Shown: positions 1-64,000 of the stretch, one piece after another
Layout of the letters: each line of letters begins with the position of its first letter
How positions within the stretch are numbered: position 1 is the first letter of the stretch
NCBI RefSeq assembly: GCF_902498785.1
Contig: NZ_LR701494.1
Span: 1,699,058 to 1,763,057, forward strand
Direction of reading: 5' to 3'
DNA from: Sphingomonas sp. EC-HK361
Lineage (GTDB): Bacteria; Pseudomonadota; Alphaproteobacteria; Sphingomonadales; Sphingomonadaceae
Length of the DNA: 64,000 nt
Position numbers and translations under genes: made by a program
The notes under the pieces: model-generated
Told to the model about the DNA's origin: nothing
Seen by the model: only the letters and a program-made list of their open reading frames with translations
Databases searched by the model: none

Positions 1-400
1 GAACTTCCGCGAGACGCAGCTGAAGGACATCCGGATCGGCCAGCCGGTGACCGTGACCGCCGACATGTATGGCGGCGACATCGTCTATCACGGTCGCGTC
101 GTCGGGCTGTCGGCCGGCAGCGGCAACGCTTTCGCGCTGCTGCCGCCGCAGAACGCCAGCGGCAACTGGATCAAGATCATCCAGCGTGTGCCGGTACGAA
201 TTGCACTCGATCCGAAGGAGCTGGCGGCGAACCCGCTGCGCATCGGGCTGTCCGTGAAGACCGTGATCGACACCGCGGATACCGGCGGCGCCCGGCTCGC
301 ACGGCCGGCCGCGACGCCCTATCACGGCTCGGTCGGCACGCAGGGGCCGGACGATGCGGTCGAGGCGCGCATCCGTCAGGTGATTGCGGCGAACCGGTAA
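1..400 (+). CDS. HlyD/EmrA-type efflux periplasmic adaptor, C-terminal part
   Basis: The 5-prime end lies outside the window; the frame is open from base 2 and the visible 132 residues are the beta-barrel and membrane-proximal end of a membrane fusion protein. The segment NFRETQL-x-IRIGQPV followed by VTADMYGG and a conserved FALLPPQNASGNW block is characteristic of EmrA-like adaptors, which link an inner-membrane pump to an outer-membrane channel. The stop codon overlaps the start of the next gene by one base (TAATG), so adaptor and pump are translationally coupled. Family assignment is firm; the exported substrate cannot be read from the sequence. Confidence 0.9.
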   Translation, partial: NFRETQLKDIRIGQPVTVTADMYGGDIVYHGRVVGLSAGSGNAFALLPPQNASGNWIKIIQRVPVRIALDPKELAANPLRIGLSVKTVIDTADTGGARLARPAATPYHGSVGTQGPDDAVEARIRQVIAANR

Positions 401-1944
401 TGGCCTCCGCCGCCCCCGCCGGCCCCCCACCGCTGACCGGCGCGCGGCTGGGCCTCGTCGCCTTCGCGCTGGCGCTCGGCACGTTCATGATGGTGCTCGA
501 CACCACGATCGCCAACGTCTCTCTGCCGACGATCGCTGGCAATCTTGGCGTGAGTTCGGACAATTCGACCTGGATCATCACCGCGTTCGCTGTCGCAAAC
601 GGCATCTCGGTACCGCTGACCGGCTGGCTGATGCGGCGGTTCGGCGTGGTTCGCGTCTTCTGCACCTCGCTCGCGCTTTTCACGCTTGCGTCGTTCCTGT
701 GCGGCATCGCCTGGAGCCTCCCCTCGCTCATCGCCTTTCGCGTGCTGCAGGGCGCGGTCTCGGGGCCGATGATGCCGGGAAGCCAGGCGCTGCTGATCTC
801 GGTCTTCCCGTCCGACAAGCGCGCGACCGCGCTCGGCATCTGGTCGATGACGACGCTCGTCGCGCCGATCATGGGGCCGATTCTGGGCGGGTGGATCAGC
901 GACAATTACCACTGGAGCTGGATCTTCCTCATCAACGTGCCGTTCGGGCTGTTCGCGGGGTCGATCTGCTGGTTCGGTCTGCGCACGCGCGAGACGCCGA
1001 CGATGAAGCTGCCGATCGATACCGTCGGGCTGATCCTGCTTGTCGTGTGGGTGGGCTCGCTCCAGATCATGCTCGATCTCGGCAAGAATGCTGACTGGTT
1101 CAACGATCCGATGATCGTCGTGTTGACGATCGTCGCCGCGATCGGCTTCGTCGCCTGGGTGATCTGGGAGCTGACCGACGCCAACCCGACGGTCGATCTG
1201 ACGCTGTTCGCCAGCCGCAACTTCGCGATCGGCAACATCGCCTTTTGCCTTGGCTATGCGGTGTTCTTTGCCAACATCCTGATCCTGCCCTTGTGGCTCC
1301 AGACCCAGCTTGGCTACACTGCGACATGGGCCGGGCTGGTCGCCGCACCGAGCGGGATCGTGGCGGTCGTGCTGACCCCCTTCGTTGCGCGGCTTTCCGG
1401 CAAGATCGACGCGCGCTGGCTGGCGAGCGTCGCGTTCGTCGGCTTCGCGATCAGCTACTGGATGCGATCGGGCTACACGACGACGGCGAGCTTCTGGGAC
1501 TTCACCCTGCCGCTGCTGGTGCAGGGCGTATCGATGAGCACCTTCTTCCTGTCGATGCTGACGATCGCCCTCGACCGAATCCCGCCCGAGCGGCTGCCGT
1601 CTGCGACCGGCATCTCGAACTTCACCCGCATCACCGCGGGCAGCTTCGCCGCGTCGATCGTGACGACCGCATGGGACCGGCGCGAGGCGCTCCATCAAAA
1701 CCGTCTCGCCGAGGCGATCGGCAATGGCGTGCCCTATCAGATGGCGGTCGAGGGGCTGGGCAAGCTGGGGCTGAACGCAACCCAGGCGGCGGGGGCGGTG
1801 ACGCGGCAGATGGTCGGGCAGGCTTATCTCCTCGCCTCGACCGATCTGTTCCGCTTGTCGGCGTGGCTGTCTATCGCGTTGCTGGTGGTGGTGTGGCTCT
1901 GCCGGCGGCCCTCGGGTGGGCACGGGCCGGTTGCGGCGGATTGA
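400..1944 (+). CDS. DHA2-family MFS drug efflux transporter (EmrB-like)
   Basis: A 514-residue inner-membrane protein of the 14-helix DHA2 class, which exports hydrophobic drugs using proton exchange. Visible marks are the first-helix motif LDTTIANVSLPTI (about residues 33-45), the loop-2 RRFGVVRVF segment, and the SQALLISVFPSDKRATALGIWS stretch typical of EmrB; full length is normal for the family. The ATG overlaps the stop of the adaptor gene by one base, making an emrAB-type operon. A palindromic repeat follows within 10 bases of the stop and may end transcription. Substrate unknown. Confidence 0.93.
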   Translation: MASAAPAGPPPLTGARLGLVAFALALGTFMMVLDTTIANVSLPTIAGNLGVSSDNSTWIITAFAVANGISVPLTGWLMRRFGVVRVFCTSLALFTLASFLCGIAWSLPSLIAFRVLQGAVSGPMMPGSQALLISVFPSDKRATALGIWSMTTLVAPIMGPILGGWISDNYHWSWIFLINVPFGLFAGSICWFGLRTRETPTMKLPIDTVGLILLVVWVGSLQIMLDLGKNADWFNDPMIVVLTIVAAIGFVAWVIWELTDANPTVDLTLFASRNFAIGNIAFCLGYAVFFANILILPLWLQTQLGYTATWAGLVAAPSGIVAVVLTPFVARLSGKIDARWLASVAFVGFAISYWMRSGYTTTASFWDFTLPLLVQGVSMSTFFLSMLTIALDRIPPERLPSATGISNFTRITAGSFAASIVTTAWDRREALHQNRLAEAIGNGVPYQMAVEGLGKLGLNATQAAGAVTRQMVGQAYLLASTDLFRLSAWLSIALLVVVWLCRRPSGGHGPVAAD

Positions 1945-1953
1945 ATAGAAAAA

Positions 1954-2072
1954 CTCCTCTCCTGGAAGGGGAGGTGGCAGCACGCAGTGCTGACGGAGGG
2001 GTATCGCCCTATCGATAGCGCGATACCCCTCCACCATGCTTTGCATGGTCCCCCTCCCCTTCCAGGGGAGGA
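1954..2072. repeat. Multi-stem palindromic repeat between convergent genes
   Basis: The outer arms (about 1954-1973 and 2053-2072) are near-perfect inverted copies. Inside lie further short inverted repeats, including GGAGGGGTATCG (1995-2006) pairing with CGATACCCCTCC (2021-2032) and ACCATGC/GCATGGT around 2033-2049. The element sits exactly between the convergent ends of the emrB-like gene and holA and could form a bidirectional terminator. Its composition (CTCC/GGAGG arms) resembles the elements at 5436 and 49741, but its internal stems differ, so I treat it as a related but separate repeat type. Confidence 0.75.
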
Positions 2073-2080
2073 TTGTAGCT

Positions 2081-3085
2081 TCACCGCCGCCGAGCCAACC
2101 CGAGCACCGCGTGCTCCGCCAGCACATCGCCAGCATTCCCCGGCGCCATCACCGCGCGTTCAGCGGCGCGGGCTCGGTCGATCGCGGTTGCGATCATCGC
2201 GGGGGTCCATTGGCGCAGCGCCGCGGCGGTCGCCTTTTCTTCCTTCCAGAAGACGCGGCGGCGCTTCATCACGCCGGCGATATCGTCGCCGCGATCGAGA
2301 TCGGCGCGCATGTCCGCGAGCGCGGCCAGCCGGCGACCGAGCGCGCGCAGCCACATGATCGGCGACACACCCTCCTCGCTCAGCTGCGCGAGCTCGCCGC
2401 CCAGCCTCGCCGGATCGCCCGCCAGCAGCGCCGCGATCATCGCGCCGGCGTCGCTCTCGCCAAGATCGGCGCCGATCGCGTCGAGCGCGTCCTCGCCCGC
2501 GTCGCGCGGGGTATCGGGAGCGGCATCGAGATAGTCCGCGAGTTTTTCTATCTCACGCGCCATCACCGCGCGGTCGCCATTCGCCGCGCGCACGATCCGC
2601 GTCGCGACCCCCGCGGCGGGACGCAAGCCGTGGTCGCGCATCAATTGGGTCGCGATCGCATCCGCCTCGCGGCCTTCGGGCACGTAGCAGGCGAGCACCA
2701 TCGCAGCGCGCGAATCGAGCGCCAGCTTCACGAGCTTGCTGGTGGATTTGAGCGTCGGGCCGATCGCGACCACCGGATTGCCCACGCCGCCTTCGAGGAG
2801 TGCCGCGAACGCATCGAGGCTCTCATCCCCCACCGGGTTGACGAGGATATGGCGCGCGCCGCCGAACAGCGACATCGCCGCGGCTTCGTCGGCAAGCCGC
2901 GCGGGATCGGATTTGAGCGTCGCGCCGTCGAGGTCGATCCGTTCCGCGTCCTTGCCCATTGCGGCGCCGAGCCGGGCGGCGAGCGCCGCGGCGCCCGCTT
3001 CGTCGGGACCATAGAGCAGATGGAAGCGCACCGCGTCCGACGGCTTGTCCAGCGCGGCGCGCATCTGCGCTTCGCTCGCCTTCAT
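2081..3085 (-). CDS. holA: DNA polymerase III subunit delta
   Basis: A 334-residue protein with the delta-subunit layout: N-terminal AAA+-like fold beginning with the FHLLYGPDEAG segment (residues about 20-30), a GDPARLGGELAQLSEEG middle part, and a helical C-terminus. HolA opens the beta sliding clamp within the clamp-loader complex. The start ATG overlaps the stop of lptE (ATGA), so it is the last gene of the leuS-lptE-holA transcription unit, an order usual in Alphaproteobacteria. Family call is confident from pattern and context. Confidence 0.93.
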   Translation of the reverse strand: MKASEAQMRAALDKPSDAVRFHLLYGPDEAGAAALAARLGAAMGKDAERIDLDGATLKSDPARLADEAAAMSLFGGARHILVNPVGDESLDAFAALLEGGVGNPVVAIGPTLKSTSKLVKLALDSRAAMVLACYVPEGREADAIATQLMRDHGLRPAAGVATRIVRAANGDRAVMAREIEKLADYLDAAPDTPRDAGEDALDAIGADLGESDAGAMIAALLAGDPARLGGELAQLSEEGVSPIMWLRALGRRLAALADMRADLDRGDDIAGVMKRRRVFWKEEKATAAALRQWTPAMIATAIDRARAAERAVMAPGNAGDVLAEHAVLGLARRR

Positions 3086-3588
3086 GGTGCGGCGGGCGAA
3101 CGCCGGGCGTAGAGCGCAAGGCGCGCGACGATCTTGTCCGCGACCGTGACTGACAGGCGTTCGAGCGCGGTATTCTCGGCAGCGATCGTCGCATATTCCG
3201 AACCGACCACGTCGAGGCCCGCATCGGACCCGGCGGTCGCATCGAGGACGACGCCGTTGTTCGAAAGATCGACCAGCTGGTAGCGTGCGCGCAGAGTCCG
3301 GCGTTCGCGCGAGACGCTGTCGTCGGCGCGGACGCCGAGCCCCGCGATCTTGTCGTCGAGCGCAACCTGCAAGCGGTAGAGCGGGGCCTGCGCGCCGTCC
3401 TGCTGCCCCAGCCGTTCGCGCAGCGCATTGGCGACGAGCCAGCCCGACTTGCCCTGTATCGGCGCGACCTCGACCCGCGACAGCGCGGTCGCGACCGGGC
3501 CGCTCGCACCGCCCGCATAGAGCGGATGCAGGCCGCAGCCGCCGAGCAGCGGCAACGCGGCGAGCACGAGGGGCAGCAGCAGCCTCAT
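3082..3588 (-). CDS. lptE: LPS assembly lipoprotein LptE
   Basis: A 168-residue outer-membrane lipoprotein with a short hydrophobic signal and lipobox LLGGC, Cys18 being the predicted lipidated residue. The sequence [11 protein letters not shown] right after it is the classic LptE N-terminus. LptE plugs the LptD barrel and helps insert lipopolysaccharide into the outer leaflet. It is overlapped by four bases at each end, by leuS upstream and holA downstream, so expression is likely tied to leuS. Confidence 0.93.
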
Positions 3589-6269
3589 GCGACGAGGTTC
3601 ACGAGACGATCGGGCACGACGATAACCTTTCTGGGCGTCTTGCCCTCGAGGATACGCACGACCTTGTCGGACGCAAGCGCTGCGGCCTCGATCTGATCCT
3701 TGGGCAACCCCTTGGGCATCACGAGCGTATCGCGCAGCTTGCCGTTGACCTGGATCGCGATCGTCACCTCGTCATCGACGAGCAGCGCCGGATCGACCGC
3801 GGGCCAGGGCGCGTCGGCGATCAGCCCCTCGCCGCCAGCCGCCGCCCAGGCTTCCTCGGCCACATGCGGCGTCATCGGCGCGACGAGGCGCATCAGCGTC
3901 GCGATCGCGGCGGTGCGTGAGGCAGACGGCGCGGCCTTCTCGATCGCGCCGGTCAGTTCGTAGAGTTTCGCGACCGCCTTGTTGAACGCAAGTGCCTCGA
4001 TATCGGTCGCGACGCCAGCAATGGTGCGGTGGACCTTGCGATCGAGCGCGGCGTCGGCGCCCTCCCCGCTCTTCTCGCCATCGAAGAGCCGCCAGAGCCG
4101 CTGGACGAAGCGCCATGCGCCCTCGATCCCGGCTTCCGACCATTCCAGATCCTTCTCCGGCGGGCTGTCGGAGATGACGAAGAAGCGGACCGCGTCGGCG
4201 CCGTATTGGTCGACGATCGGCTCGGGATCGACCGTGTTCTTCTTCGACTTCGACATCTTCTCGACCCGGCCTGTCTTCACAGGAATGCCAGTGCTTCGCT
4301 GGAATACACCTGCTTCAGTTCGATCGATGTCGTCAGTCGGAACCCAAGCGAGATCGGTTATTGTTTCCACACCCAGTTTTGCTTGTTCTTCTGCGCTCGC
4401 CTCTCGCTCGACTTGGGTTTGATACGTCTCGTGCGTTACCATCCCCTGGGTGAACAGCCCCGCAAACGGCTCGGCGATGTCGAGCTGGCCGATATGCTTC
4501 AGCGCGCGCGTCCAGAAACGAGCGTAGAGAAGGTGTAGGATCGCATGCTCGACCCCGCCGATATACTGGCCGACCGGTAGCCACTGTTCCGCCGCCACGC
4601 GGTCGAACGGCTTGTCCTTGGGCTGACTGGCGAAGCGGATGAAATACCAGGAGGAGTCGACGAACGTGTCGAGCGTGTCGGTTTCGCGCCGCGCCGCCGC
4701 GCCACACTTCGGGCAATCGACGTGCTTCCACGTCGGGTGGCGATCGAGCGGGTTGCCGGGGATGTCGAACGCGACGTCCTCGGGCAGGACGACGGGGAGC
4801 TGGTCCTTCGGGACGCCGACCGGACCGCAGGCATCGCAGTGAATGATCGGGATCGGCGTGCCCCAATAGCGCTGGCGGCTGACGCCCCAGTCACGCAGGC
4901 GCCACACGGTCGTGCCCGTGCCCCAGCCCTCACCCTCGGCGCGGCTTATGACGGCGCGCTTGGCGTCCTCGATATCCATGCCGTCGAGAAAGTGCGAGTT
5001 CACGAGGGTGCCGGGGCCGGTATAAGCGGTGTCGCCGACAAAGACCGGCGCCGTTTCGTCGTGATCGGAGACGACGCGCTTGACCGGCAGGCCGTATTTG
5101 CGCGCGAAATCCAGGTCGCGCTGGTCGTGCGCGGGCACGCCGAAGACGGCGCCGGTGCCGTAGTCCATCAGCACGAAGTTCGCGATGTAGACGGGAAGCT
5201 GCCAGGCGGGATCGAGCGGGTGCTGCGCGGTGAGGCCCGTGTCGAAACCGAGCTTTTCCTGCGTCTCGATCTCAGCCGCGGTGGTGCCACCTTGCTTGCA
5301 GCGTTCGATGAAGTCCGCAGCGTCGGGGTTCGTCGCGACGACCTCGCGCGCGACCGGATGGTCCGCCGCGACCGCGACGAAGCTCGCGCCGAAGATCGTG
5401 TCGGGCCGGGTGGAGAAGACTTCGACGTCTTCTAATCCCCTCCCTGGAAGGGAGGGGTCGGGGGTGGGCTGGCTTGAGGCTGGCGCAGCGCTTTCCACGA
5501 ACGCACCCACCCCCAGCCCCTCCCTGCGTGCAGGGAGGGGAGCAGGAATAGGATGGGGAGAGAGTTTGAACCGAAACTGCAGCCCCTGGCTCTTGCCGAT
5601 CCAGTTCTCCTGCATCAGCTTGACCTTGTCGGGCCAGTGCTCGAGCCCGTCCAGGCCCTCGAGCAATTCGTCCGCAAAGTCGGTGATCTTCAGGAACCAC
5701 TGGCTGAGCTTGCGCTTCTCGACCAGCGCGCCGGAGCGCCAGCCGCGGCCGTCGATCACCTGTTCGTTGGCGAGCACGGTCATGTCGACCGGGTCCCAAT
5801 TGACCGCCGATTCCTTGCGATAGACGAGGCCGGCTTCGTACAGATCGAGGAACAGCGCCTGTTCGTGGCCGTAATAATCGGGCTCGCACGTCGCGAGTTC
5901 GCGGGTCCAGTCGAGCGCGAAGCCCAGGCGCTTCAACTGCGCCTTCATCGATGCGATGTTGGCACGCGTCCACGTGCCTGGATGAACGCCCTTTTCCATC
6001 GCGGCGTTCTCGGCGGGCATGCCGAACGCGTCCCACCCCATCGGATGGAGCACTTCCATGCCCTGCATCCGGCGGAACCGCGCCAGCACGTCGCCCATCG
6101 TGTAGTTGCGGACGTGCCCCATGTGTATCTTCCCCGACGGATAGGGGAACATCTCCAGCACATAGCTTTTGGGGCGCGGGGAATCGTCGCGCGCCGCGAA
6201 GGTGCGGGCGCTGTCCCACACCCCCTGCCAGTGCGCGTCCGCCTTCAGCGCGTTGAAGCGTGACGCCAT
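3585..6269 (-). CDS. leuS: Leucyl-tRNA synthetase carrying an in-frame palindromic-repeat insert
   Basis: Class I synthetase that charges tRNA-Leu. The HIGH-type motif appears as HMGH within [11 protein letters not shown] (residues 42-52) and KMSKS at about 671-675, with the CP1 editing domain between and an anticodon-binding C-terminus. Length is 894 residues, about 30-45 longer than expected, because residues roughly 235-279 are encoded by a palindromic element (5436-5544) rich in Pro and Gly. The insert lies just before [10 protein letters not shown], at the entry to the CP1 editing domain, and the frame resumes perfectly afterwards. Downstream lptE overlaps by four bases; the DUF3576 gene lies 12 bases upstream. 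Confidence 0.96.
5436..5544. repeat. 109-bp three-stem palindromic element inside leuS
   Basis: The element starts with CCCCTCCCT-GGA-AGGGAGGGG, a self-complementary hairpin. It ends with CCCCTCCCTGC-GT-GCAGGGAGGGG, a second hairpin. Between them GGGGGTGGG and CCCACCCCC pair to form a third stem around a variable centre. The same boundaries and stems recur at 49741-49847 in the same orientation, which defines it as a mobile-type repeat and not a leuS peculiarity. It is translated in frame as part of LeuS. Confidence 0.85.
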
Positions 6270-6281
6270 TTGAGGGTCCGT

Positions 6282-6716
6282 TTACTCGGTGATCGACGCC
6301 TGGCGCAGATCGCGCGCCTTTGTCAGGATGATATTTTCCAGCTTCTGCGTGGTCGCCGCCTGCACCGGCGCCGCAACCCACTGCCCGCCCTGGTTGACCT
6401 GGCGCAGCGCCGCGACGCGCAGCGCATCGGCGCGCAGATCCTGGTCGAGGATCGATACGGTCACCTTCATCCGCTCGGTCGGGACCTGCGGGTTCACATA
6501 CCAGTCGGTCACGATGACGCCGCCATTCGAATCGGCCTGCAAAAGCGGCATGAACGAGAGCGTGTCGAGGCTGGCGCGCCAGAGATAGCTGTTGACGCCG
6601 ATCGTGGTGATCTTGGACGCGGCGAGATCGGCCTTGGGGCGGGCGTTGCCGCCGCCGCATGCGGTAAGGCCTAGTACGGCGGCAACCGCGAACGCGGTAC
6701 GCAACGGGCGGAGCAT
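6282..6716 (-). CDS. DUF3576 domain lipoprotein
   Basis: A 144-residue exported protein of the DUF3576 family found widely in Alphaproteobacteria. The start chosen is the second of two nearby ATGs because AGGA lies eight bases upstream of it; an ATG at 6722 is the alternative. A signal peptide ends in the lipobox LTAC with the Cys at about residue 20, followed by the conserved GVNSYLWRASLDTLSFMPL segment. Function is unknown. It sits 12 bases upstream of leuS and is very probably co-transcribed with leuS-lptE-holA. Confidence 0.85.
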   Translation of the reverse strand: MLRPLRTAFAVAAVLGLTACGGGNARPKADLAASKITTIGVNSYLWRASLDTLSFMPLLQADSNGGVIVTDWYVNPQVPTERMKVTVSILDQDLRADALRVAALRQVNQGGQWVAAPVQAATTQKLENIILTKARDLRQASITE

Positions 6717-6899
6717 CGGCATCGTCCTGAAAGCTGGTGAAACGTCGCCTGCGGCTCTACATGCGCGACCGGCACGCGGCAAGCCGTGCGAAAACATGTG
6801 CCTCCGGTGCAACACAGGCGCGAAAACGACTCCCGCCGATAGTGACCGCGGATCGAATCATGCTAGGCCGGATTTACGGAAGAGTCGTGAGGGCTTTGA

Positions 6900-7604
6900 G
6901 TGATTGGTAAGCGCGCCTTGCTGGGTGGAGCTGCGGTGGCACTGGTTGCCGCCGGCTTTGCCGTGGCGCCCGCAATCGGTGCCCCCGACCGCAATCTTCG
7001 CCCGGCAAAACAGGCAGATGCGCCGGCGCGCGGGTTCGGCACCTTCACGCCTGCCGCCGCCGATCCCCGCCTCGCCGCGATGTTCGCGCGCGGCGGTCTT
7101 GGCGATGACGATTTCCGCTTCACCCCGTCCGAAACCCGCCGCGACAACCGCGCGGTGACGGTCGCGGTGCGCAGCCGCGCGACCCGCACCGGCGATGCCG
7201 GCCGCGATCAGACCGCGCCGACCGTCGGCCTCGCGCCGATCGCCTATAACCTCGGCGTCGCGGTCGGCTGGCGCCGCTTCGCGATCGCGGGCGATGTGTC
7301 GAAGGTCGACCTGGCCGGCAAGCCGGGCAGCCGTGAGGCCGCCAACGTCGCGGTCACCTATGATCTGAAGCGTTTCACCGGCCGCGTGAAGGCAACCGCG
7401 GACAAGCCGATCGACGAAAGCGTCCAGCTGGTCGATACCGGGCCGAGCTATTCGCTCGACGTCGGCGGCTCCTACTCGCTGACCCGCAACCTCGATCTGA
7501 CCGCCGGCGTGCGCTACCGCACCGAGCGTGACCGGTTGGCGCGGATCAACGACAATCGCGTGGACAGCCAGGCAGTCTATGTCGGAACCGCCTTCCGCTT
7601 CTGA
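6900..7604 (+). CDS. Exported hypothetical protein with beta-strand-rich C-terminus
   Basis: A 234-residue protein starting at GTG, with a signal peptide (hydrophobic residues 7-24, probable cleavage after AIGA). The second half alternates polar and hydrophobic residues and ends in a C-terminal aromatic (GTAFRF), as outer-membrane beta-barrel proteins do; blocks such as YSLDVGGSYSL and LDLTAGVRYR look like transmembrane strands. It resembles small porin-like proteins of sphingomonads, but I cannot name a family. It is divergently placed relative to the DUF3576-leuS unit and stands alone. Confidence 0.75.
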   Translation: MIGKRALLGGAAVALVAAGFAVAPAIGAPDRNLRPAKQADAPARGFGTFTPAAADPRLAAMFARGGLGDDDFRFTPSETRRDNRAVTVAVRSRATRTGDAGRDQTAPTVGLAPIAYNLGVAVGWRRFAIAGDVSKVDLAGKPGSREAANVAVTYDLKRFTGRVKATADKPIDESVQLVDTGPSYSLDVGGSYSLTRNLDLTAGVRYRTERDRLARINDNRVDSQAVYVGTAFRF

Positions 7605-7680
7605 TCGGATGACGAACTGCTCGTTCCGAATCTGTTCGGTTAAGGCGCGCAATTCTTTCCTGCATCAACAATGAAGATAC

Positions 7681-7698
7681 CGAGCACTTCGGTGCTCA
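7681..7698. other. Short GAGCAC-TTCG-GTGCTC hairpin
   Basis: A six-base stem closed by a stable TTCG tetraloop lies between the convergent beta-rich protein gene and the ThiE-like gene. No T-tract follows on either strand, so it may be a weak terminator or 3-prime stabilising hairpin; the role is uncertain. Confidence 0.4.
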
Positions 7699-7711
7699 CA
7701 TCCGCGTCAAC

Positions 7712-8239
7712 TCAACGGCTCCCACAAAGCGCATCGATCGCCGCCCAGCCGTGAAACCCGCTGGCCCTCAGGCGATGGAACCGCCGCGCGTTCATGCCGC
7801 CAAGCGCGATCAGCGGCACCCCGAACCCCTGCCCGATCCGTCGCCCCGCCCGCCCGCCGATCCCTGGCGCACCGGTATGCGACCGCGTTGCGTGGATCGG
7901 CGATACAAAGAGCGCATCCGCCCCGCGTCGCACGGCGCGCATTGCCTCTTTCCGATCATGCACAGGCCAGGTGATGAACCCGCCGCCGCGCCGCGCATGG
8001 GTTCCCGCTTCGCCGGGCATGCGGTCAGCGCCTGCCCGCACGATCAGCAGCCCGCGCGCAACGGCGATGCGGTGCAGCCGGCGGAACAGGCGGCTTCGCT
8101 CAGGCAGCGGCGTCGCATAATGGCGAAACACGATCCCGCTGCCGCGCGGAAGACGGCGAACGCTGGCGATCAGATCGGGAATACGCTCATCGGTCATCAG
8201 CCACAGGCGGGGGACAATCGCGGGGTGGCGGGGACGCAT
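7712..8239 (-). CDS. Thiamine phosphate synthase/TenI-like protein
   Basis: A 175-residue protein of the ThiE/TenI TIM-barrel family. The C-terminal half shows GADALFVSPIHATRSHTGAP and VPLIALGGMN, matching the phosphate-binding region of ThiE. The protein is shorter than true ThiE (about 210 residues) and I do not see the GxDGVHLGQ pyrimidine/Mg motif, so it may be a TenI-like or specialised relative and not the main thiamine synthase. It is transcribed divergently from yggS with 23 bases between starts; an internal ATG (residue 15, MTDERIP) is an alternative start. Confidence 0.75.
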   Translation of the reverse strand: MRPRHPAIVPRLWLMTDERIPDLIASVRRLPRGSGIVFRHYATPLPERSRLFRRLHRIAVARGLLIVRAGADRMPGEAGTHARRGGGFITWPVHDRKEAMRAVRRGADALFVSPIHATRSHTGAPGIGGRAGRRIGQGFGVPLIALGGMNARRFHRLRASGFHGWAAIDALCGSR

Positions 8240-8262
8240 CGCGTAACGCTATAGCGCGCCGC

Positions 8263-8925
8263 ATGGCCGCAGACGAACTTTTGCACGACATCCGGGATCG
8301 CATCGCGAAGGCGAGCCGGCTCGCCGGTCGGAAACCCGCCGACACGACGCTGATCGCGGTTTCCAAGACCCATCCCGCCGAGGCGATCGAGCCACTGCTC
8401 GTCGCCGGCCAGCGCGATTTCGGCGAAAACCGGGTGCAGGAAGCCGAGGAGAAATGGCCTGCGCTTCGGGCGCGATACCCCGATGTGACGCTGCATCTGA
8501 TCGGCCAGCTCCAGTCGAACAAGGCCGCGGACGCGGTCGCGCTGTTCGACGTCATCCATTCGGTCGATCGCCCCTCGCTGGTCACGGCACTCGGCAAGGC
8601 GATGGCGGCGGGGAAGCGCCCGGATTGCTTCCTTCAGGTCAATATCGGCGATGAGCCACAAAAGGGCGGGTGCGCCATTGCCGACGTGCCGGCGCTGCTG
8701 GCAAACGCGCGCGAGGCGGGGCTCCCCATCGTTGGCCTGATGGCGATCCCCCCGGCCGATGTGGAGCCAGCCCCCTATTTCGCGCTCCTCGCAAAGATGG
8801 CGCGCGACCTCGGTCTTTCGGGCCTCAGCATGGGCATGTCCGCCGACTACGAGACCGCGGTAACGCTGGGCGCGACGCATGTCCGTGTAGGGTCGGCTCT
8901 GTTCGGGGCACGCGCGGCAGCATGA
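8263..8925 (+). CDS. YggS-family pyridoxal phosphate homeostasis protein
   Basis: A 220-residue PLP-binding alanine-racemase-like barrel of the YggS/PROSC family. The lysine that forms the Schiff base is Lys35 in LIAVSKTHP; DFGENRVQEAEEKW and the GLSMGMSADYETAVTLGATHVRVG phosphate-binding region are all present. Members buffer free pyridoxal phosphate in the cytosol. The stop overlaps the start of the following HAD gene (ATGA), suggesting coupled expression. Confidence 0.93.
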   Translation: MAADELLHDIRDRIAKASRLAGRKPADTTLIAVSKTHPAEAIEPLLVAGQRDFGENRVQEAEEKWPALRARYPDVTLHLIGQLQSNKAADAVALFDVIHSVDRPSLVTALGKAMAAGKRPDCFLQVNIGDEPQKGGCAIADVPALLANAREAGLPIVGLMAIPPADVEPAPYFALLAKMARDLGLSGLSMGMSADYETAVTLGATHVRVGSALFGARAAA

Positions 8926-9626
8926 TCGCGCGTCCACCACAAGCGCTGATCTTCGATTTCGACGGCGTGCTGATCGAAAGCGAATATGAGGGCAACGCCC
9001 ATATCGCGCGCTATCTGAGCGGGATCGGCCACCCGACCAGCCCTGCGGAATCGATGGCGAAGTTCATGGGACTGGCCGGCGATGAGTTCATCGGCGCGAT
9101 CGAAACGCATATCGGCCGCGCGCTCCCGGACGACTTCCATGCCGCTCGCGCCGCCGAGGATGCGCGGGTCATGGCGGCCGGGGTCGGTGCGGTCGAGGGC
9201 GCGATCCGCTTCGTCCGCGCCCTGCCCCGCGACCTGCCGCGCGCGATCGCCTCGTCGAGCACCACGCGCTGGATCCGCCGTCATCTCGACCATATCGGGC
9301 TGGCGGACGATTTCGGCGACATGATCTTTTCGGGCCGCGAGCATGTGACGCGCGGCAAGCCGGCGCCCGACATCTACCTCCACGCCGCCGCCGCGCTCGG
9401 CGTGCCGATCGAGGCCTGCGCGATCCTCGAGGATTCGCCGGTCGGCGCGACCGGTGCGGTGGCAAGCGGCGCCTATGTCATCGGCCTATGCGCGGGGTCG
9501 CACTGCGACGCGGATCATGCCGAGCGCCTGCGCGCGATCGGGGTGGACGCCACCGCGTCCAACTTTCCCGAAGTCGCGCGCCTTTTGATGCTGTCCCGGA
9601 CTCAGCCGGGCTTGCGGAATTTGTAG
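8922..9626 (+). CDS. HAD-superfamily (subfamily IA) phosphatase
   Basis: A 234-residue beta-phosphoglucomutase-like hydrolase. Nucleophile motif LIFDFDGVLIESE puts Asp12 and Asp14 in the active site; the SSST motif II, the lysine in GKPAPDIYLHA and the acidic pair in ILEDSPVGATGA complete the four HAD motifs. The start ATG overlaps the yggS stop. Its 3-prime end overlaps the convergent methyltransferase gene by 25 bases. The substrate is a phosphorylated metabolite that cannot be specified. Confidence 0.9.
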   Translation: MIARPPQALIFDFDGVLIESEYEGNAHIARYLSGIGHPTSPAESMAKFMGLAGDEFIGAIETHIGRALPDDFHAARAAEDARVMAAGVGAVEGAIRFVRALPRDLPRAIASSSTTRWIRRHLDHIGLADDFGDMIFSGREHVTRGKPAPDIYLHAAAALGVPIEACAILEDSPVGATGAVASGAYVIGLCAGSHCDADHAERLRAIGVDATASNFPEVARLLMLSRTQPGLRNL

Positions 9627-10351
9627 ACGAACTGGTCGGTGCGGCCACGGATGCTGTCGTCGAACACCGCCTTGCTGTGATCGTCCGCCGGGTTGCGCAG
9701 CACGTTCGATTCGCCGACGAACGTGAAGCCGGCCGCCTCGACATGCTTGCGCACCGCCGCCGGATCGATGCGGTGGCGCGTGTCGGTGCCGATGATGCCG
9801 GTGCCCGCCGCATCGGCGTGATCGATCACCACATAGGTGCCGCCGGGCTTCAGCATCTTGAAGACCGCGGCGTCGAACGCGGTCAGCGATGCCTCGCCAT
9901 TCTCGTTCGCGACATCATGATAGTTCTGCACCGTCCAGAACAGGTCTACCGGCTTCGGCGCGGTCGGCAGATCGGTCGTCTGCACCTCCGCCGTCACGTT
10001 CGCGAAACCGCGCGCCTTCAGCGCCGGCAACGCCTTCGCGGCATATTTCGCACCGGCCTTGGGCCAGATCGCGTAGACCTTGCCCTTGGCGCCGACGATG
10101 TTCGTGAACGCGCGCGTCCAGTAACCCGAACCGGGGAAGTAATCGACGACCGTGTCGCCCGGCCCGACGCCCGAGAAAGCGAGCACCGCGGCCGCATGAC
10201 GGCGATCGTCGTCTTTCGCCTGATCGGCCCGCGCGGGATCGGCGAGCGCCTTTGCGACGGCGGCCTTGGTCTGCGCGGCGGGATGGTCGCGCGCGACGGC
10301 GGCGGTGGTCAGCAGCAGCGTGGCGGCAAGGGCGTGGCGAAAGCGCATCAT
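9602..10351 (-). CDS. Exported SAM-dependent methyltransferase-like protein
   Basis: A 249-residue protein with a signal peptide (residues 1-20, LLLTTAAVARD) followed by a class I methyltransferase-like domain: DTVVDYFPGSGYWTRAF is motif I, and the later KPGGTYVVIDHAD block is the usual post-motif region. A SAM fold in an exported protein is odd but is a known family in Proteobacteria. Start ATG chosen because GGGAGA lies just upstream; the ATG three bases further in is equally possible. Function unknown. Confidence 0.82.
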   Translation of the reverse strand: MMRFRHALAATLLLTTAAVARDHPAAQTKAAVAKALADPARADQAKDDDRRHAAAVLAFSGVGPGDTVVDYFPGSGYWTRAFTNIVGAKGKVYAIWPKAGAKYAAKALPALKARGFANVTAEVQTTDLPTAPKPVDLFWTVQNYHDVANENGEASLTAFDAAVFKMLKPGGTYVVIDHADAAGTGIIGTDTRHRIDPAAVRKHVEAAGFTFVGESNVLRNPADDHSKAVFDDSIRGRTDQFVYKFRKPG

Positions 10352-10413
10352 CGACTCTCCCTGAAATGAGGCGCTCTTTTCGGCCGGATCGCCGGCCATC
10401 GCAAGCGCTGCGA

Positions 10414-11226
10414 TCACGTCAGGAAGTCGCGGAGCGGCGCCGGCCGATACGGGCCGGTCGCGACGAACCCGGTGTTGCGAAAGCCCGGCTTGCCATAACG
10501 GAACGGCGCGCCATCGGGATCGAGCGTGACCCCGCCGGCCGCGCGCAGGACGGCGTCCCCCGCCGCCGTATCCCATTCCATCGTCGGCCCGGTGCGCGGA
10601 TAGACGTCCGCCTCTCCGCACGCGACGAGCGCGAACTTCAGGCTGGAGCCGATCGCGACGCAATCGCAGATGCCGCCCGCATCGAGCCACGCGACGACCT
10701 CTGGCGTTGCGTGGCTGCGCGATGCGACCGCGCAGGGCGGATTGCTGGGATCGCGCACCACGATCTTGCGCGGCGCACCGTGATCCTGATGCGGGGTCCG
10801 CGCGGCAAGCCAGGCCCCCGCCCCGACATCGCCCCAATAGAGCGCGTCGCGCGCCGGCGCATAGACGACCCCCATCGTCGGCGCGCCATCCTCGATCAGT
10901 CCGATATTGACGGTGAAATCGTCGCCGCGCCGGACGAACTCGCGCGTGCCGTCCAGCGGATCGACGAGGAAGAAAGCACCGTCGGTCTCCGGGATTCGCC
11001 CTGCCGCGGCCTCTTCCTCCGCTACCACCGGCACCGCGGGGGCGAGCAGCGCCAGCCCGTGGAGGATGATCGCCTCCGCCGCCTGGTCGGCGATCGTGAC
11101 CGGACTCGCATCCGCCTTCGCCATCACCGCGCAGCCGCCGACGAAATGATCCCACACGACGTCGCCCGCGCGCTCGGCGAGCGCGACGAGGCCGAGCATC
11201 AGGGCGGATCGTTCCTCGCGCGTCAT
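10414..11226 (-). CDS. cysQ: 3'(2'),5'-bisphosphate nucleotidase CysQ
   Basis: A 270-residue Mg-dependent phosphatase of the inositol monophosphatase superfamily. Metal ligands are visible as EEE at 70-72, DPLDGT at 89-94 and WDTAAGDA at 218-225. CysQ hydrolyses 3-phosphoadenosine 5-phosphate, a by-product of sulfate activation; the window's cysH and cysI genes (51.5-54.3 kb) use the same pathway. It has the usual family length. Confidence 0.9.
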   Translation of the reverse strand: MTREERSALMLGLVALAERAGDVVWDHFVGGCAVMAKADASPVTIADQAAEAIILHGLALLAPAVPVVAEEEAAAGRIPETDGAFFLVDPLDGTREFVRRGDDFTVNIGLIEDGAPTMGVVYAPARDALYWGDVGAGAWLAARTPHQDHGAPRKIVVRDPSNPPCAVASRSHATPEVVAWLDAGGICDCVAIGSSLKFALVACGEADVYPRTGPTMEWDTAAGDAVLRAAGGVTLDPDGAPFRYGKPGFRNTGFVATGPYRPAPLRDFLT

Positions 11227-11292
11227 GGACCCTATCTAGGGCGTCACGAGCGCGGCGCACACCGCCTTTTCTTCATGGCGCAAAAGAGCCGC

Positions 11293-12648
11293 TTATGCCG
11301 CGCGCGCTATGCCTTCCGGGGTAAATTCCACCTCGAGCCGACGCAGCGCGTGGACGAAGTTGTTCGGGGCGATATCCATAGCGCCGGTCCAGCGGATGTC
11401 GGGAAAGCGGCGAAATATCTGCGCATAGGCTTCCTCAAGCTGCAACTGCGCGGTCATCCGCCCGATGCAGATGTGGGGGCCGTAACCGAACGCGATGTTC
11501 TTTTCGGCATTCGCGCGCGTGATATCGAACTGGTCCGGATCGGGGAACATGGCGGCATCGCGATTGGCGGCGCCGTAATACATGATGACCTTCTCGCCCT
11601 CGGCGATTCGCTGCCCGGCTATCTCGGTATCGGCGGTCGCGGTACGGCGCATGTAGATGACGGGCGAGACCATCCGCGTGATCTCGTGCACCGCGTTCGT
11701 CAGCAGTCCGGGGTCGGACTGCAGCAGCGCTTTCTGCTCCGGATTCTCGGTGAACAGCTTCATCGCACCCGACAGCGAGTTGCGCGTCGTGTCGTTGCCG
11801 GCAAAGACGATCAGCAGCCATGCGCCATCGAGATATTCGCCGGGAAGCCGCTCGCCCTCCACCTCGGCATTGGCGATCGCGCTCATCAGGTCGGCCTGCG
11901 GATCGGCGCGGCGCTTTGCCAGCATATGGCGGCCATAGTCGAACATCTCGGCGACGTTCGCGTTGAACAGCTCGATAAAGGCCGCGATCTGCGGGGACGG
12001 CTCAGTGAGACCTACGAGCTGGTCGATCTGCTCCATCGCCACCTGCTGCGCCATTTCGAGGAAATGAATCCAGCCCATGAACCGCTCGCGATCGGCCTCC
12101 GGCACGCCGAGCATCTCGCACAGCGTGAAGATCGGCAGGCGCTGGCTGAATTTCTCGACGAAATCGCAGCGACCGAGCGGCGCCATCGTATCGAGCAGCC
12201 GCGTGACCTCGCCCGCGACCCGCGCGCGCAAGCCCTTCATGTAGGTCGCAGTGAAATAGGGCATATGCTCGCGGCGAAGCTCGCGGTGCGGGCGGCCGTC
12301 GAGGTTTATGAGCGAGTTGGTCGAAGCGGAGAACAGCGTCGGATGCCGCGTCTCCGGCGGGCCGAGCGCCATCAGGATACCGCCCTTTTCGCTGGAGAAG
12401 GTCACCGGATCGCCGTTGACGCGCTTTACTTCCTCATAGCGGGTAACTGCCCAGAAGCCTGGCCCGCCGCGCGGCTCGGGATGCCACATCACCGGCGCCT
12501 CGGCACGCATCGTGGCGAAATCGCCCCACGGCTGACCCTTGGTGAAGCGCTGGATATCGACGAGGTCGACCTCGGGCAGAGTCGGGTAGACCGGGGGCGT
12601 AGCCGGCCCCGCCGCGCCATCGATCACATGCTCGCTCACCAGCCGCAT
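11293..12648 (-). CDS. Cytochrome P450
   Basis: A 451-residue soluble class I bacterial P450. The oxygen-binding I-helix reads FAGNDTT, the ExxR motif is EITR, and the heme ligand lies in FGYGPHICIG with Cys394. The overall pattern (MEQIDQLVGL, DIAPNNFVHALRRLEVEFTP) resembles sphingomonad P450s related to the CYP125/CYP153 groups that hydroxylate steroids or alkyl chains, but the substrate is inference. No ferredoxin or reductase gene is adjacent. Two inverted repeats just upstream (12669-12720) suggest regulation by a dimeric repressor. Confidence 0.93.
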   Translation of the reverse strand: MRLVSEHVIDGAAGPATPPVYPTLPEVDLVDIQRFTKGQPWGDFATMRAEAPVMWHPEPRGGPGFWAVTRYEEVKRVNGDPVTFSSEKGGILMALGPPETRHPTLFSASTNSLINLDGRPHRELRREHMPYFTATYMKGLRARVAGEVTRLLDTMAPLGRCDFVEKFSQRLPIFTLCEMLGVPEADRERFMGWIHFLEMAQQVAMEQIDQLVGLTEPSPQIAAFIELFNANVAEMFDYGRHMLAKRRADPQADLMSAIANAEVEGERLPGEYLDGAWLLIVFAGNDTTRNSLSGAMKLFTENPEQKALLQSDPGLLTNAVHEITRMVSPVIYMRRTATADTEIAGQRIAEGEKVIMYYGAANRDAAMFPDPDQFDITRANAEKNIAFGYGPHICIGRMTAQLQLEEAYAQIFRRFPDIRWTGAMDIAPNNFVHALRRLEVEFTPEGIARAA

Positions 12649-12668
12649 TACCGCTCTCCTTGATCGCA

Positions 12669-12720
12669 GCGTAACTTTGGTTACGCCGCGGTGGCAAGCG
12701 AGATCGTTACCACGCTTGCC
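12669..12720. promoter_or_regulatory. Two inverted repeats upstream of the P450 gene (operator candidates)
   Basis: GCGTAAC-TTTG-GTTACGC (12669-12686) is a perfect 7+7 palindrome 20 bases ahead of the P450 start. A second repeat, GGCAAGCG (12693-12700) with CGCTTGCC (12713-12720), follows. GTTAC occurs again between its arms. Spaced palindromes of this kind are typical binding sites of TetR- or MarR-class repressors. No TetR gene is nearby; the MarR-like gene at 12799 is the closest candidate. Confidence 0.5.
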
Positions 12721-12798
12721 AAGTCTGCGGCTTACCGGAGCACCTGTTGTCGAGGCTGCGCATTCGATTGAGCGAAATTGACACCGTCAGCATGCGGG

Positions 12799-13260
12799 TT
12801 AGCGAGCGAGATGCGCGGTCATGAGCCGCTCACCCAGCGGCGTTAGTCGAACGAATGTGCGACGTCCGTCGAAGGGGTCTCGATCGCGCGCGATCAGCCC
12901 TGCGTTGACGAGCGCTGCGAGATGGCGGAGGCCCGTCGTGGCTGGTGCTCCTGACGCTAAGCATGCGGAGTTAATCGAGATCGCCGCAGGTTTCGACATG
13001 TTCGCCGTCAGGTCGAGCAGGATTGACCAGCTCGGCCCCGTGGCGAACTGCGCGTATTCGCCGAAATGCCGTATGCGGCGTTTCCGTTCATCGATGAGCG
13101 CTTTGGCGGTGTGTTCGATGGTGAAATTGATCGGCTGCTCTGCCTCCCGTTGAAAACTTGGGCGTGCCAAAGAGTTCTCGGCGATGAGCGCGAGCCGCTC
13201 ACCGAGCTTAGCCAGCAGGAGTTGATCGTGAATCTCCAGGGGCGAGGAAAGCGATGCCAT
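12799..13260 (-). CDS. MarR-like winged-helix transcriptional regulator
   Basis: A 153-residue protein whose C-terminal half is a winged helix: a recognition-helix region (APATTGLRHLAALVNAGLIARDRDPFDGRRTFVRLT) ends with LTPLGERL as in MarR relatives. The N-terminal half holds the dimerisation helices. The first ATG overlaps the membrane-protein gene behind it by 53 bases, which is long, so the true start may be slightly downstream. It lies just upstream of the P450 promoter region in the same orientation. Target genes unknown. Confidence 0.75.
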   Translation of the reverse strand: MASLSSPLEIHDQLLLAKLGERLALIAENSLARPSFQREAEQPINFTIEHTAKALIDERKRRIRHFGEYAQFATGPSWSILLDLTANMSKPAAISINSACLASGAPATTGLRHLAALVNAGLIARDRDPFDGRRTFVRLTPLGERLMTAHLAR

Positions 13261-13603
13261 GATTGGTCCAGTCTGGCTCGATGCCGTGCTTGGCCAGGCG
13301 CAGGCGGTGGCGCACCGTGCCGGCCAGCAGAAGCGCGATCATCGGATAGGCAATCTGGCCGCTAAGCCTGCCATACGCGATCGCGACGATGTGCGGATCA
13401 TAGGCGCGCGTTGCATGGATCCCGACCGCCACGAGCTGTGTCGCGGCAAGCCAAATCGGCCAGTAGCGGTTGGCGAAGATCGCTATTCCCCACATCGCGA
13501 GGAACAGGACGACGTCGATGCCAGCAACCGGCACGTTGATCGTGCGGAAGGTGTGCGCCGGATCGAAAGGCGCGAGTGAGGACGCGATCGCCGCGCAGAT
13601 CAT
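13208..13603 (-). CDS. Small hypothetical membrane protein
   Basis: A 131-residue protein with about three hydrophobic segments (VAGIDVVLFLAMWGIAIFA; WPIWLAATQLVAVGIH; IAYPMIALLLAGTV) and a conserved look around GRLSGQIAYPM. Sphingomonads carry similar three-helix proteins of unknown function. The frame is open a further 15 codons upstream but has no other usual start. It overlaps the following regulator gene and is probably co-transcribed with it. Confidence 0.65.
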   Translation of the reverse strand: MICAAIASSLAPFDPAHTFRTINVPVAGIDVVLFLAMWGIAIFANRYWPIWLAATQLVAVGIHATRAYDPHIVAIAYGRLSGQIAYPMIALLLAGTVRHRLRLAKHGIEPDWTNHGIAFLAPGDSRSTPAG

Positions 13604-13717
13604 CGCGATCGCGACGATCCGCTCAGGTGCGCCGCCTCGCCAGATGGCCTAGGCGGACGCAAACACCTGAACGAAATAGAATATTGCGACCTTTGTCGAC
13701 ACTCGCCCCCCGATCGT

Positions 13718-14077
13718 TCAGCCCGCGGCGTGCAGAGGGTCTGCGCTGCCGGTCGTAAAGCCGGGCGCGGGATCCTTGATCCCGTCGCCATAGGCCGACA
13801 CGTCGTAGCCAAGCCGCTTGCCCAGCTGCTCCAGAAGCCGGTGGCCGTCGGCGATGTGTGACAGCGCGTCCGTGATGCCTACCGAGGACGAGGTGACCGC
13901 GCGCAGGAATTGATGGCCCACCGTCGATCCGACCCCCGACAGCCGCTGCGCTTCGCAGGCTGCCCCCTGCAGCCGCGCCATGCTGGCGAAGTTATCGCGA
14001 AGCAGCCGCTCATAGCTGTGCAGGCATTCCGCAAGATGTTCGAAGGCCGCGTCCCGCGCGGCGTCATCATTCGCCAC
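13718..14077 (-). CDS. Hypothetical helical protein
   Basis: About 119 residues from the GTG at 14077; the frame is open further upstream inside the preceding gene, but that extension is low-complexity and looks spurious. Predicted to be mostly helical (HLAECLHSYERLLRDNF; LSHIADGHRLLEQLGKRLG), with no signal peptide. It starts inside the last codons of the HTH/membrane gene, an 11-base overlap, so the two are likely a unit. No recognised family; the start is uncertain because no clear ribosome site is seen. Confidence 0.55.
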   Translation of the reverse strand: MANDDAARDAAFEHLAECLHSYERLLRDNFASMARLQGAACEAQRLSGVGSTVGHQFLRAVTSSSVGITDALSHIADGHRLLEQLGKRLGYDVSAYGDGIKDPAPGFTTGSADPLHAAG

Positions 14078-14531
14078 CGAAGACGAGATGGCTGATGGTG
14101 CGCACCCCGAGGGCGAGGAGACCAAATGCAGTGGCGAGGATGATCGCGAGTGCAGGAACCCAGAGGATGCGGGCGATGAAGCTGAGCTCATTGTTTTTGC
14201 CTCCCTTACGACGCAGCGGCATCCACCGTCCCGGTGACGGTGGCACGCTGCCTGTTGGGATGGCTGGCGCGTCGGCAGGTGGTTGGACTACCCCGTTGGA
14301 TGGGGGGTATAAATTTAGGGGGGCGGCGCCCTCATGAGCTGCAAGCATGCTCGCGGCATGCCGGCGGTCCTTGGCGCCCAAAATCGCGATCGCCTCGGTG
14401 CAATATTTGTTGACGGTGCCCGGCGAGATGCCGAGCGTTTGCGCGATTTCCTTGGTCCGAAGCCGCTCGAAGGTCAGCCTCAGACAATCGCGATGACGCG
14501 GCGAAAGCGCGTCGAACCGCTCGATATCCAA
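14067..14531 (-). CDS. LuxR-type HTH protein with C-terminal transmembrane helix
   Basis: 154 residues from a TTG that is preceded by GAGGATC at good spacing; upstream in-frame sequence is low-complexity and unlikely to be coding. Residues about 4-60 form a LuxR/sigma-4 helix-turn-helix: FDALSPRHRDCLRL, then TKEIAQTLGISPGTVNKY. A proline-rich linker follows, then one membrane helix near the C-terminus (ILWVPALAIILATAFGLLAL). A DNA-binding domain anchored in the membrane suggests a one-component sensor-like regulator. The family is frequent in sphingomonads; its targets are unknown. Confidence 0.7.
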   Translation of the reverse strand: MDIERFDALSPRHRDCLRLTFERLRTKEIAQTLGISPGTVNKYCTEAIAILGAKDRRHAASMLAAHEGAAPLNLYPPSNGVVQPPADAPAIPTGSVPPSPGRWMPLRRKGGKNNELSFIARILWVPALAIILATAFGLLALGVRTISHLVFGGE

Positions 14532-14605
14532 GGCCCCGATCCTCAGTTTGCAGTGGTCGTTAACGCTACGCCGATGGTAATAACCTTCCCTCCGTCCCAA
14601 TGTCG

Positions 14606-14632
14606 AACGACAAAGAAGTTCCGCTTTGTTCC
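14606..14632 (-). promoter_or_regulatory. Possible EcfG-type stress promoter of the HTH/membrane gene
   Basis: On the minus strand GGAAC (14632-14628) and CGTT (14609-14606) are separated by 18 bases. Alphaproteobacterial general-stress sigma factors of the EcfG class recognise GGAAC and CGTT with a spacer of similar length. It lies about 75 bases ahead of the TTG start at 14531. Spacing is at or beyond the usual limit, so this is tentative. Confidence 0.3.
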
Positions 14633-14670
14633 CTATTTTGTCGACTCGTCGGCTGGAATATGGAGAGCGG

Positions 14671-14853
14671 ATGCACACGGAGAGAGGACGGCGCCTGCTC
14701 AGCCAGGTCGAAGAGGCGCTTGCGCTGGCTGACGAGCTGGGCGCTGACATGGTCGGCATCCATCTCGACACGGCGCGCGTCGCTGTCGTCCGCGCGATCG
14801 GGAGCGCGGTGGAGCGCCAAGCCGAGCAACCGCAGACACCGTCAATGCAATAA
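14671..14853 (+). CDS. Small hypothetical protein (60 aa)
   Basis: ATG preceded by GGAGAG at proper spacing. The 60-residue product has an amphipathic helix (RLLSQVEEALALADELG) followed by ADMVGIHLDTARVAVVRAIG, a pattern I recognise in small sphingomonad proteins of unknown role. It is divergent from the HTH/membrane gene with a shared 139-base control region. No signal peptide or membrane segment. Confidence 0.65.
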   Translation: MHTERGRRLLSQVEEALALADELGADMVGIHLDTARVAVVRAIGSAVERQAEQPQTPSMQ

Positions 14854-14859
14854 GCCGAT

Positions 14860-15113
14860 CGGAAATCATCGGCTATGCAGATATCTCTTTCTACCCGATC
14901 GCTGACGCCGGACTAGTTCGCATGGATAGCGGACTCGGTGCATGGGGCGGCGCACAGCGTGAGGCATCGCGCCTCGATATCGGCCCGTCGATCGTCGCCT
15001 TGGTTCCGGTCGGCAGGCAGCGCGCGCGGCTGACGATCGACTGGCGGCAGCGTGTGGCGGGAAACGCCCGCCCCGGCTCCGGTCTGGCCCTGACGATCGG
15101 CGCCGACTTCTGA
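14860..15113 (+). pseudogene. 3-prime remnant of an exported beta-barrel/surface-protein gene
   Basis: An open frame of about 85 codons with no plausible start near its beginning; the only ATG (14922) is internal. The translation reads as the end of a larger outer-membrane protein: GYADISFYPIADAGLVRMDSG, then LDIGPSIVALVPVG, LTIDWRQRVAGNA and a C-terminal GADF. It resembles the C-terminal barrel end of NfrA/BcsC-like exopolysaccharide or phage-adsorption proteins, though that match is from memory. The rest of the gene is missing, so this looks like a deletion scar in an accessory patch. Confidence 0.5.
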
Positions 15114-15155
15114 CGCTTCCCCCGCGCGCGCGAAACGCATAACGCTACGCGCGTC

Positions 15156-16070
15156 GTGGATGTCTATCTCCCCATCGCCAACCTGTCGGTCAACGCGCTG
15201 GTCATCGTCGCGCTGGGGCTCGGCGTCGGGCTGCTGTCGGGCATGTTCGGGGTCGGCGGCGGTTTCCTGACGACGCCGCTGCTCATCGTCTACGGCATTC
15301 CGCCCACCGTCGCCGCCGCGTCCTCCGCCAGCCAGGTCACCGGCGCCAGCGTATCGGGCGTGATCGCCTATTTCCGGCGCGACGGGGTGGACGTGAAGAT
15401 GGGCGGCGTCCTCGTCGCGGGCGGATTCCTTGGCGCCGGGTTCGGCACGTGGCTGTTCCGGCTGCTCCAGGAAAGCGGGCAGATCGATACGACGATCGCG
15501 ATCACCTATGTCGTGATGCTGGTGTGGATCGGTGGGCTGATGCTGCGCGAATCGCTGGAGGCGATCGGCGTGGCGCGCGGCGCACGGACGCCGAAGCCGC
15601 GAAGCCGCCGCCATCACCCGCTCGTCGCGGCCCTGCCCTTGCGGATGCGCTTCTATCGATCAGGACTCTACATCTCGCCGCTCGCGCCGCTGATCCTCGG
15701 CTTTATGACCGGCGTGCTGACCATTCTGCTCGGCATCGGCGGCGGCTTTGTGCTCGTTCCCGCGATGATCTATCTGCTCGGCATGGCGACGCAGGTCGTC
15801 GTCGGCACGTCGCTCTTCCAGATCCTGTTCGTGACTGCCGCCGCGACGATGATGCATGCGACGACGACAAAAGCGGTCGATATCCTCCTCGCCGGGCTGC
15901 TGTTGCTGGGATCGGTCGTCGGCGCGCAGATCGGCGCGCGGTTCGCGCAGCGCGCACGACCCGAATATCTGCGCCTCGCACTCGCGATCATCGTGCTGAT
16001 CGTCGCCGGGCGGATCGCACTCGGCCTCGGCTGGCGGCCCGACGAGATCTATTCGGTGGAGCTGTCGTGA
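15156..16070 (+). CDS. TauE/SafE-family (TSUP) sulfite exporter-like permease
   Basis: A 304-residue inner-membrane protein with seven to eight helices and the repeated glycine-rich TSUP signature: LLSGMFGVGGGFLTTPLL near the N-terminus and GVLTILLGIGGGFVLVPAMI in the second half. Members export sulfite or organosulfur anions. Start is GTG. The stop overlaps the GTG of the TIGR02186 gene, and the two families are regularly paired, so they probably act together. Sulfite as substrate is inference, although the chromosome carries sulfite-forming genes elsewhere in the window. Confidence 0.88.
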   Translation: MDVYLPIANLSVNALVIVALGLGVGLLSGMFGVGGGFLTTPLLIVYGIPPTVAAASSASQVTGASVSGVIAYFRRDGVDVKMGGVLVAGGFLGAGFGTWLFRLLQESGQIDTTIAITYVVMLVWIGGLMLRESLEAIGVARGARTPKPRSRRHHPLVAALPLRMRFYRSGLYISPLAPLILGFMTGVLTILLGIGGGFVLVPAMIYLLGMATQVVVGTSLFQILFVTAAATMMHATTTKAVDILLAGLLLLGSVVGAQIGARFAQRARPEYLRLALAIIVLIVAGRIALGLGWRPDEIYSVELS

Positions 16071-16825
16071 AAGGCTGGGCGTGCGCATTGCTGGCGCCGC
16101 TGCTGATGGCCCAGACGAAGCCCGTCCTCGTCCCCGACGTGTCGCAGCGCGCGATCGACATCGCCTACAGCTTCACCGGCGCCGAGCTGCTGCTCTTCGG
16201 CGCGATTCTCTACCCGGCGGGTGATCGGCCATCGGCGAAACATCCGGCCGACATCGTGGTCGTGGTGAAGGGGCCGACCCAATCGATCATGGTCCGTGAA
16301 AAGGCCAAGGTCGGCGGCATCTGGGTCAATGCGCAGGCGCAGCGCTACCGCTCGGCCCCATCCTTCTACGCGATCGCCTCGTCGCGACCGATCGACCGCG
16401 TCGTCGACGAACGCACCCGCGCGATCTACGAGCTGGGGCTCGGCAGCCTCCAGCTCTCCCCCGCCTCCGCTGCGACGAGCGCAGTGCAGGACCGCTTCAG
16501 CCGCGGCCTCGTCGATCTGAAACAGCGCGACGGGCTATATTACGAGGCGCCGGGCGCGGTGGAGATCAGCGACGGCGTCCTCTACCGCGCGCGCGTCGCG
16601 ATTCCGGCGCGCGTCCCGGTCGGGCGCTTCACAGCGGAGACATTTCTCATCCGCGACGGGCGCGTGCTAGCCGCCGCGGTCCGCGATATCACGGTGCGCA
16701 AATCGGGGTTCGAGCGGTTCATCGCGATCGCGGCGGATCGCCATGCCGTCCCCTACGGCATCGTCGTCGTCGCGCTGTCGATCTTCCTGGGCTGGGCGGC
16801 GGGCTGGATCGCGCGGCGCATTTAG
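16067..16825 (+). CDS. TIGR02186-family membrane-anchored protein
   Basis: 252 residues starting at GTG inside the stop of the TauE-like gene. It has an N-terminal signal (CALLAPLLMAQ), the motif DIAYSFTGAELLLFGAI, a long periplasmic region, and one C-terminal membrane helix (GIVVVALSIFLGWAAGWIA). This is the recurrent partner of TSUP permeases in Alphaproteobacteria. The biochemical role is unknown; topology suggests a periplasmic accessory for the exporter. Confidence 0.85.
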   Translation: MKGWACALLAPLLMAQTKPVLVPDVSQRAIDIAYSFTGAELLLFGAILYPAGDRPSAKHPADIVVVVKGPTQSIMVREKAKVGGIWVNAQAQRYRSAPSFYAIASSRPIDRVVDERTRAIYELGLGSLQLSPASAATSAVQDRFSRGLVDLKQRDGLYYEAPGAVEISDGVLYRARVAIPARVPVGRFTAETFLIRDGRVLAAAVRDITVRKSGFERFIAIAADRHAVPYGIVVVALSIFLGWAAGWIARRI

Positions 16826-16897
16826 GGCCGCTCGTCCTCATCATATCTTTACGAAAGCCGGGCTATCCCTCGCGGTCGTAATTGGGGGACCGCCCAG

Positions 16898-18562
16898 ATG
16901 AACGATCTTTCCGGGACGCATGCGTTCGACCCGGCCATGCCCGTGACGGTGGCCGACGCCGCCGCTGCCGCGCCGATCGGCGCGGTCCTGTCCGTTGGCG
17001 GCAGCGCCAGTGAGGCGCTGCTGGACATGATGGCGCTCGACCAGATCGGCACCCATGCCGATCCCATTATCGCAAGCTCGGGACAGGTCGGCAGCCTCAT
17101 CAAACTGCGTGTCGGCAACACGTGGCTCATCGCCAATGTCCGCACGCTGCGGCTGGCCGACGACAGCGTCGACCGCGTGGTCGCGACGATCGATTTCCTC
17201 GGCGAAGGTGACGAGGAGAAGCTGACCGGCAAGCTCTACCATTTCCGCCGCGGGGTAACGCGCTATCCCGCACCGGGCTGTCCGGTGCATGCACTCACCA
17301 CCGCCGACATGAAGCAGATCTACGCGGCAGACGGGCGCGCCAGCATCGATATCGGCACGATCTACCCCACCCGCGATATTCGTGCGTCGCTTTATGTCGA
17401 TGCGATGCTCGGCAAGCATTTCGCGCTGCTTGGCTCGACCGGCACGGGCAAATCGACGGCGGCCGCGCTGATCCTCCACCGCATCTGCGCGCTCGCGCCG
17501 CAGGGCCACATCGTGATGATCGATCCGCACGGCGAATATTCCGCAGCCTTCCAGGACAATGGCGCGCTGTTCGACGTGTCGAACCTCGCGATGCCCTATT
17601 GGCTGATGAACTTCGAGGAGCATTGCGAGGTCTTCCTGACCTCGAGCGGGGCCGACCGGCAGCATGATGCCGACATTCTCGCGAAATGCCTGCTCGCTGC
17701 ACGCGCCAAGAGCCGCGTCGGGCAGGAAATTCCCAAGCTGACCGTCGATGCGCCGATCCCGTATCTGCTGAGCGACCTGACCGGCATCATTCAGCTCGAA
17801 ATGGGCAAGATGGACCGCGCCGGCGACACCGCGCCCTATCAGCGGCTGAAGGCGAAGATCGAGGAGGTGAAGGCCGACCCGCGCTTCAGCTTCATGTTCT
17901 CGGGCATGCTGGTGGCCGACACGATGGCGGATTTCATCGCGCGCATCTTCCGCCTGCCAACGCAAGGCAAGCCGATCTCGATCATCGACGTCTCGGGCGT
18001 GCCAAGCGAGATCACCTCCGTCGTCGTCGCCGTGTTGAGCCGCATGGTTTTCGACTTCGCCATCTGGTCCCGCAACGAGCCGCAGCGCCCGATCCTCCTC
18101 GTCTGCGAGGAAGCGCACCGCTACGTGCCGAACGAGCGCAACGCCGACGGATCGTCGGTCGGGCGCATCCTCAGCCGAATCGCCAAGGAAGGCCGCAAAT
18201 ACGGCGTATCGCTTGGGCTGATCACGCAGCGTCCGTCGGACCTCGCCGAGGGTGTGCTGTCGCAGTGCGGCACGATCATTTCGATGCGCCTGAACAACGA
18301 TCGCGATCAGGCGTTCGTGCGCGCCGCGATGCCGGAAGGCGCGCGCGGTTTCCTCGACACCATCCCCGCGCTGCGCAACCGCGAATGCATCATCTGCGGC
18401 GAAGGCGTCGCCATCCCGATCCGTGCCGCCTTCGCGCCGCTGGAGGATGGCAAGCGCCCCGCATCAGGCGACCCGCTGTTCAGCGAATTGTGGCGCGAGG
18501 CCGGCGACGAAGGCGCGATCATCGACCGCACCGTCCAGCGCTGGCGCGCACAGGGGCGCTGA
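16898..18562 (+). CDS. HerA-like (DUF87) hexameric ATPase
   Basis: A 554-residue protein with an N-terminal HAS-barrel-like region and a FtsK/HerA-type motor. Walker A GSTGTGKST is at about 179-187, Walker B LLVCEEAHR at about 399-407, and the sensor region ITQRPSDLAEGVL with the arginine-finger side SMRLNNDRD follow. HerA motors translocate DNA. Here no NurA nuclease or Sir2 partner is adjacent, so this is the stand-alone chromosomal type common in Alphaproteobacteria and not an obvious defence system. Confidence 0.9.
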   Translation: MNDLSGTHAFDPAMPVTVADAAAAAPIGAVLSVGGSASEALLDMMALDQIGTHADPIIASSGQVGSLIKLRVGNTWLIANVRTLRLADDSVDRVVATIDFLGEGDEEKLTGKLYHFRRGVTRYPAPGCPVHALTTADMKQIYAADGRASIDIGTIYPTRDIRASLYVDAMLGKHFALLGSTGTGKSTAAALILHRICALAPQGHIVMIDPHGEYSAAFQDNGALFDVSNLAMPYWLMNFEEHCEVFLTSSGADRQHDADILAKCLLAARAKSRVGQEIPKLTVDAPIPYLLSDLTGIIQLEMGKMDRAGDTAPYQRLKAKIEEVKADPRFSFMFSGMLVADTMADFIARIFRLPTQGKPISIIDVSGVPSEITSVVVAVLSRMVFDFAIWSRNEPQRPILLVCEEAHRYVPNERNADGSSVGRILSRIAKEGRKYGVSLGLITQRPSDLAEGVLSQCGTIISMRLNNDRDQAFVRAAMPEGARGFLDTIPALRNRECIICGEGVAIPIRAAFAPLEDGKRPASGDPLFSELWREAGDEGAIIDRTVQRWRAQGR

Positions 18563-18590
18563 GCGCCTCCCTAATTCGTCATTGCATTGA

Positions 18591-20168
18591 TCAGCGGGCG
18601 CCCGGTTTCACGCTCAGCAGGGTCGATACGCGCGCCTTGAATGCGCGCAGCGCCTCGCCGGACAGCACGGCCGTACTGGCGAGCGCGATCGAGCGCGGGT
18701 TCACCGCCGCGCCGTTCTTCCACACTTCCCAGTGGAGATGCGGCCCCGTCGACATGCCGGTCGATCCGACATAGCCGATCACCTCGCCGCGCGAGACGGT
18801 TTCGCCCGGCCGCACCGCGATCCGGCTCATATGCCCATAGCCGCTGGCAAGGCCGCCGCCGTGCACCAGCTTCACGAAATTGCCATATCCGGAGCTGCGC
18901 CCGGCAAAGGCGACCTGCCCCGCCACCGCTGCGTGGATCGGCGTGCCGTATGGCGCGGCAATATCCAGCCCCTTGTGCATCCGCATGAAGCCCAGAAGCG
19001 GATGGAAGCGCATGCCGTAGGTCGAGCTGATCCGCCCGGACACCGGCATACCCATGAAGCCGCGCTGCTCGGTCTGGCCCTTCGCGTCGAACCACTGGCT
19101 CGCGCCGTTCTGGTCCCATTTCACCAGCTGGGTCTTTTTCGATCCCTGGTCGAGCCCCGCGAAGAGCAGCTGGCCGATCTGCACCTCACCCGTCGCGGCG
19201 CGCTGCTGTTCGGCGATGATGTCGAAACTGTCCGCGGCGCTGACGTCGCGTCCGATCGACAGCCGTGTCGCGATGGCCTTCAGGAAAGATTCGATGACCT
19301 TCGCCGGCGCGCCCGCCGCGCGGGCGGAGCGGTAGAGGCTGGACCCGACCAGGCCCTGGATGCGCAGCGGCGTGTTGTCGATCGCGATCGGCCGGCGATC
19401 GAGCGCCAGATGATCGCCCGCGCGGGTGAGCGCGAGGTTGAGATCGAAGCGCGCCCGAAAGGCGAGCTTTTCGAGCGGTCGCGCCACGGTGCGGTCGGCG
19501 CGGCGCCCGAGCGTCAGGTCGAAGCGTGTCCCCGGCTTGAGATCGTTCAGCGACACCGCCTCGGCGACAAGATCCGCTGCCGCCGCCGCGTCGCCGCGGC
19601 CGACACCGGCGCGCTGGAGGGCGCTCGCGAACTGATCGCCGTCGCCAAGCGTCGCGGTGAGTTCGATAATCGGACGCTCGGGTGTCTCTGCGAGCGGCCG
19701 GACGAGATCGTTCGCGGCCATGCGCCGGCCGGTATCGGCACCCAGTCCCAGCGGCGCGATCGCCTGGGTGCGCGCTTCCTCCCACTCCGCGCCGGCGAGC
19801 GGTGCCGGGGTTTCGCCGACGATGGGACGATCCAGCCCGGGCGACATCACCCAGGTCGCGGCGCACAGCGCTGTGCAGGTCGCCAGGCCGCGCCACCATG
19901 TCCGGCTGCCGATCTGGGCACCCAGATCGGGCACCCAGTCGATCTGCGCGGCTTTTACGCGTAATCGATCGATTGGCGACAGATCGGCGATCGGCACGAG
20001 CGCACGACCGAAAGAACGGCCGCCGGCGGCGCCTGCCAATTCCAGTCCATGGTCGTCGCGCAAGAACAACAGATTACGCCCTTGATCGGCCAGTCCGCCG
20101 ATCCCCCCGGCGCAGGTCCAACCGTTGTGGAGTGAACATGCTAAAGTCAAATTAACCCGTCGCCCCAT
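18591..20168 (-). CDS. M23 family murein endopeptidase
   Basis: A 525-residue envelope protein: one N-terminal membrane helix (LATCTALCAATWVM at about residues 86-99), a long periplasmic region that resembles the OapA/LysM-like part of MepM proteins, then a LytM/M23 domain. Zinc ligands are seen in the HKGLD motif (398-402) and in HLHWEV (477-482), with GYGNFVKLVHGGG between. These enzymes cleave peptidoglycan cross-links during growth. The ATG at 20168 has AAGG upstream; the frame extends further but overlaps the divergent helicase gene. Confidence 0.9.
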   Translation of the reverse strand: MGRRVNLTLACSLHNGWTCAGGIGGLADQGRNLLFLRDDHGLELAGAAGGRSFGRALVPIADLSPIDRLRVKAAQIDWVPDLGAQIGSRTWWRGLATCTALCAATWVMSPGLDRPIVGETPAPLAGAEWEEARTQAIAPLGLGADTGRRMAANDLVRPLAETPERPIIELTATLGDGDQFASALQRAGVGRGDAAAAADLVAEAVSLNDLKPGTRFDLTLGRRADRTVARPLEKLAFRARFDLNLALTRAGDHLALDRRPIAIDNTPLRIQGLVGSSLYRSARAAGAPAKVIESFLKAIATRLSIGRDVSAADSFDIIAEQQRAATGEVQIGQLLFAGLDQGSKKTQLVKWDQNGASQWFDAKGQTEQRGFMGMPVSGRISSTYGMRFHPLLGFMRMHKGLDIAAPYGTPIHAAVAGQVAFAGRSSGYGNFVKLVHGGGLASGYGHMSRIAVRPGETVSRGEVIGYVGSTGMSTGPHLHWEVWKNGAAVNPRSIALASTAVLSGEALRAFKARVSTLLSVKPGAR

Positions 20169-20280
20169 GGCGCCGCCTTGCGCCCGGTCGTTGCCCCCCC
20201 ACGACGAGCCGCAACGACGCCTTGCCGAACCAACACAGATGCTTGCATGCCCCGCCCGCGGCTCCGATGTTGGCGCGACC

Positions 20281-22773
20281 ATGTCCTCCACCGCCTCCGC
20301 CGTAACCGCCGTGCTCGGCCCCACCAACACCGGCAAGACGCATCTCGCGGTGGAGCGGATGTGCGGCCATTCCAGCGGGATGATCGGCTTCCCGCTCCGT
20401 CTTCTGGCGCGCGAGGTCTATGACCGCGTCGTCGCGATCAAGGGCGCAAACCAGGTCGCGCTCGTAACCGGCGAAGAGCGGATCGTGCCCAAGGATGCGC
20501 GGTATTTCCTGTGCACCGCGGAAAGCATGCCGGACAGGGACGTCGCGTTCGTCGCGCTGGACGAAGCGCAACTCGGCACCGATGCGGAACGCGGCCACGT
20601 CTTTACCGGCCGCCTGCTCCACGCGCGCGGGCGCGAGGAGACGATGATATTGGGATCAGCCGCGCTTCGTCCGGTCGTCAAGGCGTTGATTCCCAAGGTC
20701 GAGATCGTCGGACGACCCCGCTTTTCGACGCTCACCTATGCCGGCGCGAAGAAGATCAGCCGCCTCCCCCGTCGCTCCGCGATCGTCGCGTTCAGCGCGG
20801 AGGAAGTCTATGCCGTCGCCGAGATGCTGCGGCGGCTGCGCGGCGGCGCGGCGGTGGTGATGGGCGCGCTGTCCCCGCGAACCCGCAACGCCCAGGTCGC
20901 GATGTTCCAGGCAGGCGAGGTCGATTATCTCGTCGCGACTGACGCGATCGGCATGGGGCTGAACATGGACGTGGCGCATGTCGCCTTCGCCAGCCTCACC
21001 AAGTTCGACGGCCGCCGCAACCGCCGGCTGACGATCGCGGAAATGGCGCAGATCGCAGGGCGCGCGGGACGGCATCAGCGCGACGGCACGTTCGGCGCGC
21101 TGGTCGAGGACGGCCCGGGCGCTTTCCTGCCGGAGGAAGTGCTCGCGATTGAGGAGCACCGCTTCCCGTCGCTCGATTTCCTTTACTGGCGCGAGGGCGA
21201 GCCCGATCTGTCGAGCATCGACGCGCTGATCGCCAGCCTGGAAGCGAAGCCGCCCGCGGGCGTGCTCCGCCCGGCGCCGCAGTCGGTCGATCTCGCAGTG
21301 TTGAAGCGGCTGGCGGACGACCCCGCGATCCGCGACCGCGTGCGGCGTCCGGCGATGGTCGCGCGCCTCTGGGCTGCGTGCGGCATTCCCGATTTCCGCA
21401 AATCCGGCGTCGATCCCCACGCCCGCTTCGTCGCGCGCGTCTTCGGGCATCTGAGCGAGGGCAGCGGGCACCTGCCGCATCAATGGTTCGCCGACGAAGT
21501 GGCCCGGCTCGACCGCGCCGATGGCGATGTCGAGACGATCGCCGGGCGGATAGCGGGAGTGCGCACCTGGGCCTATATCGCACAGCGCAGCGACTGGCTG
21601 GCCGATCCGGCCCACTGGGCGGAGCGCACCCGCAGCGTCGAGGAACGCCTGTCGGATGCGCTCCACGCGAGCCTCACGCAGCGCTTCGTCGACAAGCGCA
21701 CGACAGCGCTGATCCGCCAGATCGGCGCCGATACGAGCGCGCTTCCCGTCACGATCGGCGCCGAGGGGGAGGTGCTGGTCGAGGATCACCCGATCGGCCG
21801 TCTGGACGGGTTCGCCTTCACGCCCGCGCCCGATGCGACCGCCAGCGACCGGCGGATGGTGATGGCCGCTGCGGGAAAACGGCTGGCGAGCGAGCGCACG
21901 CGGCGGGCGTCCGACCTGGCTGCCGACACCGTCTTCGCGATCGACCTCGCCGTGACGCCGCCGACGCTTGCCTGGCGCGGGTCGATTGTCGCGCGGCTGG
22001 TTGCCGGTGCGTCGCTGGCCCGGCCGCGGATAGCGCTCGACCCAAGCCTCGACTGCCTCGACCGCGCGGCACGTGATTCCATCGCGAGAACGCTCGGCGC
22101 GTGGCTCGATAGCGCGCTCGGCCGCCATGTCCCCGCGCTGCGCCACCTCGCCGCCATGGCGGACGATGCCGACGCGGGACCGATGCTGCGCAGCATTGCG
22201 GCAGCGCTGGAGGACGGCGCCGGGCTTGCCGCACGTGCGCCGCTGCGCGATGCGCTCGAGGCACTTTCTCCGGAAGGTCGCCAGCGTCTGCGCAAGGCTG
22301 GCATCACCATCGGCGCGCTCGATCTTTTCGATGCGCGCCTGCTCAAGCCAGCGGCTTCCGCTTGGCGCCGCGCGCTGCGTGCCCTGCGCAGCGAGCCGTT
22401 CGATCTGCCGCACGCCGGTGCGACGGTGTTGCCGCGCGGCGCGACCGGCGCGACGCCCGCAGCCGGTTTCCGTTCGCTCGGACAGCAGGCAATCCGCCTC
22501 GATCTCGTCGAGCGGCTCGCGCGCGCGGCGCATGATGCCCGCAAGGGCCGCGCGCCGTTCGCGACCGACCCCGCCCTTGCGGTCTCAATGGGCGTTCATC
22601 CCCAAACCTATGCGCGGTTGATGGCAGAACTTGGCTTTCGTCCAGTGAAGGGGGACGGCTTCGCCGAGCGTTGGGCGTGGCGCGGGCGCCCGCCGGTGCG
22701 ACGCGCGGCCGCCGTCGTGAACCCCGGCAATGCGTTCGCTGCCCTGGCGACGCTCGGTGCGGCGCGTGGCTGA
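20281..22773 (+). CDS. SUV3-like DExH-box helicase
   Basis: An 830-residue superfamily 2 RNA helicase of the mitochondrial SUV3 type, which occurs in Alphaproteobacteria. Walker A GPTNTGKT (13-20), motif II DEAQ (94-97), motif TDAIGMGLNMDV and QIAGRAGRH in the second RecA domain are all present, followed by a long C-terminal region. Start ATG at 20281 is chosen as the protein then begins just before VLGPTNTGKT; ATG at 20239 is an alternative. The stop lies inside the start of the S4 protein gene, so the two are coupled, pointing to an RNA-related role for both. Confidence 0.9.
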   Translation: MSSTASAVTAVLGPTNTGKTHLAVERMCGHSSGMIGFPLRLLAREVYDRVVAIKGANQVALVTGEERIVPKDARYFLCTAESMPDRDVAFVALDEAQLGTDAERGHVFTGRLLHARGREETMILGSAALRPVVKALIPKVEIVGRPRFSTLTYAGAKKISRLPRRSAIVAFSAEEVYAVAEMLRRLRGGAAVVMGALSPRTRNAQVAMFQAGEVDYLVATDAIGMGLNMDVAHVAFASLTKFDGRRNRRLTIAEMAQIAGRAGRHQRDGTFGALVEDGPGAFLPEEVLAIEEHRFPSLDFLYWREGEPDLSSIDALIASLEAKPPAGVLRPAPQSVDLAVLKRLADDPAIRDRVRRPAMVARLWAACGIPDFRKSGVDPHARFVARVFGHLSEGSGHLPHQWFADEVARLDRADGDVETIAGRIAGVRTWAYIAQRSDWLADPAHWAERTRSVEERLSDALHASLTQRFVDKRTTALIRQIGADTSALPVTIGAEGEVLVEDHPIGRLDGFAFTPAPDATASDRRMVMAAAGKRLASERTRRASDLAADTVFAIDLAVTPPTLAWRGSIVARLVAGASLARPRIALDPSLDCLDRAARDSIARTLGAWLDSALGRHVPALRHLAAMADDADAGPMLRSIAAALEDGAGLAARAPLRDALEALSPEGRQRLRKAGITIGALDLFDARLLKPAASAWRRALRALRSEPFDLPHAGATVLPRGATGATPAAGFRSLGQQAIRLDLVERLARAAHDARKGRAPFATDPALAVSMGVHPQTYARLMAELGFRPVKGDGFAERWAWRGRPPVRRAAAVVNPGNAFAALATLGAARG

Positions 22774-23065
22774 TCCTGCGGGCACGATGCGGCTCGACCG
22801 GTTCCTGTGGTTCGTGCGCCTCGCCAAGACCCGCGCCTTTGCGCAGGCTATTGCCGAAACCGGCCATTTCCGGATCGACGGCCGAGTGATCGGGCGCGCG
22901 CATGCGACCGTGCGCGTCGGCAACGTGCTGACCTACGCGGCGCACGGCCGCGTGCGCGTGATCCGCGTCGCGGCGCTGCCTGCCAGGCGCGGCCCTGCGG
23001 TCGAGGCTGCGGCGTGCTATGACGATCTCGATGCGAACGTCTCGCAGGAAAGCACTGGCGATTGA
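22766..23065 (+). CDS. S4-domain RNA-binding protein (Hsp15-like)
   Basis: 99 residues from a GTG that overlaps the helicase stop by eight bases; a downstream ATG (22787, MRLDRFLWF) is possible. The S4 fold is evident from MRLDRFLWFVRLAKTRAFA, followed by GHFRIDGRVIGRAHATVRVGN. In Hsp15-like proteins the domain binds stalled 50S-tRNA complexes. Function here rests on family resemblance. Confidence 0.88.
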   Translation: MADPAGTMRLDRFLWFVRLAKTRAFAQAIAETGHFRIDGRVIGRAHATVRVGNVLTYAAHGRVRVIRVAALPARRGPAVEAAACYDDLDANVSQESTGD

Positions 23066-23129
23066 CGGAGACAGGCGTGCCGCATAGCAGGCTGTCCATC
23101 GTTCGAACGCCGAGGGGAGTGATCCGGCA

Positions 23130-23471
23130 ATGACCTATGTCGTCACCGATGCCTGCATCCGCTGCAAGTATATGGACTGTGTCGAGGTCTGCCCCGTCGA
23201 CTGTTTCTACGAAGGCGAGAACATGCTCGTCATCAATCCCAGCGAGTGCATCGACTGCGGCGTGTGCGAACCCGAATGCCCGGCCGAGGCGATCCTGCCC
23301 GACACCGAGAATGGTCTCGAGCGCTGGCTGGAATTGAACACGACCTTCTCCGCGCAGTGGCCCAACGTCACCCGCAAGAACGACCAGACCCCCGCCGATG
23401 CCGACGAGCACAAGGGCGAGGAAGGGAAGTATGACAAATATTTCTCGCCGGAAGCCGGCACAGGCGACTGA
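23130..23471 (+). CDS. fdxA: Ferredoxin FdxA (7Fe type)
   Basis: A 113-residue ferredoxin. Cysteines 9, 12, 17, 21 and 25 and 40, 43, 46 and 50 arrange two clusters, the first with the 3Fe-4S pattern and the second 4Fe-4S; the [21 protein letters not shown] start is diagnostic for FdxA. A strong GGGGAG ribosome site precedes the ATG. The CarD gene follows 242 bases downstream, a conserved neighbourhood in Alphaproteobacteria. Confidence 0.96.
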
Positions 23472-23536
23472 TCGGGGCGGCTGACCGGCCGCGCCACGAC
23501 TGCGCCAGAACGAGGGAATTCGCGCGACGGGACAGC

Positions 23537-23583
23537 TTGACTGACTCATCGGGCTGGTAATTTTATTGCGACTCTGCTATATC
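23537..23583 (+). promoter_or_regulatory. Candidate promoter region of carD
   Basis: TTGACT at 23537-23542 is followed by an unusually AT-rich stretch, offering TAATTT (15-base spacer) or TTTTAT (18-base spacer) as -10 boxes, and TATATC at 23578 as another. None has ideal spacing, so the exact start is unclear. It would leave a leader of about 130-150 bases before the carD ATG. Confidence 0.35.
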
Positions 23584-23713
23584 GGTCCATGTCGGGCACG
23601 TCTGTCGCGCGTTGCCCGCTGGAGACGTACAACCCCCCTCGTCCCGGACCGCCTTTTCGTCGTGGCGAAAGCCGCAGCGAGGCCGCCCGGGTCCGATTCC
23701 AGAAAGGTCGCTC

Positions 23714-24247
23714 ATGGCAGCCAAGGCCCTGTCGTTCGATGTCGGTGATTATGTCGTATACCCAAAGCATGGGGTCGGCCGCGTCGTCGAACTGCAGAAA
23801 CAGGAAATCGCCGGCATGCAGCTGGAACTGTATGTGCTGCGCTTCGAAAAGGAGCGCATGACGCTCCGTGTCCCCACCAACAAGGCCGAGAGCGTCGGCA
23901 TGCGCAAGCTGTCCAGCGACAAGACGCTGAAGGAAGCGCTCGAGACGCTGAAGGGCAAGCCGCGGGTGAAGCGCACCATGTGGTCCAGGCGTGCGCAAGA
24001 ATATGAAGCGAAGATCAATTCGGGTGACCTCGTGTCGATCGCCGAAGTGGTCCGCGACCTGTTCCGCGCCGACGACCAACCCGAGCAGAGCTATTCGGAG
24101 CGGCAGATCTTCGAAGGCGCGACGAGCCGTCTCGCGCGCGAACTCGCCGCGATGGAAGAGGTGGACGAGCCGACCGCACAGGAGAAGATTCTCGATATCC
24201 TGCGCGCCGCCGCTGCCATCTACAACAAGGACAAGGTTCCCGCCTGA
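23714..24247 (+). CDS. CarD-family transcriptional regulator
   Basis: 177 residues from the ATG preceded by AAAGG. The N-terminal RNA-polymerase-interacting domain begins with FDVGDYVVYPKHGVGRVVEL, and the C-terminal helical DNA-binding region includes KRTMWSRRAQEYEAKINSGD. CarD binds the RNA polymerase beta subunit and stabilises open complexes at rRNA and other promoters. It is followed by a clear rho-independent terminator. Confidence 0.94.
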   Translation: MAAKALSFDVGDYVVYPKHGVGRVVELQKQEIAGMQLELYVLRFEKERMTLRVPTNKAESVGMRKLSSDKTLKEALETLKGKPRVKRTMWSRRAQEYEAKINSGDLVSIAEVVRDLFRADDQPEQSYSERQIFEGATSRLARELAAMEEVDEPTAQEKILDILRAAAAIYNKDKVPA

Positions 24248-24270
24248 CGGGGCCTGCATCGCAACGTCGA

Positions 24271-24298
24271 GGGCGGCTCCTGCGGGGGCCGCCCTTTT
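24271..24298 (+). terminator. Rho-independent terminator of carD
   Basis: GGGCGGC (24271-24277) pairs perfectly with GCCGCCC (24288-24294) across a 10-base loop and is followed directly by TTTT. It begins 23 bases after the carD stop. Confidence 0.85.
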
Positions 24299-24301
24299 CG
24301 T

Positions 24302-24329
24302 TTGCGAAACCGATTCTCTTGTGTATTAT
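24302..24329 (+). promoter_or_regulatory. Candidate promoter of the first DUF2807 gene
   Basis: TTGCGA (24302-24307) and TATTAT (24324-24329) are separated by 16 bases in a locally AT-rich window right after the carD terminator and 27 bases ahead of the DUF2807 start codon. Matches to the -10 consensus are good, to the -35 moderate. Confidence 0.45.
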
Positions 24330-24355
24330 TACTACAACACACTAGGGAGAACCCG

Positions 24356-25075
24356 ATGCGCCTGATGATCCTCGCCGCCCTGATCCCGCTGGCCGCGTGC
24401 GGCAACGGATCGGACGACACGCCCGGTATCACGGGCACCGGCAGCGGCAACGCGCGCAGCTTTGCGGTCGGCGACTTCACCGGGGTCGAGCTCGCCGGGT
24501 CGGACAATGTCGATGTCCGCGTCGGCGCCGCTTTCTCGGTTCGCGCAGAGGGCGACCCGAAGGTGCTCGAGCGGCTGCGCATCCGCAAGGTCGGCGAGAC
24601 GCTGCGTATCGATCGCCGCAAGGACGCCGGTTTCCACTGGTCGAAGGGCGACGCGATCAAGGTGTATGTGACGATGCCGCGGATCGCGTCCGCAAGCGTC
24701 GCCGGTTCGGGCGACATGGCGGTCGACCGCGTGGAGGGGCAGAAGTTCGACGCCTCGGTCGCAGGGTCGGGCAAATTGGGCCTCGCCGCGGTCGCCGTCG
24801 ATGCGGCAGAAATGAACATCGCGGGATCGGGAACGCTGCGGGCGGCCGGACGGGCGAAGCGCCTGGAGGTCAACATCGCCGGCTCCGGCGATATCGACGC
24901 GCCGAGACTGGCGGCCGCCAGCGCGGAGGTTTCGATCGCCGGATCCGGGAACGTGCGTGCCACCGTGAACGGACCGGCCGAAATCTCGATGATGGGGTCG
25001 GGCGATGTCGATCTCGGCCCGAACGCGCGGTGCAAGACATCGAAGATGGGTTCGGGGAACGTCCGCTGCGGCTGA
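24356..25075 (+). CDS. DUF2807 (GIN domain) lipoprotein
   Basis: 239 residues from an ATG preceded by AGGGAGA. Signal peptide with lipobox LAAC (Cys15). The mature part is the GIN/DUF2807 right-handed beta-helix: the start of the fold is FAVGDFTGVELAGSDNVDV, followed by repeated turns with GSG motifs (VAGSGDMAV, VAGSGKLGL, IAGSGTLRA, IAGSGDIDA, IAGSGNVRA, MGSGDVDLG). Such proteins are putative auto-transported surface adhesin-like lipoproteins of unknown function. A second GIN protein follows 43 bases downstream. Confidence 0.9.
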   Translation: MRLMILAALIPLAACGNGSDDTPGITGTGSGNARSFAVGDFTGVELAGSDNVDVRVGAAFSVRAEGDPKVLERLRIRKVGETLRIDRRKDAGFHWSKGDAIKVYVTMPRIASASVAGSGDMAVDRVEGQKFDASVAGSGKLGLAAVAVDAAEMNIAGSGTLRAAGRAKRLEVNIAGSGDIDAPRLAAASAEVSIAGSGNVRATVNGPAEISMMGSGDVDLGPNARCKTSKMGSGNVRCG

Positions 25076-25118
25076 GGCCGCTTGCCAGTCGGGGCGGATC
25101 GGTGCCAGTTTCGCGCGC

Positions 25119-25823
25119 ATGATCCGCCTCCTCGCGCTCCTCGCACTCCTCCTCCACGCCCCCGCTTTCGCGATCCAGCGGACCTACAGCGTGGGCACCT
25201 TCGAGCGGGTTCGCGTCGAGGGACCGTTCGAGGTCCGCATCCGCACCGGCACCTCTCCGGGGGCGACGGCGAGCGGTGATCGCAAGCTCATCGAACAGCT
25301 CGATATCGCGGTAAACGGCACCACGCTCGTCGTGCGGCTGGGGCATGAAGGCTGGGGCGAGACGCCGTCCGATGCCCCCTCGACTCCACCGGTCGTTACG
25401 CTGACGACGCCGCGCCTCACCGCAATCATTGTCAATGCCGGCGGACGCGTCACTGTCGCTCCGCTGTCGGCGCAGCGCGTCGACCTGTCGGTCACCGGAG
25501 CGGGCGCGATCAACGCGAGCGGGGTGAAGGCGGACGAACTCAACGCAGCGGTGATCGGCACAGGCACGCTGGTGCTGGCGGGCACCGCACAGCGCGCACG
25601 CCTGAACGCGAACGGCGCCGGTGCGATCGACGCGAGCGCGCTCACCGCCAACGACCTGACCGTGCGGCTCGACGGCCCCGGTGAGATCGGCGCCGCCGCG
25701 CGCTACACCGCGCAGGTCAACTCGACCGGGCTGGGCAAGGTGACGGTCACGGGCGACGCCAAGTGCACCGTTCGCGCGCCGGCCGGCGGGCCGGTGGTGT
25801 GCGGCACCAGGGCGCTACGCTGA
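25119..25823 (+). CDS. DUF2807 (GIN domain) exported protein, paralogue
   Basis: 234 residues with a signal peptide (LLALLALLLHAPAFA) and no lipobox. The fold repeats the beta-helix of its upstream neighbour: YSVGTFERVRVEGPFEV at the start and turns such as VTGAGAINA, VIGTGTLVLAG, ANGAGAIDA, LDGPGEIGA. It is thus a diverged tandem paralogue without lipid anchor. It ends four bases from the convergent ribA stop. Confidence 0.87.
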   Translation: MIRLLALLALLLHAPAFAIQRTYSVGTFERVRVEGPFEVRIRTGTSPGATASGDRKLIEQLDIAVNGTTLVVRLGHEGWGETPSDAPSTPPVVTLTTPRLTAIIVNAGGRVTVAPLSAQRVDLSVTGAGAINASGVKADELNAAVIGTGTLVLAGTAQRARLNANGAGAIDASALTANDLTVRLDGPGEIGAAARYTAQVNSTGLGKVTVTGDAKCTVRAPAGGPVVCGTRALR

Positions 25824-25827
25824 CGTC

Positions 25828-26877
25828 CTAAAGCTGATGCCCGGTTCGGTCGCGTTTGGTCGCGAGGTAGCGGGCGTTGTGCGGGTTTGGCGGCAGCGCG
25901 TGTGCCACGCGTTCCACCACCGTGATTCCCGCCGCCTCGAGCCCTGCGACCTTTTGCGGATTGTTCGTCAGCAGCCGCACCCGGTCCTGCCCGAGCAGCG
26001 CGAGCATCCGCGCGGCGACGCCGAAATCGCGCGCATCGATCGCGAAGCCCAGCCGCGTGTTCGCATCGACCGTGTCGAACCCCTGATCCTGCAGGGCATA
26101 GGCGCGCAGCTTGTTGATGAGCCCGATCCCCCGCCCCTCCTGCCGCAGGTAGAGCAGGATGCCCCAGCCGCTCGCCTCGATCGCGTGGATCGCGGCGTGA
26201 AGCTGCGGCCCGCAATCGCATTTCAGGCTGCCGAGCGCGTCGCCCGTAAGGCATTCGCTGTGCAGCCGCACGAGTGGCGGCTGGCCGTTGGGATCGCCGA
26301 TCAGCAGCGCGATATGCTCGCCCGGCCCCTCCGGCGTGCGGAACGCGACAATCTCGGCATCCTCCGCGCCCGCAACGGGCAAATGCGCGCGTGCCGCGAT
26401 CGACAGGCGGGCCGCATCCTCGTGCGCATCGATGTCGTCAGCGGCGATCACCACGTCGCCAACGCCGCCTTCGATCACGAAGAACGCCGGCAGCATCCCC
26501 ACGATTCGCGCAAAGCGCAGCGCAGCGGTCGCATCGGCCGGCGACGGCACCGCGACGGCGCGGAACGGCCCCTTCAACGGTGTCGCCAGGTCGAGCTGCG
26601 GGTCAGCGAGCGCGGTCGCAATCGCGAAATCGATCCAGGGCGCACGCTCGACGAAGACGGGAGCATCCGGGGTTGCCGCCTCGATCTGGTTGGCGAGCTT
26701 CAACGTCACCGCGCGGCCGGCGGAAAGGAGGACGCCAGCGGTGTCGTCCGGGTCGAACGCCGCGAGCCGCACCGGGTCGGCCGTCTCGACCGGCAGCAGC
26801 GCGAGCGCGCCGATCCGGATCGGCCAGCCGCGCCGCAGCGCATCCGCCGCCCGCGCCGCTGCCTTCGCTTCACCCAT
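25828..26877 (-). CDS. ribA: GTP cyclohydrolase II
   Basis: A 349-residue enzyme that opens GTP for riboflavin synthesis. The zinc site is [15 protein letters not shown] with Cys209, Cys220 and Cys222; RQEGRGIGL (about 242-250) is the catalytic loop. The N-terminal 160 residues are an extension typical of alphaproteobacterial RibA and do not show the acidic motif of DHBP synthase, so I do not call it bifunctional. The ATG overlaps the stop of xth by one base (TGATG). Confidence 0.93.
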
Positions 26878-27659
26878 CAAAAGTCGAACTCGGTCATGAT
26901 CGGCACATGGTCCGATGGCGTCAGCCAGCCCCGGCAATCCTCGAACACGCGGTGCGATACCGCCGCTTTCGCCACATCGGGGCTCGCCCACATATGGTCG
27001 AGCCGGCGCCCGCGATCGGAGGCAGCCCAGTCCTTCGCGCGGTAGCTCCACCAGGTGTAGAGTCGCTCGGGGGCGGGAACGAAGTGGCGACCCAGGTCCA
27101 CCCAGTCATTTGCGGCTTGCAACCGGGCGAGCGCCGCGACCTCGACGGGCGTGTGGCTGACCACGCCGAGCAGCTGCTTGTGGCTCCAGACATCGGATTT
27201 GAGTGGCGCGACGTTGAAGTCTCCGACGAGCAGCGTCGGGCCAGACAAGCCGTCCGACCAATTTGTCATCCGTTCGAGGAAATCGAGCTTCTGGCCAAAT
27301 TTCGGGTTCACGTCGCGGTCCGGCACGTCCCCGCCCGCAGGCACATAGACATTCTCCAGCCGCAGACCGTTTTCCAGCCGCACCCCGACATGCCGCGCCT
27401 CGCGATTGGCCTGCCAGTCAAGCCGATCATCCTCCGCCAGCGGCACGCGGCTGATGATCGCGACTCCGTGGTGCATGCGCTGCCCGTGAAGGATGATGTG
27501 CTTGTAACCCATCGCCCGGAACGCGGCGACGGGGAAGTCGCCGTCGATGACCTTCGTTTCCTGAAGGCACAGGATGTCGGGACGCTCGGCGCGCAGGAAC
27601 TGCTCGACGATGGCGATGCGGAACCGCACCGAATTGATGTTCCAGGAGACGATCTTCAC
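26877..27659 (-). CDS. xth: Exodeoxyribonuclease III
   Basis: A 260-residue apurinic endonuclease/exonuclease of the ExoIII family. Active-site motifs: WNINSVRFR at the N-terminus, LQETKV with the metal-binding Glu, GDFNVAP and the C-terminal SDHVPI with catalytic Asp-His. It removes abasic sites in base-excision repair. It is translated ahead of ribA with one-base overlap. Confidence 0.95.
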
Positions 27660-27803
27660 CCGCGGCGATGTAGCGAGGGTGGTAGGTGGTCACAAGCGAG
27701 GGCTGGCGGGGCGCCTCTTGGACAAAAGCCCAAGTCGTCGGACGGGCTTTGCCCGCCGTCCGTGCTTGCGCGAGTCCGCGGGCATGGCCCGTGGCCGCGC
27801 TAC
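27660..27803. other. Non-coding region upstream of xth with strong hairpins
   Basis: No gene is seen. Two near-perfect hairpins are visible: CGGACGGGC-TTT-GCCCGcCGTCCG around 27737-27760, and CCGCGGGC-ATG-GCCCGTGG around 27776-27794. They fall between the lolA terminator and the xth start on the minus strand and could be part of an xth leader or a decayed repeat. Confidence 0.45.
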
Positions 27804-27842
27804 GCAGAAAGGCCCTCGCTCCGGGGGCATGGAACGAGGGCC
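27804..27842 (-). terminator. Rho-independent terminator downstream of lolA
   Basis: On the minus strand an arm GGCCCTCG (complement of 27835-27842) pairs with CGAGGGCC (complement of 27811-27818), with an additional TCC/GGA pair inside, and is followed by CTTTCTG. It lies 125 bases beyond the lolA stop, leaving a long 3-prime region (27843-27966). Confidence 0.7.
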
Positions 27843-27966
27843 GACTAGCGTTCGTCACGCAGGCGAACCAGGGTAGCCGGGCAACAGGGGGAAAAATCCC
27901 GGAACAGCCCCGATCCGCGAGGTCTTCTCTAGGGGCGCAAACCTGTCGCTCAAATGAACGAACCTG
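27843..27966 (-). other. Long lolA 3-prime region, possible small RNA
   Basis: The 124 bases between the lolA stop and its terminator contain no reading frame. On the minus strand TTGAGC and TAGAGA are spaced by 16 bases, and the downstream part (rich in GGGGCTG, CCCCC) could fold before the terminator hairpin. A transcript of about 100 bases ending at the terminator is possible. I cannot match it to a known RNA family. Confidence 0.25.
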
Positions 27967-28581
27967 TCAGTTCCGTCCCTTTTTCGTCCGCGGGTCGTTC
28001 CAGCGGAACGTGTTGTCGCTCACCTCGCCGCCAAAGCGCTGGTTAGACAGCCGGATCGTCGTGCGGTTGTTCTGGCTGTCGAGCGCGACCCATCCCTGCA
28101 GCATCAGGCCTCCCGGCGCCGACGCCTCGCGCGCGAAGACGAGCGTGATACGGCCGAACTCCGGATGCTTGGGATCGTTCGCCTCGACGCTGACGAGCCG
28201 CGAATCGCCTGGTACCAGCTTCGCATAACGCGTGATGTCACGCGTCGGATCGAGCAGCACGCCGAGCGGGGAGTTCTTGATCGGCCAGCGCTGCACCTGA
28301 TTGACCGAATAGTCGATGAAGGTCAGCGCACCACCCTCCGCCACGATCAGCAGCGGCACTCCCTTCTCATACTGGAAGCGCAGCTTGCCGGGCTTCTTCA
28401 GCGTCAGCACGCCGGTCAGCACCTTGCCGTTGCGATCGGTCTGGGAGAAATCGGCGGTCATCGTCGTCACCGACTGCAGATGGCGCTGGACGGCGGCGAG
28501 ATCGCCGGTGGCCTGCGCCTGGACGGGTGCGGCGAGGACGAGGGGCGCGGCAAGCGCGGCGAAGATCATGGGTTTCAGCAT
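27967..28581 (-). CDS. lolA: Outer-membrane lipoprotein carrier LolA-like protein
   Basis: 204 residues from an ATG with GGAG upstream. A signal peptide ends at VQAQA; the mature protein has the LolA half-barrel pattern: MTADFSQTDRNGKVLTGVL, KPGKLRFQYEKGVPLLIVAEG, and GWVALDSQNNRTTIRLSNQ. LolA shuttles lipoproteins through the periplasm from LolCDE to the outer membrane. It lies 99 bases downstream of tRNA-Leu in the same orientation. Confidence 0.92.
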   Translation of the reverse strand: MLKPMIFAALAAPLVLAAPVQAQATGDLAAVQRHLQSVTTMTADFSQTDRNGKVLTGVLTLKKPGKLRFQYEKGVPLLIVAEGGALTFIDYSVNQVQRWPIKNSPLGVLLDPTRDITRYAKLVPGDSRLVSVEANDPKHPEFGRITLVFAREASAPGGLMLQGWVALDSQNNRTTIRLSNQRFGGEVSDNTFRWNDPRTKKGRN

Positions 28582-28680
28582 GGCACTCCGGTTAGGCACG
28601 AGGCGTTGAACAGCCGGTGAACCATGCGCGAACCGTTTCGGTTCCGATACAGGCAGAAGGCGAATGCCGAAGAACGCTGC

Positions 28681-28765
28681 TGGTGCGGGCGGTCGGGCTC
28701 GAACCGACACTCCTTGCGGAACCGGATTTTGAGTCCGGCGCGTCTACCAATTTCACCACGCCCGC
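28681..28765 (-). tRNA. tRNA-Leu (CAA)
   Basis: 85 bases with the CCA end encoded. The acceptor stem GCGGGCG pairs with CGCCCGC; the D-arm has GTGGTGAAATTGGTAGACGC, the anticodon arm CCGGACTCAAAATCCGG carries anticodon CAA, a long variable arm (TTCCGCAAGGAGT) marks it as class II, and GGTTCGAGCCC forms the T-arm. It reads UUG codons; the leuS gene in the same window charges it. Confidence 0.96.
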
Positions 28766-29096
28766 ACATGTGCGGCGCTAGCCGAAGCAGGGAGGAGCCG
28801 CAAGCCTGCCGGTGCAGCGGCGTTTACGAGATATCTCAGGACGATGCCCGACGCTCGCCACAAATTGTGCGCTGGCTGCAGCATCGCATTTTCAAAAAGG
28901 GTTTTGGCCGGACCAAGCACATCGACTCAGATCAGATCCCTTCATGCGAAGGCGATTTGCCGGACCTTGTTTGATCCGGCGGACAAGAAACCGCGGCATA
29001 TCTTATCGCAGCGGGCGCACGTCTCGGCTAATAACGATTGTTAACCATGTCCCGCCTGCGCTGATTGGCCCGACCATGGTTTCGAGAGGTAAGTAT
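28766..29096. other. Intergenic region between tRNA-Leu and the small lipoprotein gene
   Basis: 331 bases without a gene. Apart from the tRNA promoter candidate at its left end, it holds a small hairpin CCGGA...TCCGG near 28962-28981 and an AT-richer tract (ATATCTTATC, CTAATAACGATTGTTAAC) at 29000-29046 that probably contains the lipoprotein gene's promoter. No clear -35/-10 pair can be fixed. Confidence 0.5.
28774..28803 (-). promoter_or_regulatory. Candidate promoter of tRNA-Leu
   Basis: On the minus strand TTGCGG is followed after 17 bases by TAGCGC, about nine bases before the mature tRNA 5-prime end. The spacing and placement are right for a stable-RNA promoter; the -10 is GC-rich. Tentative. 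Confidence 0.4.
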
Positions 29097-29396
29097 ATGC
29101 GTTCCGATATCGCCAAATTTGCGGCTGTTCCCGCGATCCTCATCGCGTCGACCGCGCTCGGCGGGTGCGCCACCAAGGGCTTCGTCCGCGATCAGATCGC
29201 GACCGTCAATTCGCGCATCGACGGCATGGACGGTCGGCTAAGGACGGTCGAGGGCACTTCCGGCCAGGCGCTCACCCAGGCACAGGCCGCCGCAGGTCAG
29301 GCGCAGCAGAACGGCCAGCGGATCGATCAGCTCAACGGCCGCGTCGATGGCCTGGAACAGCAGATGCAGCAGCGGCAGCGCAAGCCGCGCGGGTAA
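29097..29396 (+). CDS. Small coiled-coil lipoprotein (Lpp-like)
   Basis: 99 residues from an ATG with AGAGG upstream. The signal peptide ends in the lipobox LGGC (Cys24), then the mature part is a heptad-type helix (VNSRIDGMDGRLRTVEG; NGQRIDQLNGRVDGLEQQMQQ) with a basic end. The layout resembles the major outer-membrane lipoprotein, a trimeric coil that tethers the envelope, but without a C-terminal Lys it may not attach to peptidoglycan. An upstream in-frame ATG at 29076 is an alternative. Followed by an L,D-transpeptidase-like gene. Confidence 0.8.
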   Translation: MRSDIAKFAAVPAILIASTALGGCATKGFVRDQIATVNSRIDGMDGRLRTVEGTSGQALTQAQAAAGQAQQNGQRIDQLNGRVDGLEQQMQQRQRKPRG

Positions 29397-29453
29397 GCGA
29401 ATCACCACACAACACGCTTGCATCGACGGACAGCTCTGCTGAACAAGGCCACC

Positions 29454-30209
29454 ATGTTTACAGAGCTGTTTCGTTTTGCCTGTCGTACGGGCTTGGCCGC
29501 CGGGCTGACCGTGGCGCTGCTAGCGCCACAAGCAACGCCGGCGGCCACGACCAAGCCGATCACGCGCGAGCGTAAGGCTAAAACCGCAACGCCCGCCAAG
29601 AAGGTCGTCCCGCCGAAAGTCACCTCGACGACGGTGGAGCTTGTGCCATCGGACGCGGCAAGCCGGGTCCTCGCGTGGGTTGCCACCGCGCACGACAATG
29701 GCCGCCTGCCCTATGCCGTGATCGACAAGCAGACGGCCTCGCTCTTCCTCTTCAAGGCGAACGGCGAGCCGCTGGGCCAGACGCCCGTCCTGATCGGCGT
29801 CGGCGTCGGCGACGACTCCTCCCCGGGCGTGGGCGCCAAGACCCTCGCCGAGATCGGCCCCGCCGAACGTACGACACCCGCAGGCCGCTTCGTGGCGAAG
29901 TTCGGCCGCGCCTTCGGTCGCCAGCGCGTGCTCTGGGTCGATTATGCCAATTCCGTCGCGCTGCACGCGGTGATCACCACGAACAAGAAGGAGCGGCGCG
30001 TCGAGCGGCTCCTGTCACCGACCGCGGAGGACAACCGCATCACTTTCGGCTGCATCAACGTCGGCACCAGCTTCTACACGGGCAAGCTTCGCCCCCTGTT
30101 CCAGAACAAGGGCGGCATCGTCTATATCCTGCCCGACACGAAATCGGTGGACGACGTGTTCCCGCGCGCGCGTTTGCTGCCCTATCTGGAAGCGGCGGCC
30201 GGCCAGTGA
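29454..30209 (+). CDS. L,D-transpeptidase catalytic-domain-like exported protein
   Basis: 251 residues. A signal peptide (TGLAAGLTVALLAPQATPAA) is followed by a basic, Thr/Lys-rich linker and a YkuD-type domain. The catalytic region reads HAVITTNKKERR, then DNRITFGCINV: the Cys is kept, but the usual S-x-GC-I/V-R is T-F-GC-I-N, with Asn replacing the conserved Arg. This variant is seen in a sub-family of YkuD proteins. Possible role is peptidoglycan cross-linking or lipoprotein attachment; the Lpp-like gene just upstream fits. Start ATG at 29454 fits the signal peptide. Confidence 0.8.
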   Translation: MFTELFRFACRTGLAAGLTVALLAPQATPAATTKPITRERKAKTATPAKKVVPPKVTSTTVELVPSDAASRVLAWVATAHDNGRLPYAVIDKQTASLFLFKANGEPLGQTPVLIGVGVGDDSSPGVGAKTLAEIGPAERTTPAGRFVAKFGRAFGRQRVLWVDYANSVALHAVITTNKKERRVERLLSPTAEDNRITFGCINVGTSFYTGKLRPLFQNKGGIVYILPDTKSVDDVFPRARLLPYLEAAAGQ

Positions 30210-30242
30210 TTTTGTGACGCACACCCGCCGGAGGGAAAGATC

Positions 30243-30566
30243 ATGCTCTTCCTGATGCTCGCCGCTCTGGCCGCCGCGGATCGACCGGTGGTCGTGAGTT
30301 CCATCACCAACGATCAGCTGATCGACCAATGCCGCGGCAAGGACGATGATCCCACCGCCAATTTCTGCACCGGTTATATCCTCGGCGAATTCGACGCGTT
30401 GTCGCAATCACGCCGAATATGTCCTTCGGCGGAGCGTGCATCGAACATCGCGGTGGTCGCAGTCGTGCGCAAATACCTTCGCAAGCACGGCAAGAAGGCC
30501 GTTGGCGCCCCTTCGTTCGTCGTGCGCGATGCGCTGCGCGATGCCTATCCCTGCAAGCGGAAGTAA
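30243..30566 (+). CDS. Rap1a/Tai-like small exported protein
   Basis: 107 residues, strong GGAGGG ribosome site. A short signal peptide (LFLMLAALAAA) precedes a helical domain with FCTGYILGEFDAL, conserved cysteines and VVAVVRKYLRKHGKKAVGAPSFVVRDALRDAYPC. This pattern matches the Rap1a/Tai family, named for immunity proteins against type VI secreted Rap/Tae effectors. No secretion system or effector is nearby, so it is better regarded as a family relative of unknown role. Confidence 0.75.
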   Translation: MLFLMLAALAAADRPVVVSSITNDQLIDQCRGKDDDPTANFCTGYILGEFDALSQSRRICPSAERASNIAVVAVVRKYLRKHGKKAVGAPSFVVRDALRDAYPCKRK

Positions 30567-30576
30567 GACGCGCCCC

Positions 30577-32085
30577 TCAATTCGTCGGCGCCCTCCGCCG
30601 ATAACTCAGCGCCTCCGCCACATGGACCCGCCGCACCACGTCCGACCCGCCAAGATCGGCGATCGTGCGCGCGACGCGAAGCACGCGGGTGTAGCCGCGG
30701 GCGGACATGCGCATCGCCTCGGCCGCCTGCGCGAGCAGGGCGCGGCCGGGATCGTCCGGCGTACACGTGCGATCGAGCACGGCCCCCTCGGCCCCGGCAT
30801 TGGTGCGGATGCCGTCATCGGCGAAGCGCGCCTGCTGCACCGCACGGGCGGCGGCGACGCGGGCGGCGACTTCGGCCGACCCTTCGCTGGGCGGCGGCAG
30901 GACGAGATCGGCGGCGCTGACTGCCTGCACCTCGACATGCAGGTCGATCCGGTCGAGCAGCGGTCCTGACACCTTCGTCTGGTAATCCGCCGCGCATTTG
31001 GGTGCACGCGCGCAGGCCAGGCTTGCGTCGCCAAGATGCCCGCAGCGGCACGGATTCATCGCGGCGACCAGCTGGACGCGCGCTGGAAAAGTGACGTGCG
31101 CATTGGCGCGCGCGACACTGACGGTGCCCGTTTCCAGCGGCTGCCGCAGCGAATCGAGTACCGCGCGCTGGAATTCGGGTAACTCGTCGAGGAAGAGGAC
31201 GCCCATATGCGCGAGGCTGACCTCGCCGGGCTTCACCTTCACCCCGCCGCCGGTCAGCGCCGCCATCGACGCCGAGTGATGCGGGGAGCGAAACGGCCGC
31301 GTGCGGGTCAGTCGCCCGCCTTGCAGCGTGCCCGCAACCGACTGGACCATCGACACTTCCAGCGCCTCGGCCGAGTCGAGCGGGGGAAGGATGCCAGGCA
31401 AACACGACGCCATCAGCGATTTGCCAGCACCCGGCGGACCGACCATCAGCAGATTGTGCCCGCCGGCCGCCGCGATCTCGAGCGCGCGCTTGGCGGTTTC
31501 CTGCCCTTTCACCTGCGCGAGGTCGGGGCCATGCGCGTGATCCTCTACCTCGCCCGGGGCGGGCTGCGCCAGCAGGCCATGGCCCTTGAAATGATTGATG
31601 AGCGACAGGAGATCGGCGGGCGCGAGCACCTCGATCTGGCCCGTCCATGCCGCTTCCGATCCCTGCGCCGCCGGGCAGATCAGGTTCTTTCCCTCTCCCG
31701 CGGCGTGGATCGCCGCCAGCAGCACGCCGGGCGACGGGGCGATCCGCGCGTCGAGCCCGAGCTCGCCGACGACCACATAATCCGCCAGCATCTCGGCATC
31801 GACGACCCCCATCGCCGCCAGCAGCGCGAGTGCGATCGGCAGGTCGAAATGCGAGCCTTCCTTTGGCAGATCGGCGGGCGACAGGTTCACCGTGATGCGT
31901 TTGGGCGGCAGCGCCAGACCCATCGCCGCGATCGCGCCGCGCACCCGCTCGCGGCTTTCCGCGACCGCCTTGTCGGCCAGCCCGACGACGTTGAACGCCG
32001 GCACCCCGGGTATGAGCTGCACCTGCACCTCGACCGCGCGCGCATCGAGCCCCAGATACGCAACCGTCGATACGATCGAAACCAT
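30577..32085 (-). CDS. YifB-family Mg-chelatase-like AAA+ ATPase
   Basis: A 502-residue ComM/YifB protein: N-terminal Lon-substrate-like domain (SIVSTVAYLGLDARAVEVQV; NLSPADLPKEGSHFDLPIAL), AAA+ core with Walker A GPPGAGKS (216-223) and Walker B GVLFLDELPEF, and the C-terminal domain with the CRCGH...C metal-binding stretch. ComM relatives are branch-migration helicases in natural transformation; the role in non-competent bacteria is unclear. Divergent from the PGPGW gene. Confidence 0.93.
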   Translation of the reverse strand: MVSIVSTVAYLGLDARAVEVQVQLIPGVPAFNVVGLADKAVAESRERVRGAIAAMGLALPPKRITVNLSPADLPKEGSHFDLPIALALLAAMGVVDAEMLADYVVVGELGLDARIAPSPGVLLAAIHAAGEGKNLICPAAQGSEAAWTGQIEVLAPADLLSLINHFKGHGLLAQPAPGEVEDHAHGPDLAQVKGQETAKRALEIAAAGGHNLLMVGPPGAGKSLMASCLPGILPPLDSAEALEVSMVQSVAGTLQGGRLTRTRPFRSPHHSASMAALTGGGVKVKPGEVSLAHMGVLFLDELPEFQRAVLDSLRQPLETGTVSVARANAHVTFPARVQLVAAMNPCRCGHLGDASLACARAPKCAADYQTKVSGPLLDRIDLHVEVQAVSAADLVLPPPSEGSAEVAARVAAARAVQQARFADDGIRTNAGAEGAVLDRTCTPDDPGRALLAQAAEAMRMSARGYTRVLRVARTIADLGGSDVVRRVHVAEALSYRRRAPTN

Positions 32086-32198
32086 GCCCCACCCCCGTGC
32101 CCGTTCATACGGAGATTTCCGGGACTTGCCATGCCAATCGCGCGCGCTGCCTGTGGTGCGTCTTGCCAAGCCAATACACCTCACCCACATGGCCCGTC

Positions 32199-32562
32199 GT
32201 GAAGGATCGCCACCCCGTCTTGCGAATCGCGCAACTGGTCGCCGGCGTCCTGCTGATCGTCGCAGCGCCGATCGCTTCCCCCCTGCCCGGCCCGGGTGGG
32301 ATATTGCTCTTTGCCGGCGGCCTCGTCCTCGTCCTGCGCAACTCGCGGTGGGCGCGGGTGCGGTGGGCGCGGCTGAAGCGGGGCTGGCCGCGCACCGGGC
32401 AACTCGTCGATCGCGCCATGCGGCGGCCGAGCGCGCTGCGGCGCCACGCGCGCACCAGGGCGGAACGCGCCGCGTTGACTTCGGCGGGTCCGTCGCCTAT
32501 GCGCACCCCAACAAAGGCCGTCCCCGTGGCGGCCTTATTCAATTCAGTGTCGGGAATGAACG
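32199..32562 (+). CDS. PGPGW-type small membrane protein, 3-prime end undefined
   Basis: From the GTG at 32199 the frame reads a two-helix membrane protein with [20 protein letters not shown] then [19 protein letters not shown] and a basic tail ([16 protein letters not shown]), the usual PGPGW family pattern of about 90 residues. No in-frame stop follows: the frame runs through rpmH and into rnpA, ending only at 33050. The end given is arbitrary. The tail overlaps the rpmH promoter; either a stop was lost by a small indel or a fused product is made. Confidence 0.55.
32475..32503 (+). promoter_or_regulatory. Promoter of rpmH
   Basis: TTGACT (32475-32480) and TATGCG (32498-32503) with an ideal 17-base spacer, about 50 bases upstream of the rpmH start. 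The -35 box also contains the TGA that would stop the PGPGW tail in an alternative frame. Confidence 0.65.
32514..32536 (+). promoter_or_regulatory. Leader hairpin of rpmH
   Basis: AAGGCCG (32514-32520) pairs with CGGCCTT (32530-32536) over a nine-base loop, between the promoter and the start codon. It is followed by ATTC and not a T-run, so a structured leader is likelier than a strong terminator. Confidence 0.45.
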
Positions 32563-32697
32563 ATGAAGCGGACCTTTCAGCCGAGCAACCTGGTGCGGGC
32601 ACGCCGCCACGGCTTCCGCTCGCGGATGGCGACGGTCGGCGGTCGCGCGGTGATTCGCGCGCGCCGCAACCGCGGCCGCAAGAAGCTGTCGGCCTGA
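32563..32697 (+). CDS. rpmH: 50S ribosomal protein L34
   Basis: 44 residues, very basic, with the L34 signature [18 protein letters not shown] then [13 protein letters not shown] and the C-terminal [10 protein letters not shown]. It is part of the large ribosomal subunit. First gene of the universally conserved rpmH-rnpA-yidD-yidC order. The upstream GGGAATG gives a modest ribosome site. Confidence 0.98.
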
Positions 32698-33050
32698 TCC
32701 GCCAGCCGCTGTCGCGGCTGACCCGCCGATCCGAATATCTGGCAGCCAATGCCGGGCGTCGCGCACCGATGCCCGGCTTTGTGCTGTTGGTGAAGGATCG
32801 CGGCGATGGCGATCCGACGATTCGCTACGGCATCACGGTATCGAAAAAGGTCGGCAACGCGGTCGTCCGCAACCGGATGAAGCGCCGCTTCCGCGAACTC
32901 GCGCGATCGGTGATCGCAGAACAGGGCGTGGCCGGCGCCGACCATGTTTTGATCGGCCGCCAGAACGGCATCGAGCGCGACTGGGATACGCTCGGCGCGG
33001 ACCTCGCCAAGGCGCTGGGCAAGCTGAAGCCGCGGACCCCAGCCCGGTGA
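32694..33050 (+). CDS. rnpA: Ribonuclease P protein component
   Basis: The RnpA domain is unmistakable: [47 protein letters not shown] with the RNR core, and GADHVLIGR. It supports the RNase P RNA in maturing tRNA 5-prime ends. The start given is a CTG overlapping the rpmH stop (CTGA), which yields the normal length of 118 residues, because no ATG, GTG or TTG exists in frame between the end of rpmH and the conserved domain. The nearest usual starts (ATG 32556 or 32502) lie upstream of rpmH and would make the gene enclose rpmH. The GTG of yidD overlaps its stop. Confidence 0.88.
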
Positions 33051-33259
33051 TCGCCCGGCTGCTGATCCTGATTGCGCGCGGGTGGCAGCTCGGCCCTTCG
33101 CTCGTCCTGCCCCCGTCCTGCCGCTACCAGCCTTCGTGTTCGGCCTATGCAATAGAGGCGCTTCGCCGCTATGGCGCCGCACGTGGGGGCTGGCTCGCGG
33201 TGAAACGCATTGCCCGCTGTCATCCCTGGGGTGGGCACGGTCACGATCCGGTGCCGTGA
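33047..33259 (+). CDS. yidD: Membrane-protein insertion factor YidD
   Basis: 70 residues with the YidD core PSCRYQPSCSAYAIEALRRYG and RIARCHPWGGHGHDPVP. YidD assists YidC in inserting inner-membrane proteins, close to the membrane surface. GTG start inside the rnpA stop (GTGA). Confidence 0.96.
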   Translation: MIARLLILIARGWQLGPSLVLPPSCRYQPSCSAYAIEALRRYGAARGGWLAVKRIARCHPWGGHGHDPVP

Positions 33260-33275
33260 GATCAAGAGGACTTCC

Positions 33276-34979
33276 GTGAAGGACGACCAGAAGAATTTCG
33301 TGCTGTTCGCGGTGATCGCGGCGCTGATCCTGTTCGGATGGCCGCTGATCCAGAACAAGTTCTTCCCCACCGCCAACCCCCCGGTCACGAAGATCGAGGA
33401 CGGCAAGACGAAGGTCGTCGCGAACAGGAGCGCCGATCCGACAGCGGATGGCCCCGCCGCCATTCGCGACCGCCGCATCGTGCTGGCCGAATCGCCGCGC
33501 GTCGCGATCGATACGCCGCGGCTCAAGGGCTCGATCAACCTCAAGGGCGCGCGGATCGATGACCTTGTGCTCATCGATTACAAGGAAACGATCGCGAAGG
33601 ATTCGCAACCGATCCGCCTGCTGTCCCCGGCCGGCGCGCCCGATGCGTATTTCGCGGCATTCGGCTGGCGTGACGACGGGTTGAAACCGCCCGCAGCCGA
33701 CGCCGTCTGGACCGCGTCCTCGCAGGTGCTGGCGCCCGGCCGCCCCGTCACGCTCACCGCTGCGAACGGACAGGGCCAGCGCTTCCGGATCGATCTGTCG
33801 GTCGATCAGGATTACATGTTCACGGTCAGGCAGACCGTCGCCAATGGCGGCGCGGGCGCGGTACCGGTCGCGACCTACGGCCTCGTGAACCGCGCCGGCA
33901 TCTCCAAGGATCCGGACAGCTGGACGATCCACAGCGGACCGATGTCGGTCAATGGCGGCGCTGCGCACTATGCCCCCAATTTCAAGGATGTGGATGCGGC
34001 GCCGACCCGCTTCACGACCACCGGGGGCTGGCTCGGCTTTACCGACAAATACTGGCTGACCGCGCTGATTCCCGATCAGACGCGCGCGTTCGACGGACAG
34101 TTCCGCGCCGGCGCCAACAAGGCGTATCAGGGCGACGTCGCAAGCGCGCCCAAGCTGCTCCAGCCCGGCCAGCAATTCAGCCAGATTACCCGCTTCTTCG
34201 CGGGCGCGAAGGAAGTGAAGCTGCTCGATCGCTACACCGACAAGGAAGGCATCGCCCAGCTCGATTACGCGATCGACTGGGGCTGGTTCCGCATCGTCGA
34301 GAAGCCGATCTTCTACTATCTCGACTGGCTGTTCAAACTGCTCGGCAATTTCGGCGTCGCGATCATTCTGCTGACCGTCACGATCAAGCTGATCACCTTC
34401 CCGATCGCCCAGCGCCAGTTCGCGTCGATGGCGAACATGCGCGCGATCCAGCCGAAGATGAAGGCGCTGCAGGAACGCTACAAGGACGACAAGGTCCGCC
34501 AGCAGCAGGAGGTGATGGCGCTCTACAAGGCGGAGAAGGTCAACCCGCTCGCCGGCTGCCTGCCGACGCTGATCCAGATTCCGATCTTCTACGCGCTCTA
34601 CAAGGTGTTGCTGCTGACGATCGAAATGCGCCATCAGCCCTTCGTGCTGTGGATCAAGGATCTGTCGGCGCCCGATCCCGCGACGATCCTCAACCTGTTC
34701 GGCTACCTGCCCTTCACCCCGCCGCATTTCCTGGCGATCGGTGTGGTGCCCGTCCTGCTCGGCATTTCGATGTTCTTCCAGTTCCGCCTGAACCCGGCGC
34801 CGATGGACGACACGCAGAAGCAGGTGTTCGCGCTGATGCCGTGGGTACTGATGTTCGTGATGGCGCCGTTCGCAGTCGGCTTGCAGGTCTACTGGATCAC
34901 CAACAACTGCCTGTCGATCCTCCAGCAGCGGCTGCTCTATGCGCGCCACCCTGTGCTTAAGCAGGCACCGGCCAAATGA
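33276..34979 (+). CDS. yidC: Membrane protein insertase YidC
   Basis: A 567-residue insertase from a GTG with AGGA six bases ahead. One N-terminal helix ([18 protein letters not shown]), a large periplasmic domain, then the five-helix core starting at [18 protein letters not shown]. The hallmark cytoplasmic loop [19 protein letters not shown] and the [20 protein letters not shown] helix are present, as is a basic C-terminal tail. Inserts and folds inner-membrane proteins alone or with Sec. Confidence 0.97.
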
Positions 34980-34989
34980 TGAGGGCGAA

Positions 34990-35625
34990 GTGACGTTCGA
35001 CGACGACCAGATCGAGGCGGCACGCAAGCTCTTCGCGGGACGGATCGACTTCCTGAAGTCCGCGCCTGCGCTCGAGCATCTGCCCGATGCGGTCGCGCCG
35101 GAGGTGGCGTTTGCGGGCCGCTCGAACGTCGGCAAGTCGTCGCTGCTGAACGCGCTTGCCGGACGGAAGGCGCTCGCGCGCACGTCGGTGACGCCGGGGC
35201 GCACGCAGGAGCTGAACTTCTTCGAAGTCGGTGATCCGCTCGTCTTCCGCCTTGTCGATATGCCCGGCTACGGCTTTGCGAAGGCGCCCAAGGACATCGT
35301 GCGCAAGTGGCGGTTCCTGGTGAACGACTTCCTGCGCGGGCGGCAGGTCCTCAAGCGCGCACTCGTGCTGATCGACAGCCGCCACGGCATCAAGGACGTC
35401 GACCGCGAAATTCTGGAAATGCTCGACAAGGCGGCCGTCAGCTACCGCTTGGTCCTGACAAAGGCGGACAAGATCAAGGCAAGCGACCTCGCCGCCGTAA
35501 CCGCGGCGACCGAGACGGAAGCCCGCAAGCGCGCCGCCGCCCATCCCGACATCATCGCCACGTCGAGCGAAACCGGGCTTGGTATCGCCGAACTGCGTGC
35601 TGCCGTCGCCGAAGCGATCGGCTAG
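34990..35625 (+). CDS. engB: Ribosome biogenesis GTP-binding protein EngB/YsxC
   Basis: 211 residues, GTG start after GAGGG. G1 GRSNVGKSS at 43-51, G3 DMPGYGFA, G4 TKADK and G5 SSETG are clear. EngB assists assembly of the 50S subunit. Its place after yidC is conserved in Alphaproteobacteria. Confidence 0.95.
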
Positions 35626-35675
35626 TCCTTTCTTACAATCTAGACGCCGCGAAAATGACAAATTAGTTAGGTCGC

Positions 35676-35819
35676 ATGGACCTCGAACCGCGCATTCTCA
35701 CCGCGTTTCTCATCATTGGAGTGATGGCAGTCGTTTGTATTCCGACGGCCCTCCTCACCTTGCGCCGCCGGCACCGCAACAAGCTGCGCCGACGCGGGAT
35801 CAAGCGCTATGGGCATTAG
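35676..35819 (+). CDS. Small membrane peptide (47 aa) with basic tail
   Basis: ATG with AGGT upstream. One membrane helix (ILTAFLIIGVMAVVCIPTAL) and an extremely basic C-terminal tail ending in RRRGIKRYGH. The tail pattern is one I associate with small sphingomonad membrane proteins, which argues that this short frame is real. Function unknown. Confidence 0.65.
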   Translation: MDLEPRILTAFLIIGVMAVVCIPTALLTLRRRHRNKLRRRGIKRYGH

Positions 35820-35886
35820 CGCCCGCTCTGGCGGGGGATGACAGGCTTTCCTACATTGCGCGCTTGACAGTTACGGGAGCGCGCGA

Positions 35887-36507
35887 ATGGCGAAGTGGCA
35901 CAAGGCAGCGGCGATCGGCGGCGGCATCCTCGCGGCTCTCGGGATCGCAAGCGCGCTTCTGGTGCGTCGTGAGGCGCGAGTCGAACAGCCCGATTTCACG
36001 ACGGTCGAAACCGACGGCCCGATCGAAATCCGCGATTACGCCGAGCATATCGTCGCGGAGACGACCGAGCAGGGTGACCGGATCGCATCGATGCGCCGCG
36101 GCTTTCACAGGCTAGCGGGCTACATCTTTGCCAAGCACCGCGGCGGCGCGGGCGATCATGCCGACGAGACGCCGATTGCGATGACCGCCCCGGTCCTCGC
36201 CGATCGGGCCGATGGCGGGCGGTGGCGCACACGCTTCGTGATGCCGGCGCAGTTTACCCGCGATACCCTGCCCCGCCCGGGCAGAGGGGTTACGATCGCG
36301 GAGTTGCCCGCTCGCCGGGTCGCCGCGATCCGTTTCGCCGGGAACGGCGGGGACGACGCACTGAACGCCCATGAACGCGATCTGCGACTGTGGCTGGCCA
36401 AGCACCATTATCGTCCCACCGGCCCGGCCGAATACGCCTTCTACAATTCGCCGATGATCCCGGCCCCGCTCCGCCGCAACGAAGTCCTGATCCCGATCGC
36501 GCGCTAG
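35887..36507 (+). CDS. SOUL-family heme-binding protein
   Basis: A 206-residue protein with an N-terminal membrane helix (AIGGGILAALGIASALLV) and the SOUL domain: FTTVETDGPIEIRDYAEHIVAET, then GFHRLAGYIFAKHRG, TPIAMTAPVLADRADG and the C-terminal YAFYNSPMIPAPLRRNEV. SOUL proteins bind heme or porphyrins; in bacteria the role is not established. Complete and of normal length. Confidence 0.9.
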   Translation: MAKWHKAAAIGGGILAALGIASALLVRREARVEQPDFTTVETDGPIEIRDYAEHIVAETTEQGDRIASMRRGFHRLAGYIFAKHRGGAGDHADETPIAMTAPVLADRADGGRWRTRFVMPAQFTRDTLPRPGRGVTIAELPARRVAAIRFAGNGGDDALNAHERDLRLWLAKHHYRPTGPAEYAFYNSPMIPAPLRRNEVLIPIAR

Positions 36508-36549
36508 CATCGGTTGCGTGCCGGACGGGGCACCGCTACCCAACGATCC

Positions 36550-37215
36550 ATGAAGCTCATCATCGGCAACAAAGCCTATTCGTCGTGGAGCCTGCGCGGC
36601 TGGCTCGCCTGCAAGCAATCGGGGCTGCCGTTCGAGGAAGTCGTCGTTCCGCTCTACGACGCAGACTGGGACAAACGCCGCGAGGGCGACGAGTTCGCGC
36701 CGTCGTCGGGCAAGGTGCCGATCCTGTGGGACGGCGACGATGTGGTCGTGTGGGACAGCCTGGCGATCGTCGAATATCTCGCCGACAAGGTGGGGCGAGA
36801 CACATTCTGGCCGGCCGATGACGCCGCGCGCGCGATGGCGCGGTCGATGGCCGCCGAGATGCATTCGGGGTTCGCCAATCTGCGCCGCAAGCACAGCATG
36901 AACATCCGCCAGACCTTTCCGGCCAAGTCCCCAGACGAGGATGTCCGCGCCGAACTCCAGCGGATCATGGAGCTATGGGCGCAGGCACGCGCGCGCTTCG
37001 GCGGCGGCGGGGATTTCCTGTTCGGCGAATTCGGCGCGGCCGATATCATGTTCGCGCCGGTCGTGACCCGCTTCGTGACCTACCAGCTGCCCGTCGCGCG
37101 CTTCGCGCTGCCCTATATGGACGCAGTCCTCAACCACCGCTTCATGCAGGACTGGATCGCCGGTGCACAGGAAGAGGAATGGGTGATCGAGCAATATGAG
37201 CAGGCGCCGGCCTGA
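36550..37215 (+). CDS. Glutathione S-transferase family protein
   Basis: 221 residues. The N-terminal thioredoxin-like domain starts MKLIIGNKAYSSWSLRGWLA with a Ser cluster as the likely glutathione-activating site, and has GKVPILWDGDDVVVWDSLAI, the cis-Pro and glutathione-binding region. The all-helical C-terminal domain follows. Substrate unknown. Confidence 0.9.
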   Translation: MKLIIGNKAYSSWSLRGWLACKQSGLPFEEVVVPLYDADWDKRREGDEFAPSSGKVPILWDGDDVVVWDSLAIVEYLADKVGRDTFWPADDAARAMARSMAAEMHSGFANLRRKHSMNIRQTFPAKSPDEDVRAELQRIMELWAQARARFGGGGDFLFGEFGAADIMFAPVVTRFVTYQLPVARFALPYMDAVLNHRFMQDWIAGAQEEEWVIEQYEQAPA

Positions 37216-37271
37216 GCGGCGCCTGGCGCACGGGATTGTATCGCGACCCCGCTTCGGCAATGTCCGCTGCC

Positions 37272-38405
37272 ATGACCAGTCCCGATCTGCCAGACGTCGT
37301 TGCGCTTGCCAGGGCGCTGATCGGCACTGAGAGCATCACCCCGGCAACGGGCGGCGTGTTCGACGTGCTGGAGGGGGCACTCACGCCGCTGGGGTTCGCG
37401 ATAGAGCGATTCGTGGCTGGCGAGGCGCCTGACGGGCCGGTCGAAAACCTGATTGCGGTGCGCGAAGGTGGAGGGCCGCACTTCGCCTTTGCCGGGCATG
37501 TCGATGTCGTGCCGCCCGGGGCGGGCTGGACCAGCGATGCCTTTGCACCCGAAATCCGCGGCGACCTGCTCTACGGGCGCGGCGCGGTGGACATGAAAGG
37601 CGCGATCGCCGCCTTCGTCGCCGCGGTCGCCCGCGCGCAAACCGACGGCACGATCAGCCTCCTCATCACCGGGGACGAGGAAGGACCCGCGATCCACGGC
37701 ACCGCCGCGATCATCGACCGGCTGCGCGAGCACGGCCTGTCGCCGGACGTCTGTCTCGTGGGAGAGCCGACCTCGGTCGCGCGGCTGGGCGACATGGTGA
37801 AGATCGGGCGGCGTGGCTCGGTCAACATCTGGATCAGCGTACCCGGCCGACAGGGTCACGTCGCCTACCCGCACCTCGCCGACAACCCGATCCCGAAGCT
37901 CGTTGCCGCGCTCGCCGCGATCGATGCGCTGGTTCTGGACACGGGCAGTGACTGGTTCCAGCCCTCCAATATCGAGCTGACCGATCTGGAGGTCGGCAAC
38001 CCGGCCACGAACGTCATCCCGGCGCATGCATCAGCGCGGCTCAGCATCCGTTTCAACGACCTGCAGCGCGGCGAAGACCTGGTGCGGCGGATCGAGGCGC
38101 TGGTGCATGCCCATGCGCCCGACGCTTCGGTGGTGGCGCGCATTTCCGGCGAGGCGTTCCTGACCGGACCCGGCGCCTTCTCCGCCCTGATCGGCGACGC
38201 GGTCGAGGCGCGGACGGGATTGCGGCCCGAACTGTCGACGACGGGCGGTACGTCGGACGCGCGCTTCCTGTCGGCCCTGTGCCCTGTGGTCGAGTTCGGG
38301 CTGGTCAACGCGACGATGCACAAGCTCGACGAGGCGGTCGCGATCTCCGACCTGCACATGCTGACCGATATCTATGCCGACATCCTGCGCCGCGTCGCGG
38401 GCTGA
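37272..38405 (+). CDS. dapE: Succinyl-diaminopimelate desuccinylase
   Basis: A 377-residue M20-family zinc hydrolase. Metal ligands are in FAGHVDVV (His76, Asp78), GRGAVDMKG (Asp107) and GDEEGP (Glu136, Glu137), and the C-terminal LVNATMHKLDEAV includes the last His. It releases succinate to give LL-diaminopimelate for lysine and peptidoglycan. The ATG 12 bases upstream (37260) is an alternative; neither has a good ribosome site. Confidence 0.93.
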   Translation: MTSPDLPDVVALARALIGTESITPATGGVFDVLEGALTPLGFAIERFVAGEAPDGPVENLIAVREGGGPHFAFAGHVDVVPPGAGWTSDAFAPEIRGDLLYGRGAVDMKGAIAAFVAAVARAQTDGTISLLITGDEEGPAIHGTAAIIDRLREHGLSPDVCLVGEPTSVARLGDMVKIGRRGSVNIWISVPGRQGHVAYPHLADNPIPKLVAALAAIDALVLDTGSDWFQPSNIELTDLEVGNPATNVIPAHASARLSIRFNDLQRGEDLVRRIEALVHAHAPDASVVARISGEAFLTGPGAFSALIGDAVEARTGLRPELSTTGGTSDARFLSALCPVVEFGLVNATMHKLDEAVAISDLHMLTDIYADILRRVAG

Positions 38406-38417
38406 TGCGGCGAACGC

Positions 38418-40121
38418 TCAGCCGTTGACCGTCCAGCGCTCGCCCTTGCGGCTCCAGTCGAGGAAGGCGTCCTCGTCCATCGGCGCGGCGACCGCATAGC
38501 CCTGGATCACGTCGCAGCCGATGACGCGCAGCACGTCGGCCTGCGCCATCGTCTCGATCCCCTCGGCCACCGCTTCGCAGTTCAGCCCGTGGATCAGCGC
38601 GATGACCGCCTGCGCGATCGTGCGGGCCTCGGCGCTTTCGGCGATCGGCGCGATCAGCGTGCGGTCGAGCTTGATCCGGTCGATCGGCATCTGGCGAAGC
38701 TGCGACAGGTTCGAAAAGCCGGTGCCGAAGCCATCGATCGCGATCGTCGCGCCGTCGCTGCGCAGCGCTGAAATGGCGCGGAGCACGTCAGCGCTGCATC
38801 CCATCGCCAGTGTTTCGGTGATCTCCAGTTCCAGCAGCGTCGCGGGCGCCTGCGCCTCGTACATCGCGGCGCGGAGACGACGGAAAAAGCCGGCATTCTC
38901 GATCTGGCGAGGGCTGACGTTGATCGCGAGCCGCTGCACGACGCCGGCACGGCCCCAGCGCGCGATAGTCTCGGAAACCGTCTCGACGACCCAGTCGCCG
39001 ATCTCGACGATCAGGCCGTTTTCCTCCGCGCGGTCGATGAAGCTTCCCGGCATGCGCAGCCCGAGCGAGGGATGATGCCAGCGCAGCAGCGCCTCGGCCG
39101 CCACGACATGGTCGCGGTGAAGGTGGATCTGCGGCTGGAAGGCGAGGGAGAACTGACGGTTGTCGATCGCGCGACGCAATTCGCCGTCGAGTCGCGCACG
39201 GTCGGCGATCTCGGCGGCAAGCGCATCGCTGAAGCACTCCACACGGCCGCGGCCGAGCGCCTTGGCGTGATACATCGCAATATCGGCGGCGCGCATCAGT
39301 TCGTGCAGCGTCGTGCCGTGCAGGGGTCGCTGCGCGACACCGACCGATGCCCCGATCGATACCGGCACATCGCCCAGATCGAATTCCTCGCCCAGCGCGA
39401 ACAGGACGGAACGCCCGATCCACATCGCGTCCGCCGGGTCGCGCAGCGACGGGAAGAACAGCGTGAACTCATCCCCCGCCAGCCGCCCGATCATCGGCGC
39501 CGATGCGCCCGCTTCCCCCACTGCGCGGTCGGCGACGGCGCGCAGGCGGTTTGCGACCATGCCGAGCAGCATGTCGCCCATCGCATGACCCCTTGTATCG
39601 TTGACCGCCTTGAACCGATCGAGATCGATGAACAGCAGCGCGGCGCTGGCATCGGCGTCGACCTCGCCAAGCAGCCGCTCGCAGGTGCGGCGGAAATGGG
39701 TTCGGTTGGGTAACCCGGTTACGGGATCGAAAAGCGCAAGCCGCTGCACGCTTTCGAGATTCGCCCCCATCTGGGTGAAGAGTCCGTCCATCGCCGCAGA
39801 AAGCTCGGGCACCGCCGCGCCGACTGCAGGCGGAACAGCACTCGTCAGGTCGCCGCGCGCTGCGCCGGCCAGCCGGTCGACCGCGATATCGATCGCCTCC
39901 GCCGTCGCGCCGATCGCGCGGTGGGCGGACGCCCAGCACATCACCGCGCAGACCATCGCCGGGATGAAGGCGCGGGCGTAATTGCCGATCGCGAGGCTGC
40001 CATTGGCGGTGACGAGGAGCGACAGGAAGAACGCGACGCCGCCTGCGCAAAGCGCAAAGACGACCGCACGGTTCTTCAGCTTCGCGCCTTGCATCGCGTT
40101 TCCAGGCCCCTCGCTCTCCAT
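38418..40121 (-). CDS. GGDEF/EAL domain protein with a degenerate EAL site
   Basis: 567 residues: two N-terminal membrane helices (VVFALCAGGVAFFLSLLV; YARAFIPAMVCAVMCWAS), a HAMP-like linker, a GGDEF domain and an EAL domain. The GGDEF motif is AGDEF (215-219), a variant still known to be active in some enzymes. EAL begins with EALLRW (Glu343) and keeps NVSPRQ, ELEITE and EGIET, but the usual DDFGTG is DGFGTG (463-468), replacing one metal-binding Asp. Phosphodiesterase activity is therefore doubtful. The frame extends upstream but overlaps the Smr gene; the ATG at 40121 is chosen. Confidence 0.9.
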   Translation of the reverse strand: MESEGPGNAMQGAKLKNRAVVFALCAGGVAFFLSLLVTANGSLAIGNYARAFIPAMVCAVMCWASAHRAIGATAEAIDIAVDRLAGAARGDLTSAVPPAVGAAVPELSAAMDGLFTQMGANLESVQRLALFDPVTGLPNRTHFRRTCERLLGEVDADASAALLFIDLDRFKAVNDTRGHAMGDMLLGMVANRLRAVADRAVGEAGASAPMIGRLAGDEFTLFFPSLRDPADAMWIGRSVLFALGEEFDLGDVPVSIGASVGVAQRPLHGTTLHELMRAADIAMYHAKALGRGRVECFSDALAAEIADRARLDGELRRAIDNRQFSLAFQPQIHLHRDHVVAAEALLRWHHPSLGLRMPGSFIDRAEENGLIVEIGDWVVETVSETIARWGRAGVVQRLAINVSPRQIENAGFFRRLRAAMYEAQAPATLLELEITETLAMGCSADVLRAISALRSDGATIAIDGFGTGFSNLSQLRQMPIDRIKLDRTLIAPIAESAEARTIAQAVIALIHGLNCEAVAEGIETMAQADVLRVIGCDVIQGYAVAAPMDEDAFLDWSRKGERWTVNG

Positions 40122-40165
40122 CGGACGAACACACCCGATCTGGCCTGTCCTATGGCGGAGAAAGG

Positions 40166-40714
40166 TTAAGACTTTCGCGAAGCGCGCGGGCGACGGAGCA
40201 CGATGTAGAGCGCGCCCGTCCCGCCATGACGCGGATGCGCGCCGCGGACGCTTGCGATGGCGTGTGCATGGCGCGACGCCGCCAGCCAGTCGCCGATCGC
40301 CGCGCGGATCGCGCCGCGCGCATGCGGACGCTCGCTTTCCGGACGTGGCGGCTTGCCGGTGACGAGCAGCAGGACGCGGTCGCCGCGGGCAATCGCGCGG
40401 TCCAGCCCCTGATCGAGCAGCAGGTGCGCGGAATGCAGCGTATGGCCGTGAAGGTCGACCGAACTGTCGGGCTGGATGATGCCGCGTGCGATTCGCCGAT
40501 CCCATCCGCCGTCGAGCGTGTCGCCCGGCCGCGTTGCCGGTTTGGGCGCCTTCGCGACGGTTGACGGCATGGCTTCAGCCGATGGCGCGACCGCATTGGG
40601 CAACGGCTGTTTCGGTGGGTGACTCGCTGCCGGAACCGCGTGGAGCGGCCGGACGCTTGCCATCACCCGCGCCCACAGCGCGGCTTCGTCAGCGTCGAGG
40701 TGGCGCGCCGGCAT
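40166..40714 (-). CDS. Smr/MutS2-type domain protein
   Basis: 182 residues from MPARHLDADEAALW; a proline-rich N-terminal part and a C-terminal Smr domain with SSVDLHGHTLHSAHLLLDQG, VLLLVTGKPP and GGTGALYIVLRR. Smr domains are structure-selective nucleases or nucleic-acid binders. It overlaps the 3-prime end of mltA by 26 bases and is the third gene of the Tim44-mltA-smr unit. Confidence 0.9.
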   Translation of the reverse strand: MPARHLDADEAALWARVMASVRPLHAVPAASHPPKQPLPNAVAPSAEAMPSTVAKAPKPATRPGDTLDGGWDRRIARGIIQPDSSVDLHGHTLHSAHLLLDQGLDRAIARGDRVLLLVTGKPPRPESERPHARGAIRAAIGDWLAASRHAHAIASVRGAHPRHGGTGALYIVLRRPRASRKS

Positions 40715-41966
40715 TGCCGCCAATGCCCTGCAACCGCGCAAGCGTGCCGACCGGGAGCAGCAGGAACGCGGTGCCGCGCGCGCTCATCCCGCCAGCGATC
40801 GCGCGCGCCTCGTCGCCAGCCCCCCAATAGGTATCGAAACGGTTGGCGCCCTTGATCGCGCCGCCTGTATCCTGCGCCACCCACAGCCCGGTCGCATCGG
40901 TGCGGTCCATCGACAGGAAGACGGGCGCGCCCAAGGGCACGAACTTCGTATCGACCGCGACCGACGTCGCATCGGCGACGGGCAGCCCCATCGCGCCGAG
41001 CGGCGGGCCGGAGAGTTCGCGGAAGAACACGAAGCTCTTGTTCTCACGCATGATCGCGCGGCCTTCGGTGGGGTGCGCATTGAGCCAAGCGACGATGCCC
41101 TGCATCGATGTCTGCCCGGGCTGAAGCAGCCCGCGCCCCTTCATCAGCGCGCCGATGCCTGTGTAATCGCGGCCATTCTGGCTGTCATAGCCGATCCGCA
41201 TGATCGATCCGTCGGGCAGGCGCAGCAGCCCCGAGCCCTGGATTTGGAGGAAGAAGAACTCGACCGGGTCCTTGGCCCAGGCAAGGATTTTCGCGCGAGT
41301 GCCGATCGCGCCATCCTCGATCGCGGTGCGATCGTAATAGGGGATCAGCTTCCTGCCATCCACGCGACCGCGGATCGACTTGCCCTTCAGCGCATCGGAG
41401 AACCGGCCCAGATCGACATCGACCAGATCGTCGGGCCGCGCATAGATGGGGGTGTCGTAGCCCGCACGCCGATCCCGCGAGCCGGCGATTTCGGGGATGT
41501 AATATCCGGTCGCGAACGCGCGGCCGTCGCCGACCTGCACCGCCTCGAACCAGCGCTGGAAGAAGCTCCGCGCATCGCCCTGGCCCACCTGCGCCGCTGC
41601 CGCGCACGCCGGTTGCCAGTCGGCACCCTGAGTCAGTCCGGTCGGGTCGTTCGCGCGGCGCACCAGCGACGGACAGCTCGTCCGGAACGCAGAAAGCGCG
41701 CGGGCTGCGTTATCTGGCGTGATGGGCAGCGACGCGATCGAGGGACCGGCGGCCAGACCTGCGGAGGCGGCCGTGCCCGCCCCGGCGGCCGTGACGGCGC
41801 TGACCGGCGGCAAGGGCTGCGCGGGCGTGGGCTGACGCACGGGGATGACGTTGCCGACAGTGGTTCCGCCCGCGCTGACAGGCCGGGACGGCGCCTGACC
41901 GCCGCCGACACACGCCGACAGCGCCAGCCCTAACGCCAGCGCTATTCCCCCCCGAAGGCGCGTCAT
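40689..41966 (-). CDS. mltA: Membrane-bound lytic murein transglycosylase A
   Basis: A 425-residue lipoprotein (lipobox LSAC, Cys19) with the MltA double-psi barrel domain and the C-terminal 3D domain. GWWVAQDTGGAIKG-type sequence is present as LWVAQDTGGAIKGANRFD, and DTYWGAGDEARAIAG contains the catalytic Asp cluster. It cleaves glycan strands in the periplasm, anchored to the outer membrane. The stop of the Tim44-like gene overlaps its start (four bases). Confidence 0.92.
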   Translation of the reverse strand: MTRLRGGIALALGLALSACVGGGQAPSRPVSAGGTTVGNVIPVRQPTPAQPLPPVSAVTAAGAGTAASAGLAAGPSIASLPITPDNAARALSAFRTSCPSLVRRANDPTGLTQGADWQPACAAAAQVGQGDARSFFQRWFEAVQVGDGRAFATGYYIPEIAGSRDRRAGYDTPIYARPDDLVDVDLGRFSDALKGKSIRGRVDGRKLIPYYDRTAIEDGAIGTRAKILAWAKDPVEFFFLQIQGSGLLRLPDGSIMRIGYDSQNGRDYTGIGALMKGRGLLQPGQTSMQGIVAWLNAHPTEGRAIMRENKSFVFFRELSGPPLGAMGLPVADATSVAVDTKFVPLGAPVFLSMDRTDATGLWVAQDTGGAIKGANRFDTYWGAGDEARAIAGGMSARGTAFLLLPVGTLARLQGIGGNAGAPPRR

Positions 41967-42607
41967 GCCTCGTCGGTGTCCGCGAGCTTCCAGTTGGGGT
42001 CGTTGCTCTTCAACGTGCGCGCGAAGGTCCAGACATCGTGTGTTTCGACGGCATCGTCAGTCGAGCCTGCGATCACATTCCCGTCCCCGTCGCGCGTCAC
42101 CGCGGCGATATCGGCATCGAAGCGAATCGTGATCCGCGCATCGCGGCCGAGGACCGCTGCATCCGAAATGACCGCGCGCTCGATCGACACGAGGCGATTG
42201 TCGAGCACATGCCCCGCCTCACCCCGCGCGCGGATCGCCTCGGCAAAGGCATTTGCGACGTCGGGTTCGACCAGATGCGACAAAGTGTCCTCGTCACCCT
42301 TCCAATAGGCTTCGAGGGTCATGCGATACGCCGCTTGCGCGCCTTCCAGAAAACGGGTGACGTCGAAGCCGGGTTCGGCAGCGACGATCGCGCGCAATCC
42401 GGCAGTCGCCGAATCCTCGACATTGCGGTTCGCCGGCTCGCGCACCTCGGGGGTCACATCGACCGTGCGAGTCACGGCGCGCACCGGCGCGCGCTCCTCC
42501 GCGGGCTTGGGCAAGGGCTGCTCATGCCCCGTGCGTCGGCCGAGAACCGAATAGAGACGCAACGCCAAAAAACCGGCGACCATCGCAAGAAGCACTAAAT
42601 AAAACAC
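41963..42607 (-). CDS. Tim44-domain membrane-associated protein
   Basis: 214 residues from a GTG with a perfect GGAGGA ribosome site; a longer reading from ATG 42640 exists but lacks one. N-terminal membrane helix (VLLAMVAGFLALRLYSVLGRR) then TGHEQPLP and a Tim44/TimA domain: GFDVTRFLEGAQAAYRMTLEAYWKGD, DTLSHLVEPDVANAFAEAI, ETHDVWTFARTLKSNDPNWKL. Relative of the mitochondrial import motor anchor; the alphaproteobacterial role is not known. Divergent from secB. Confidence 0.9.
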   Translation of the reverse strand: MFYLVLLAMVAGFLALRLYSVLGRRTGHEQPLPKPAEERAPVRAVTRTVDVTPEVREPANRNVEDSATAGLRAIVAAEPGFDVTRFLEGAQAAYRMTLEAYWKGDEDTLSHLVEPDVANAFAEAIRARGEAGHVLDNRLVSIERAVISDAAVLGRDARITIRFDADIAAVTRDGDGNVIAGSTDDAVETHDVWTFARTLKSNDPNWKLADTDEA

Positions 42608-42685
42608 TTGTCCTCCGAGTAGGCGCTCGACGCCCAACATAGGCGTGAAGTTCCCGTCTTTCAAACGAAGCCGGCGTCCGCATGA

Positions 42686-42714
42686 TTGAAACGCCCCCTT
42701 CGCCCTGCTAGGCG
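42686..42714 (+). promoter_or_regulatory. Promoter of secB
   Basis: TTGAAA (42686-42691) and TAGGCG (42709-42714) with a 17-base spacer, 85 bases ahead of the secB ATG. Good -35 and spacing, GC-rich -10. Confidence 0.5.
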
Positions 42715-42798
42715 CGACGCGAAACCGGGGTCTGTCGTGCCGAAAAGGCGCCGCGCCCCGCAACGACTTCTCGATTTCGCAGGGGACTTGGCGCAAAA

Positions 42799-43311
42799 AT
42801 GGACGACCAGAACGATTTCAACGCCGATGCCGGCGCTCCGCTTCCCAACGGCGAAGATACCAGCCCCGCGGCCGGCCTCATCTCGCAATATGTGAAGGAC
42901 CTCTCGTTCGAGAACCCCAATGCGCCGGCGATCTACCAGAATCCGAACGCACCGCAGATCAACGTCCAGTTCGATATCGGCGCCAATCAGGTCGGCGACG
43001 ATGTCCACGAGGTCGCGCTGAAGATCGAAATCCGCGCCGAGAGCGACGGCCAGGTCGCGTTCCTGGTCGAACTTTCCTATGCGGGGCTGTTCGGGCTGCG
43101 CAACATTCCGGCCGAGCACGTCCAGCCCTTCCTGCTCGGTGAGGCGCCACGCCTGCTCTTCCCGTTCGCGCGGCGCGTCGTCGCCGACACGATCCGCGAC
43201 GGCGGCTTCCCGCCTCTGCTGCTCGAGCCGATCGATTTCGGCGGTCTTTACATGCAGCAGGCAGCGCAGCAGGGCGCGGGTACCGAAACCGGCGAGATCG
43301 GCCAGGCGTGA
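42799..43311 (+). CDS. secB: Protein-export chaperone SecB
   Basis: A 170-residue tetrameric export chaperone with YVKDLSFENPNAPAIYQ, VALKIEIRAES, VELSYAGLFGLRNIP and the PFARRVVADTIRDGGFPPLLLEPIDF ending that defines SecB. It hands unfolded preproteins to SecA. Followed by murJ after 31 bases. Confidence 0.97.
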   Translation: MDDQNDFNADAGAPLPNGEDTSPAAGLISQYVKDLSFENPNAPAIYQNPNAPQINVQFDIGANQVGDDVHEVALKIEIRAESDGQVAFLVELSYAGLFGLRNIPAEHVQPFLLGEAPRLLFPFARRVVADTIRDGGFPPLLLEPIDFGGLYMQQAAQQGAGTETGEIGQA

Positions 43312-43342
43312 CGCCGGTTCGGCCCTGAAGGGCTAAACGGCC

Positions 43343-44908
43343 ATGAACCTTGCCAAGGCCCTGGGATCGGTCGGCGGGCTTACCCTCGCCAGCCGGGTCC
43401 TGGGGCTTGTCCGCGATTCGCTGTTCGCGCGGTTCGTCGGCGCGGGCTTCGCGTCGGACGCGTTCCTGATCGCGTTCCGCCTGCCCAACATGTTCCGCGC
43501 GTTGTTTGCGGAAGGCGCGTTCAGCGCGGCGTTCATCCCGATGTTCAACAAGAAGGTCGCGGACCCGCAAGGCAAGGGTCTGCCCGACGGCATCACCTTC
43601 GCGCAGGACGCGCTCTCGATCCTGCTACCCGTGCTGATCGGCATGCTCGTGCTGCTGGAGGTCGCAGCCTGGCCGATCACATGGGCGATGACGCTCGGCT
43701 TCAAGGAGGCGAGCCACGACCAGTTCGCCTTCACCGTCTATCTCGCGCGGCTGACCTTTCCCTATCTGCTGCTCATCAGCCTCGTCTCGCTGCTCGGCGG
43801 CATCCTCAATTCGCTCCACAAATTCTGGGTCAATGCGGCCGCACCGATCCTGCTCAACGCGACGCTCATCGCAGCGCTCCTTCTCTTCCACGATCATGAG
43901 GCGCTGCTGACCGCGCGTAACCAGGCGATCGCGGTGAGCGTCTCGGGTGTGCTGCAGCTGCTGTGGCTCTGGCACGCCTGCCGCCGCGCGGGCGTCTCGC
44001 TGAAGATCAAGCGCCCACAGATCAACGCCGACGTGAAGCGGCTGCTGTCGCTCATCTGGCCTGCCGCAGCGGGCGCGGGCGCGGTGCAGATCAACCTCGT
44101 CGTATCGACCGCGCTCGCCGCGAAATTTCTCAACGCCGGCTCGGTCAGCTACATCTATTTCGCCGACCGGCTGAACCAGCTGCCGCTCGGACTCATCGGT
44201 ATCGGGCTCGGCACGGTCCTCCTGCCGACAATCTCGGCTCAGCTCGGTCGTGGCGACGACGGCCAGGCGATGCAGACGCAGAACCGCGGGCTCGAGCTCG
44301 CGCTGTTCCTGACGCTGCCCGCGACCATCGCGCTGTGCGTGTGCGGCGTCCCCATCGTCGCGGCGTTGTTCCAGCACGGCAAGTTTACCGAAACCAACAC
44401 CCTCTTCACCGCACAGGCGCTCGCCGCCTTCTCGATCGGGCTGCCGTCCTACATCCTCGTGAAGGTCCTGACGCCGGGCTATTATGCCCGCCACGATACG
44501 CGCACGCCGGTGCGATACGCGACGATGTCGATGGTCGTGAACCTTGTCCTCAACCTCGTCTTCATCGTGCCGCTGAAGCATATGGGTCCTCCGCTCGCGA
44601 CCGCGATCGCGTCCAGCGTCAACGTCGCGATGCTCTGGCGCACGCTCGTCAAGCGCGGGCATTTCGTCGCCGATGCGCAGTTGCGCCGCCGCGCGTGGCG
44701 CCTCGCGCTCGCCGCGATCCTGATGGGGGCCGTGATGGGGTTCGCGAACGCGCTCTTCGTGCCCTACACCACCGGTCCCAGCCTCACGCGCTGGGCGGCG
44801 ATGTTCGTGCTGGTCGCGCTCGGCGGCCTCGTCTATCTCGCCGCGACCTTCCTGTTCGGGGCGCTCCGCCTCGCCGATGTGAAGGCGCTCGTTTCTCGAA
44901 GAAAGTAG
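43343..44908 (+). CDS. murJ: Lipid II flippase MurJ
   Basis: A 521-residue, 14-helix inner-membrane transporter of the MOP superfamily. N-terminal GSVGGLTLASRVLGLVRDSL, ADRLNQLPLGLIGIGLGTVLLP and PGYYARHDTRTPVRYA are family signatures with the essential Arg and Asp residues. It flips lipid II across the membrane for peptidoglycan synthesis. trpS starts three bases after its stop, so the two are co-transcribed. Confidence 0.96.
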   Translation: MNLAKALGSVGGLTLASRVLGLVRDSLFARFVGAGFASDAFLIAFRLPNMFRALFAEGAFSAAFIPMFNKKVADPQGKGLPDGITFAQDALSILLPVLIGMLVLLEVAAWPITWAMTLGFKEASHDQFAFTVYLARLTFPYLLLISLVSLLGGILNSLHKFWVNAAAPILLNATLIAALLLFHDHEALLTARNQAIAVSVSGVLQLLWLWHACRRAGVSLKIKRPQINADVKRLLSLIWPAAAGAGAVQINLVVSTALAAKFLNAGSVSYIYFADRLNQLPLGLIGIGLGTVLLPTISAQLGRGDDGQAMQTQNRGLELALFLTLPATIALCVCGVPIVAALFQHGKFTETNTLFTAQALAAFSIGLPSYILVKVLTPGYYARHDTRTPVRYATMSMVVNLVLNLVFIVPLKHMGPPLATAIASSVNVAMLWRTLVKRGHFVADAQLRRRAWRLALAAILMGAVMGFANALFVPYTTGPSLTRWAAMFVLVALGGLVYLAATFLFGALRLADVKALVSRRK

Positions 44909-44911
44909 ATC

Positions 44912-45919
44912 ATGCGCGTCGTATCCGGCATCAAGCCCACCGGAAATCTCCACCTCGGCAACTATCTCGGCGCCGTGAAACAGTGGGTGGCGATGCAGGA
45001 CGACGTGCAGGCCCAGGGTGGCGAGACGCTGTACTTCATCGCCGATCTTCACGGCCTGACCGAGTTCATCGCGCCGTCCGAACTGGCCGCGAACACGATC
45101 GAGATGACCGCGACGCTCATCGCGGCCGGCATCGATCCGGCCCGGTCGACATTGTTCAACCAGACGCGCGTGCCCGCGCATTCGGAGCTGACCTGGCTCC
45201 TGAACAACGTCGCGCGCGTCGGCTGGCTGAACCGCATGACCCAGTTCAAGGACAAGGCCGGCAAGAACCGCGAAGGCGCAAGCGTCGGGCTCTATGATTA
45301 CCCGGTGCTGATGGCCGCCGACGTCCTGCTCTACAACGCCACGCATGTGCCGGTGGGGGAGGACCAGAAGCAGCATCTCGAGCTCGCGCGCGACATCGCA
45401 ACGAAGTTCAATACCGATTACGGCGTCGATCTGTTCACCTTGCCTGAACCCCTGGTCAGCGCGGCCGCACCGCGGATCATGTCGCTGCGCGACGCGAGCA
45501 TGAAGATGTCGAAATCGAACCCGTCCGAAATGTCGCTGGTGAAGCTCATCGACAGCGACGACGTGATCGCCGACAAGTTCCGCAAGGCCAAAACCGATCC
45601 CGACGCGCTTCCCGGCACGCCCGAGGGTCTGGAAGGCCGTACCGAGGCGCGCAATCTCGTCACGATCTTCGCCGCGCTCGCCGATCGCACGCCAGCGGAT
45701 GTGCTCGCGGAGTATGAGGGCAAGGGGTTCGGACAGTTCAAGCCAGCGCTTGCCGATCTCGCCGTCAGCGTCCTCGGCCCGATCCGCGACCGCCTGGTCC
45801 GCCTGCTCGACGACCGCGCGGAAGTGGGCGCGATCCTGGAGCGCGGCGCAGCGAAGGCGCGCGATTTCGCAGCGCCCATCCTGGTCGGGGCGCAGCGCGC
45901 GATGGGATTGCAGGTCTAA
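44912..45919 (+). CDS. trpS: Tryptophanyl-tRNA synthetase
   Basis: A 335-residue class I synthetase with GIKPTGNLHLGNYLGAVKQW (HIGH-type HLGN) at the N-terminus, PVGEDQKQHLELARD and the KMSKS loop as MKMSKSNP. It charges tRNA-Trp. In the secB-murJ-trpS unit. Confidence 0.97.
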   Translation: MRVVSGIKPTGNLHLGNYLGAVKQWVAMQDDVQAQGGETLYFIADLHGLTEFIAPSELAANTIEMTATLIAAGIDPARSTLFNQTRVPAHSELTWLLNNVARVGWLNRMTQFKDKAGKNREGASVGLYDYPVLMAADVLLYNATHVPVGEDQKQHLELARDIATKFNTDYGVDLFTLPEPLVSAAAPRIMSLRDASMKMSKSNPSEMSLVKLIDSDDVIADKFRKAKTDPDALPGTPEGLEGRTEARNLVTIFAALADRTPADVLAEYEGKGFGQFKPALADLAVSVLGPIRDRLVRLLDDRAEVGAILERGAAKARDFAAPILVGAQRAMGLQV

Positions 45920-45940
45920 CTCCCCGTCAGGGGAAGAAAA

Positions 45941-47344
45941 TTAGCCCTCCAGGTCCCGCATCAACACCCGGACGGCCGCGTCGATCTCACGGTCGCTGTC
46001 GCGCAGTTCCTCGATGCGGCGCACCGCGTGGATCACGGTCGAATGATCGCGGCCGCCGAACTTGCGGCCGATCTCGGGCAACGACCGGGTCGTCAGCCGC
46101 TTGGCGAGATACATCGCGATCTGGCGCGGGCGCGCGACCGCGCGGGCGCGGCGCGCGGAGACGAGGTCGAGCGGCTTCAGCTCGAAATGCGCGGAGACGC
46201 GCTTCTGGATTTCGTCGATCGTCACACGCTTCTGCCCACCGCGCAGCATGTCGCCGAGCGTCGCCACCGCGAAGTCGAGGTCGATGGCGTCGCCGGTCAG
46301 CTGCGCATAGGCGGCGACCCGGTTGAGCGCGCCTTCCAGCTCGCGGATGTTGGTGTGGATTCGCGCCGCCAGCATCTCCAGCACGTCGGCGGGAACGGTC
46401 ACGTCGCTGAGATCGCCGAGCTTGCGCTCGAGGATCGCGCGACGCAATTCGAGCCCCGGCGCCTTGATGTCGGCAACCAAGCCCATCGCCATCCGCCCGA
46501 CGATTCGCGGGTCGATCCCCTCCAGCGCCTGCGGACAGCGATCGGCGGAGATCACGAGCCGCTTCCCCGCGCCGATGATCTCGTTGACGGTGTGGAAGAA
46601 CTCTTCCTGCGTGGAATCCTTGCCGGCGATGAACTGCAGATCGTCGATCAGCAGCAGATCGGCGGAGCGCAGGCGTGCCTTGAACGCGTGGGTGTCCCGG
46701 ACACGCAGAGCGGAGACGAATTCGAACATGAACCGCTCGGCCGACATGTAGAGAACGCGCGCGTTCGGCTCGGCATCGAGAAAGGCATGAGCGATGGCGT
46801 GCATGAGGTGGGTCTTGCCCTGCCCCGTGCCCGAATGGAGGAACAGCGGGCTGAAGCGGACGGGGCCGGGCGCCGCCACTGCCTTCGCGGCGTGGAACGC
46901 GACCTTGTTCGACGAATCGACGACGAACCGGTCAAAGACGTAACGGGGTTCGAGCGCCGGGCGTTCCGCGACCGCCGCCAGGGTTACCACGGGTGCGGGC
47001 GCACCCTGCGCCGTCACCGCCGAAGCGGCGGTCAGGACAACCGGCTCGACGCGCTGCGTCGCGGTTTCGATCGTCACGCTGCGCACGCCGGGCAGCACCG
47101 CCCGGAATTCGTGCACCAGCCGGTCGGCATAGTGGCTGCGGACCCAGTTCGCGGCAAAGGCGGTCGGCAGCGACAGGCGGATATGCTCGCCATCATCCGA
47201 GTCGATGAGCGCGATCGGCTTCAACCATTGTTCGAACAGCCGCGCGCCGGCCGACTCGCGCAGATTGGTGCGAATACGCGTCCAGGCCTTCGCCACGGGC
47301 GTCGCATCGGCACTCAGTCTGACTTGCGAAACCGCCACGCGCAT
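45941..47344 (-). CDS. dnaA: Chromosomal replication initiator DnaA
   Basis: 467 residues from the ATG preceded directly by AGGGAGAG; a second ATG eight codons upstream is less likely. Domain I (RLFEQWLKPIAL), a linker, the AAA+ domain with Walker A GTGQGKT (172-178) and Walker B LLIDDLQF, and domain IV with the DnaA-box helix GRDHSTVIHAVRRIEEL. DnaA opens oriC and controls timing of replication. Convergent with trpS; its promoter lies in the 350-base region towards rpsT. Confidence 0.97.
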   Translation of the reverse strand: MRVAVSQVRLSADATPVAKAWTRIRTNLRESAGARLFEQWLKPIALIDSDDGEHIRLSLPTAFAANWVRSHYADRLVHEFRAVLPGVRSVTIETATQRVEPVVLTAASAVTAQGAPAPVVTLAAVAERPALEPRYVFDRFVVDSSNKVAFHAAKAVAAPGPVRFSPLFLHSGTGQGKTHLMHAIAHAFLDAEPNARVLYMSAERFMFEFVSALRVRDTHAFKARLRSADLLLIDDLQFIAGKDSTQEEFFHTVNEIIGAGKRLVISADRCPQALEGIDPRIVGRMAMGLVADIKAPGLELRRAILERKLGDLSDVTVPADVLEMLAARIHTNIRELEGALNRVAAYAQLTGDAIDLDFAVATLGDMLRGGQKRVTIDEIQKRVSAHFELKPLDLVSARRARAVARPRQIAMYLAKRLTTRSLPEIGRKFGGRDHSTVIHAVRRIEELRDSDREIDAAVRVLMRDLEG

Positions 47345-47481
47345 CTCTCCCTGTGTCGCGACACGCATGTCGCAACAGCCTTGTTACCGGCCAAAATTGC
47401 CCCCGTTGCAGCCCCCGCCGCGCCGGCATCACCCAAATGTTCGTCTGGCGCGACAGGCGAACGCCGCCGCTGCGAAGGACG

Positions 47482-47509
47482 ATTATGAAGAAGCGGGTGA
47501 GTCGATCAA
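47482..47509 (-). promoter_or_regulatory. Candidate dnaA promoter
   Basis: On the minus strand TTGATC (47509-47504) and CATAAT (47487-47482) are separated by 16 bases. The -10 matches consensus at five of six positions. It would give a leader of about 130 bases ahead of the dnaA ATG. Confidence 0.5.
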
Positions 47510-47552
47510 GTCCGCTGCGTGTCGTATTTTTGAAATAAAGCGGATTGACTCA
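47498..47552. promoter_or_regulatory. Inverted repeat overlapping the dnaA promoter
   Basis: TGAGTC-GATCAAG-TCCGCT (47498-47516) and AGCGGATTGACTCA (47539-47552) form imperfect inverted arms 22 bases apart, with TGAGTC/GACTCA and TCCGCT/AGCGGA matching exactly. The left arm covers the candidate -35 box, as a repressor site would. Confidence 0.4.
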
Positions 47553-47696
47553 AGTTCCGCCGCGGAAATGCGTTGAAAATCTTATAAGTGCCTGTCTAAG
47601 CGCAGTTTTCGTTCGAAGACGCTTGAGACGAAACGCGCGAATCGCGGTGAATCCTCATTTCTTGGCGCGCCCCGCTTCGTTACATACGCACCATAC

Positions 47697-47730
47697 GAAA
47701 AGGCCCGCCGGCGGGTGCCGGCGGGCCTTT
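47697..47730 (-). terminator. Rho-independent terminator of rpsT
   Basis: A perfect 14-base stem (47699-47712 with 47717-47730) with GGGT loop; on the minus strand it ends in CCTTTTCG. Starts 27 bases past the rpsT stop. Confidence 0.88.
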
Positions 47731-47756
47731 CGAACCTGCGAAGATGTTGGCGCGGC

Positions 47757-48020
47757 TCAGCCGAGCGCGGACAGACGCTTCGTCAGGCGCGCGAACTTGC
47801 GGCTTGCGGTGTTCTTGTGAAGGACACCCTTGGCGACGCCGCGGGCCAGCTCCGGCTGAACCGACGCGAGCGCTGCGGTCGCCGCGGCCTTGTCGCCCGA
47901 TGCCAGCGCCGATTCGACCTTCTTCACGAAGGTGCGGATGCGGGTGACGCGGTTGCCGTTGATGACAGCGCGACGGTCGTTGCGGCGGATGCGCTTCTTC
48001 GCCTGTGGCGTGTTCGCCAT
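47757..48020 (-). CDS. rpsT: 30S ribosomal protein S20
   Basis: 87 residues, very basic and helical: [20 protein letters not shown] start, [17 protein letters not shown] and the C-terminal [20 protein letters not shown] are S20 hallmarks. A primary 16S rRNA-binding protein. Own promoter and terminator are visible. Confidence 0.98.
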
Positions 48021-48096
48021 GAGGGTTCCTTAAATCTCGTCCGATGAAAAAAAGGCGCGTGAAGCACAAGGCTCCGCCGCCCTTTCGAAGGTGGGG

Positions 48097-48125
48097 CCAT
48101 TAGCGCCAGTTACGCAGCCGGTCAA
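48097..48125 (-). promoter_or_regulatory. Promoter of rpsT
   Basis: On the minus strand TTGACC (48125-48120) and TAATGG (48102-48097) with a 17-base spacer. It overlaps the last codons of mutM and leaves a leader of about 70 bases ahead of the rpsT ATG. Confidence 0.65.
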
Positions 48126-48937
48126 CCGGCCTGGCAGGCGGCGCACCAGAAGGTCGATCGGCCACTGTCGACCCGGCGCCGGACGGGCGCGCCGCACCCG
48201 CATGCCTCTCCCTCGCGCCCATAGACGCGCCATTCCTTCGAGAAGTAGCCAAGTTCACCATCGGGCCGCACATAGTCGCGCAGCGACGATCCGCCCGCCG
48301 CGATCGCCGCGAGCAGGACCGCGCGCACCGCGTCGACGAGCCGCGCGAGGCGCGCGCGCGAAATCCGCCCCGCCGCCCGCGACGGCGCGATTCGCGCCAG
48401 GTGCAGCGCCTCGCAGACATAGATGTTGCCGAGCCCGGCGACGATTCGCTGATCGAGCAGCATCGCCTTGATCGGCGCCTGCCGACCGGCGAGCGCGCCG
48501 GCCAGATACGCGGCCGAGAAGTCCGCGCCCAGCGGTTCCGGCCCCATCGCCGCGAAGGGAGGATAGGCCGCCAGATCGTCGCTTCGCCAGAGATCGACGA
48601 ACCCGAACCGCCGCGGGTCGTTGAGCGCCAGCCGGCGCCCGGCATCGGTCTCCAGGATCAGGTGATCGTGCGTTAGCATCTCGTGCGGATCGATTCGCCA
48701 CCGCCCCGACATGCCGAGGTGGAAGATCATCGTGTCGCCGCGATCGGTATCGACGAGCCCGTATTTCGCGCGCCGCCCAAGCCCCGTCACGGTTGCGCCC
48801 GTCATCCGCTGGCGCAGATCGGGCGGGAAGGGATGGCGCAGGTCGGCCCGCCGCGTCTCGACCAGCGTCAGGCGGTGGCCGTCGAGCGCGGGGGCAAGCC
48901 CGCGAACGGTGGTTTCGACTTCGGGAAGTTCCGGCAC
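48122..48937 (-). CDS. mutM: Formamidopyrimidine-DNA glycosylase
   Basis: 271 residues from the GTG that gives the mature N-terminus PELPEVET, whose Pro is the catalytic nucleophile. Lys in the RRAKYGLV loop, NPRR-type DPRRFG and the GLGNIYVCEALH helix are present. The C-terminal zinc finger reads ACGCGAP...FWCAAC, with only one residue between the first two Cys instead of the usual two. It removes 8-oxoguanine from DNA. Divergent from ubiE. Confidence 0.94.
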   Translation of the reverse strand: MPELPEVETTVRGLAPALDGHRLTLVETRRADLRHPFPPDLRQRMTGATVTGLGRRAKYGLVDTDRGDTMIFHLGMSGRWRIDPHEMLTHDHLILETDAGRRLALNDPRRFGFVDLWRSDDLAAYPPFAAMGPEPLGADFSAAYLAGALAGRQAPIKAMLLDQRIVAGLGNIYVCEALHLARIAPSRAAGRISRARLARLVDAVRAVLLAAIAAGGSSLRDYVRPDGELGYFSKEWRVYGREGEACGCGAPVRRRVDSGRSTFWCAACQAG

Positions 48938-48993
48938 GCCGTCCCAGCTAGGTTGCGTTTGCTCCGGCCACAAGGCGCGGCTAGGGCTGCGCC

Positions 48994-49725
48994 ATGACCG
49001 AGACCGTCTCCTTCGGCTACGAAGATATCGCCCCCGACGAGAAGACCGCGCGCGTCGGCGGTGTCTTTGCCAGCGTCGCCAGCCGCTACGACCTGATGAA
49101 CGACGCCATGTCGGGGGGCATGCACCGTTTGTGGAAGGATCGCTTCGTCCGCCGCGTGAACCCGCGCCCGGACGAGCAGCTGCTCGACATGGCCGGCGGC
49201 ACTGGCGACATCGCGTTTCGGCTGCAGAAATCGGGCGCGCAGGTGACCGTTGCCGACATCAACCCGGCGATGCTCGAGGTCGGCATGGAACGCGCGGCCA
49301 AACGCGGTATTGACGGCCTGGTATGGACCGAGGCGAATGCCGAGACGCTGACCTTCCCGGACAAATTCTTCGATGCCTATACCATCGCGTTCGGTATCCG
49401 GAACGTCACCGACATCCCGAAGGCCCTGCGCGAGGCGCACCGCGTGCTGCGGCGTGGCGGGCGCTTCTTCTGCCTGGAATTCTCGACGACGGTCTGGCCG
49501 GGCTTCAAGGAACTCTACGACAGCTATTCGCATCGCCTCGTCCCCCGGGTCGGCAAGCTGCTGGCGAATGACGAGGACAGCTATCGCTACCTCATCGAAT
49601 CGATCCGCCGCTTCCCCGATATGCCGACGTTCGAGGCCATGATCCGCGGCGCCGGTTTCGTGCAGACGAAGGTCGAGCCGATGCTGGGCGGCCTCGTCGC
49701 GATCCATAGCGGCTGGAAGATTTGA
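48994..49725 (+). CDS. ubiE: Demethylmenaquinone/ubiquinone methyltransferase UbiE
   Basis: A 243-residue class I methyltransferase: VASRYDLMNDAMSGGMHRLWK start, LLDMAGGTGDIAFR as motif I, and YTIAFGIRNVTDIPKAL and the RGGRFFCLEFS strand of UbiE. It adds the C-methyl group in ubiquinone synthesis. A palindromic repeat separates it from ubiB, with which it is normally paired. Confidence 0.96.
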   Translation: MTETVSFGYEDIAPDEKTARVGGVFASVASRYDLMNDAMSGGMHRLWKDRFVRRVNPRPDEQLLDMAGGTGDIAFRLQKSGAQVTVADINPAMLEVGMERAAKRGIDGLVWTEANAETLTFPDKFFDAYTIAFGIRNVTDIPKALREAHRVLRRGGRFFCLEFSTTVWPGFKELYDSYSHRLVPRVGKLLANDEDSYRYLIESIRRFPDMPTFEAMIRGAGFVQTKVEPMLGGLVAIHSGWKI

Positions 49726-49740
49726 TGAAACTGCCGGTCC

Positions 49741-49847
49741 TCCCCTCCCTGGAAGGGAGGGGTCGGGGGTGGGTCGGCCTGTTGGCGGACGGCGCAACCG
49801 CCTCACACCAACCCACCCCCATCCCCTCCCTTGCAGGGAGGGGAGCA
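49741..49847. repeat. Second copy of the three-stem palindromic element, before ubiB
   Basis: 107 bases with the same boundary sequence, first hairpin CCCCTCCCT-GGA-AGGGAGGGG, central GGGGGTGGG/CCCACCCCC stem and closing hairpin ending GGGAGGGGAGCA as the copy in leuS at 5436. The centre between the stems differs. It fills nearly the whole ubiE-ubiB gap, and its right end lies just ahead of the ubiB start. Confidence 0.85.
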
Positions 49848-49852
49848 AGCGC

Positions 49853-51331
49853 ATGACTCCGTCGGTCGTCCACCTCTGGCGCCTATTGAAATGGGGCCGC
49901 ATTCTCGCGCGGCACGGCGCGTTGCAGGGGATCGAGCACGATCCGAACACGCCCGCACCCGTCCGCCGGCTGGCGCGCATCGCGCGGTTCGGCGCGCGCG
50001 TTCCCAAGGTGCCGGCCTATGCCGACGCGTTTCAGGCGATCGGCCCGGCCGCGATCAAGCTTGGCCAGACGCTCGCGACACGCCCTGATCTGGTCGGGGA
50101 CGCCGCCGCGCACGATCTGCTGCGGTTGCAGGACGACCTGCCCCCCATCCCCTTCGCCACGCTCCGCCCCGCGATGGAGGCGAGCTTCGGGCGTCCGCTG
50201 GAGGCGCTGTTCGCGTCGATCGACGAAACGCCCGTGGGCGCCGCCTCGATCGCGCAGGTCCACCGCGCGGTGACGACCGAAGGGCGCCAGGTTGCGGTGA
50301 AGGTCATCCGCCCGGGCGTCGAAGACGAGTTCGCGCGTGCGATCGACACCTATGAATGGGCCGCGGCGCAGGTCGAGCAGATGGGCGGCGAGGCATCGCG
50401 CCTGCGCCCGCGCCTCACGATCGAAACCTTCAAACGCTGGACCGCGCGTGAGTTGAACCTGCGCCGCGAGGCGGCCTCCGCCTCCGAACTCGCAGAGGGC
50501 ATGACGGCGGAACCGGATTTCGTCGTCCCCGCGATCGACTGGCAACGCACGACGGCGAAAGTGCTGACGCTGGAATGGGTCGACGGCATCAAGCTGTCCG
50601 ATCGTTCGGCGCTGGCCGCATCGGGGTTCGACCTGCCGATTCTCGCCCGCACGCTCGTCCACGCCTTCCTGCGCCAAGCGATCGCGGAAGGCTTTTTCCA
50701 CGCCGATCTCCACCAGGGCAACCTCTTCGCGCTGCCCGGCAACCGCATCGCGGCGATCGATTTCGGCATCATGGGGCGGATCGACAGGCGGGCGCGAGTG
50801 TGGCTCGCCGAAATCCTCTACGGCCTCATCACCGGCAATTACCGCCGCGTCGCCGAAATCCATTTCGAAGCCGGCTACGTCCCTTCCCACCACAATGTCG
50901 CCGAATTCGCGACCGCGCTGCGCGCCGTCGGCGAGCCGATGCGCGGGCTGCCGGTCAAGGACATGTCGATCGGCATGATGCTCGACGGGCTGTTCGCGAT
51001 CACCCGCGATTTCGACATGCAGACCCAGCCGCATCTGCTGCTGCTGCAAAAGACGATGGTGATGGTCGAAGGCGTCGCGACCGCGCTCGATCCCGACATC
51101 AACATGTGGGATACCGCACGTCCCGTGGTCGAAGACTGGATCCGCACCGAACTCGGCCCCGAGGCCGCGATCGCCGACCGGCTGGTCGCCGATGTCCGCA
51201 CGCTTGCCCGCCTGCCCGATCTCGTCCGCCGGATCGAGGCGCATTTCCCCGCCCCCGGCCCGAAGGCCCCCGCCCCGCCCACATCAAGGACCGCATCCGC
51301 GCGCTGGGGCCAACGGTGCGGCCGGACCTGA
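49853..51331 (+). CDS. ubiB: UbiB-type atypical kinase, 3-prime end frameshifted
   Basis: 492 residues as sequenced. ADCK/UbiB features: KLGQTLATRPD (the KxGQ motif), ASIAQVHRAV, LNLRREAASASELAEG and FHADLHQGNLF with DFGIMG. Its ATPase activity supports ubiquinone biosynthesis at the inner membrane. In the +1 frame the sequence continues HIKDRIRALGPTVRP to a stop at 51375, which looks like the genuine C-terminus; in the main frame it becomes TSRTASARW and stops at 51331. A missing C in the C-rich run at about 51272-51280 would explain this. The ribosome site is part of the palindromic element. Confidence 0.9.
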   Translation: MTPSVVHLWRLLKWGRILARHGALQGIEHDPNTPAPVRRLARIARFGARVPKVPAYADAFQAIGPAAIKLGQTLATRPDLVGDAAAHDLLRLQDDLPPIPFATLRPAMEASFGRPLEALFASIDETPVGAASIAQVHRAVTTEGRQVAVKVIRPGVEDEFARAIDTYEWAAAQVEQMGGEASRLRPRLTIETFKRWTARELNLRREAASASELAEGMTAEPDFVVPAIDWQRTTAKVLTLEWVDGIKLSDRSALAASGFDLPILARTLVHAFLRQAIAEGFFHADLHQGNLFALPGNRIAAIDFGIMGRIDRRARVWLAEILYGLITGNYRRVAEIHFEAGYVPSHHNVAEFATALRAVGEPMRGLPVKDMSIGMMLDGLFAITRDFDMQTQPHLLLLQKTMVMVEGVATALDPDINMWDTARPVVEDWIRTELGPEAAIADRLVADVRTLARLPDLVRRIEAHFPAPGPKAPAPPTSRTASARWGQRCGRT

Positions 51332-51394
51332 CGCTGAAACCAGCCGATCCGGATGCGGGGAGCTGGGTGATATGATTGCCAGCGAACCATTGTA

Positions 51395-51439
51395 TCCCCG
51401 CGAAGGCGGGGATCCAGACTGGGCTCCCGCCTTCGCGGG
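51395..51439. repeat. Inverted repeat CCCGCGAAGGCGGG type
   Basis: CCCGCGAAGGCGGG near 51397-51410 and CCCGCCTTCGCGGG near 51425-51438 are inverted copies around GATCCAGACTGGGCT. This is a widespread sphingomonad intergenic repeat. It lies in the gap before cysI. Confidence 0.8.
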
Positions 51440-51471
51440 AGCACATGGAAACCTACCGGAATGACGAACTA

Positions 51472-53127
51472 ATGTACCGCTACGACACCTACGACCAGGC
51501 GATCGTCGATGCCCGCGTCGACGAATTCCGCGATCAGGTCCGCCGCCGCCTCGCCGGGCAGATCACCGAGGATCAGTTCAAACCGCTCCGGCTGATGAAC
51601 GGCCTCTATCTTCAGCTCCACGCCTACATGCTGCGCGTCGCCGTGCCCTACGGCACGCTCGACAGCCGCCAGATGCGGATGCTCGGCCACATCGCGCGCA
51701 AGTACGACCGGGGCTACGGCCATTTCACCACGCGGCAGAACATCCAGTATAACTGGATCAAGCTGGAGGATGCGCCCGATATCCTCGCGGACCTCGCGAC
51801 GGTCGAGATGCACGCCATCCAGACGAGCGGCAACTGCATCCGAAACATCAGTTCGGATCAATATGCCGGCGCCGCCGCGGACGAAGTGGCCGATCCGCGC
51901 CCCTGGGCGGAGATGATCCGGCAATGGAGCACCTTCCACCCCGAATTCAGCTATCTGCCGCGCAAGTTCAAGATCGCGGTGATCGCCTCGGACGAGGACC
52001 GCGCGGCGATGCGGCTCCACGATATCGGCATCCAGCTCGTCGAGCGAGACGGCGTTCTCGGCGCGAAGGTCTTCGTCGGCGGCGGCATGGGCCGCACCCC
52101 GATGATCGCGCCCGAGATCAAGGACTTCGTCACCGCCGACGACCTGATGAGCTACCTCGAGGCGTGCCTTCGCGTCTACAATCGCTACGGCCGGCGCGAC
52201 AATATCTACAAGGCGCGGATCAAGATCCTGATCCACGAACTCGGCGCGGACGAATACCGTCGCCAGGTCGAGGAGGAGTTTGTTTCGGTAAAGGCGCTGG
52301 GCATCGATCCGCCCGCCGCCGAGCTCGCCCGGATCACCGCGATGTTCGTCCCCCCTCCGTTTGCTTCGAGCGAAGTCGAGAAGCGTGTCTCGACTTCGCT
52401 CGACACAAGCGGGGGGAAAGACCCCGACTTCGCGCTCTGGGTTGCCCAGAACGTCCGCCCGCACAAGCAAGCCGGCTGCGCGATCGTCAACATCAGCCTG
52501 AAACCGATCGGCCAGATCCCCGGCGATGCCTCTGCCGACCAGATCGACGTGATGGCCGATCTCGCCGAGCGCTACAGCTTCGACGAGCTGCGCGTCACTC
52601 ACGCGCAGAACATCGTTCTGCCGCATGTCCGCAAGGCGGACCTCTATACTGTATGGCAGGCGCTGACCGACGCGGGACTGGCGGAAGCCAATCTCGACCT
52701 CATCAGCGATATCATCGCCTGCCCCGGCCTCGATTACTGCAGCCTCGCCAACGCCCGCTCGATCCCCGTCGCGCAGAAGATCGCGACGCGCTTCGCCGAT
52801 CCGGCCCGCCAGCGCGATCTGGGTGAGCTGAAGCTGAAAATCTCGGGCTGCATCAACGCGTGCGGCCACCACCATGCCGGCCACATCGGCATCCTCGGCG
52901 TCGACAGGAAGGGCACCGAAAACTACCAACTGCTCCTCGGCGGATCGGGCGCGGAGGACGTGTCGCTCGGCAAGATCACCGGTCCCGGCTTCTCCGAGGA
53001 CGGCATCGTCGATGCGATCGAGCGGGTGACCGACAAATATGTCGCGGTGCGCGAGGACGGCGAGCGCTTCCTCGACACCTATCGCCGCGTCGGATTCGAG
53101 CCGTTCAAGGAGGCGATCTATGGTTGA
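51472..53127 (+). CDS. cysI: Nitrite/sulfite reductase hemoprotein, in-frame palindrome inserted
   Basis: A 551-residue siroheme/4Fe-4S reductase. Cluster ligands are Cys417 and Cys423 (ACPGLDYCS) and Cys460 and Cys464 (SGCINACGHH); the substrate-binding RN segment is QTSGNCIRNISSDQYAG. It reduces sulfite to sulfide using an external electron donor; no CysJ flavoprotein is nearby. Residues about 294-315 (PPPFASSEVEKRVSTSLDTS) come from a palindrome at 52351-52416 and are not part of the family. Operon with DUF934 and cysH. Confidence 0.93.
   Translation: MYRYDTYDQAIVDARVDEFRDQVRRRLAGQITEDQFKPLRLMNGLYLQLHAYMLRVAVPYGTLDSRQMRMLGHIARKYDRGYGHFTTRQNIQYNWIKLEDAPDILADLATVEMHAIQTSGNCIRNISSDQYAGAAADEVADPRPWAEMIRQWSTFHPEFSYLPRKFKIAVIASDEDRAAMRLHDIGIQLVERDGVLGAKVFVGGGMGRTPMIAPEIKDFVTADDLMSYLEACLRVYNRYGRRDNIYKARIKILIHELGADEYRRQVEEEFVSVKALGIDPPAAELARITAMFVPPPFASSEVEKRVSTSLDTSGGKDPDFALWVAQNVRPHKQAGCAIVNISLKPIGQIPGDASADQIDVMADLAERYSFDELRVTHAQNIVLPHVRKADLYTVWQALTDAGLAEANLDLISDIIACPGLDYCSLANARSIPVAQKIATRFADPARQRDLGELKLKISGCINACGHHHAGHIGILGVDRKGTENYQLLLGGSGAEDVSLGKITGPGFSEDGIVDAIERVTDKYVAVREDGERFLDTYRRVGFEPFKEAIYG
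52351..52416. repeat. Palindromic element inside cysI
   Basis: CGAGCGAAGTCGAGA (52367-52381) is a perfect inverted copy of TCTCGACTTCGCTCG (52388-52402), with a six-base loop. Flanking CCCCCTCCG and CGGGGGG arms extend the stem. It is unrelated to the leuS element. It is read in frame within cysI. Confidence 0.8.
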
Positions 53128-53554
53128 GGATACGCTGCTGCGCTTCCGCGACGATGACGCCCATGACGAACCGGCGGTCACGCTGGACTCGTTCCTCGCC
53201 GGGCAGACCAATGCCGGCGCCGTGCGGATCGAGGCCGGCGACGACGCACGCGCGCTGCTTCCGCACCTCGCCCAGCTGGCGTTGATCGAGGTGAGCTTTC
53301 CGTCCTTTCGTGACGGCCGCGGCTACTCGTCGGCCCGTGTCTTGCGGGAGAGCGGCTATGCCGGTGAACTCCGCGCGGCGGGCGACGTCCTTGTCGATCA
53401 AATCCCCTTCATGCGCCGCTGCGGGTTCGACAGCTTCGCGCCCGAGGCACCGATCGATCCCGCCGTGCTGGCGCGCAGCCTCGATCGCTACGACGCGCAT
53501 TACCAGAAGGCTGCCGACGGCGTCGTTCCGGTGTGGAAGGTGCGGCATGGCTAG
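53120..53554 (+). CDS. DUF934 protein
   Basis: 144 residues of the DUF934 family, a regular partner of cysI and cysH: FSFRDGRGYSSARVLRE-like sequence is seen as FPSFRDGRGYSSARVLRE, then GELRAAGDVLVDQIPFMRRCGFDSF. It is thought to be an accessory protein of assimilatory sulfite reductase. Overlaps the cysI stop by eight bases and cysH by eight. Confidence 0.92.
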   Translation: MVEDTLLRFRDDDAHDEPAVTLDSFLAGQTNAGAVRIEAGDDARALLPHLAQLALIEVSFPSFRDGRGYSSARVLRESGYAGELRAAGDVLVDQIPFMRRCGFDSFAPEAPIDPAVLARSLDRYDAHYQKAADGVVPVWKVRHG

Positions 53555-54305
53555 TGCGGCGCGCGCCCTCGACATGATCGACGTGACGCCCGCCTTCACC
53601 GCGGTGGACGCGGCAGCGTATCAGGCACGGTTCGAAGGCGTAGCCGCGCAGGACATGCTGGCTGACTTGATCGCAGGCGAGCTCAAGGGGCGCATCGCCG
53701 CCGTCTCGTCCTTCGGGGCGGAATCGGCGGTGTTGCTGCATATGGTCGCGCAAGTGAATCGCGACGTCCCGGTCATCTTCACCAACACCCAGAAGATGTT
53801 CGGCGAGACGCTGGCCTATCGCGACGAACTCAGCGAGCGGCTCGGCTTCACCGACCTTCGCGTCTATCGCCCCGACCCGCGCCTGCTCGCGGACAAGGAC
53901 GCGACGGGCCTGCGCTGGTCCTATGATCCCGACGGCTGCTGCGATTTGCGCAAGGTCGAGCCGCTGCGCCGCGCACTGGCGCCGTTCGACGCGTGGATTT
54001 CCGGTCGCAAGGGCTTCCAGTCCGGCACCCGCACGGCCCTCCCGCGGTTCGAGGAGGACGAGGGCCGGCTGAAACTCAACCCGCTCGCCGATTGGGACAA
54101 GGCGAGGCTGGACGCCTATTTCGAAGAGCACGACCTGCCCCGCCATCCGCTGGAAGCGCAAGGCTATCTCTCGATCGGCTGCGCGCCGTGCACCTCCAAG
54201 GTTCAACCCGGCGAAGACCCCCGCGCCGGCCGCTGGCGCGGCTGGGACAAGGTGGAATGCGGCATCCATGTGCCCGAAAAGCCGGGCGAGGAGCCGGTGT
54301 TCTGA
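53547..54305 (+). CDS. cysH: Adenylyl-sulfate reductase (thioredoxin type)
   Basis: 252 residues. The P-loop-like SSFGAESAVLL, the Cys pair CC at 131-132 and CAPC at 212-215 that bind a 4Fe-4S cluster, and the catalytic Cys238 in ECGIH are present. The four-Cys cluster marks the APS-type enzyme, so sulfate is likely reduced from APS without PAPS. Overlaps DUF934. Confidence 0.93.
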   Translation: MASAARALDMIDVTPAFTAVDAAAYQARFEGVAAQDMLADLIAGELKGRIAAVSSFGAESAVLLHMVAQVNRDVPVIFTNTQKMFGETLAYRDELSERLGFTDLRVYRPDPRLLADKDATGLRWSYDPDGCCDLRKVEPLRRALAPFDAWISGRKGFQSGTRTALPRFEEDEGRLKLNPLADWDKARLDAYFEEHDLPRHPLEAQGYLSIGCAPCTSKVQPGEDPRAGRWRGWDKVECGIHVPEKPGEEPVF

Positions 54306-54350
54306 GGCGACCAGACTGCCGGCTTGAGGCTTGAGGACGTCACATTGAGC

Positions 54351-54430
54351 CGTCACCCCGGACTTGATCCGGGGTCCCGCTTCTTGGCGCCGCTTGACTA
54401 GCGGGACCCCGGATCAAGTCCGGGGTGACG
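54351..54430. repeat. Perfect 30-bp inverted repeat after cysH
   Basis: Arms 54351-54380 and 54401-54430 are perfect reverse complements, each containing CACCCCGGACTTGATCCGGGG. The 20-base loop is unique. The same arms recur at 58128-58208. It fills the cysH-cupin convergent gap and may act as terminator. Confidence 0.92.
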
Positions 54431-54454
54431 TTGGTTCGATCGTGTCATACGGCT

Positions 54455-54904
54455 CTAATAAGGCGTGCCATCCTTGTGCGTGTAAACCCCGGTTCGCGCG
54501 TCGGGCAGCAGCAGGTCGATGTCGGGATAATGGCACGGCGTCGATTCCGGCACGCCCCATACGACGAAAGTGCACCCGCCCGCGCCGCCGACCAGATGGT
54601 GGCCATTGCCGTCGCTCTTGGGAAAGGCGACGCAATCGCCGGCGCCGAGGGCCGTCTCGCCTGCATCGTCGATCAAGGTCGCCTCGCCCGACAGGATCAC
54701 GACGAACTCGTCCTCGCCCTCATGCCAGTGGCGCTGGCTCGACCAGTCGCCCTCGCCCAGGGTCACCAGGTTGACCTCGAAATCGGTGATGCCGCTCGCC
54801 TTTGCCAGCGGCAGGATGCGGCGAGCGCCCGCGGCATCGTCGAACGGCGCTGGGTAGCCGCTGCCGGTGATCGGCGCGATCGCGGTGAGGTCGATCTTCG
54901 GCAC
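54455..54904 (-). CDS. Cupin-domain protein
   Basis: 149 residues with cupin motif 1 GDWSSQRHWHEGEDEFVVILSG and motif 2 GDCVAFPKSDGNGHHL, giving the His/Glu metal site. No substrate can be assigned. Four bases downstream of dnaB. Confidence 0.88.
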   Translation of the reverse strand: MPKIDLTAIAPITGSGYPAPFDDAAGARRILPLAKASGITDFEVNLVTLGEGDWSSQRHWHEGEDEFVVILSGEATLIDDAGETALGAGDCVAFPKSDGNGHHLVGGAGGCTFVVWGVPESTPCHYPDIDLLLPDARTGVYTHKDGTPY

Positions 54905-54908
54905 CCGC

Positions 54909-56399
54909 TCAATACCCCACGTAGTCGCTGAATCGGGTGATCGTCGGGTCGAACTTCATCACGACCTTGCCGGTCGCGCCGTGGCGCTGCTTGGCGACGA
55001 TCAGCTCGGCGAGGCCGTAAACCCGCTCCATGTCGGTCGCCCATTTCGCGTGGTCCTCGAACGTTTTCGAATCGTCCCCCTCGACCGGGCGCTTCGGCTC
55101 CTTCGCCGCGACGTAATAATCCTCGCGGAACACGAACCAGACCATGTCCGCATCCTGCTCGATCGATCCCGATTCGCGCAGGTCCGACAGCTGCGGGCGC
55201 TTGTCCTCGCGCTGCTCGACCGCGCGGCTGAGCTGGGAGAGCGCCAGCACCGGCACGTTCATGTCCTTCGCCAGCGTCTTCAGCCCGCGCGAGATTTCGG
55301 AGATTTCCTGGACGCGGTTCTCGCTCGATCCCTTGCCGCCGCCGGTCAGCAGCTGGAGATAGTCGACCACCACGAGTCCGATCTCGTTGTTGTGCCGCCG
55401 CTGAAGCCGCCGCACGCGGGTGTGGAGCGACGAGATCGAGAGCCCGCCGGTATCGTCGATGAACAGCGGCAGGCTCTCGAGCTCCGCTGCCGCCGCCGCC
55501 AGCCGGCCGAACTCGGCGCGGCTGATCTTGCCCATGCGCAGCGACTCGGAGCTGATCCCCGATTGCTCGGCAAGGATACGCGTCGCGAGCTGGTCGGCGG
55601 ACATTTCCAGGCTGAAGAACGCGACCTTGGCGCCGACCGAATCGGCGGGTGCGATCCCGTCCGCCATGTCGCGCATCCACCGCCGCGCGGCGTTGAAGGC
55701 GATGTTGGTGGCGAGCGAGGTCTTGCCCATGCCCGGGCGGCCGGCGAGGATCATCAGGTCCGAATGGTGCATGCCGCCGATCTTGGCGTTGATCGAATCG
55801 AGCCCGGTCGTGACGCCCGACAGGTTGCCGCCCGAATTGAGCGCGCGCTCGGCCATCTTGACCGCCATCGTCGTCGCCTGCGCGAAGGTCTTGACCGCGC
55901 TCTCCGCGCCGCCGTCCGCCGCGACCTTGAACAGCTCCTCCTCGGCCAGCTCGATCTGGCCGCGCGGATTCACCTCTTCCGAGGTGTCCATCGCGCGGTC
56001 GACGAGGGTGCGCCCCACCGTCACCAGCGCGCGCAGCATCGCCAGGTCATAGATCTGCGTCGCGAACTGGCGCGCGCCGATCAGCCCGGCGCCCGATCCG
56101 GTGAGGCTGGCGAGATAGGCCGGCCCGCCCAGCTCCTTCATCCCCTCGTCCGCCTCGAACATCGGGCGCAGCGTCACCGGCGTCGCGAGCATGTCGTTGC
56201 TGCGCAGCGTCTTGATCGCGGCGAAGATGCGGCCGTGGACGGGCTCGAAGAAATGCTGCGGCTCCAGCCGGTCGACGATGTCGTCGGCCAGCCGGTTGTC
56301 GATCATCATCGCGCCGAGCATCGCGGCCTCCGCCTCGACGTTGCGCGGAAGCTGCGGGCCCTGCGGTTCGGCAGGCGTCGGGAATGCAAGCGTGGCCAT
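54909..56399 (-). CDS. dnaB: Replicative DNA helicase DnaB
   Basis: A 496-residue hexameric helicase: N-terminal LPRNVEAEAAMLGAMMIDN, Walker A GRPGMGKT (220-227), the SLEMSADQLATRIL motif, and the VVDYLQLL Walker B. It unwinds DNA at the fork. Divergent from UPF0262. Confidence 0.97.
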   Translation of the reverse strand: MATLAFPTPAEPQGPQLPRNVEAEAAMLGAMMIDNRLADDIVDRLEPQHFFEPVHGRIFAAIKTLRSNDMLATPVTLRPMFEADEGMKELGGPAYLASLTGSGAGLIGARQFATQIYDLAMLRALVTVGRTLVDRAMDTSEEVNPRGQIELAEEELFKVAADGGAESAVKTFAQATTMAVKMAERALNSGGNLSGVTTGLDSINAKIGGMHHSDLMILAGRPGMGKTSLATNIAFNAARRWMRDMADGIAPADSVGAKVAFFSLEMSADQLATRILAEQSGISSESLRMGKISRAEFGRLAAAAAELESLPLFIDDTGGLSISSLHTRVRRLQRRHNNEIGLVVVDYLQLLTGGGKGSSENRVQEISEISRGLKTLAKDMNVPVLALSQLSRAVEQREDKRPQLSDLRESGSIEQDADMVWFVFREDYYVAAKEPKRPVEGDDSKTFEDHAKWATDMERVYGLAELIVAKQRHGATGKVVMKFDPTITRFSDYVGY

Positions 56400-56487
56400 G
56401 GCCGGCTTCTACGCCATCCCCCGGCATCCTCAATTGTGGATAACGAGAATAATTGTCGCCGCATCGTCATCCGACTATCGCCGGACA

Positions 56488-56970
56488 ATGGCCGATCCGC
56501 GGATCATCGATGTCACCCTCGACGAACGCACGATCCTGTGGCGTTCGGCCGATATCGAGCAGGAGCGTCGGATCGCGATCTTCGACCTGATCGAGGGCAA
56601 CCACTTCGCCCCGCAGCGCGAACATGAGGACGGCTATGCCGGCCCGTACAAGCTTCATATCAGCGTCGAGGAAGGCCGGCTCGCCTTCGAGGTGAAGCGC
56701 GAGGACGAGTCACCGCTCGAAACCCATATATTGGGGCTCGCCCGCTTCCGGCGCGCCATCAAGGATTATTTCGCGATTTGCGACAGCTATTATCAGGCGA
56801 TCCGCCAATCCACGCCCGCGCAGATCGAAACCGTCGACATGGCGCGGCGCGGCATCCACAACGAGGCGGCGGAGCTCCTGAAGGAGCGGCTGGACGGCAA
56901 GATCGCGATCGATTTCGACACGGCGCGGCGCCTCTTCACGCTCATCTGCGTGCTGCACATCAAGGGATGA
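56488..56970 (+). CDS. UPF0262 family protein
   Basis: 160 residues with the UPF0262 pattern ITDVTLDERTILWRSADIEQE-like start, RRIAIFDLIEGNHF and FRRAIKDYFAICDSYYQAIRQ. A conserved alphaproteobacterial protein of unknown function. A GH25-like gene starts 10 bases downstream. Confidence 0.9.
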   Translation: MADPRIIDVTLDERTILWRSADIEQERRIAIFDLIEGNHFAPQREHEDGYAGPYKLHISVEEGRLAFEVKREDESPLETHILGLARFRRAIKDYFAICDSYYQAIRQSTPAQIETVDMARRGIHNEAAELLKERLDGKIAIDFDTARRLFTLICVLHIKG

Positions 56971-56980
56971 GGAAGACGTG

Positions 56981-57658
56981 ATGTGGCGAATCCTCGCCGT
57001 GCTGGCGGCGGCCGGCATCGTCGCGATGGCGGCATGGCAAGTCGCGATCGGCTGGCGTCCTTCATCCGAAACCTATCCCGTGCAGGGTGTCGACGTGTCC
57101 GAGGCGAACGGTGCGGTCGAATGGCCGCTGGTCAAGGGATCGGGCGCGGACTTCGCCTATATCGTCGCGACCGCCGGCGCACGCCACCGGGACTCGCGGT
57201 TCGAGACGAACTGGAGCGACAGCGCCGCCGCCGGGCTGCGGCGCGGCGCGATTCACGTGTATTCTCTTTGCGAGGACGCGGTCGATCAGGCGAATGCCTT
57301 CAACACCGTTGTCCCACGCGCGCCGGGCGCCCTGCCCCCCGCTGTCGAAATCGCCTACGACCCCGGCTGTGCCGATCGACCGCAGCCGGCCGCGTTTGTC
57401 GCGGATTTGAAGCGATTCCTGACGATCGTCGAAACGCACACCGGCAAGCCCGCGCTCCTCCTCATCAGCCGCGCCGTCGATCGCGACTACGACCTGTCGA
57501 GCGCGCTGCCGCGCGGCGTGTGGGCGATGGGCAACGGCCTGAAACCCGGCTATCCGGCGCATGGCTGGCGGATGTGGCGGGCGAGCGACTTCCGCCGGAT
57601 CGAGGGCATCGACGGGCCGGTCAATTGGGACGTGGTGAAGATGGAGACGGCACAGTGA
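56981..57658 (+). CDS. GH25 (lysozyme)-like protein without catalytic acids
   Basis: 225 residues with an N-terminal membrane/signal helix (VLAAAGIVAMAAWQVAIG) and the GH25 barrel: QGVDVSEANGAVEWPLV, DFAYIVATAG, RGAIHVYSLC, LPPAVEIAYDPGC and the C-terminal RMWRASDFRRIEGIDGPVNWDVV. In active members the third block reads as KATEG and the DxE motif (DIE or DLE) follows PPVV; here they are VATAG and EIA, so the catalytic acids are lost. It is coupled to cdd by a GTGA overlap. Confidence 0.82.
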   Translation: MWRILAVLAAAGIVAMAAWQVAIGWRPSSETYPVQGVDVSEANGAVEWPLVKGSGADFAYIVATAGARHRDSRFETNWSDSAAAGLRRGAIHVYSLCEDAVDQANAFNTVVPRAPGALPPAVEIAYDPGCADRPQPAAFVADLKRFLTIVETHTGKPALLLISRAVDRDYDLSSALPRGVWAMGNGLKPGYPAHGWRMWRASDFRRIEGIDGPVNWDVVKMETAQ

Positions 57659-58101
57659 CCGAGGCGGAAACCCTGATCGCGGCGGCGCGCGCGGCCGCCG
57701 TCCACGCCCACGCCCCCTATTCGCGTTTCGCGGTCGGCGCGGCGGTGCTGCTGTCGGACGGCGAGATCGTAAGCGGCGCGAACGTAGAAAATGCGAGCTA
57801 CGGCCTGTCGCTGTGCGCTGAGACGGTCGCCATCGCGAAGGTCAGCGCACGCGGGCGGCTGCGCGATGTCGTGGCGATCGGGGTCATCGGCGGGCTGATG
57901 GACACGCACGGCGCCGCGACGGGCGACACACCCGTTCGTCCCTGCGGTCGTTGCCGGCAGGTGCTGAACGAGGCCGCGCAACTTGGCGGACGCGATCTCG
58001 AGGTCCACTGCGCCGGCGCCGAGGGCGACCGGATCGAGAGCCACCGGCTGTCGGCGCTGCTCCCTGATGCGTTCGGGCCAGCTGATCTGGGAGTTCGTTA
58101 G
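57655..58101 (+). CDS. cdd: Cytidine deaminase
   Basis: A 148-residue zinc deaminase: APYSRFAVGAAVLL, the CAE motif with Cys54 and Glu56, and PCGRC with Cys97 and Cys100 holding zinc. Converts cytidine to uridine for salvage. GTG start overlaps the GH25-like stop. Confidence 0.95.
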   Translation: MTEAETLIAAARAAAVHAHAPYSRFAVGAAVLLSDGEIVSGANVENASYGLSLCAETVAIAKVSARGRLRDVVAIGVIGGLMDTHGAATGDTPVRPCGRCRQVLNEAAQLGGRDLEVHCAGAEGDRIESHRLSALLPDAFGPADLGVR

Positions 58102-58127
58102 GCTGGGCGAATTAGCGCACCATCCTG

Positions 58128-58208
58128 CGTCACCCCGGACTTGATCCGGGGTCTCGCTACCTTGGCACGCCGCAACAAGCGGGACCCCGGATCAAGTCCG
58201 GGGTGACG
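58128..58208. repeat. Second copy of the 30-bp-arm inverted repeat
   Basis: Arms 58128-58157 and 58179-58208 match the repeat at 54351 except for one base in the left arm (T for C, still a G-T pair in RNA). The loop differs. It occupies the cdd-crp convergent gap. Confidence 0.92.
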
Positions 58209-58238
58209 GGCAATGAGGGTCGGCGCACTCCTAAACGA

Positions 58239-58982
58239 TCACCCCTCTACCTGCGACAGATCGACCGACCAGTCCGCATACAGATATTCGGGTTCGAACT
58301 CGGCGAGCGCGGCCAGCGCCTTTAGGTTGTGGATCACGACCTCGCCGGACTTGAACGTCATCAAATCGCGGTCGCGCAGCGCGCGCAGCGTGCGGTTGGC
58401 ATGGACGTTGGTGACGCCGCACGCCTCGGCCAGGTCCATCTGCGTGATCGGCAGCGAGAAGCGCCCGTCCTTCGACAGGCCGACCATCGACAGGCGGACG
58501 TCGAGCTCGCACATCAAATGCGCGATCCGGCCGTTCGCACCGAGGCGCCCCAGCCGGAAAATCCATTCGCGGTGCATGGCGGCATCGAGCAGCGTCGAAT
58601 ACCACAGCATGCGCGTCAGCATCGGACGTTCGCGCACCAGCTTGTCGATCGCGCGGTGATCGGCATAGGCGACGCGCGCCGGCCCCAGCGTCGCGACATC
58701 GTGATCCAGCCGCTTCATCGGATAGGCGTGCAGATCGATGAAGTCGCCCGGCACCTGGATCGCGACGAGCTGCCGGTGCCCCTGCCGGTCGTCCATGTAG
58801 CGGCAGACATAGCCATCGAGCAGATAGGTGCTGCGCTCGACCGGCTCGCCGCGACGGATCAGCGTCGTTCGCGCCGGCACCTCGTGCGGTCCGGACACGA
58901 TCGCGTCGAGCGCCGCGAGATCCTCGGGCGAGATCACGCCGCGCCCCCGTCCGGCAAGAAACAGATCGGTCAACATTGCCAA
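58239..58982 (-). CDS. Crp/Fnr-family transcriptional regulator
   Basis: 247 residues: N-terminal cyclic-nucleotide-type sensor barrel (VPARTTLIRRGEPVERSTYLLDG, QVPGDFIDLHAYPM), a long dimerisation helix and a C-terminal winged helix with MDLAEACGVTNVHANRTLRAL. No Fe-S cysteines of FNR type are visible, so the signal is unknown. Located near the quinol oxidase operon, which has a palindrome ahead of it, but any link is inference. Confidence 0.9.
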   Translation of the reverse strand: MAMLTDLFLAGRGRGVISPEDLAALDAIVSGPHEVPARTTLIRRGEPVERSTYLLDGYVCRYMDDRQGHRQLVAIQVPGDFIDLHAYPMKRLDHDVATLGPARVAYADHRAIDKLVRERPMLTRMLWYSTLLDAAMHREWIFRLGRLGANGRIAHLMCELDVRLSMVGLSKDGRFSLPITQMDLAEACGVTNVHANRTLRALRDRDLMTFKSGEVVIHNLKALAALAEFEPEYLYADWSVDLSQVEG

Positions 58983-59020
58983 CGGTCCCCAACGCGTTCT
59001 GGCATCAATCCCGACACGAC

Positions 59021-59044
59021 GAAACGCCCCGATTTCGGGGGCGT
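59021..59044 (-). terminator. Probable terminator of the MHS transporter gene
   Basis: ACGCCCC (59024-59030) pairs with GGGGCGT (59038-59044) over seven bases; on the minus strand the stem is followed by TTCGTC, a weak T-tract. Begins three bases past the transporter stop. Confidence 0.5.
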
Positions 59045-59046
59045 CA

Positions 59047-60366
59047 TCAGTCGAGGCGGCTTGCGAGCTCCTTGTTGAGCGCCAGCGCGACCAGCGTAGC
59101 GAGCGCGCCCGACAGAAGATAGCCGCCCGCCGCGATCAATCCGAACTTGCTCGCCAGAAACAGCGCCGCCAGCGGCGCGAAGCCGGCGCCGAACAGCCAC
59201 GCGAGATCAGAGGTGAGCGCCGAGCCGGTATAGCGCGATTCCTTGTCGAAATTGGAGGCAACCACGCCCGAGGACTGGCCGAAGGACAGGCCGAGCAGGA
59301 TGAAACCGAGGATCATGAAGACCGTCTCTCCTATCTCGCCGCCGGCGAGCAACTGCGGTGCGAAGCCGCTGAATGCCGCGATCGCCGCCGCACATCCTCC
59401 GAGCAGCGTGCGGCGGCCGACCCGGTCGGCGATCATCCCCGAGGCAACGATCGCACCAAGCCCGAAGACCGCGCCGATGATCTCGATCACCAGAAACCGC
59501 GACACGGCCTCCTGCGTGTAGAGATGCACCCAAGACAGCGGAAACACGGTGACCATGTGGAACAGCGCGAAGCTGGCGAGCGGGGCGAACGCGCCGATGA
59601 CGATGTGACCCCATTCCTTGCGGATCGTCGGCAGCACGCGGGTCGGCTGCAACTCGCGCGCGGTGAACAGGTCGCTATATTCGGCCGTCACCACCATGCG
59701 CAGCCGCGCGAAGAGCGCGACGACATTCAGCGCGAACGCCACGAAGAACGGGTAGCGCCAGCCCCAGTCCATGAAATCCTCGTAGGGCGCGAAGACGAGG
59801 CTGAACGCGAAGAGCGACGATGCCACGATCAGGCCGAGCGGGGCGCCCAGCTGCGGGATCATCGCATACCAGCCGCGCTTCTTTTCGGAGACGTTGAGCG
59901 CGAGCAGCGAGGCAAGCCCATCCCACGCGCCGCCCAGCGCGATGCCCTGCCCGATGCGAAACGTCGCCAGCAGGATCGCGGACCAGTGGCCGACCTGCGC
60001 GTAAGCGGGTAGGAAGGCAATCGACACCGTGGACGTGCCGAGCAGGAACAGCGCGATGGTCAGCTTCGTTCCGCGCCCGTAATTCCGGTCGACCGCCATG
60101 AAGATGAGGCTGCCGAGCGGCCGCGCGATAAAGGCGAGCGGAAAGATTGCGAACGAGTAGAGCGTGCCCGTCAGGCGATCGACATAGGGAAACACGACGG
60201 TCGGAAAGACGATGACCGAGGCGATCGCATAGACGAAGAAGTCGAAGAATTCGGAGGTACGACCGATGATGACCCCGATCGCGATCTCGCCCGAACGAAC
60301 GCCGTGCCCGTCCGCATTGAGGCGGCGGGCATCGGCTTCGAGTTCACCGGAATGCGCGGTGGCCAT
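59047..60366 (-). CDS. MHS-type MFS transporter
   Basis: A 439-residue 12-helix symporter of the metabolite:H+ (MHS) group: IGRTSEFFDFFVYAIAS, FPLAFIARPLGSLIFMAVDRNYGRG and FRIGQGIALGGAWDGLASLL are the family signatures, the last with the usual Arg and Gly cluster. Substrates of relatives are citrate, ketoglutarate or other organic acids. Start ATG at 60366; the frame is open further upstream but overlaps the cyo control region. Confidence 0.9.
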   Translation of the reverse strand: MATAHSGELEADARRLNADGHGVRSGEIAIGVIIGRTSEFFDFFVYAIASVIVFPTVVFPYVDRLTGTLYSFAIFPLAFIARPLGSLIFMAVDRNYGRGTKLTIALFLLGTSTVSIAFLPAYAQVGHWSAILLATFRIGQGIALGGAWDGLASLLALNVSEKKRGWYAMIPQLGAPLGLIVASSLFAFSLVFAPYEDFMDWGWRYPFFVAFALNVVALFARLRMVVTAEYSDLFTARELQPTRVLPTIRKEWGHIVIGAFAPLASFALFHMVTVFPLSWVHLYTQEAVSRFLVIEIIGAVFGLGAIVASGMIADRVGRRTLLGGCAAAIAAFSGFAPQLLAGGEIGETVFMILGFILLGLSFGQSSGVVASNFDKESRYTGSALTSDLAWLFGAGFAPLAALFLASKFGLIAAGGYLLSGALATLVALALNKELASRLD

Positions 60367-60507
60367 GTCGTATCTGCTCCTTGTTCGGCACCGGATGCAA
60401 GCCCCGCCCGCAGGGCCGCTCCGCACCGACGTGCGGCTTGAACGCGCGGCCACAAGACGTGATCCGCGCTTTGGGAGTGCCCGATACCCGCTCGCCGCCG
60501 CCGCGGG

Positions 60508-60528
60508 GATAGGACAAAATGTCCTATC
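60508..60528. promoter_or_regulatory. Perfect 9+9 palindrome upstream of cyoA (operator candidate)
   Basis: GATAGGACA-AAA-TGTCCTATC is a perfect inverted repeat with a three-base centre, ending 33 bases before the cyoA start and lying in the 195-base gap shared with the MHS transporter gene. It has the size and symmetry of a dimeric-repressor site. It is not the TTGAT-N4-ATCAA Fnr motif. Confidence 0.6.
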
Positions 60529-60561
60529 GTTCGCACGCGCAGCAAAGCCTAGTGGGCGCGC

Positions 60562-61692
60562 ATGATGCGGTCCCACCCTTTCCGTTTCGTCATGGCACTG
60601 GCCGGAGTCGCGATGCTGTCCGGCTGCGACATGGTCGTGATGAACCCCAGCGGCGACGTCGCACGCCAGCAGGCGAATCTCGTCCTGATCTCGACCGGCC
60701 TCATGCTGCTCATCATCGTTCCGGTGATGGCGTTGACCGTGCTGTTCGCGTGGAAATACCGCGCGTCGAACGAGGAAGCGAAATACGAGCCGAACTGGGA
60801 TCACTCGACCGGGCTGGAGCTCATCATCTGGTCGGCGCCGCTGCTCATCGTCATCGCGCTCGGCGCGCTGACATGGGTCAGCACCCATCTGCTCGATCCC
60901 TATCGCCCGCTGCAGCAGATCGCGCGCGGCACGCCGGTGAACAAGGCCGACAAGCCGCTGGAAATCCAGGTCGTTGCGCTCGACTGGAAATGGCTGTTCA
61001 TCTACCCCGAACAGGGCATCGCGACGGTCAACCAGCTTGCGCTGCCGTTAAACCGTCAGGTCCGTTTCCGGCTCAGCTCCAGCTCGGTGATGAACGCCTT
61101 CTACGTGCCGGCGCTGGCGGGTATGATCTACACCATGCCCGGCATGGAGACGAAGCTCCACGCGGTCCTCAACAAGCCCGGCACCTTCGACGGCTTCTCG
61201 TCCAACTACAGCGGCGCGGGCTTCTCCGACATGCACTTCAAGGTCAGCGGGCTCGACCAGGCGGGGTTCGACCGCTGGGTGGCGAGCGCGCGCTCGACGG
61301 GCAAGACGCTCGACACCGCGACCTATCTGCAGCTCGAAAAGCCAAGCGAGAAGGTCCCGCCGATGGGCTTCACGTCGGTCGCGCCGGGTCTTTTCGACAA
61401 GGTGGTGAACCAGTGCGTCCGTCCCGGCACGCCCTGCATGGCCGACACGATGCGCCGCGACATGCAGCAGCCCGGTGCCGTGCTGGAGCATGTCCCGACA
61501 AACGAAAGCCAGAAACCGAAGGCGAAGGGCGCCTTCCAGAAATCACCCGAAGAGATCGCGCCGGTGAAGCGACGCGGCTCGGACGGGCGCGGCCAGGCAC
61601 CCGGCACCGGGCAGCCCGGCACCCCCGCCAACCAGAACATGACCCTGAACATCCAGCGGCCCGGCACCTCCGCCGTCCTCGCAAAGGCCTGA
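60562..61692 (+). CDS. cyoA: Quinol oxidase subunit II (CyoA)
   Basis: 376 residues. A lipobox LSGC (Cys22), two membrane helices ([41 protein letters not shown]) and a cupredoxin domain without copper ligands, with [20 protein letters not shown]; absence of the CuA Cys and His marks the quinol type. A 60-residue C-terminal tail rich in Gly, Pro and Gln extends beyond the domain. First gene of the cyo operon. Confidence 0.95.
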
Positions 61693-61696
61693 TCCG

Positions 61697-63697
61697 ATGT
61701 CCGAAACCCTCACCCGCCTGATCTTCGGCCGCCTCAGCCTGGAATCGCTGCCGCTGCACGAACCGATCGTCGTCGGCACGTTCGTCGCGGTCGCGATCGG
61801 CGGCGTCGCGCTGCTCGGCGCGCTCACCTATTTCAGGGTCTGGGGCTATCTCTGGAAGGAGTGGTTCACCAGCGTCGATCACAAGAAGATCGGCGTGATG
61901 TACATTGTGCTCGGCATCGTCATGCTGCTGCGCGGCTTCGCGGACGCGATCATGATGCGCGGGCAGCAGGCGATCGCGTTCGGATCGAACGAGGGGTATC
62001 TGAACGCGCATCATTACGATCAGGTGTTCACCGCGCACGGCGTGATCATGATCTTCTTCGTCGCGATGCCGCTCGTCACCGGCCTGATGAACTATGTCGT
62101 GCCGCTCCAGATCGGCGCGCGCGACGTGAGCTTTCCGTTTCTCAACAATTTCAGCTTCTGGATGACGACCGCGGGCGCGATGCTGGTGATGGCGAGCCTG
62201 TTCATCGGCGAGTTCGCGCGCACCGGCTGGCTCGCGATGGCGCCGCTCTCCGGGCTCGATTACTCGCCCGATGTCGGGGTCGATTACTATATCTGGGCCT
62301 TGCAGATCGCCGGCGTCGGCACGCTCCTCTCCGGCGTCAACCTGGTTGCGACCATCATCAAGATGCGCGCGCCGGGCATGGGGCTGATGCAGATGCCGAT
62401 CTTCACCTGGTCGGCGCTGACCACCAACATCCTGATCGTCGCCGCCTTCCCGATCCTCACCGCGGTCCTCGCGCTCTTGAGCCTCGACCGGTATGTCGGC
62501 ACGAACTTCTTCACCAACACGCTTGGTGGCAATCCGATGATGTATACAAACCTCATCTGGATCTGGGGCCATCCCGAAGTCTACATTCTGATCCTGCCCG
62601 CCTTCGGCGTCTTCAGCGAGATCACGTCGACGTTCAGTGGCAAGCGGCTCTTCGGCTATACCTCGATGGTCTACGCGCTGCTCGTCATCACGATCCTGTC
62701 GTATCTCGTGTGGCTCCACCATTTCTTCACGATGGGGTCGGGGGCGAGCGTCAACTCGTTCTTCGGCATCACGACGATGATCATCTCGATCCCGACAGGG
62801 GCGAAGATCTTCAACTGGCTGTTCACCATGTATCGCGGGCGCATCCGCTTCGAACTGCCGATGATGTGGACGGTCGCGTTCATGGTGACCTTCACGGTGG
62901 GCGGGATGACGGGCGTGCTGCTCGCGGTGCCGTCCGCCGACTTCGTGCTGCACAACTCGCTGTTCCTGGTCGCGCACTTCCACAACGTCATCATCGGTGG
63001 TGTGCTGTTCGGAATGTTCGCCGGCATCAACTACTGGTTCCCCAAGGCGTTCGGCTACAAGCTCGATCGCAAATGGGGGCTGGTGAGCTTCTGGTGCTGG
63101 GTCGTCGGCTTCTGGGTCGCCTTCACCCCGCTCTACGTGCTTGGGTTGATGGGCATCACCCGCCGCCTGCGCCACTTCGACGACCCGAGCTTGCAGATCT
63201 GGTTTGTGATCGCGGCGATCGGTGCGGCGATCATCGCGGTCGGCATCGCCGCGTTCCTGATGCAGCTCTACGTCTCGTTCAAGAACCGCGAGGCGCTGCG
63301 CGACATGACGGGCGATCCGTGGAACGGGCGCACGCTGGAATGGGCGACCTCGTCGCCGCCGCCGGAATATAATTTCGCGTTCACCCCCGTCGTCCACGAT
63401 CTGGACGCGTGGTACGACATGAAGGACTGCGCCTATCAGCGCCCGGTCGAGGGGTTCCGGCCGATCCACATGCCAAAGAACACCGAAGCGGGGCTGGTCA
63501 TCGCCGGCGCGAGTCTGGTCGGCGGCTTCGGCATGATCTGGTATATCTGGTGGATGGCGGCGATCGGTTTTCTCGGCGCGGTCGGCTACGCGATCTATCA
63601 CAGCTTCAACTACGACCGCGATTTCCACATCCCGGTGGAAAAGGTGATCGAAACCGAAAGCGCCCGCACCCGCCTCCTCGCGAATGCAGGAGCCTGA
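61697..63697 (+). CDS. cyoB: Quinol oxidase subunit I (CyoB)
   Basis: A 666-residue heme-copper oxidase with about 15 helices. Heme and Cu ligands are seen in [29 protein letters not shown] (with the His-Tyr pair), WLHHFFTMG and [11 protein letters not shown]. Catalyses quinol oxidation with proton pumping. Four bases follow cyoA. Confidence 0.97.
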
Positions 63698-63700
63698 CGC

Positions 63701-64000
63701 GTGAACACGACGGCTGCACCCAACGAGCCGGCTATGACCGAAGCCTTCCCCAAGGTTTTCCATCTGTCCGACGAGCACGATCACGCCCCCGGCGGGAGCA
63801 CGATGATCGGCTTCTGGATGTATCTGATGAGCGACTGCCTCATCTTCGCGATGCTCTTCGCATGCTGGGGGGTCTACGGCGCCAGCTATGCCGGCGGTCC
63901 GCGCCCGTCGGAGATTTTCGAGCTGCCGCTCGTCGCGCTCAACACCGCGATGCTGCTGTTCTCGTCGATCACCTACGGCTTTGCGATGCTGGCGACGCAG
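63701..64000 (+). CDS. cyoC: Quinol oxidase subunit III (CyoC), N-terminal part
   Basis: The first 100 residues; the gene runs past the window end. GTG at 63701 is three bases after the cyoB stop; ATG at 63734 is an alternative. STMIGFWMYLMSDCLIFAMLFACWGVY is the subunit III first helix with the conserved LMSD. Completes cyoABC. Confidence 0.93.
   Translation, partial: MNTTAAPNEPAMTEAFPKVFHLSDEHDHAPGGSTMIGFWMYLMSDCLIFAMLFACWGVYGASYAGGPRPSEIFELPLVALNTAMLLFSSITYGFAMLATQ

Follow-up and report, generated by a model that had tools for sequence, protein, structure and literature searches.

Short dispersed palindromes reside in frame at recurrent sites in leuS, carA and other conserved genes of Sphingomonas

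The leucyl-tRNA synthetase gene of the Sphingomonas DNA analysed here contains a palindromic repeat that is read in frame, and this insert very probably belongs to a set of short palindromes, non-autonomous and dispersed in sphingomonad genomes, of which copies inside core genes are kept if they preserve the frame and tolerated in loops. Such repeats are dispersed, reside in frame within conserved genes, recur at the same sites, turn over between relatives and are under relaxed constraint at the protein level. Three protein sites are occupied recurrently, two of them by repeat families that are unrelated to one another.

A palindrome at the entry of the LeuS editing domain

The window, that is, the whole 64-kb stretch analysed, holds the following features. 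Repeat families are denoted by letters of our own (A, A2, B, Bx, C, D and F), which are defined by stem sequence.

3585..6269, minus strand: leuS (leucyl-tRNA synthetase), 894 codons, intact, with an in-frame insert
5436..5544, minus strand: palindromic repeat of family A, composed of a hairpin, a long stem and a hairpin, read in frame
5439..5558, minus strand: extra LeuS residues, approximately codons 238-277, between beta-strands 226-236 and 281-286
49740..49850, plus strand: another copy of family A, located after an upstream ORF and ahead of the probable start of an ABC1-kinase gene, fold z -8.5
52353..52416, plus strand: palindrome of family D, TCGACTTCGCTCGA type, in frame within the nitrite/sulfite reductase ORF 51376-53124

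An earlier, sequence-only reading had described a 109-nt palindrome in frame within leuS, and its coordinates and shape proved right. An open reading frame check found no stop across the palindrome in the leuS ORF (3585-6269, minus strand), whose product matches the Pfam class I synthetase, LeuRS editing and anticodon-binding domains, all above cut-offs. The repeat (5436-5544, 109 nt) comprises two short hairpins of the CCCCTCCC...GGGAGGGG type, whose arms are rich in C and in G, and, between the two, a long pairing with arms (5449-5468 and 5506-5525) that are complementary at 90%. Folded as single-stranded DNA, it reached a z of -4.7 relative to 200 dinucleotide shuffles. The family A hairpin pattern occurs three times in the 64-kb window when up to three mismatches are allowed, versus 0.01 matches expected. 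Searching the whole window with Rfam at gathering scores returned a single tRNA and no match at the repeat; separately, ARAGORN predicts a 99-nt tRNA-Lys at 20941-21039, where the Rfam tRNA model is silent at gathering score.

The second family A copy, which the earlier reading had reported at 49741 in a gap between genes, was placed at 49740-49850. It shares an identical 33-base run with the leuS copy at one end, while the spacer has diverged. The upstream ORF stops at 49722 and the downstream gene encodes an ABC1-kinase (UbiB-like), whose stop-to-stop frame extends back across the repeat; we call this copy intergenic because the in-frame ATG at 49853, located by eye, is taken as the kinase start. 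The family D palindrome at 52353-52416 folds with a z of -7.4, and its host ORF (51376-53124) carries Pfam NIR_SIR domains. Further palindromes were noted in the window: one with CCCGCGAAGGCGGG arms (51397-51439) at the front of the reductase ORF, ahead of its likely start; a larger nested one of the CCTCTCCTGGAAGGGGAGG type (1955-2072), which by eye resembles family C; and two very similar 80-nt palindromic dimers starting with CGTC (54351-54430 and 58128-58208), the latter overlapping an ORF end. These dimers resemble the CGTC REPs described in PMC3733652.

To the protein, the repeat adds a stretch at the entry of the CP1 editing domain, where the insert precedes the Pfam editing domain (280-444). 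The span from ENWIG to RPDT measures 71 residues in the window LeuS and 31-36 residues in 122/150 LeuS rows, from which we derive a net gain of about 40 residues, within the range of 35-45 that had been proposed. Aligned with the solved LeuRS structure 6q89, the window protein matches over residues 15-237 and 275-893, and at the insert position the 6q89 chain runs through no more than a short segment (its residues 238 to 246). In an AlphaFold2 model built from 40 sequences (mean pLDDT 85.4), values below 50 are confined to residues 241-277 and 368-371, making the insert the sole long stretch of very low confidence. The insert is thus predicted to be disordered and to lie in a turn at the CP1 entry; from the structural alignment and the model together, the repeat would lengthen this turn, with the remaining fold as predicted.

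Recurrent occupation of protein sites across relatives

The first LeuS sample, consisting of the best 80 of at least 592 related loci, contained one recognised palindromic insert, of another kind and at the same place, in its top-ranked locus (L001); six long loops of this sample were folded and are not palindromic (L013, L046, L048, L057, L066, L069). A Sphingomonas genus sample around L001 covered 201 genomes, 200 of them with a LeuS match, and 110 of its loci were fetched in a non-random selection (the 30 that best matched a query with an insert, plus 80 further listed); all but L133 and L140 had a readable loop. An in-frame palindromic insert is present in 23/108 readable loops, all within the 30 best; since 86 genomes of the sample lay outside this reading, the 23 are a minimum and their share is no frequency estimate. 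These inserts fall into families A (L111), A2 (L121), B (11 loci: L112-L120, L125 and L127), B in another phase (L129), Bx, meaning family B with a nested palindrome (L134, L136), C (L122-L124, L126, L128, L130) and D (L132). The long loop of L131 is not palindromic (z -0.2). A second palindrome, apparently nested in the family B insert, extends the span to 88-89 residues in L001 and L134, and the short turn of L164, with residues LLPAGGEERI, resembles the remnant of a repeat end and may be the scar of a deletion.

Extending the survey to the family level (298 genomes, 293 matching) yielded 29 new loci (L255-L283) in addition to L127, and two of these 29 repeat genomes G001 and G019. These loci added family B (L255, z -13.1; L256), family D (L257; L265, z -5.3) and a stem type termed F (L263). 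In L267 a contig end cuts inside a B-like insert, and six loci have longer loops, none reaching z -3 (L259, L260, L261, L264, L266, L268). Among LeuS rows with spans of at least 45 residues, 30/37 fold at z ≤ -3 (100 dinucleotide shuffles each), a tally that includes a G001 locus three times and a G019 locus twice. Palindromic repeats of at least four kinds occupy this one leuS turn: A/A2/B, C, D and F. Broken frames were seen in L133 (family B insert), L276 (one hairpin) and the insert-free leuS of L140; the breaks within the repeats of L133 and L276 are possibly assembly errors, L140 being broken likewise.

Most LeuS read are insert-free, including L002, L006, L008 and L043 of the genus sample, so that the insert is not a general feature of the sphingomonad LeuS read. 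Nor is it simply strain-specific, as the turn is filled, empty or refilled among close relatives. That a repeat entered leuS therefore holds, although not as a single odd event: this turn was struck repeatedly, and by different families.

A second recurrent site lies in CarA. Searching 201 genomes with an insert-bearing query returned 53 with one match spanning the whole query or nearly so, and all 30 of the best loci harbor an in-frame insert in the linker between two domains. A simple classifier assigned 19 of these to B, six to A2 and five to D. Fold scores of z ≤ -3 were obtained for 28/30 CarA inserts (exceptions L306 and L310) as compared to 1/52 control stretches.

For the reductase (151 genomes searched, 148 matching), the family D insert was found in none of the 26 readable loci among the 30 best matches. 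In length, nearly all of the matches listed are close to the empty gene; two are longer, L376 and L377, and both contain D-type palindromes in the same loop as the window (z -6.1 and -4.5). With these two, the reductase loop becomes a third recurrent site, filled more rarely and by one family so far.

Copies are also scattered outside these sites, as counted in related genomes plus the 64-kb window. The hairpin pattern matched 65 times in G001 and 26 times in G002, and in 2/9 related genomes it had no match; together with the two copies in the window, these matches bear out the proposal that a dispersed repeat entered a core gene. We inspected a hairpin-plus-stem sample of 30 loci from seven genomes, representing at most 27 sites, and scanned part of them with Pfam. 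Six of these sites lie in frame within conserved genes:

L084: class I tRNA synthetase gene, in-frame element, Pfam matches on both sides or around
L086: carA, in-frame element, Pfam matches on both sides or around
L098: putA, in-frame element, Pfam matches on both sides or around
L099: glyS, in-frame element, Pfam matches on both sides or around
L105: squalene-hopene cyclase gene, in-frame element, Pfam matches on both sides or around
L092: glycine dehydrogenase gene, front part, in-frame element, Pfam matches after the element only

A family B copy within an ATPase gene (G027, L222) is likewise flanked by Pfam matches on both sides. In G001, which also carries inserts in leuS (L136) and carA (L291), the A2 hairpin pattern occurs 85 times, and the 30 loci sampled there correspond to 21 sites after merging neighbours. 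Seven of the 21 are in frame within conserved genes. In five of these (valS, glyS, the squalene-hopene cyclase gene, an RNase R-like gene and a propionyl-CoA-carboxylase-like gene) Pfam matches flank or enclose the element, and in two (murD and a glycine dehydrogenase subunit gene) they follow it; three of these in-frame sites also belong to the seven-genome sample. At the other 14 sites, the side ORFs (chosen by length and composition) match different families in 11 cases and have one side without a match in three; no gene split out of frame was found among these 14. In-frame, stop-free copies thus reside in unrelated conserved genes, namely leuS, carA, glyS, valS, murD, putA and the genes for the propionyl-CoA-carboxylase-like protein, the RNase R-like protein and squalene-hopene cyclase.

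Turnover, constraint and competing explanations

We propose that repeat copies land both between and inside genes, moved by some process for which no transposase was identified, and that a copy within a core gene would persist only if the frame is kept, its phase is stop-free and the site is a surface loop or linker. A retained copy would be translated as a disordered linker rich in Pro, Gly and Ala. The CP1-entry turn of LeuS and the inter-domain linker of CarA are probably such tolerant places, which would explain why both are repeatedly filled by unrelated families and why they are vacated or filled anew between species that are very near relatives. Judging from sequence, the inserts are probably translated and the products active. 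We infer that they are tolerated passengers, selection keeping only frame-preserving copies in tolerant loops.

To gauge turnover, we placed palindrome presence and absence on a tree of 124 LeuS (24 with a palindrome), from which the insert was excluded and which, having been built by a quick method, has many weak forks. At least 14 changes are required when three non-palindromic long loops are treated as insert-free, 11 of them forced by well-supported branches; shuffled labels gave a mean of 22.2 changes, and counting insert classes instead gave 20. Taken together, 14 versus 22.2 changes imply that the inserts partly cluster, yet are gained or lost often. Several pairs of LeuS that differ in state are nearly identical once the variable parts are set aside: L122 (C) and L153 (empty) at 98.6%, L115 (B) and L124 (C) at 98.0%, L134 (Bx) and L137 (empty) at 97.8%, and L129 (B, other phase) and L130 (C) at 95.5%. 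Among 18 pairs differing in state, which are disjoint by row rather than proven to be phylogenetically independent, 17 are 85-99% identical.

In a bolder reading, certain linkers of essential sphingomonad enzymes would be cassette sites, at which unrelated palindromes are exchanged in place on the time scale of species by a hitherto undescribed process. We consider this doubtful; if true, the disordered linker would differ between nearly identical enzymes, which might influence translation accuracy or regulation.

Comparisons of filled and empty LeuS revealed the native turn to be replaced and not simply interrupted, and no target duplication was seen by eye in 12 such comparisons, mostly of non-sister strains. 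Within one family, junctions fall at nearly the identical codon across species, and the three inserts in the sulfite reductase loop are all of type D, as though the moving machinery picked particular DNA and the hot spots did not stem from tolerance. Such target choice appears distinctly unlikely, however, because unrelated families with different stems sit at the same leuS turn and CarA linker and because the leuS turn also varies in length through non-palindromic sequence. Moreover, the insert phase differs in a minority of cases, L129 in LeuS and L293, L295 and L296 in CarA. These phases were assigned by eye; a tally by simple patterns miscalls L116 and L122 and misses L296, and we relied on it for eye-checked cases only.

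Selective constraint speaks to a possible benefit of the inserts. Across eight family B LeuS, pN/pS amounts to 0.70 in the insert versus 0.10 in the flanks. This relaxation, the freely varying family, length and peptide of the inserts, and the predominance of insert-free LeuS, close relatives included, render it very unlikely that the inserts are kept because an mRNA hairpin or a disordered loop adjusts how strongly LeuS is expressed, how fast it folds or how it edits, even though the leuS site is refilled repeatedly, inserts persist across several related species and the coding-strand hairpin of the insert is very stable.

In four close family C LeuS, pS is lower in the insert (0.025) than in the flanks (0.184) and the inserts are nearly identical, so that part of the sharing reflects one origin, through recombination or descent; the B inserts of one clade also have a common spacer. 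Extending this to one old leuS insertion, inherited and passed on by recombination and diversified through divergence, is highly improbable: by eye, a common element is not apparent in A/B, C and D, their junctions differ, and family B is present in two reading phases. The notion that the palindrome is native, GC-rich loop sequence of LeuS with a chance fold, which could appeal to a naturally variable turn with several longer non-palindromic loops, was rejected as next to impossible, because related genomes and other parts of the window contain similar copies and 0/200 shuffles fold as well as the leuS palindrome.

Relation to known repeats and meaning for Sphingomonas

The closest known counterparts are the palindromic elements of Wolbachia and of Rickettsia (RPEs), the latter 105-146 bp long (PMC2229807) and dispersed between genes as well as in frame within conserved protein genes (PMC2229807; PMC10969869). 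An RPE-bearing Gmk is active, with changed substrate affinity, according to PMC2229807. The sphingomonad repeats share with the Rickettsia and Wolbachia elements that they are palindromic, dispersed, intergenic and in frame, and those of families A/A2/B are 92-116 nt long (range over 31 full elements matched). They differ in that their hosts are not rickettsial symbionts, that unrelated families share one landing site and that sites fill and empty between close species. The parallel with Rickettsia that the sequence-only reading had suggested is borne out by dispersed palindromes in frame within conserved genes, and the sphingomonad repeats appear, by analogy in their way of working, to act like the protein-coding palindromes of Rickettsia.

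Two of the bacteria reported to carry REPs within genes, E. litoralis and S. alaskensis, are sphingomonads. Di Nocera et al. 2013 describe intragenic REPs in many bacteria, including X. oryzae, E. litoralis and S. alaskensis, where tRNA synthetases are affected, as well as different REPs at about one place in recB of two Xanthomonas (PMC3733652). The Rickettsia and Wolbachia elements thus hold as a precedent, but not as the sole one. REPs of the GTAG and CGTC super-families are also small palindromes, often spacer-separated dimers, mostly intergenic and in some cases in frame. CGTC units are characterised there by a CGTC (TGTC, CCTC) tag, A-T as the first two stem pairs, a 4-5 nt loop and a CCA-like tail (PMC3733652). 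By eye, the family A/B hairpins appear to lack both a GTAG or CGTC tag and A-T first pairs: the stems of families A/A2/B, the ones so inspected, begin with C-G pairs, and no such tag was seen, which tells against membership. Same-site recurrence is described in the sections of PMC3733652 considered here for recB only. MITE-like small mobile sequences with open frames, as portrayed in PMC2229807, are likewise short non-autonomous repeats fused in frame with genes; several of them have target site duplications and TA ends. At the sphingomonad LeuS sites compared, no target duplication was seen by eye.

As a present-day mover, a RAYT was considered and rejected, since the Y1-transposase domain (PF01797) had no match in seven of eight repeat-bearing genomes and only one region with two matches in G019; a past or distant enzyme may nonetheless have acted. 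A literature search for the family A hairpin letters in sphingomonads gave only unrelated titles among the matches listed. No account of the sphingomonad repeat group was found, with subscription journals mostly outside the search, and in the mostly open-access literature neither same-site recurrence by unrelated families nor recurrence in leuS or carA was found described. In-frame intragenic palindromes are an established kind, and the absence of a found precedent for this repeat group and for same-site recurrence by several families counts as weak evidence of novelty.

Harm is to be expected when mobile-like DNA inserts into an essential gene, and it is in intracellular bacteria with reduced genomes that the well-known coding palindromes occur. 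In Sphingomonas, coding palindromes recur, and natural pairs of nearly identical enzymes exist with and without the insert; pairs such as L122/L153 and L134/L137 make the question of passenger versus new protein part directly testable. The genes leuS and carA could thereby serve as reporters of repeat movement, and such core genes provide a natural record of proteins tolerating parasite-like DNA.
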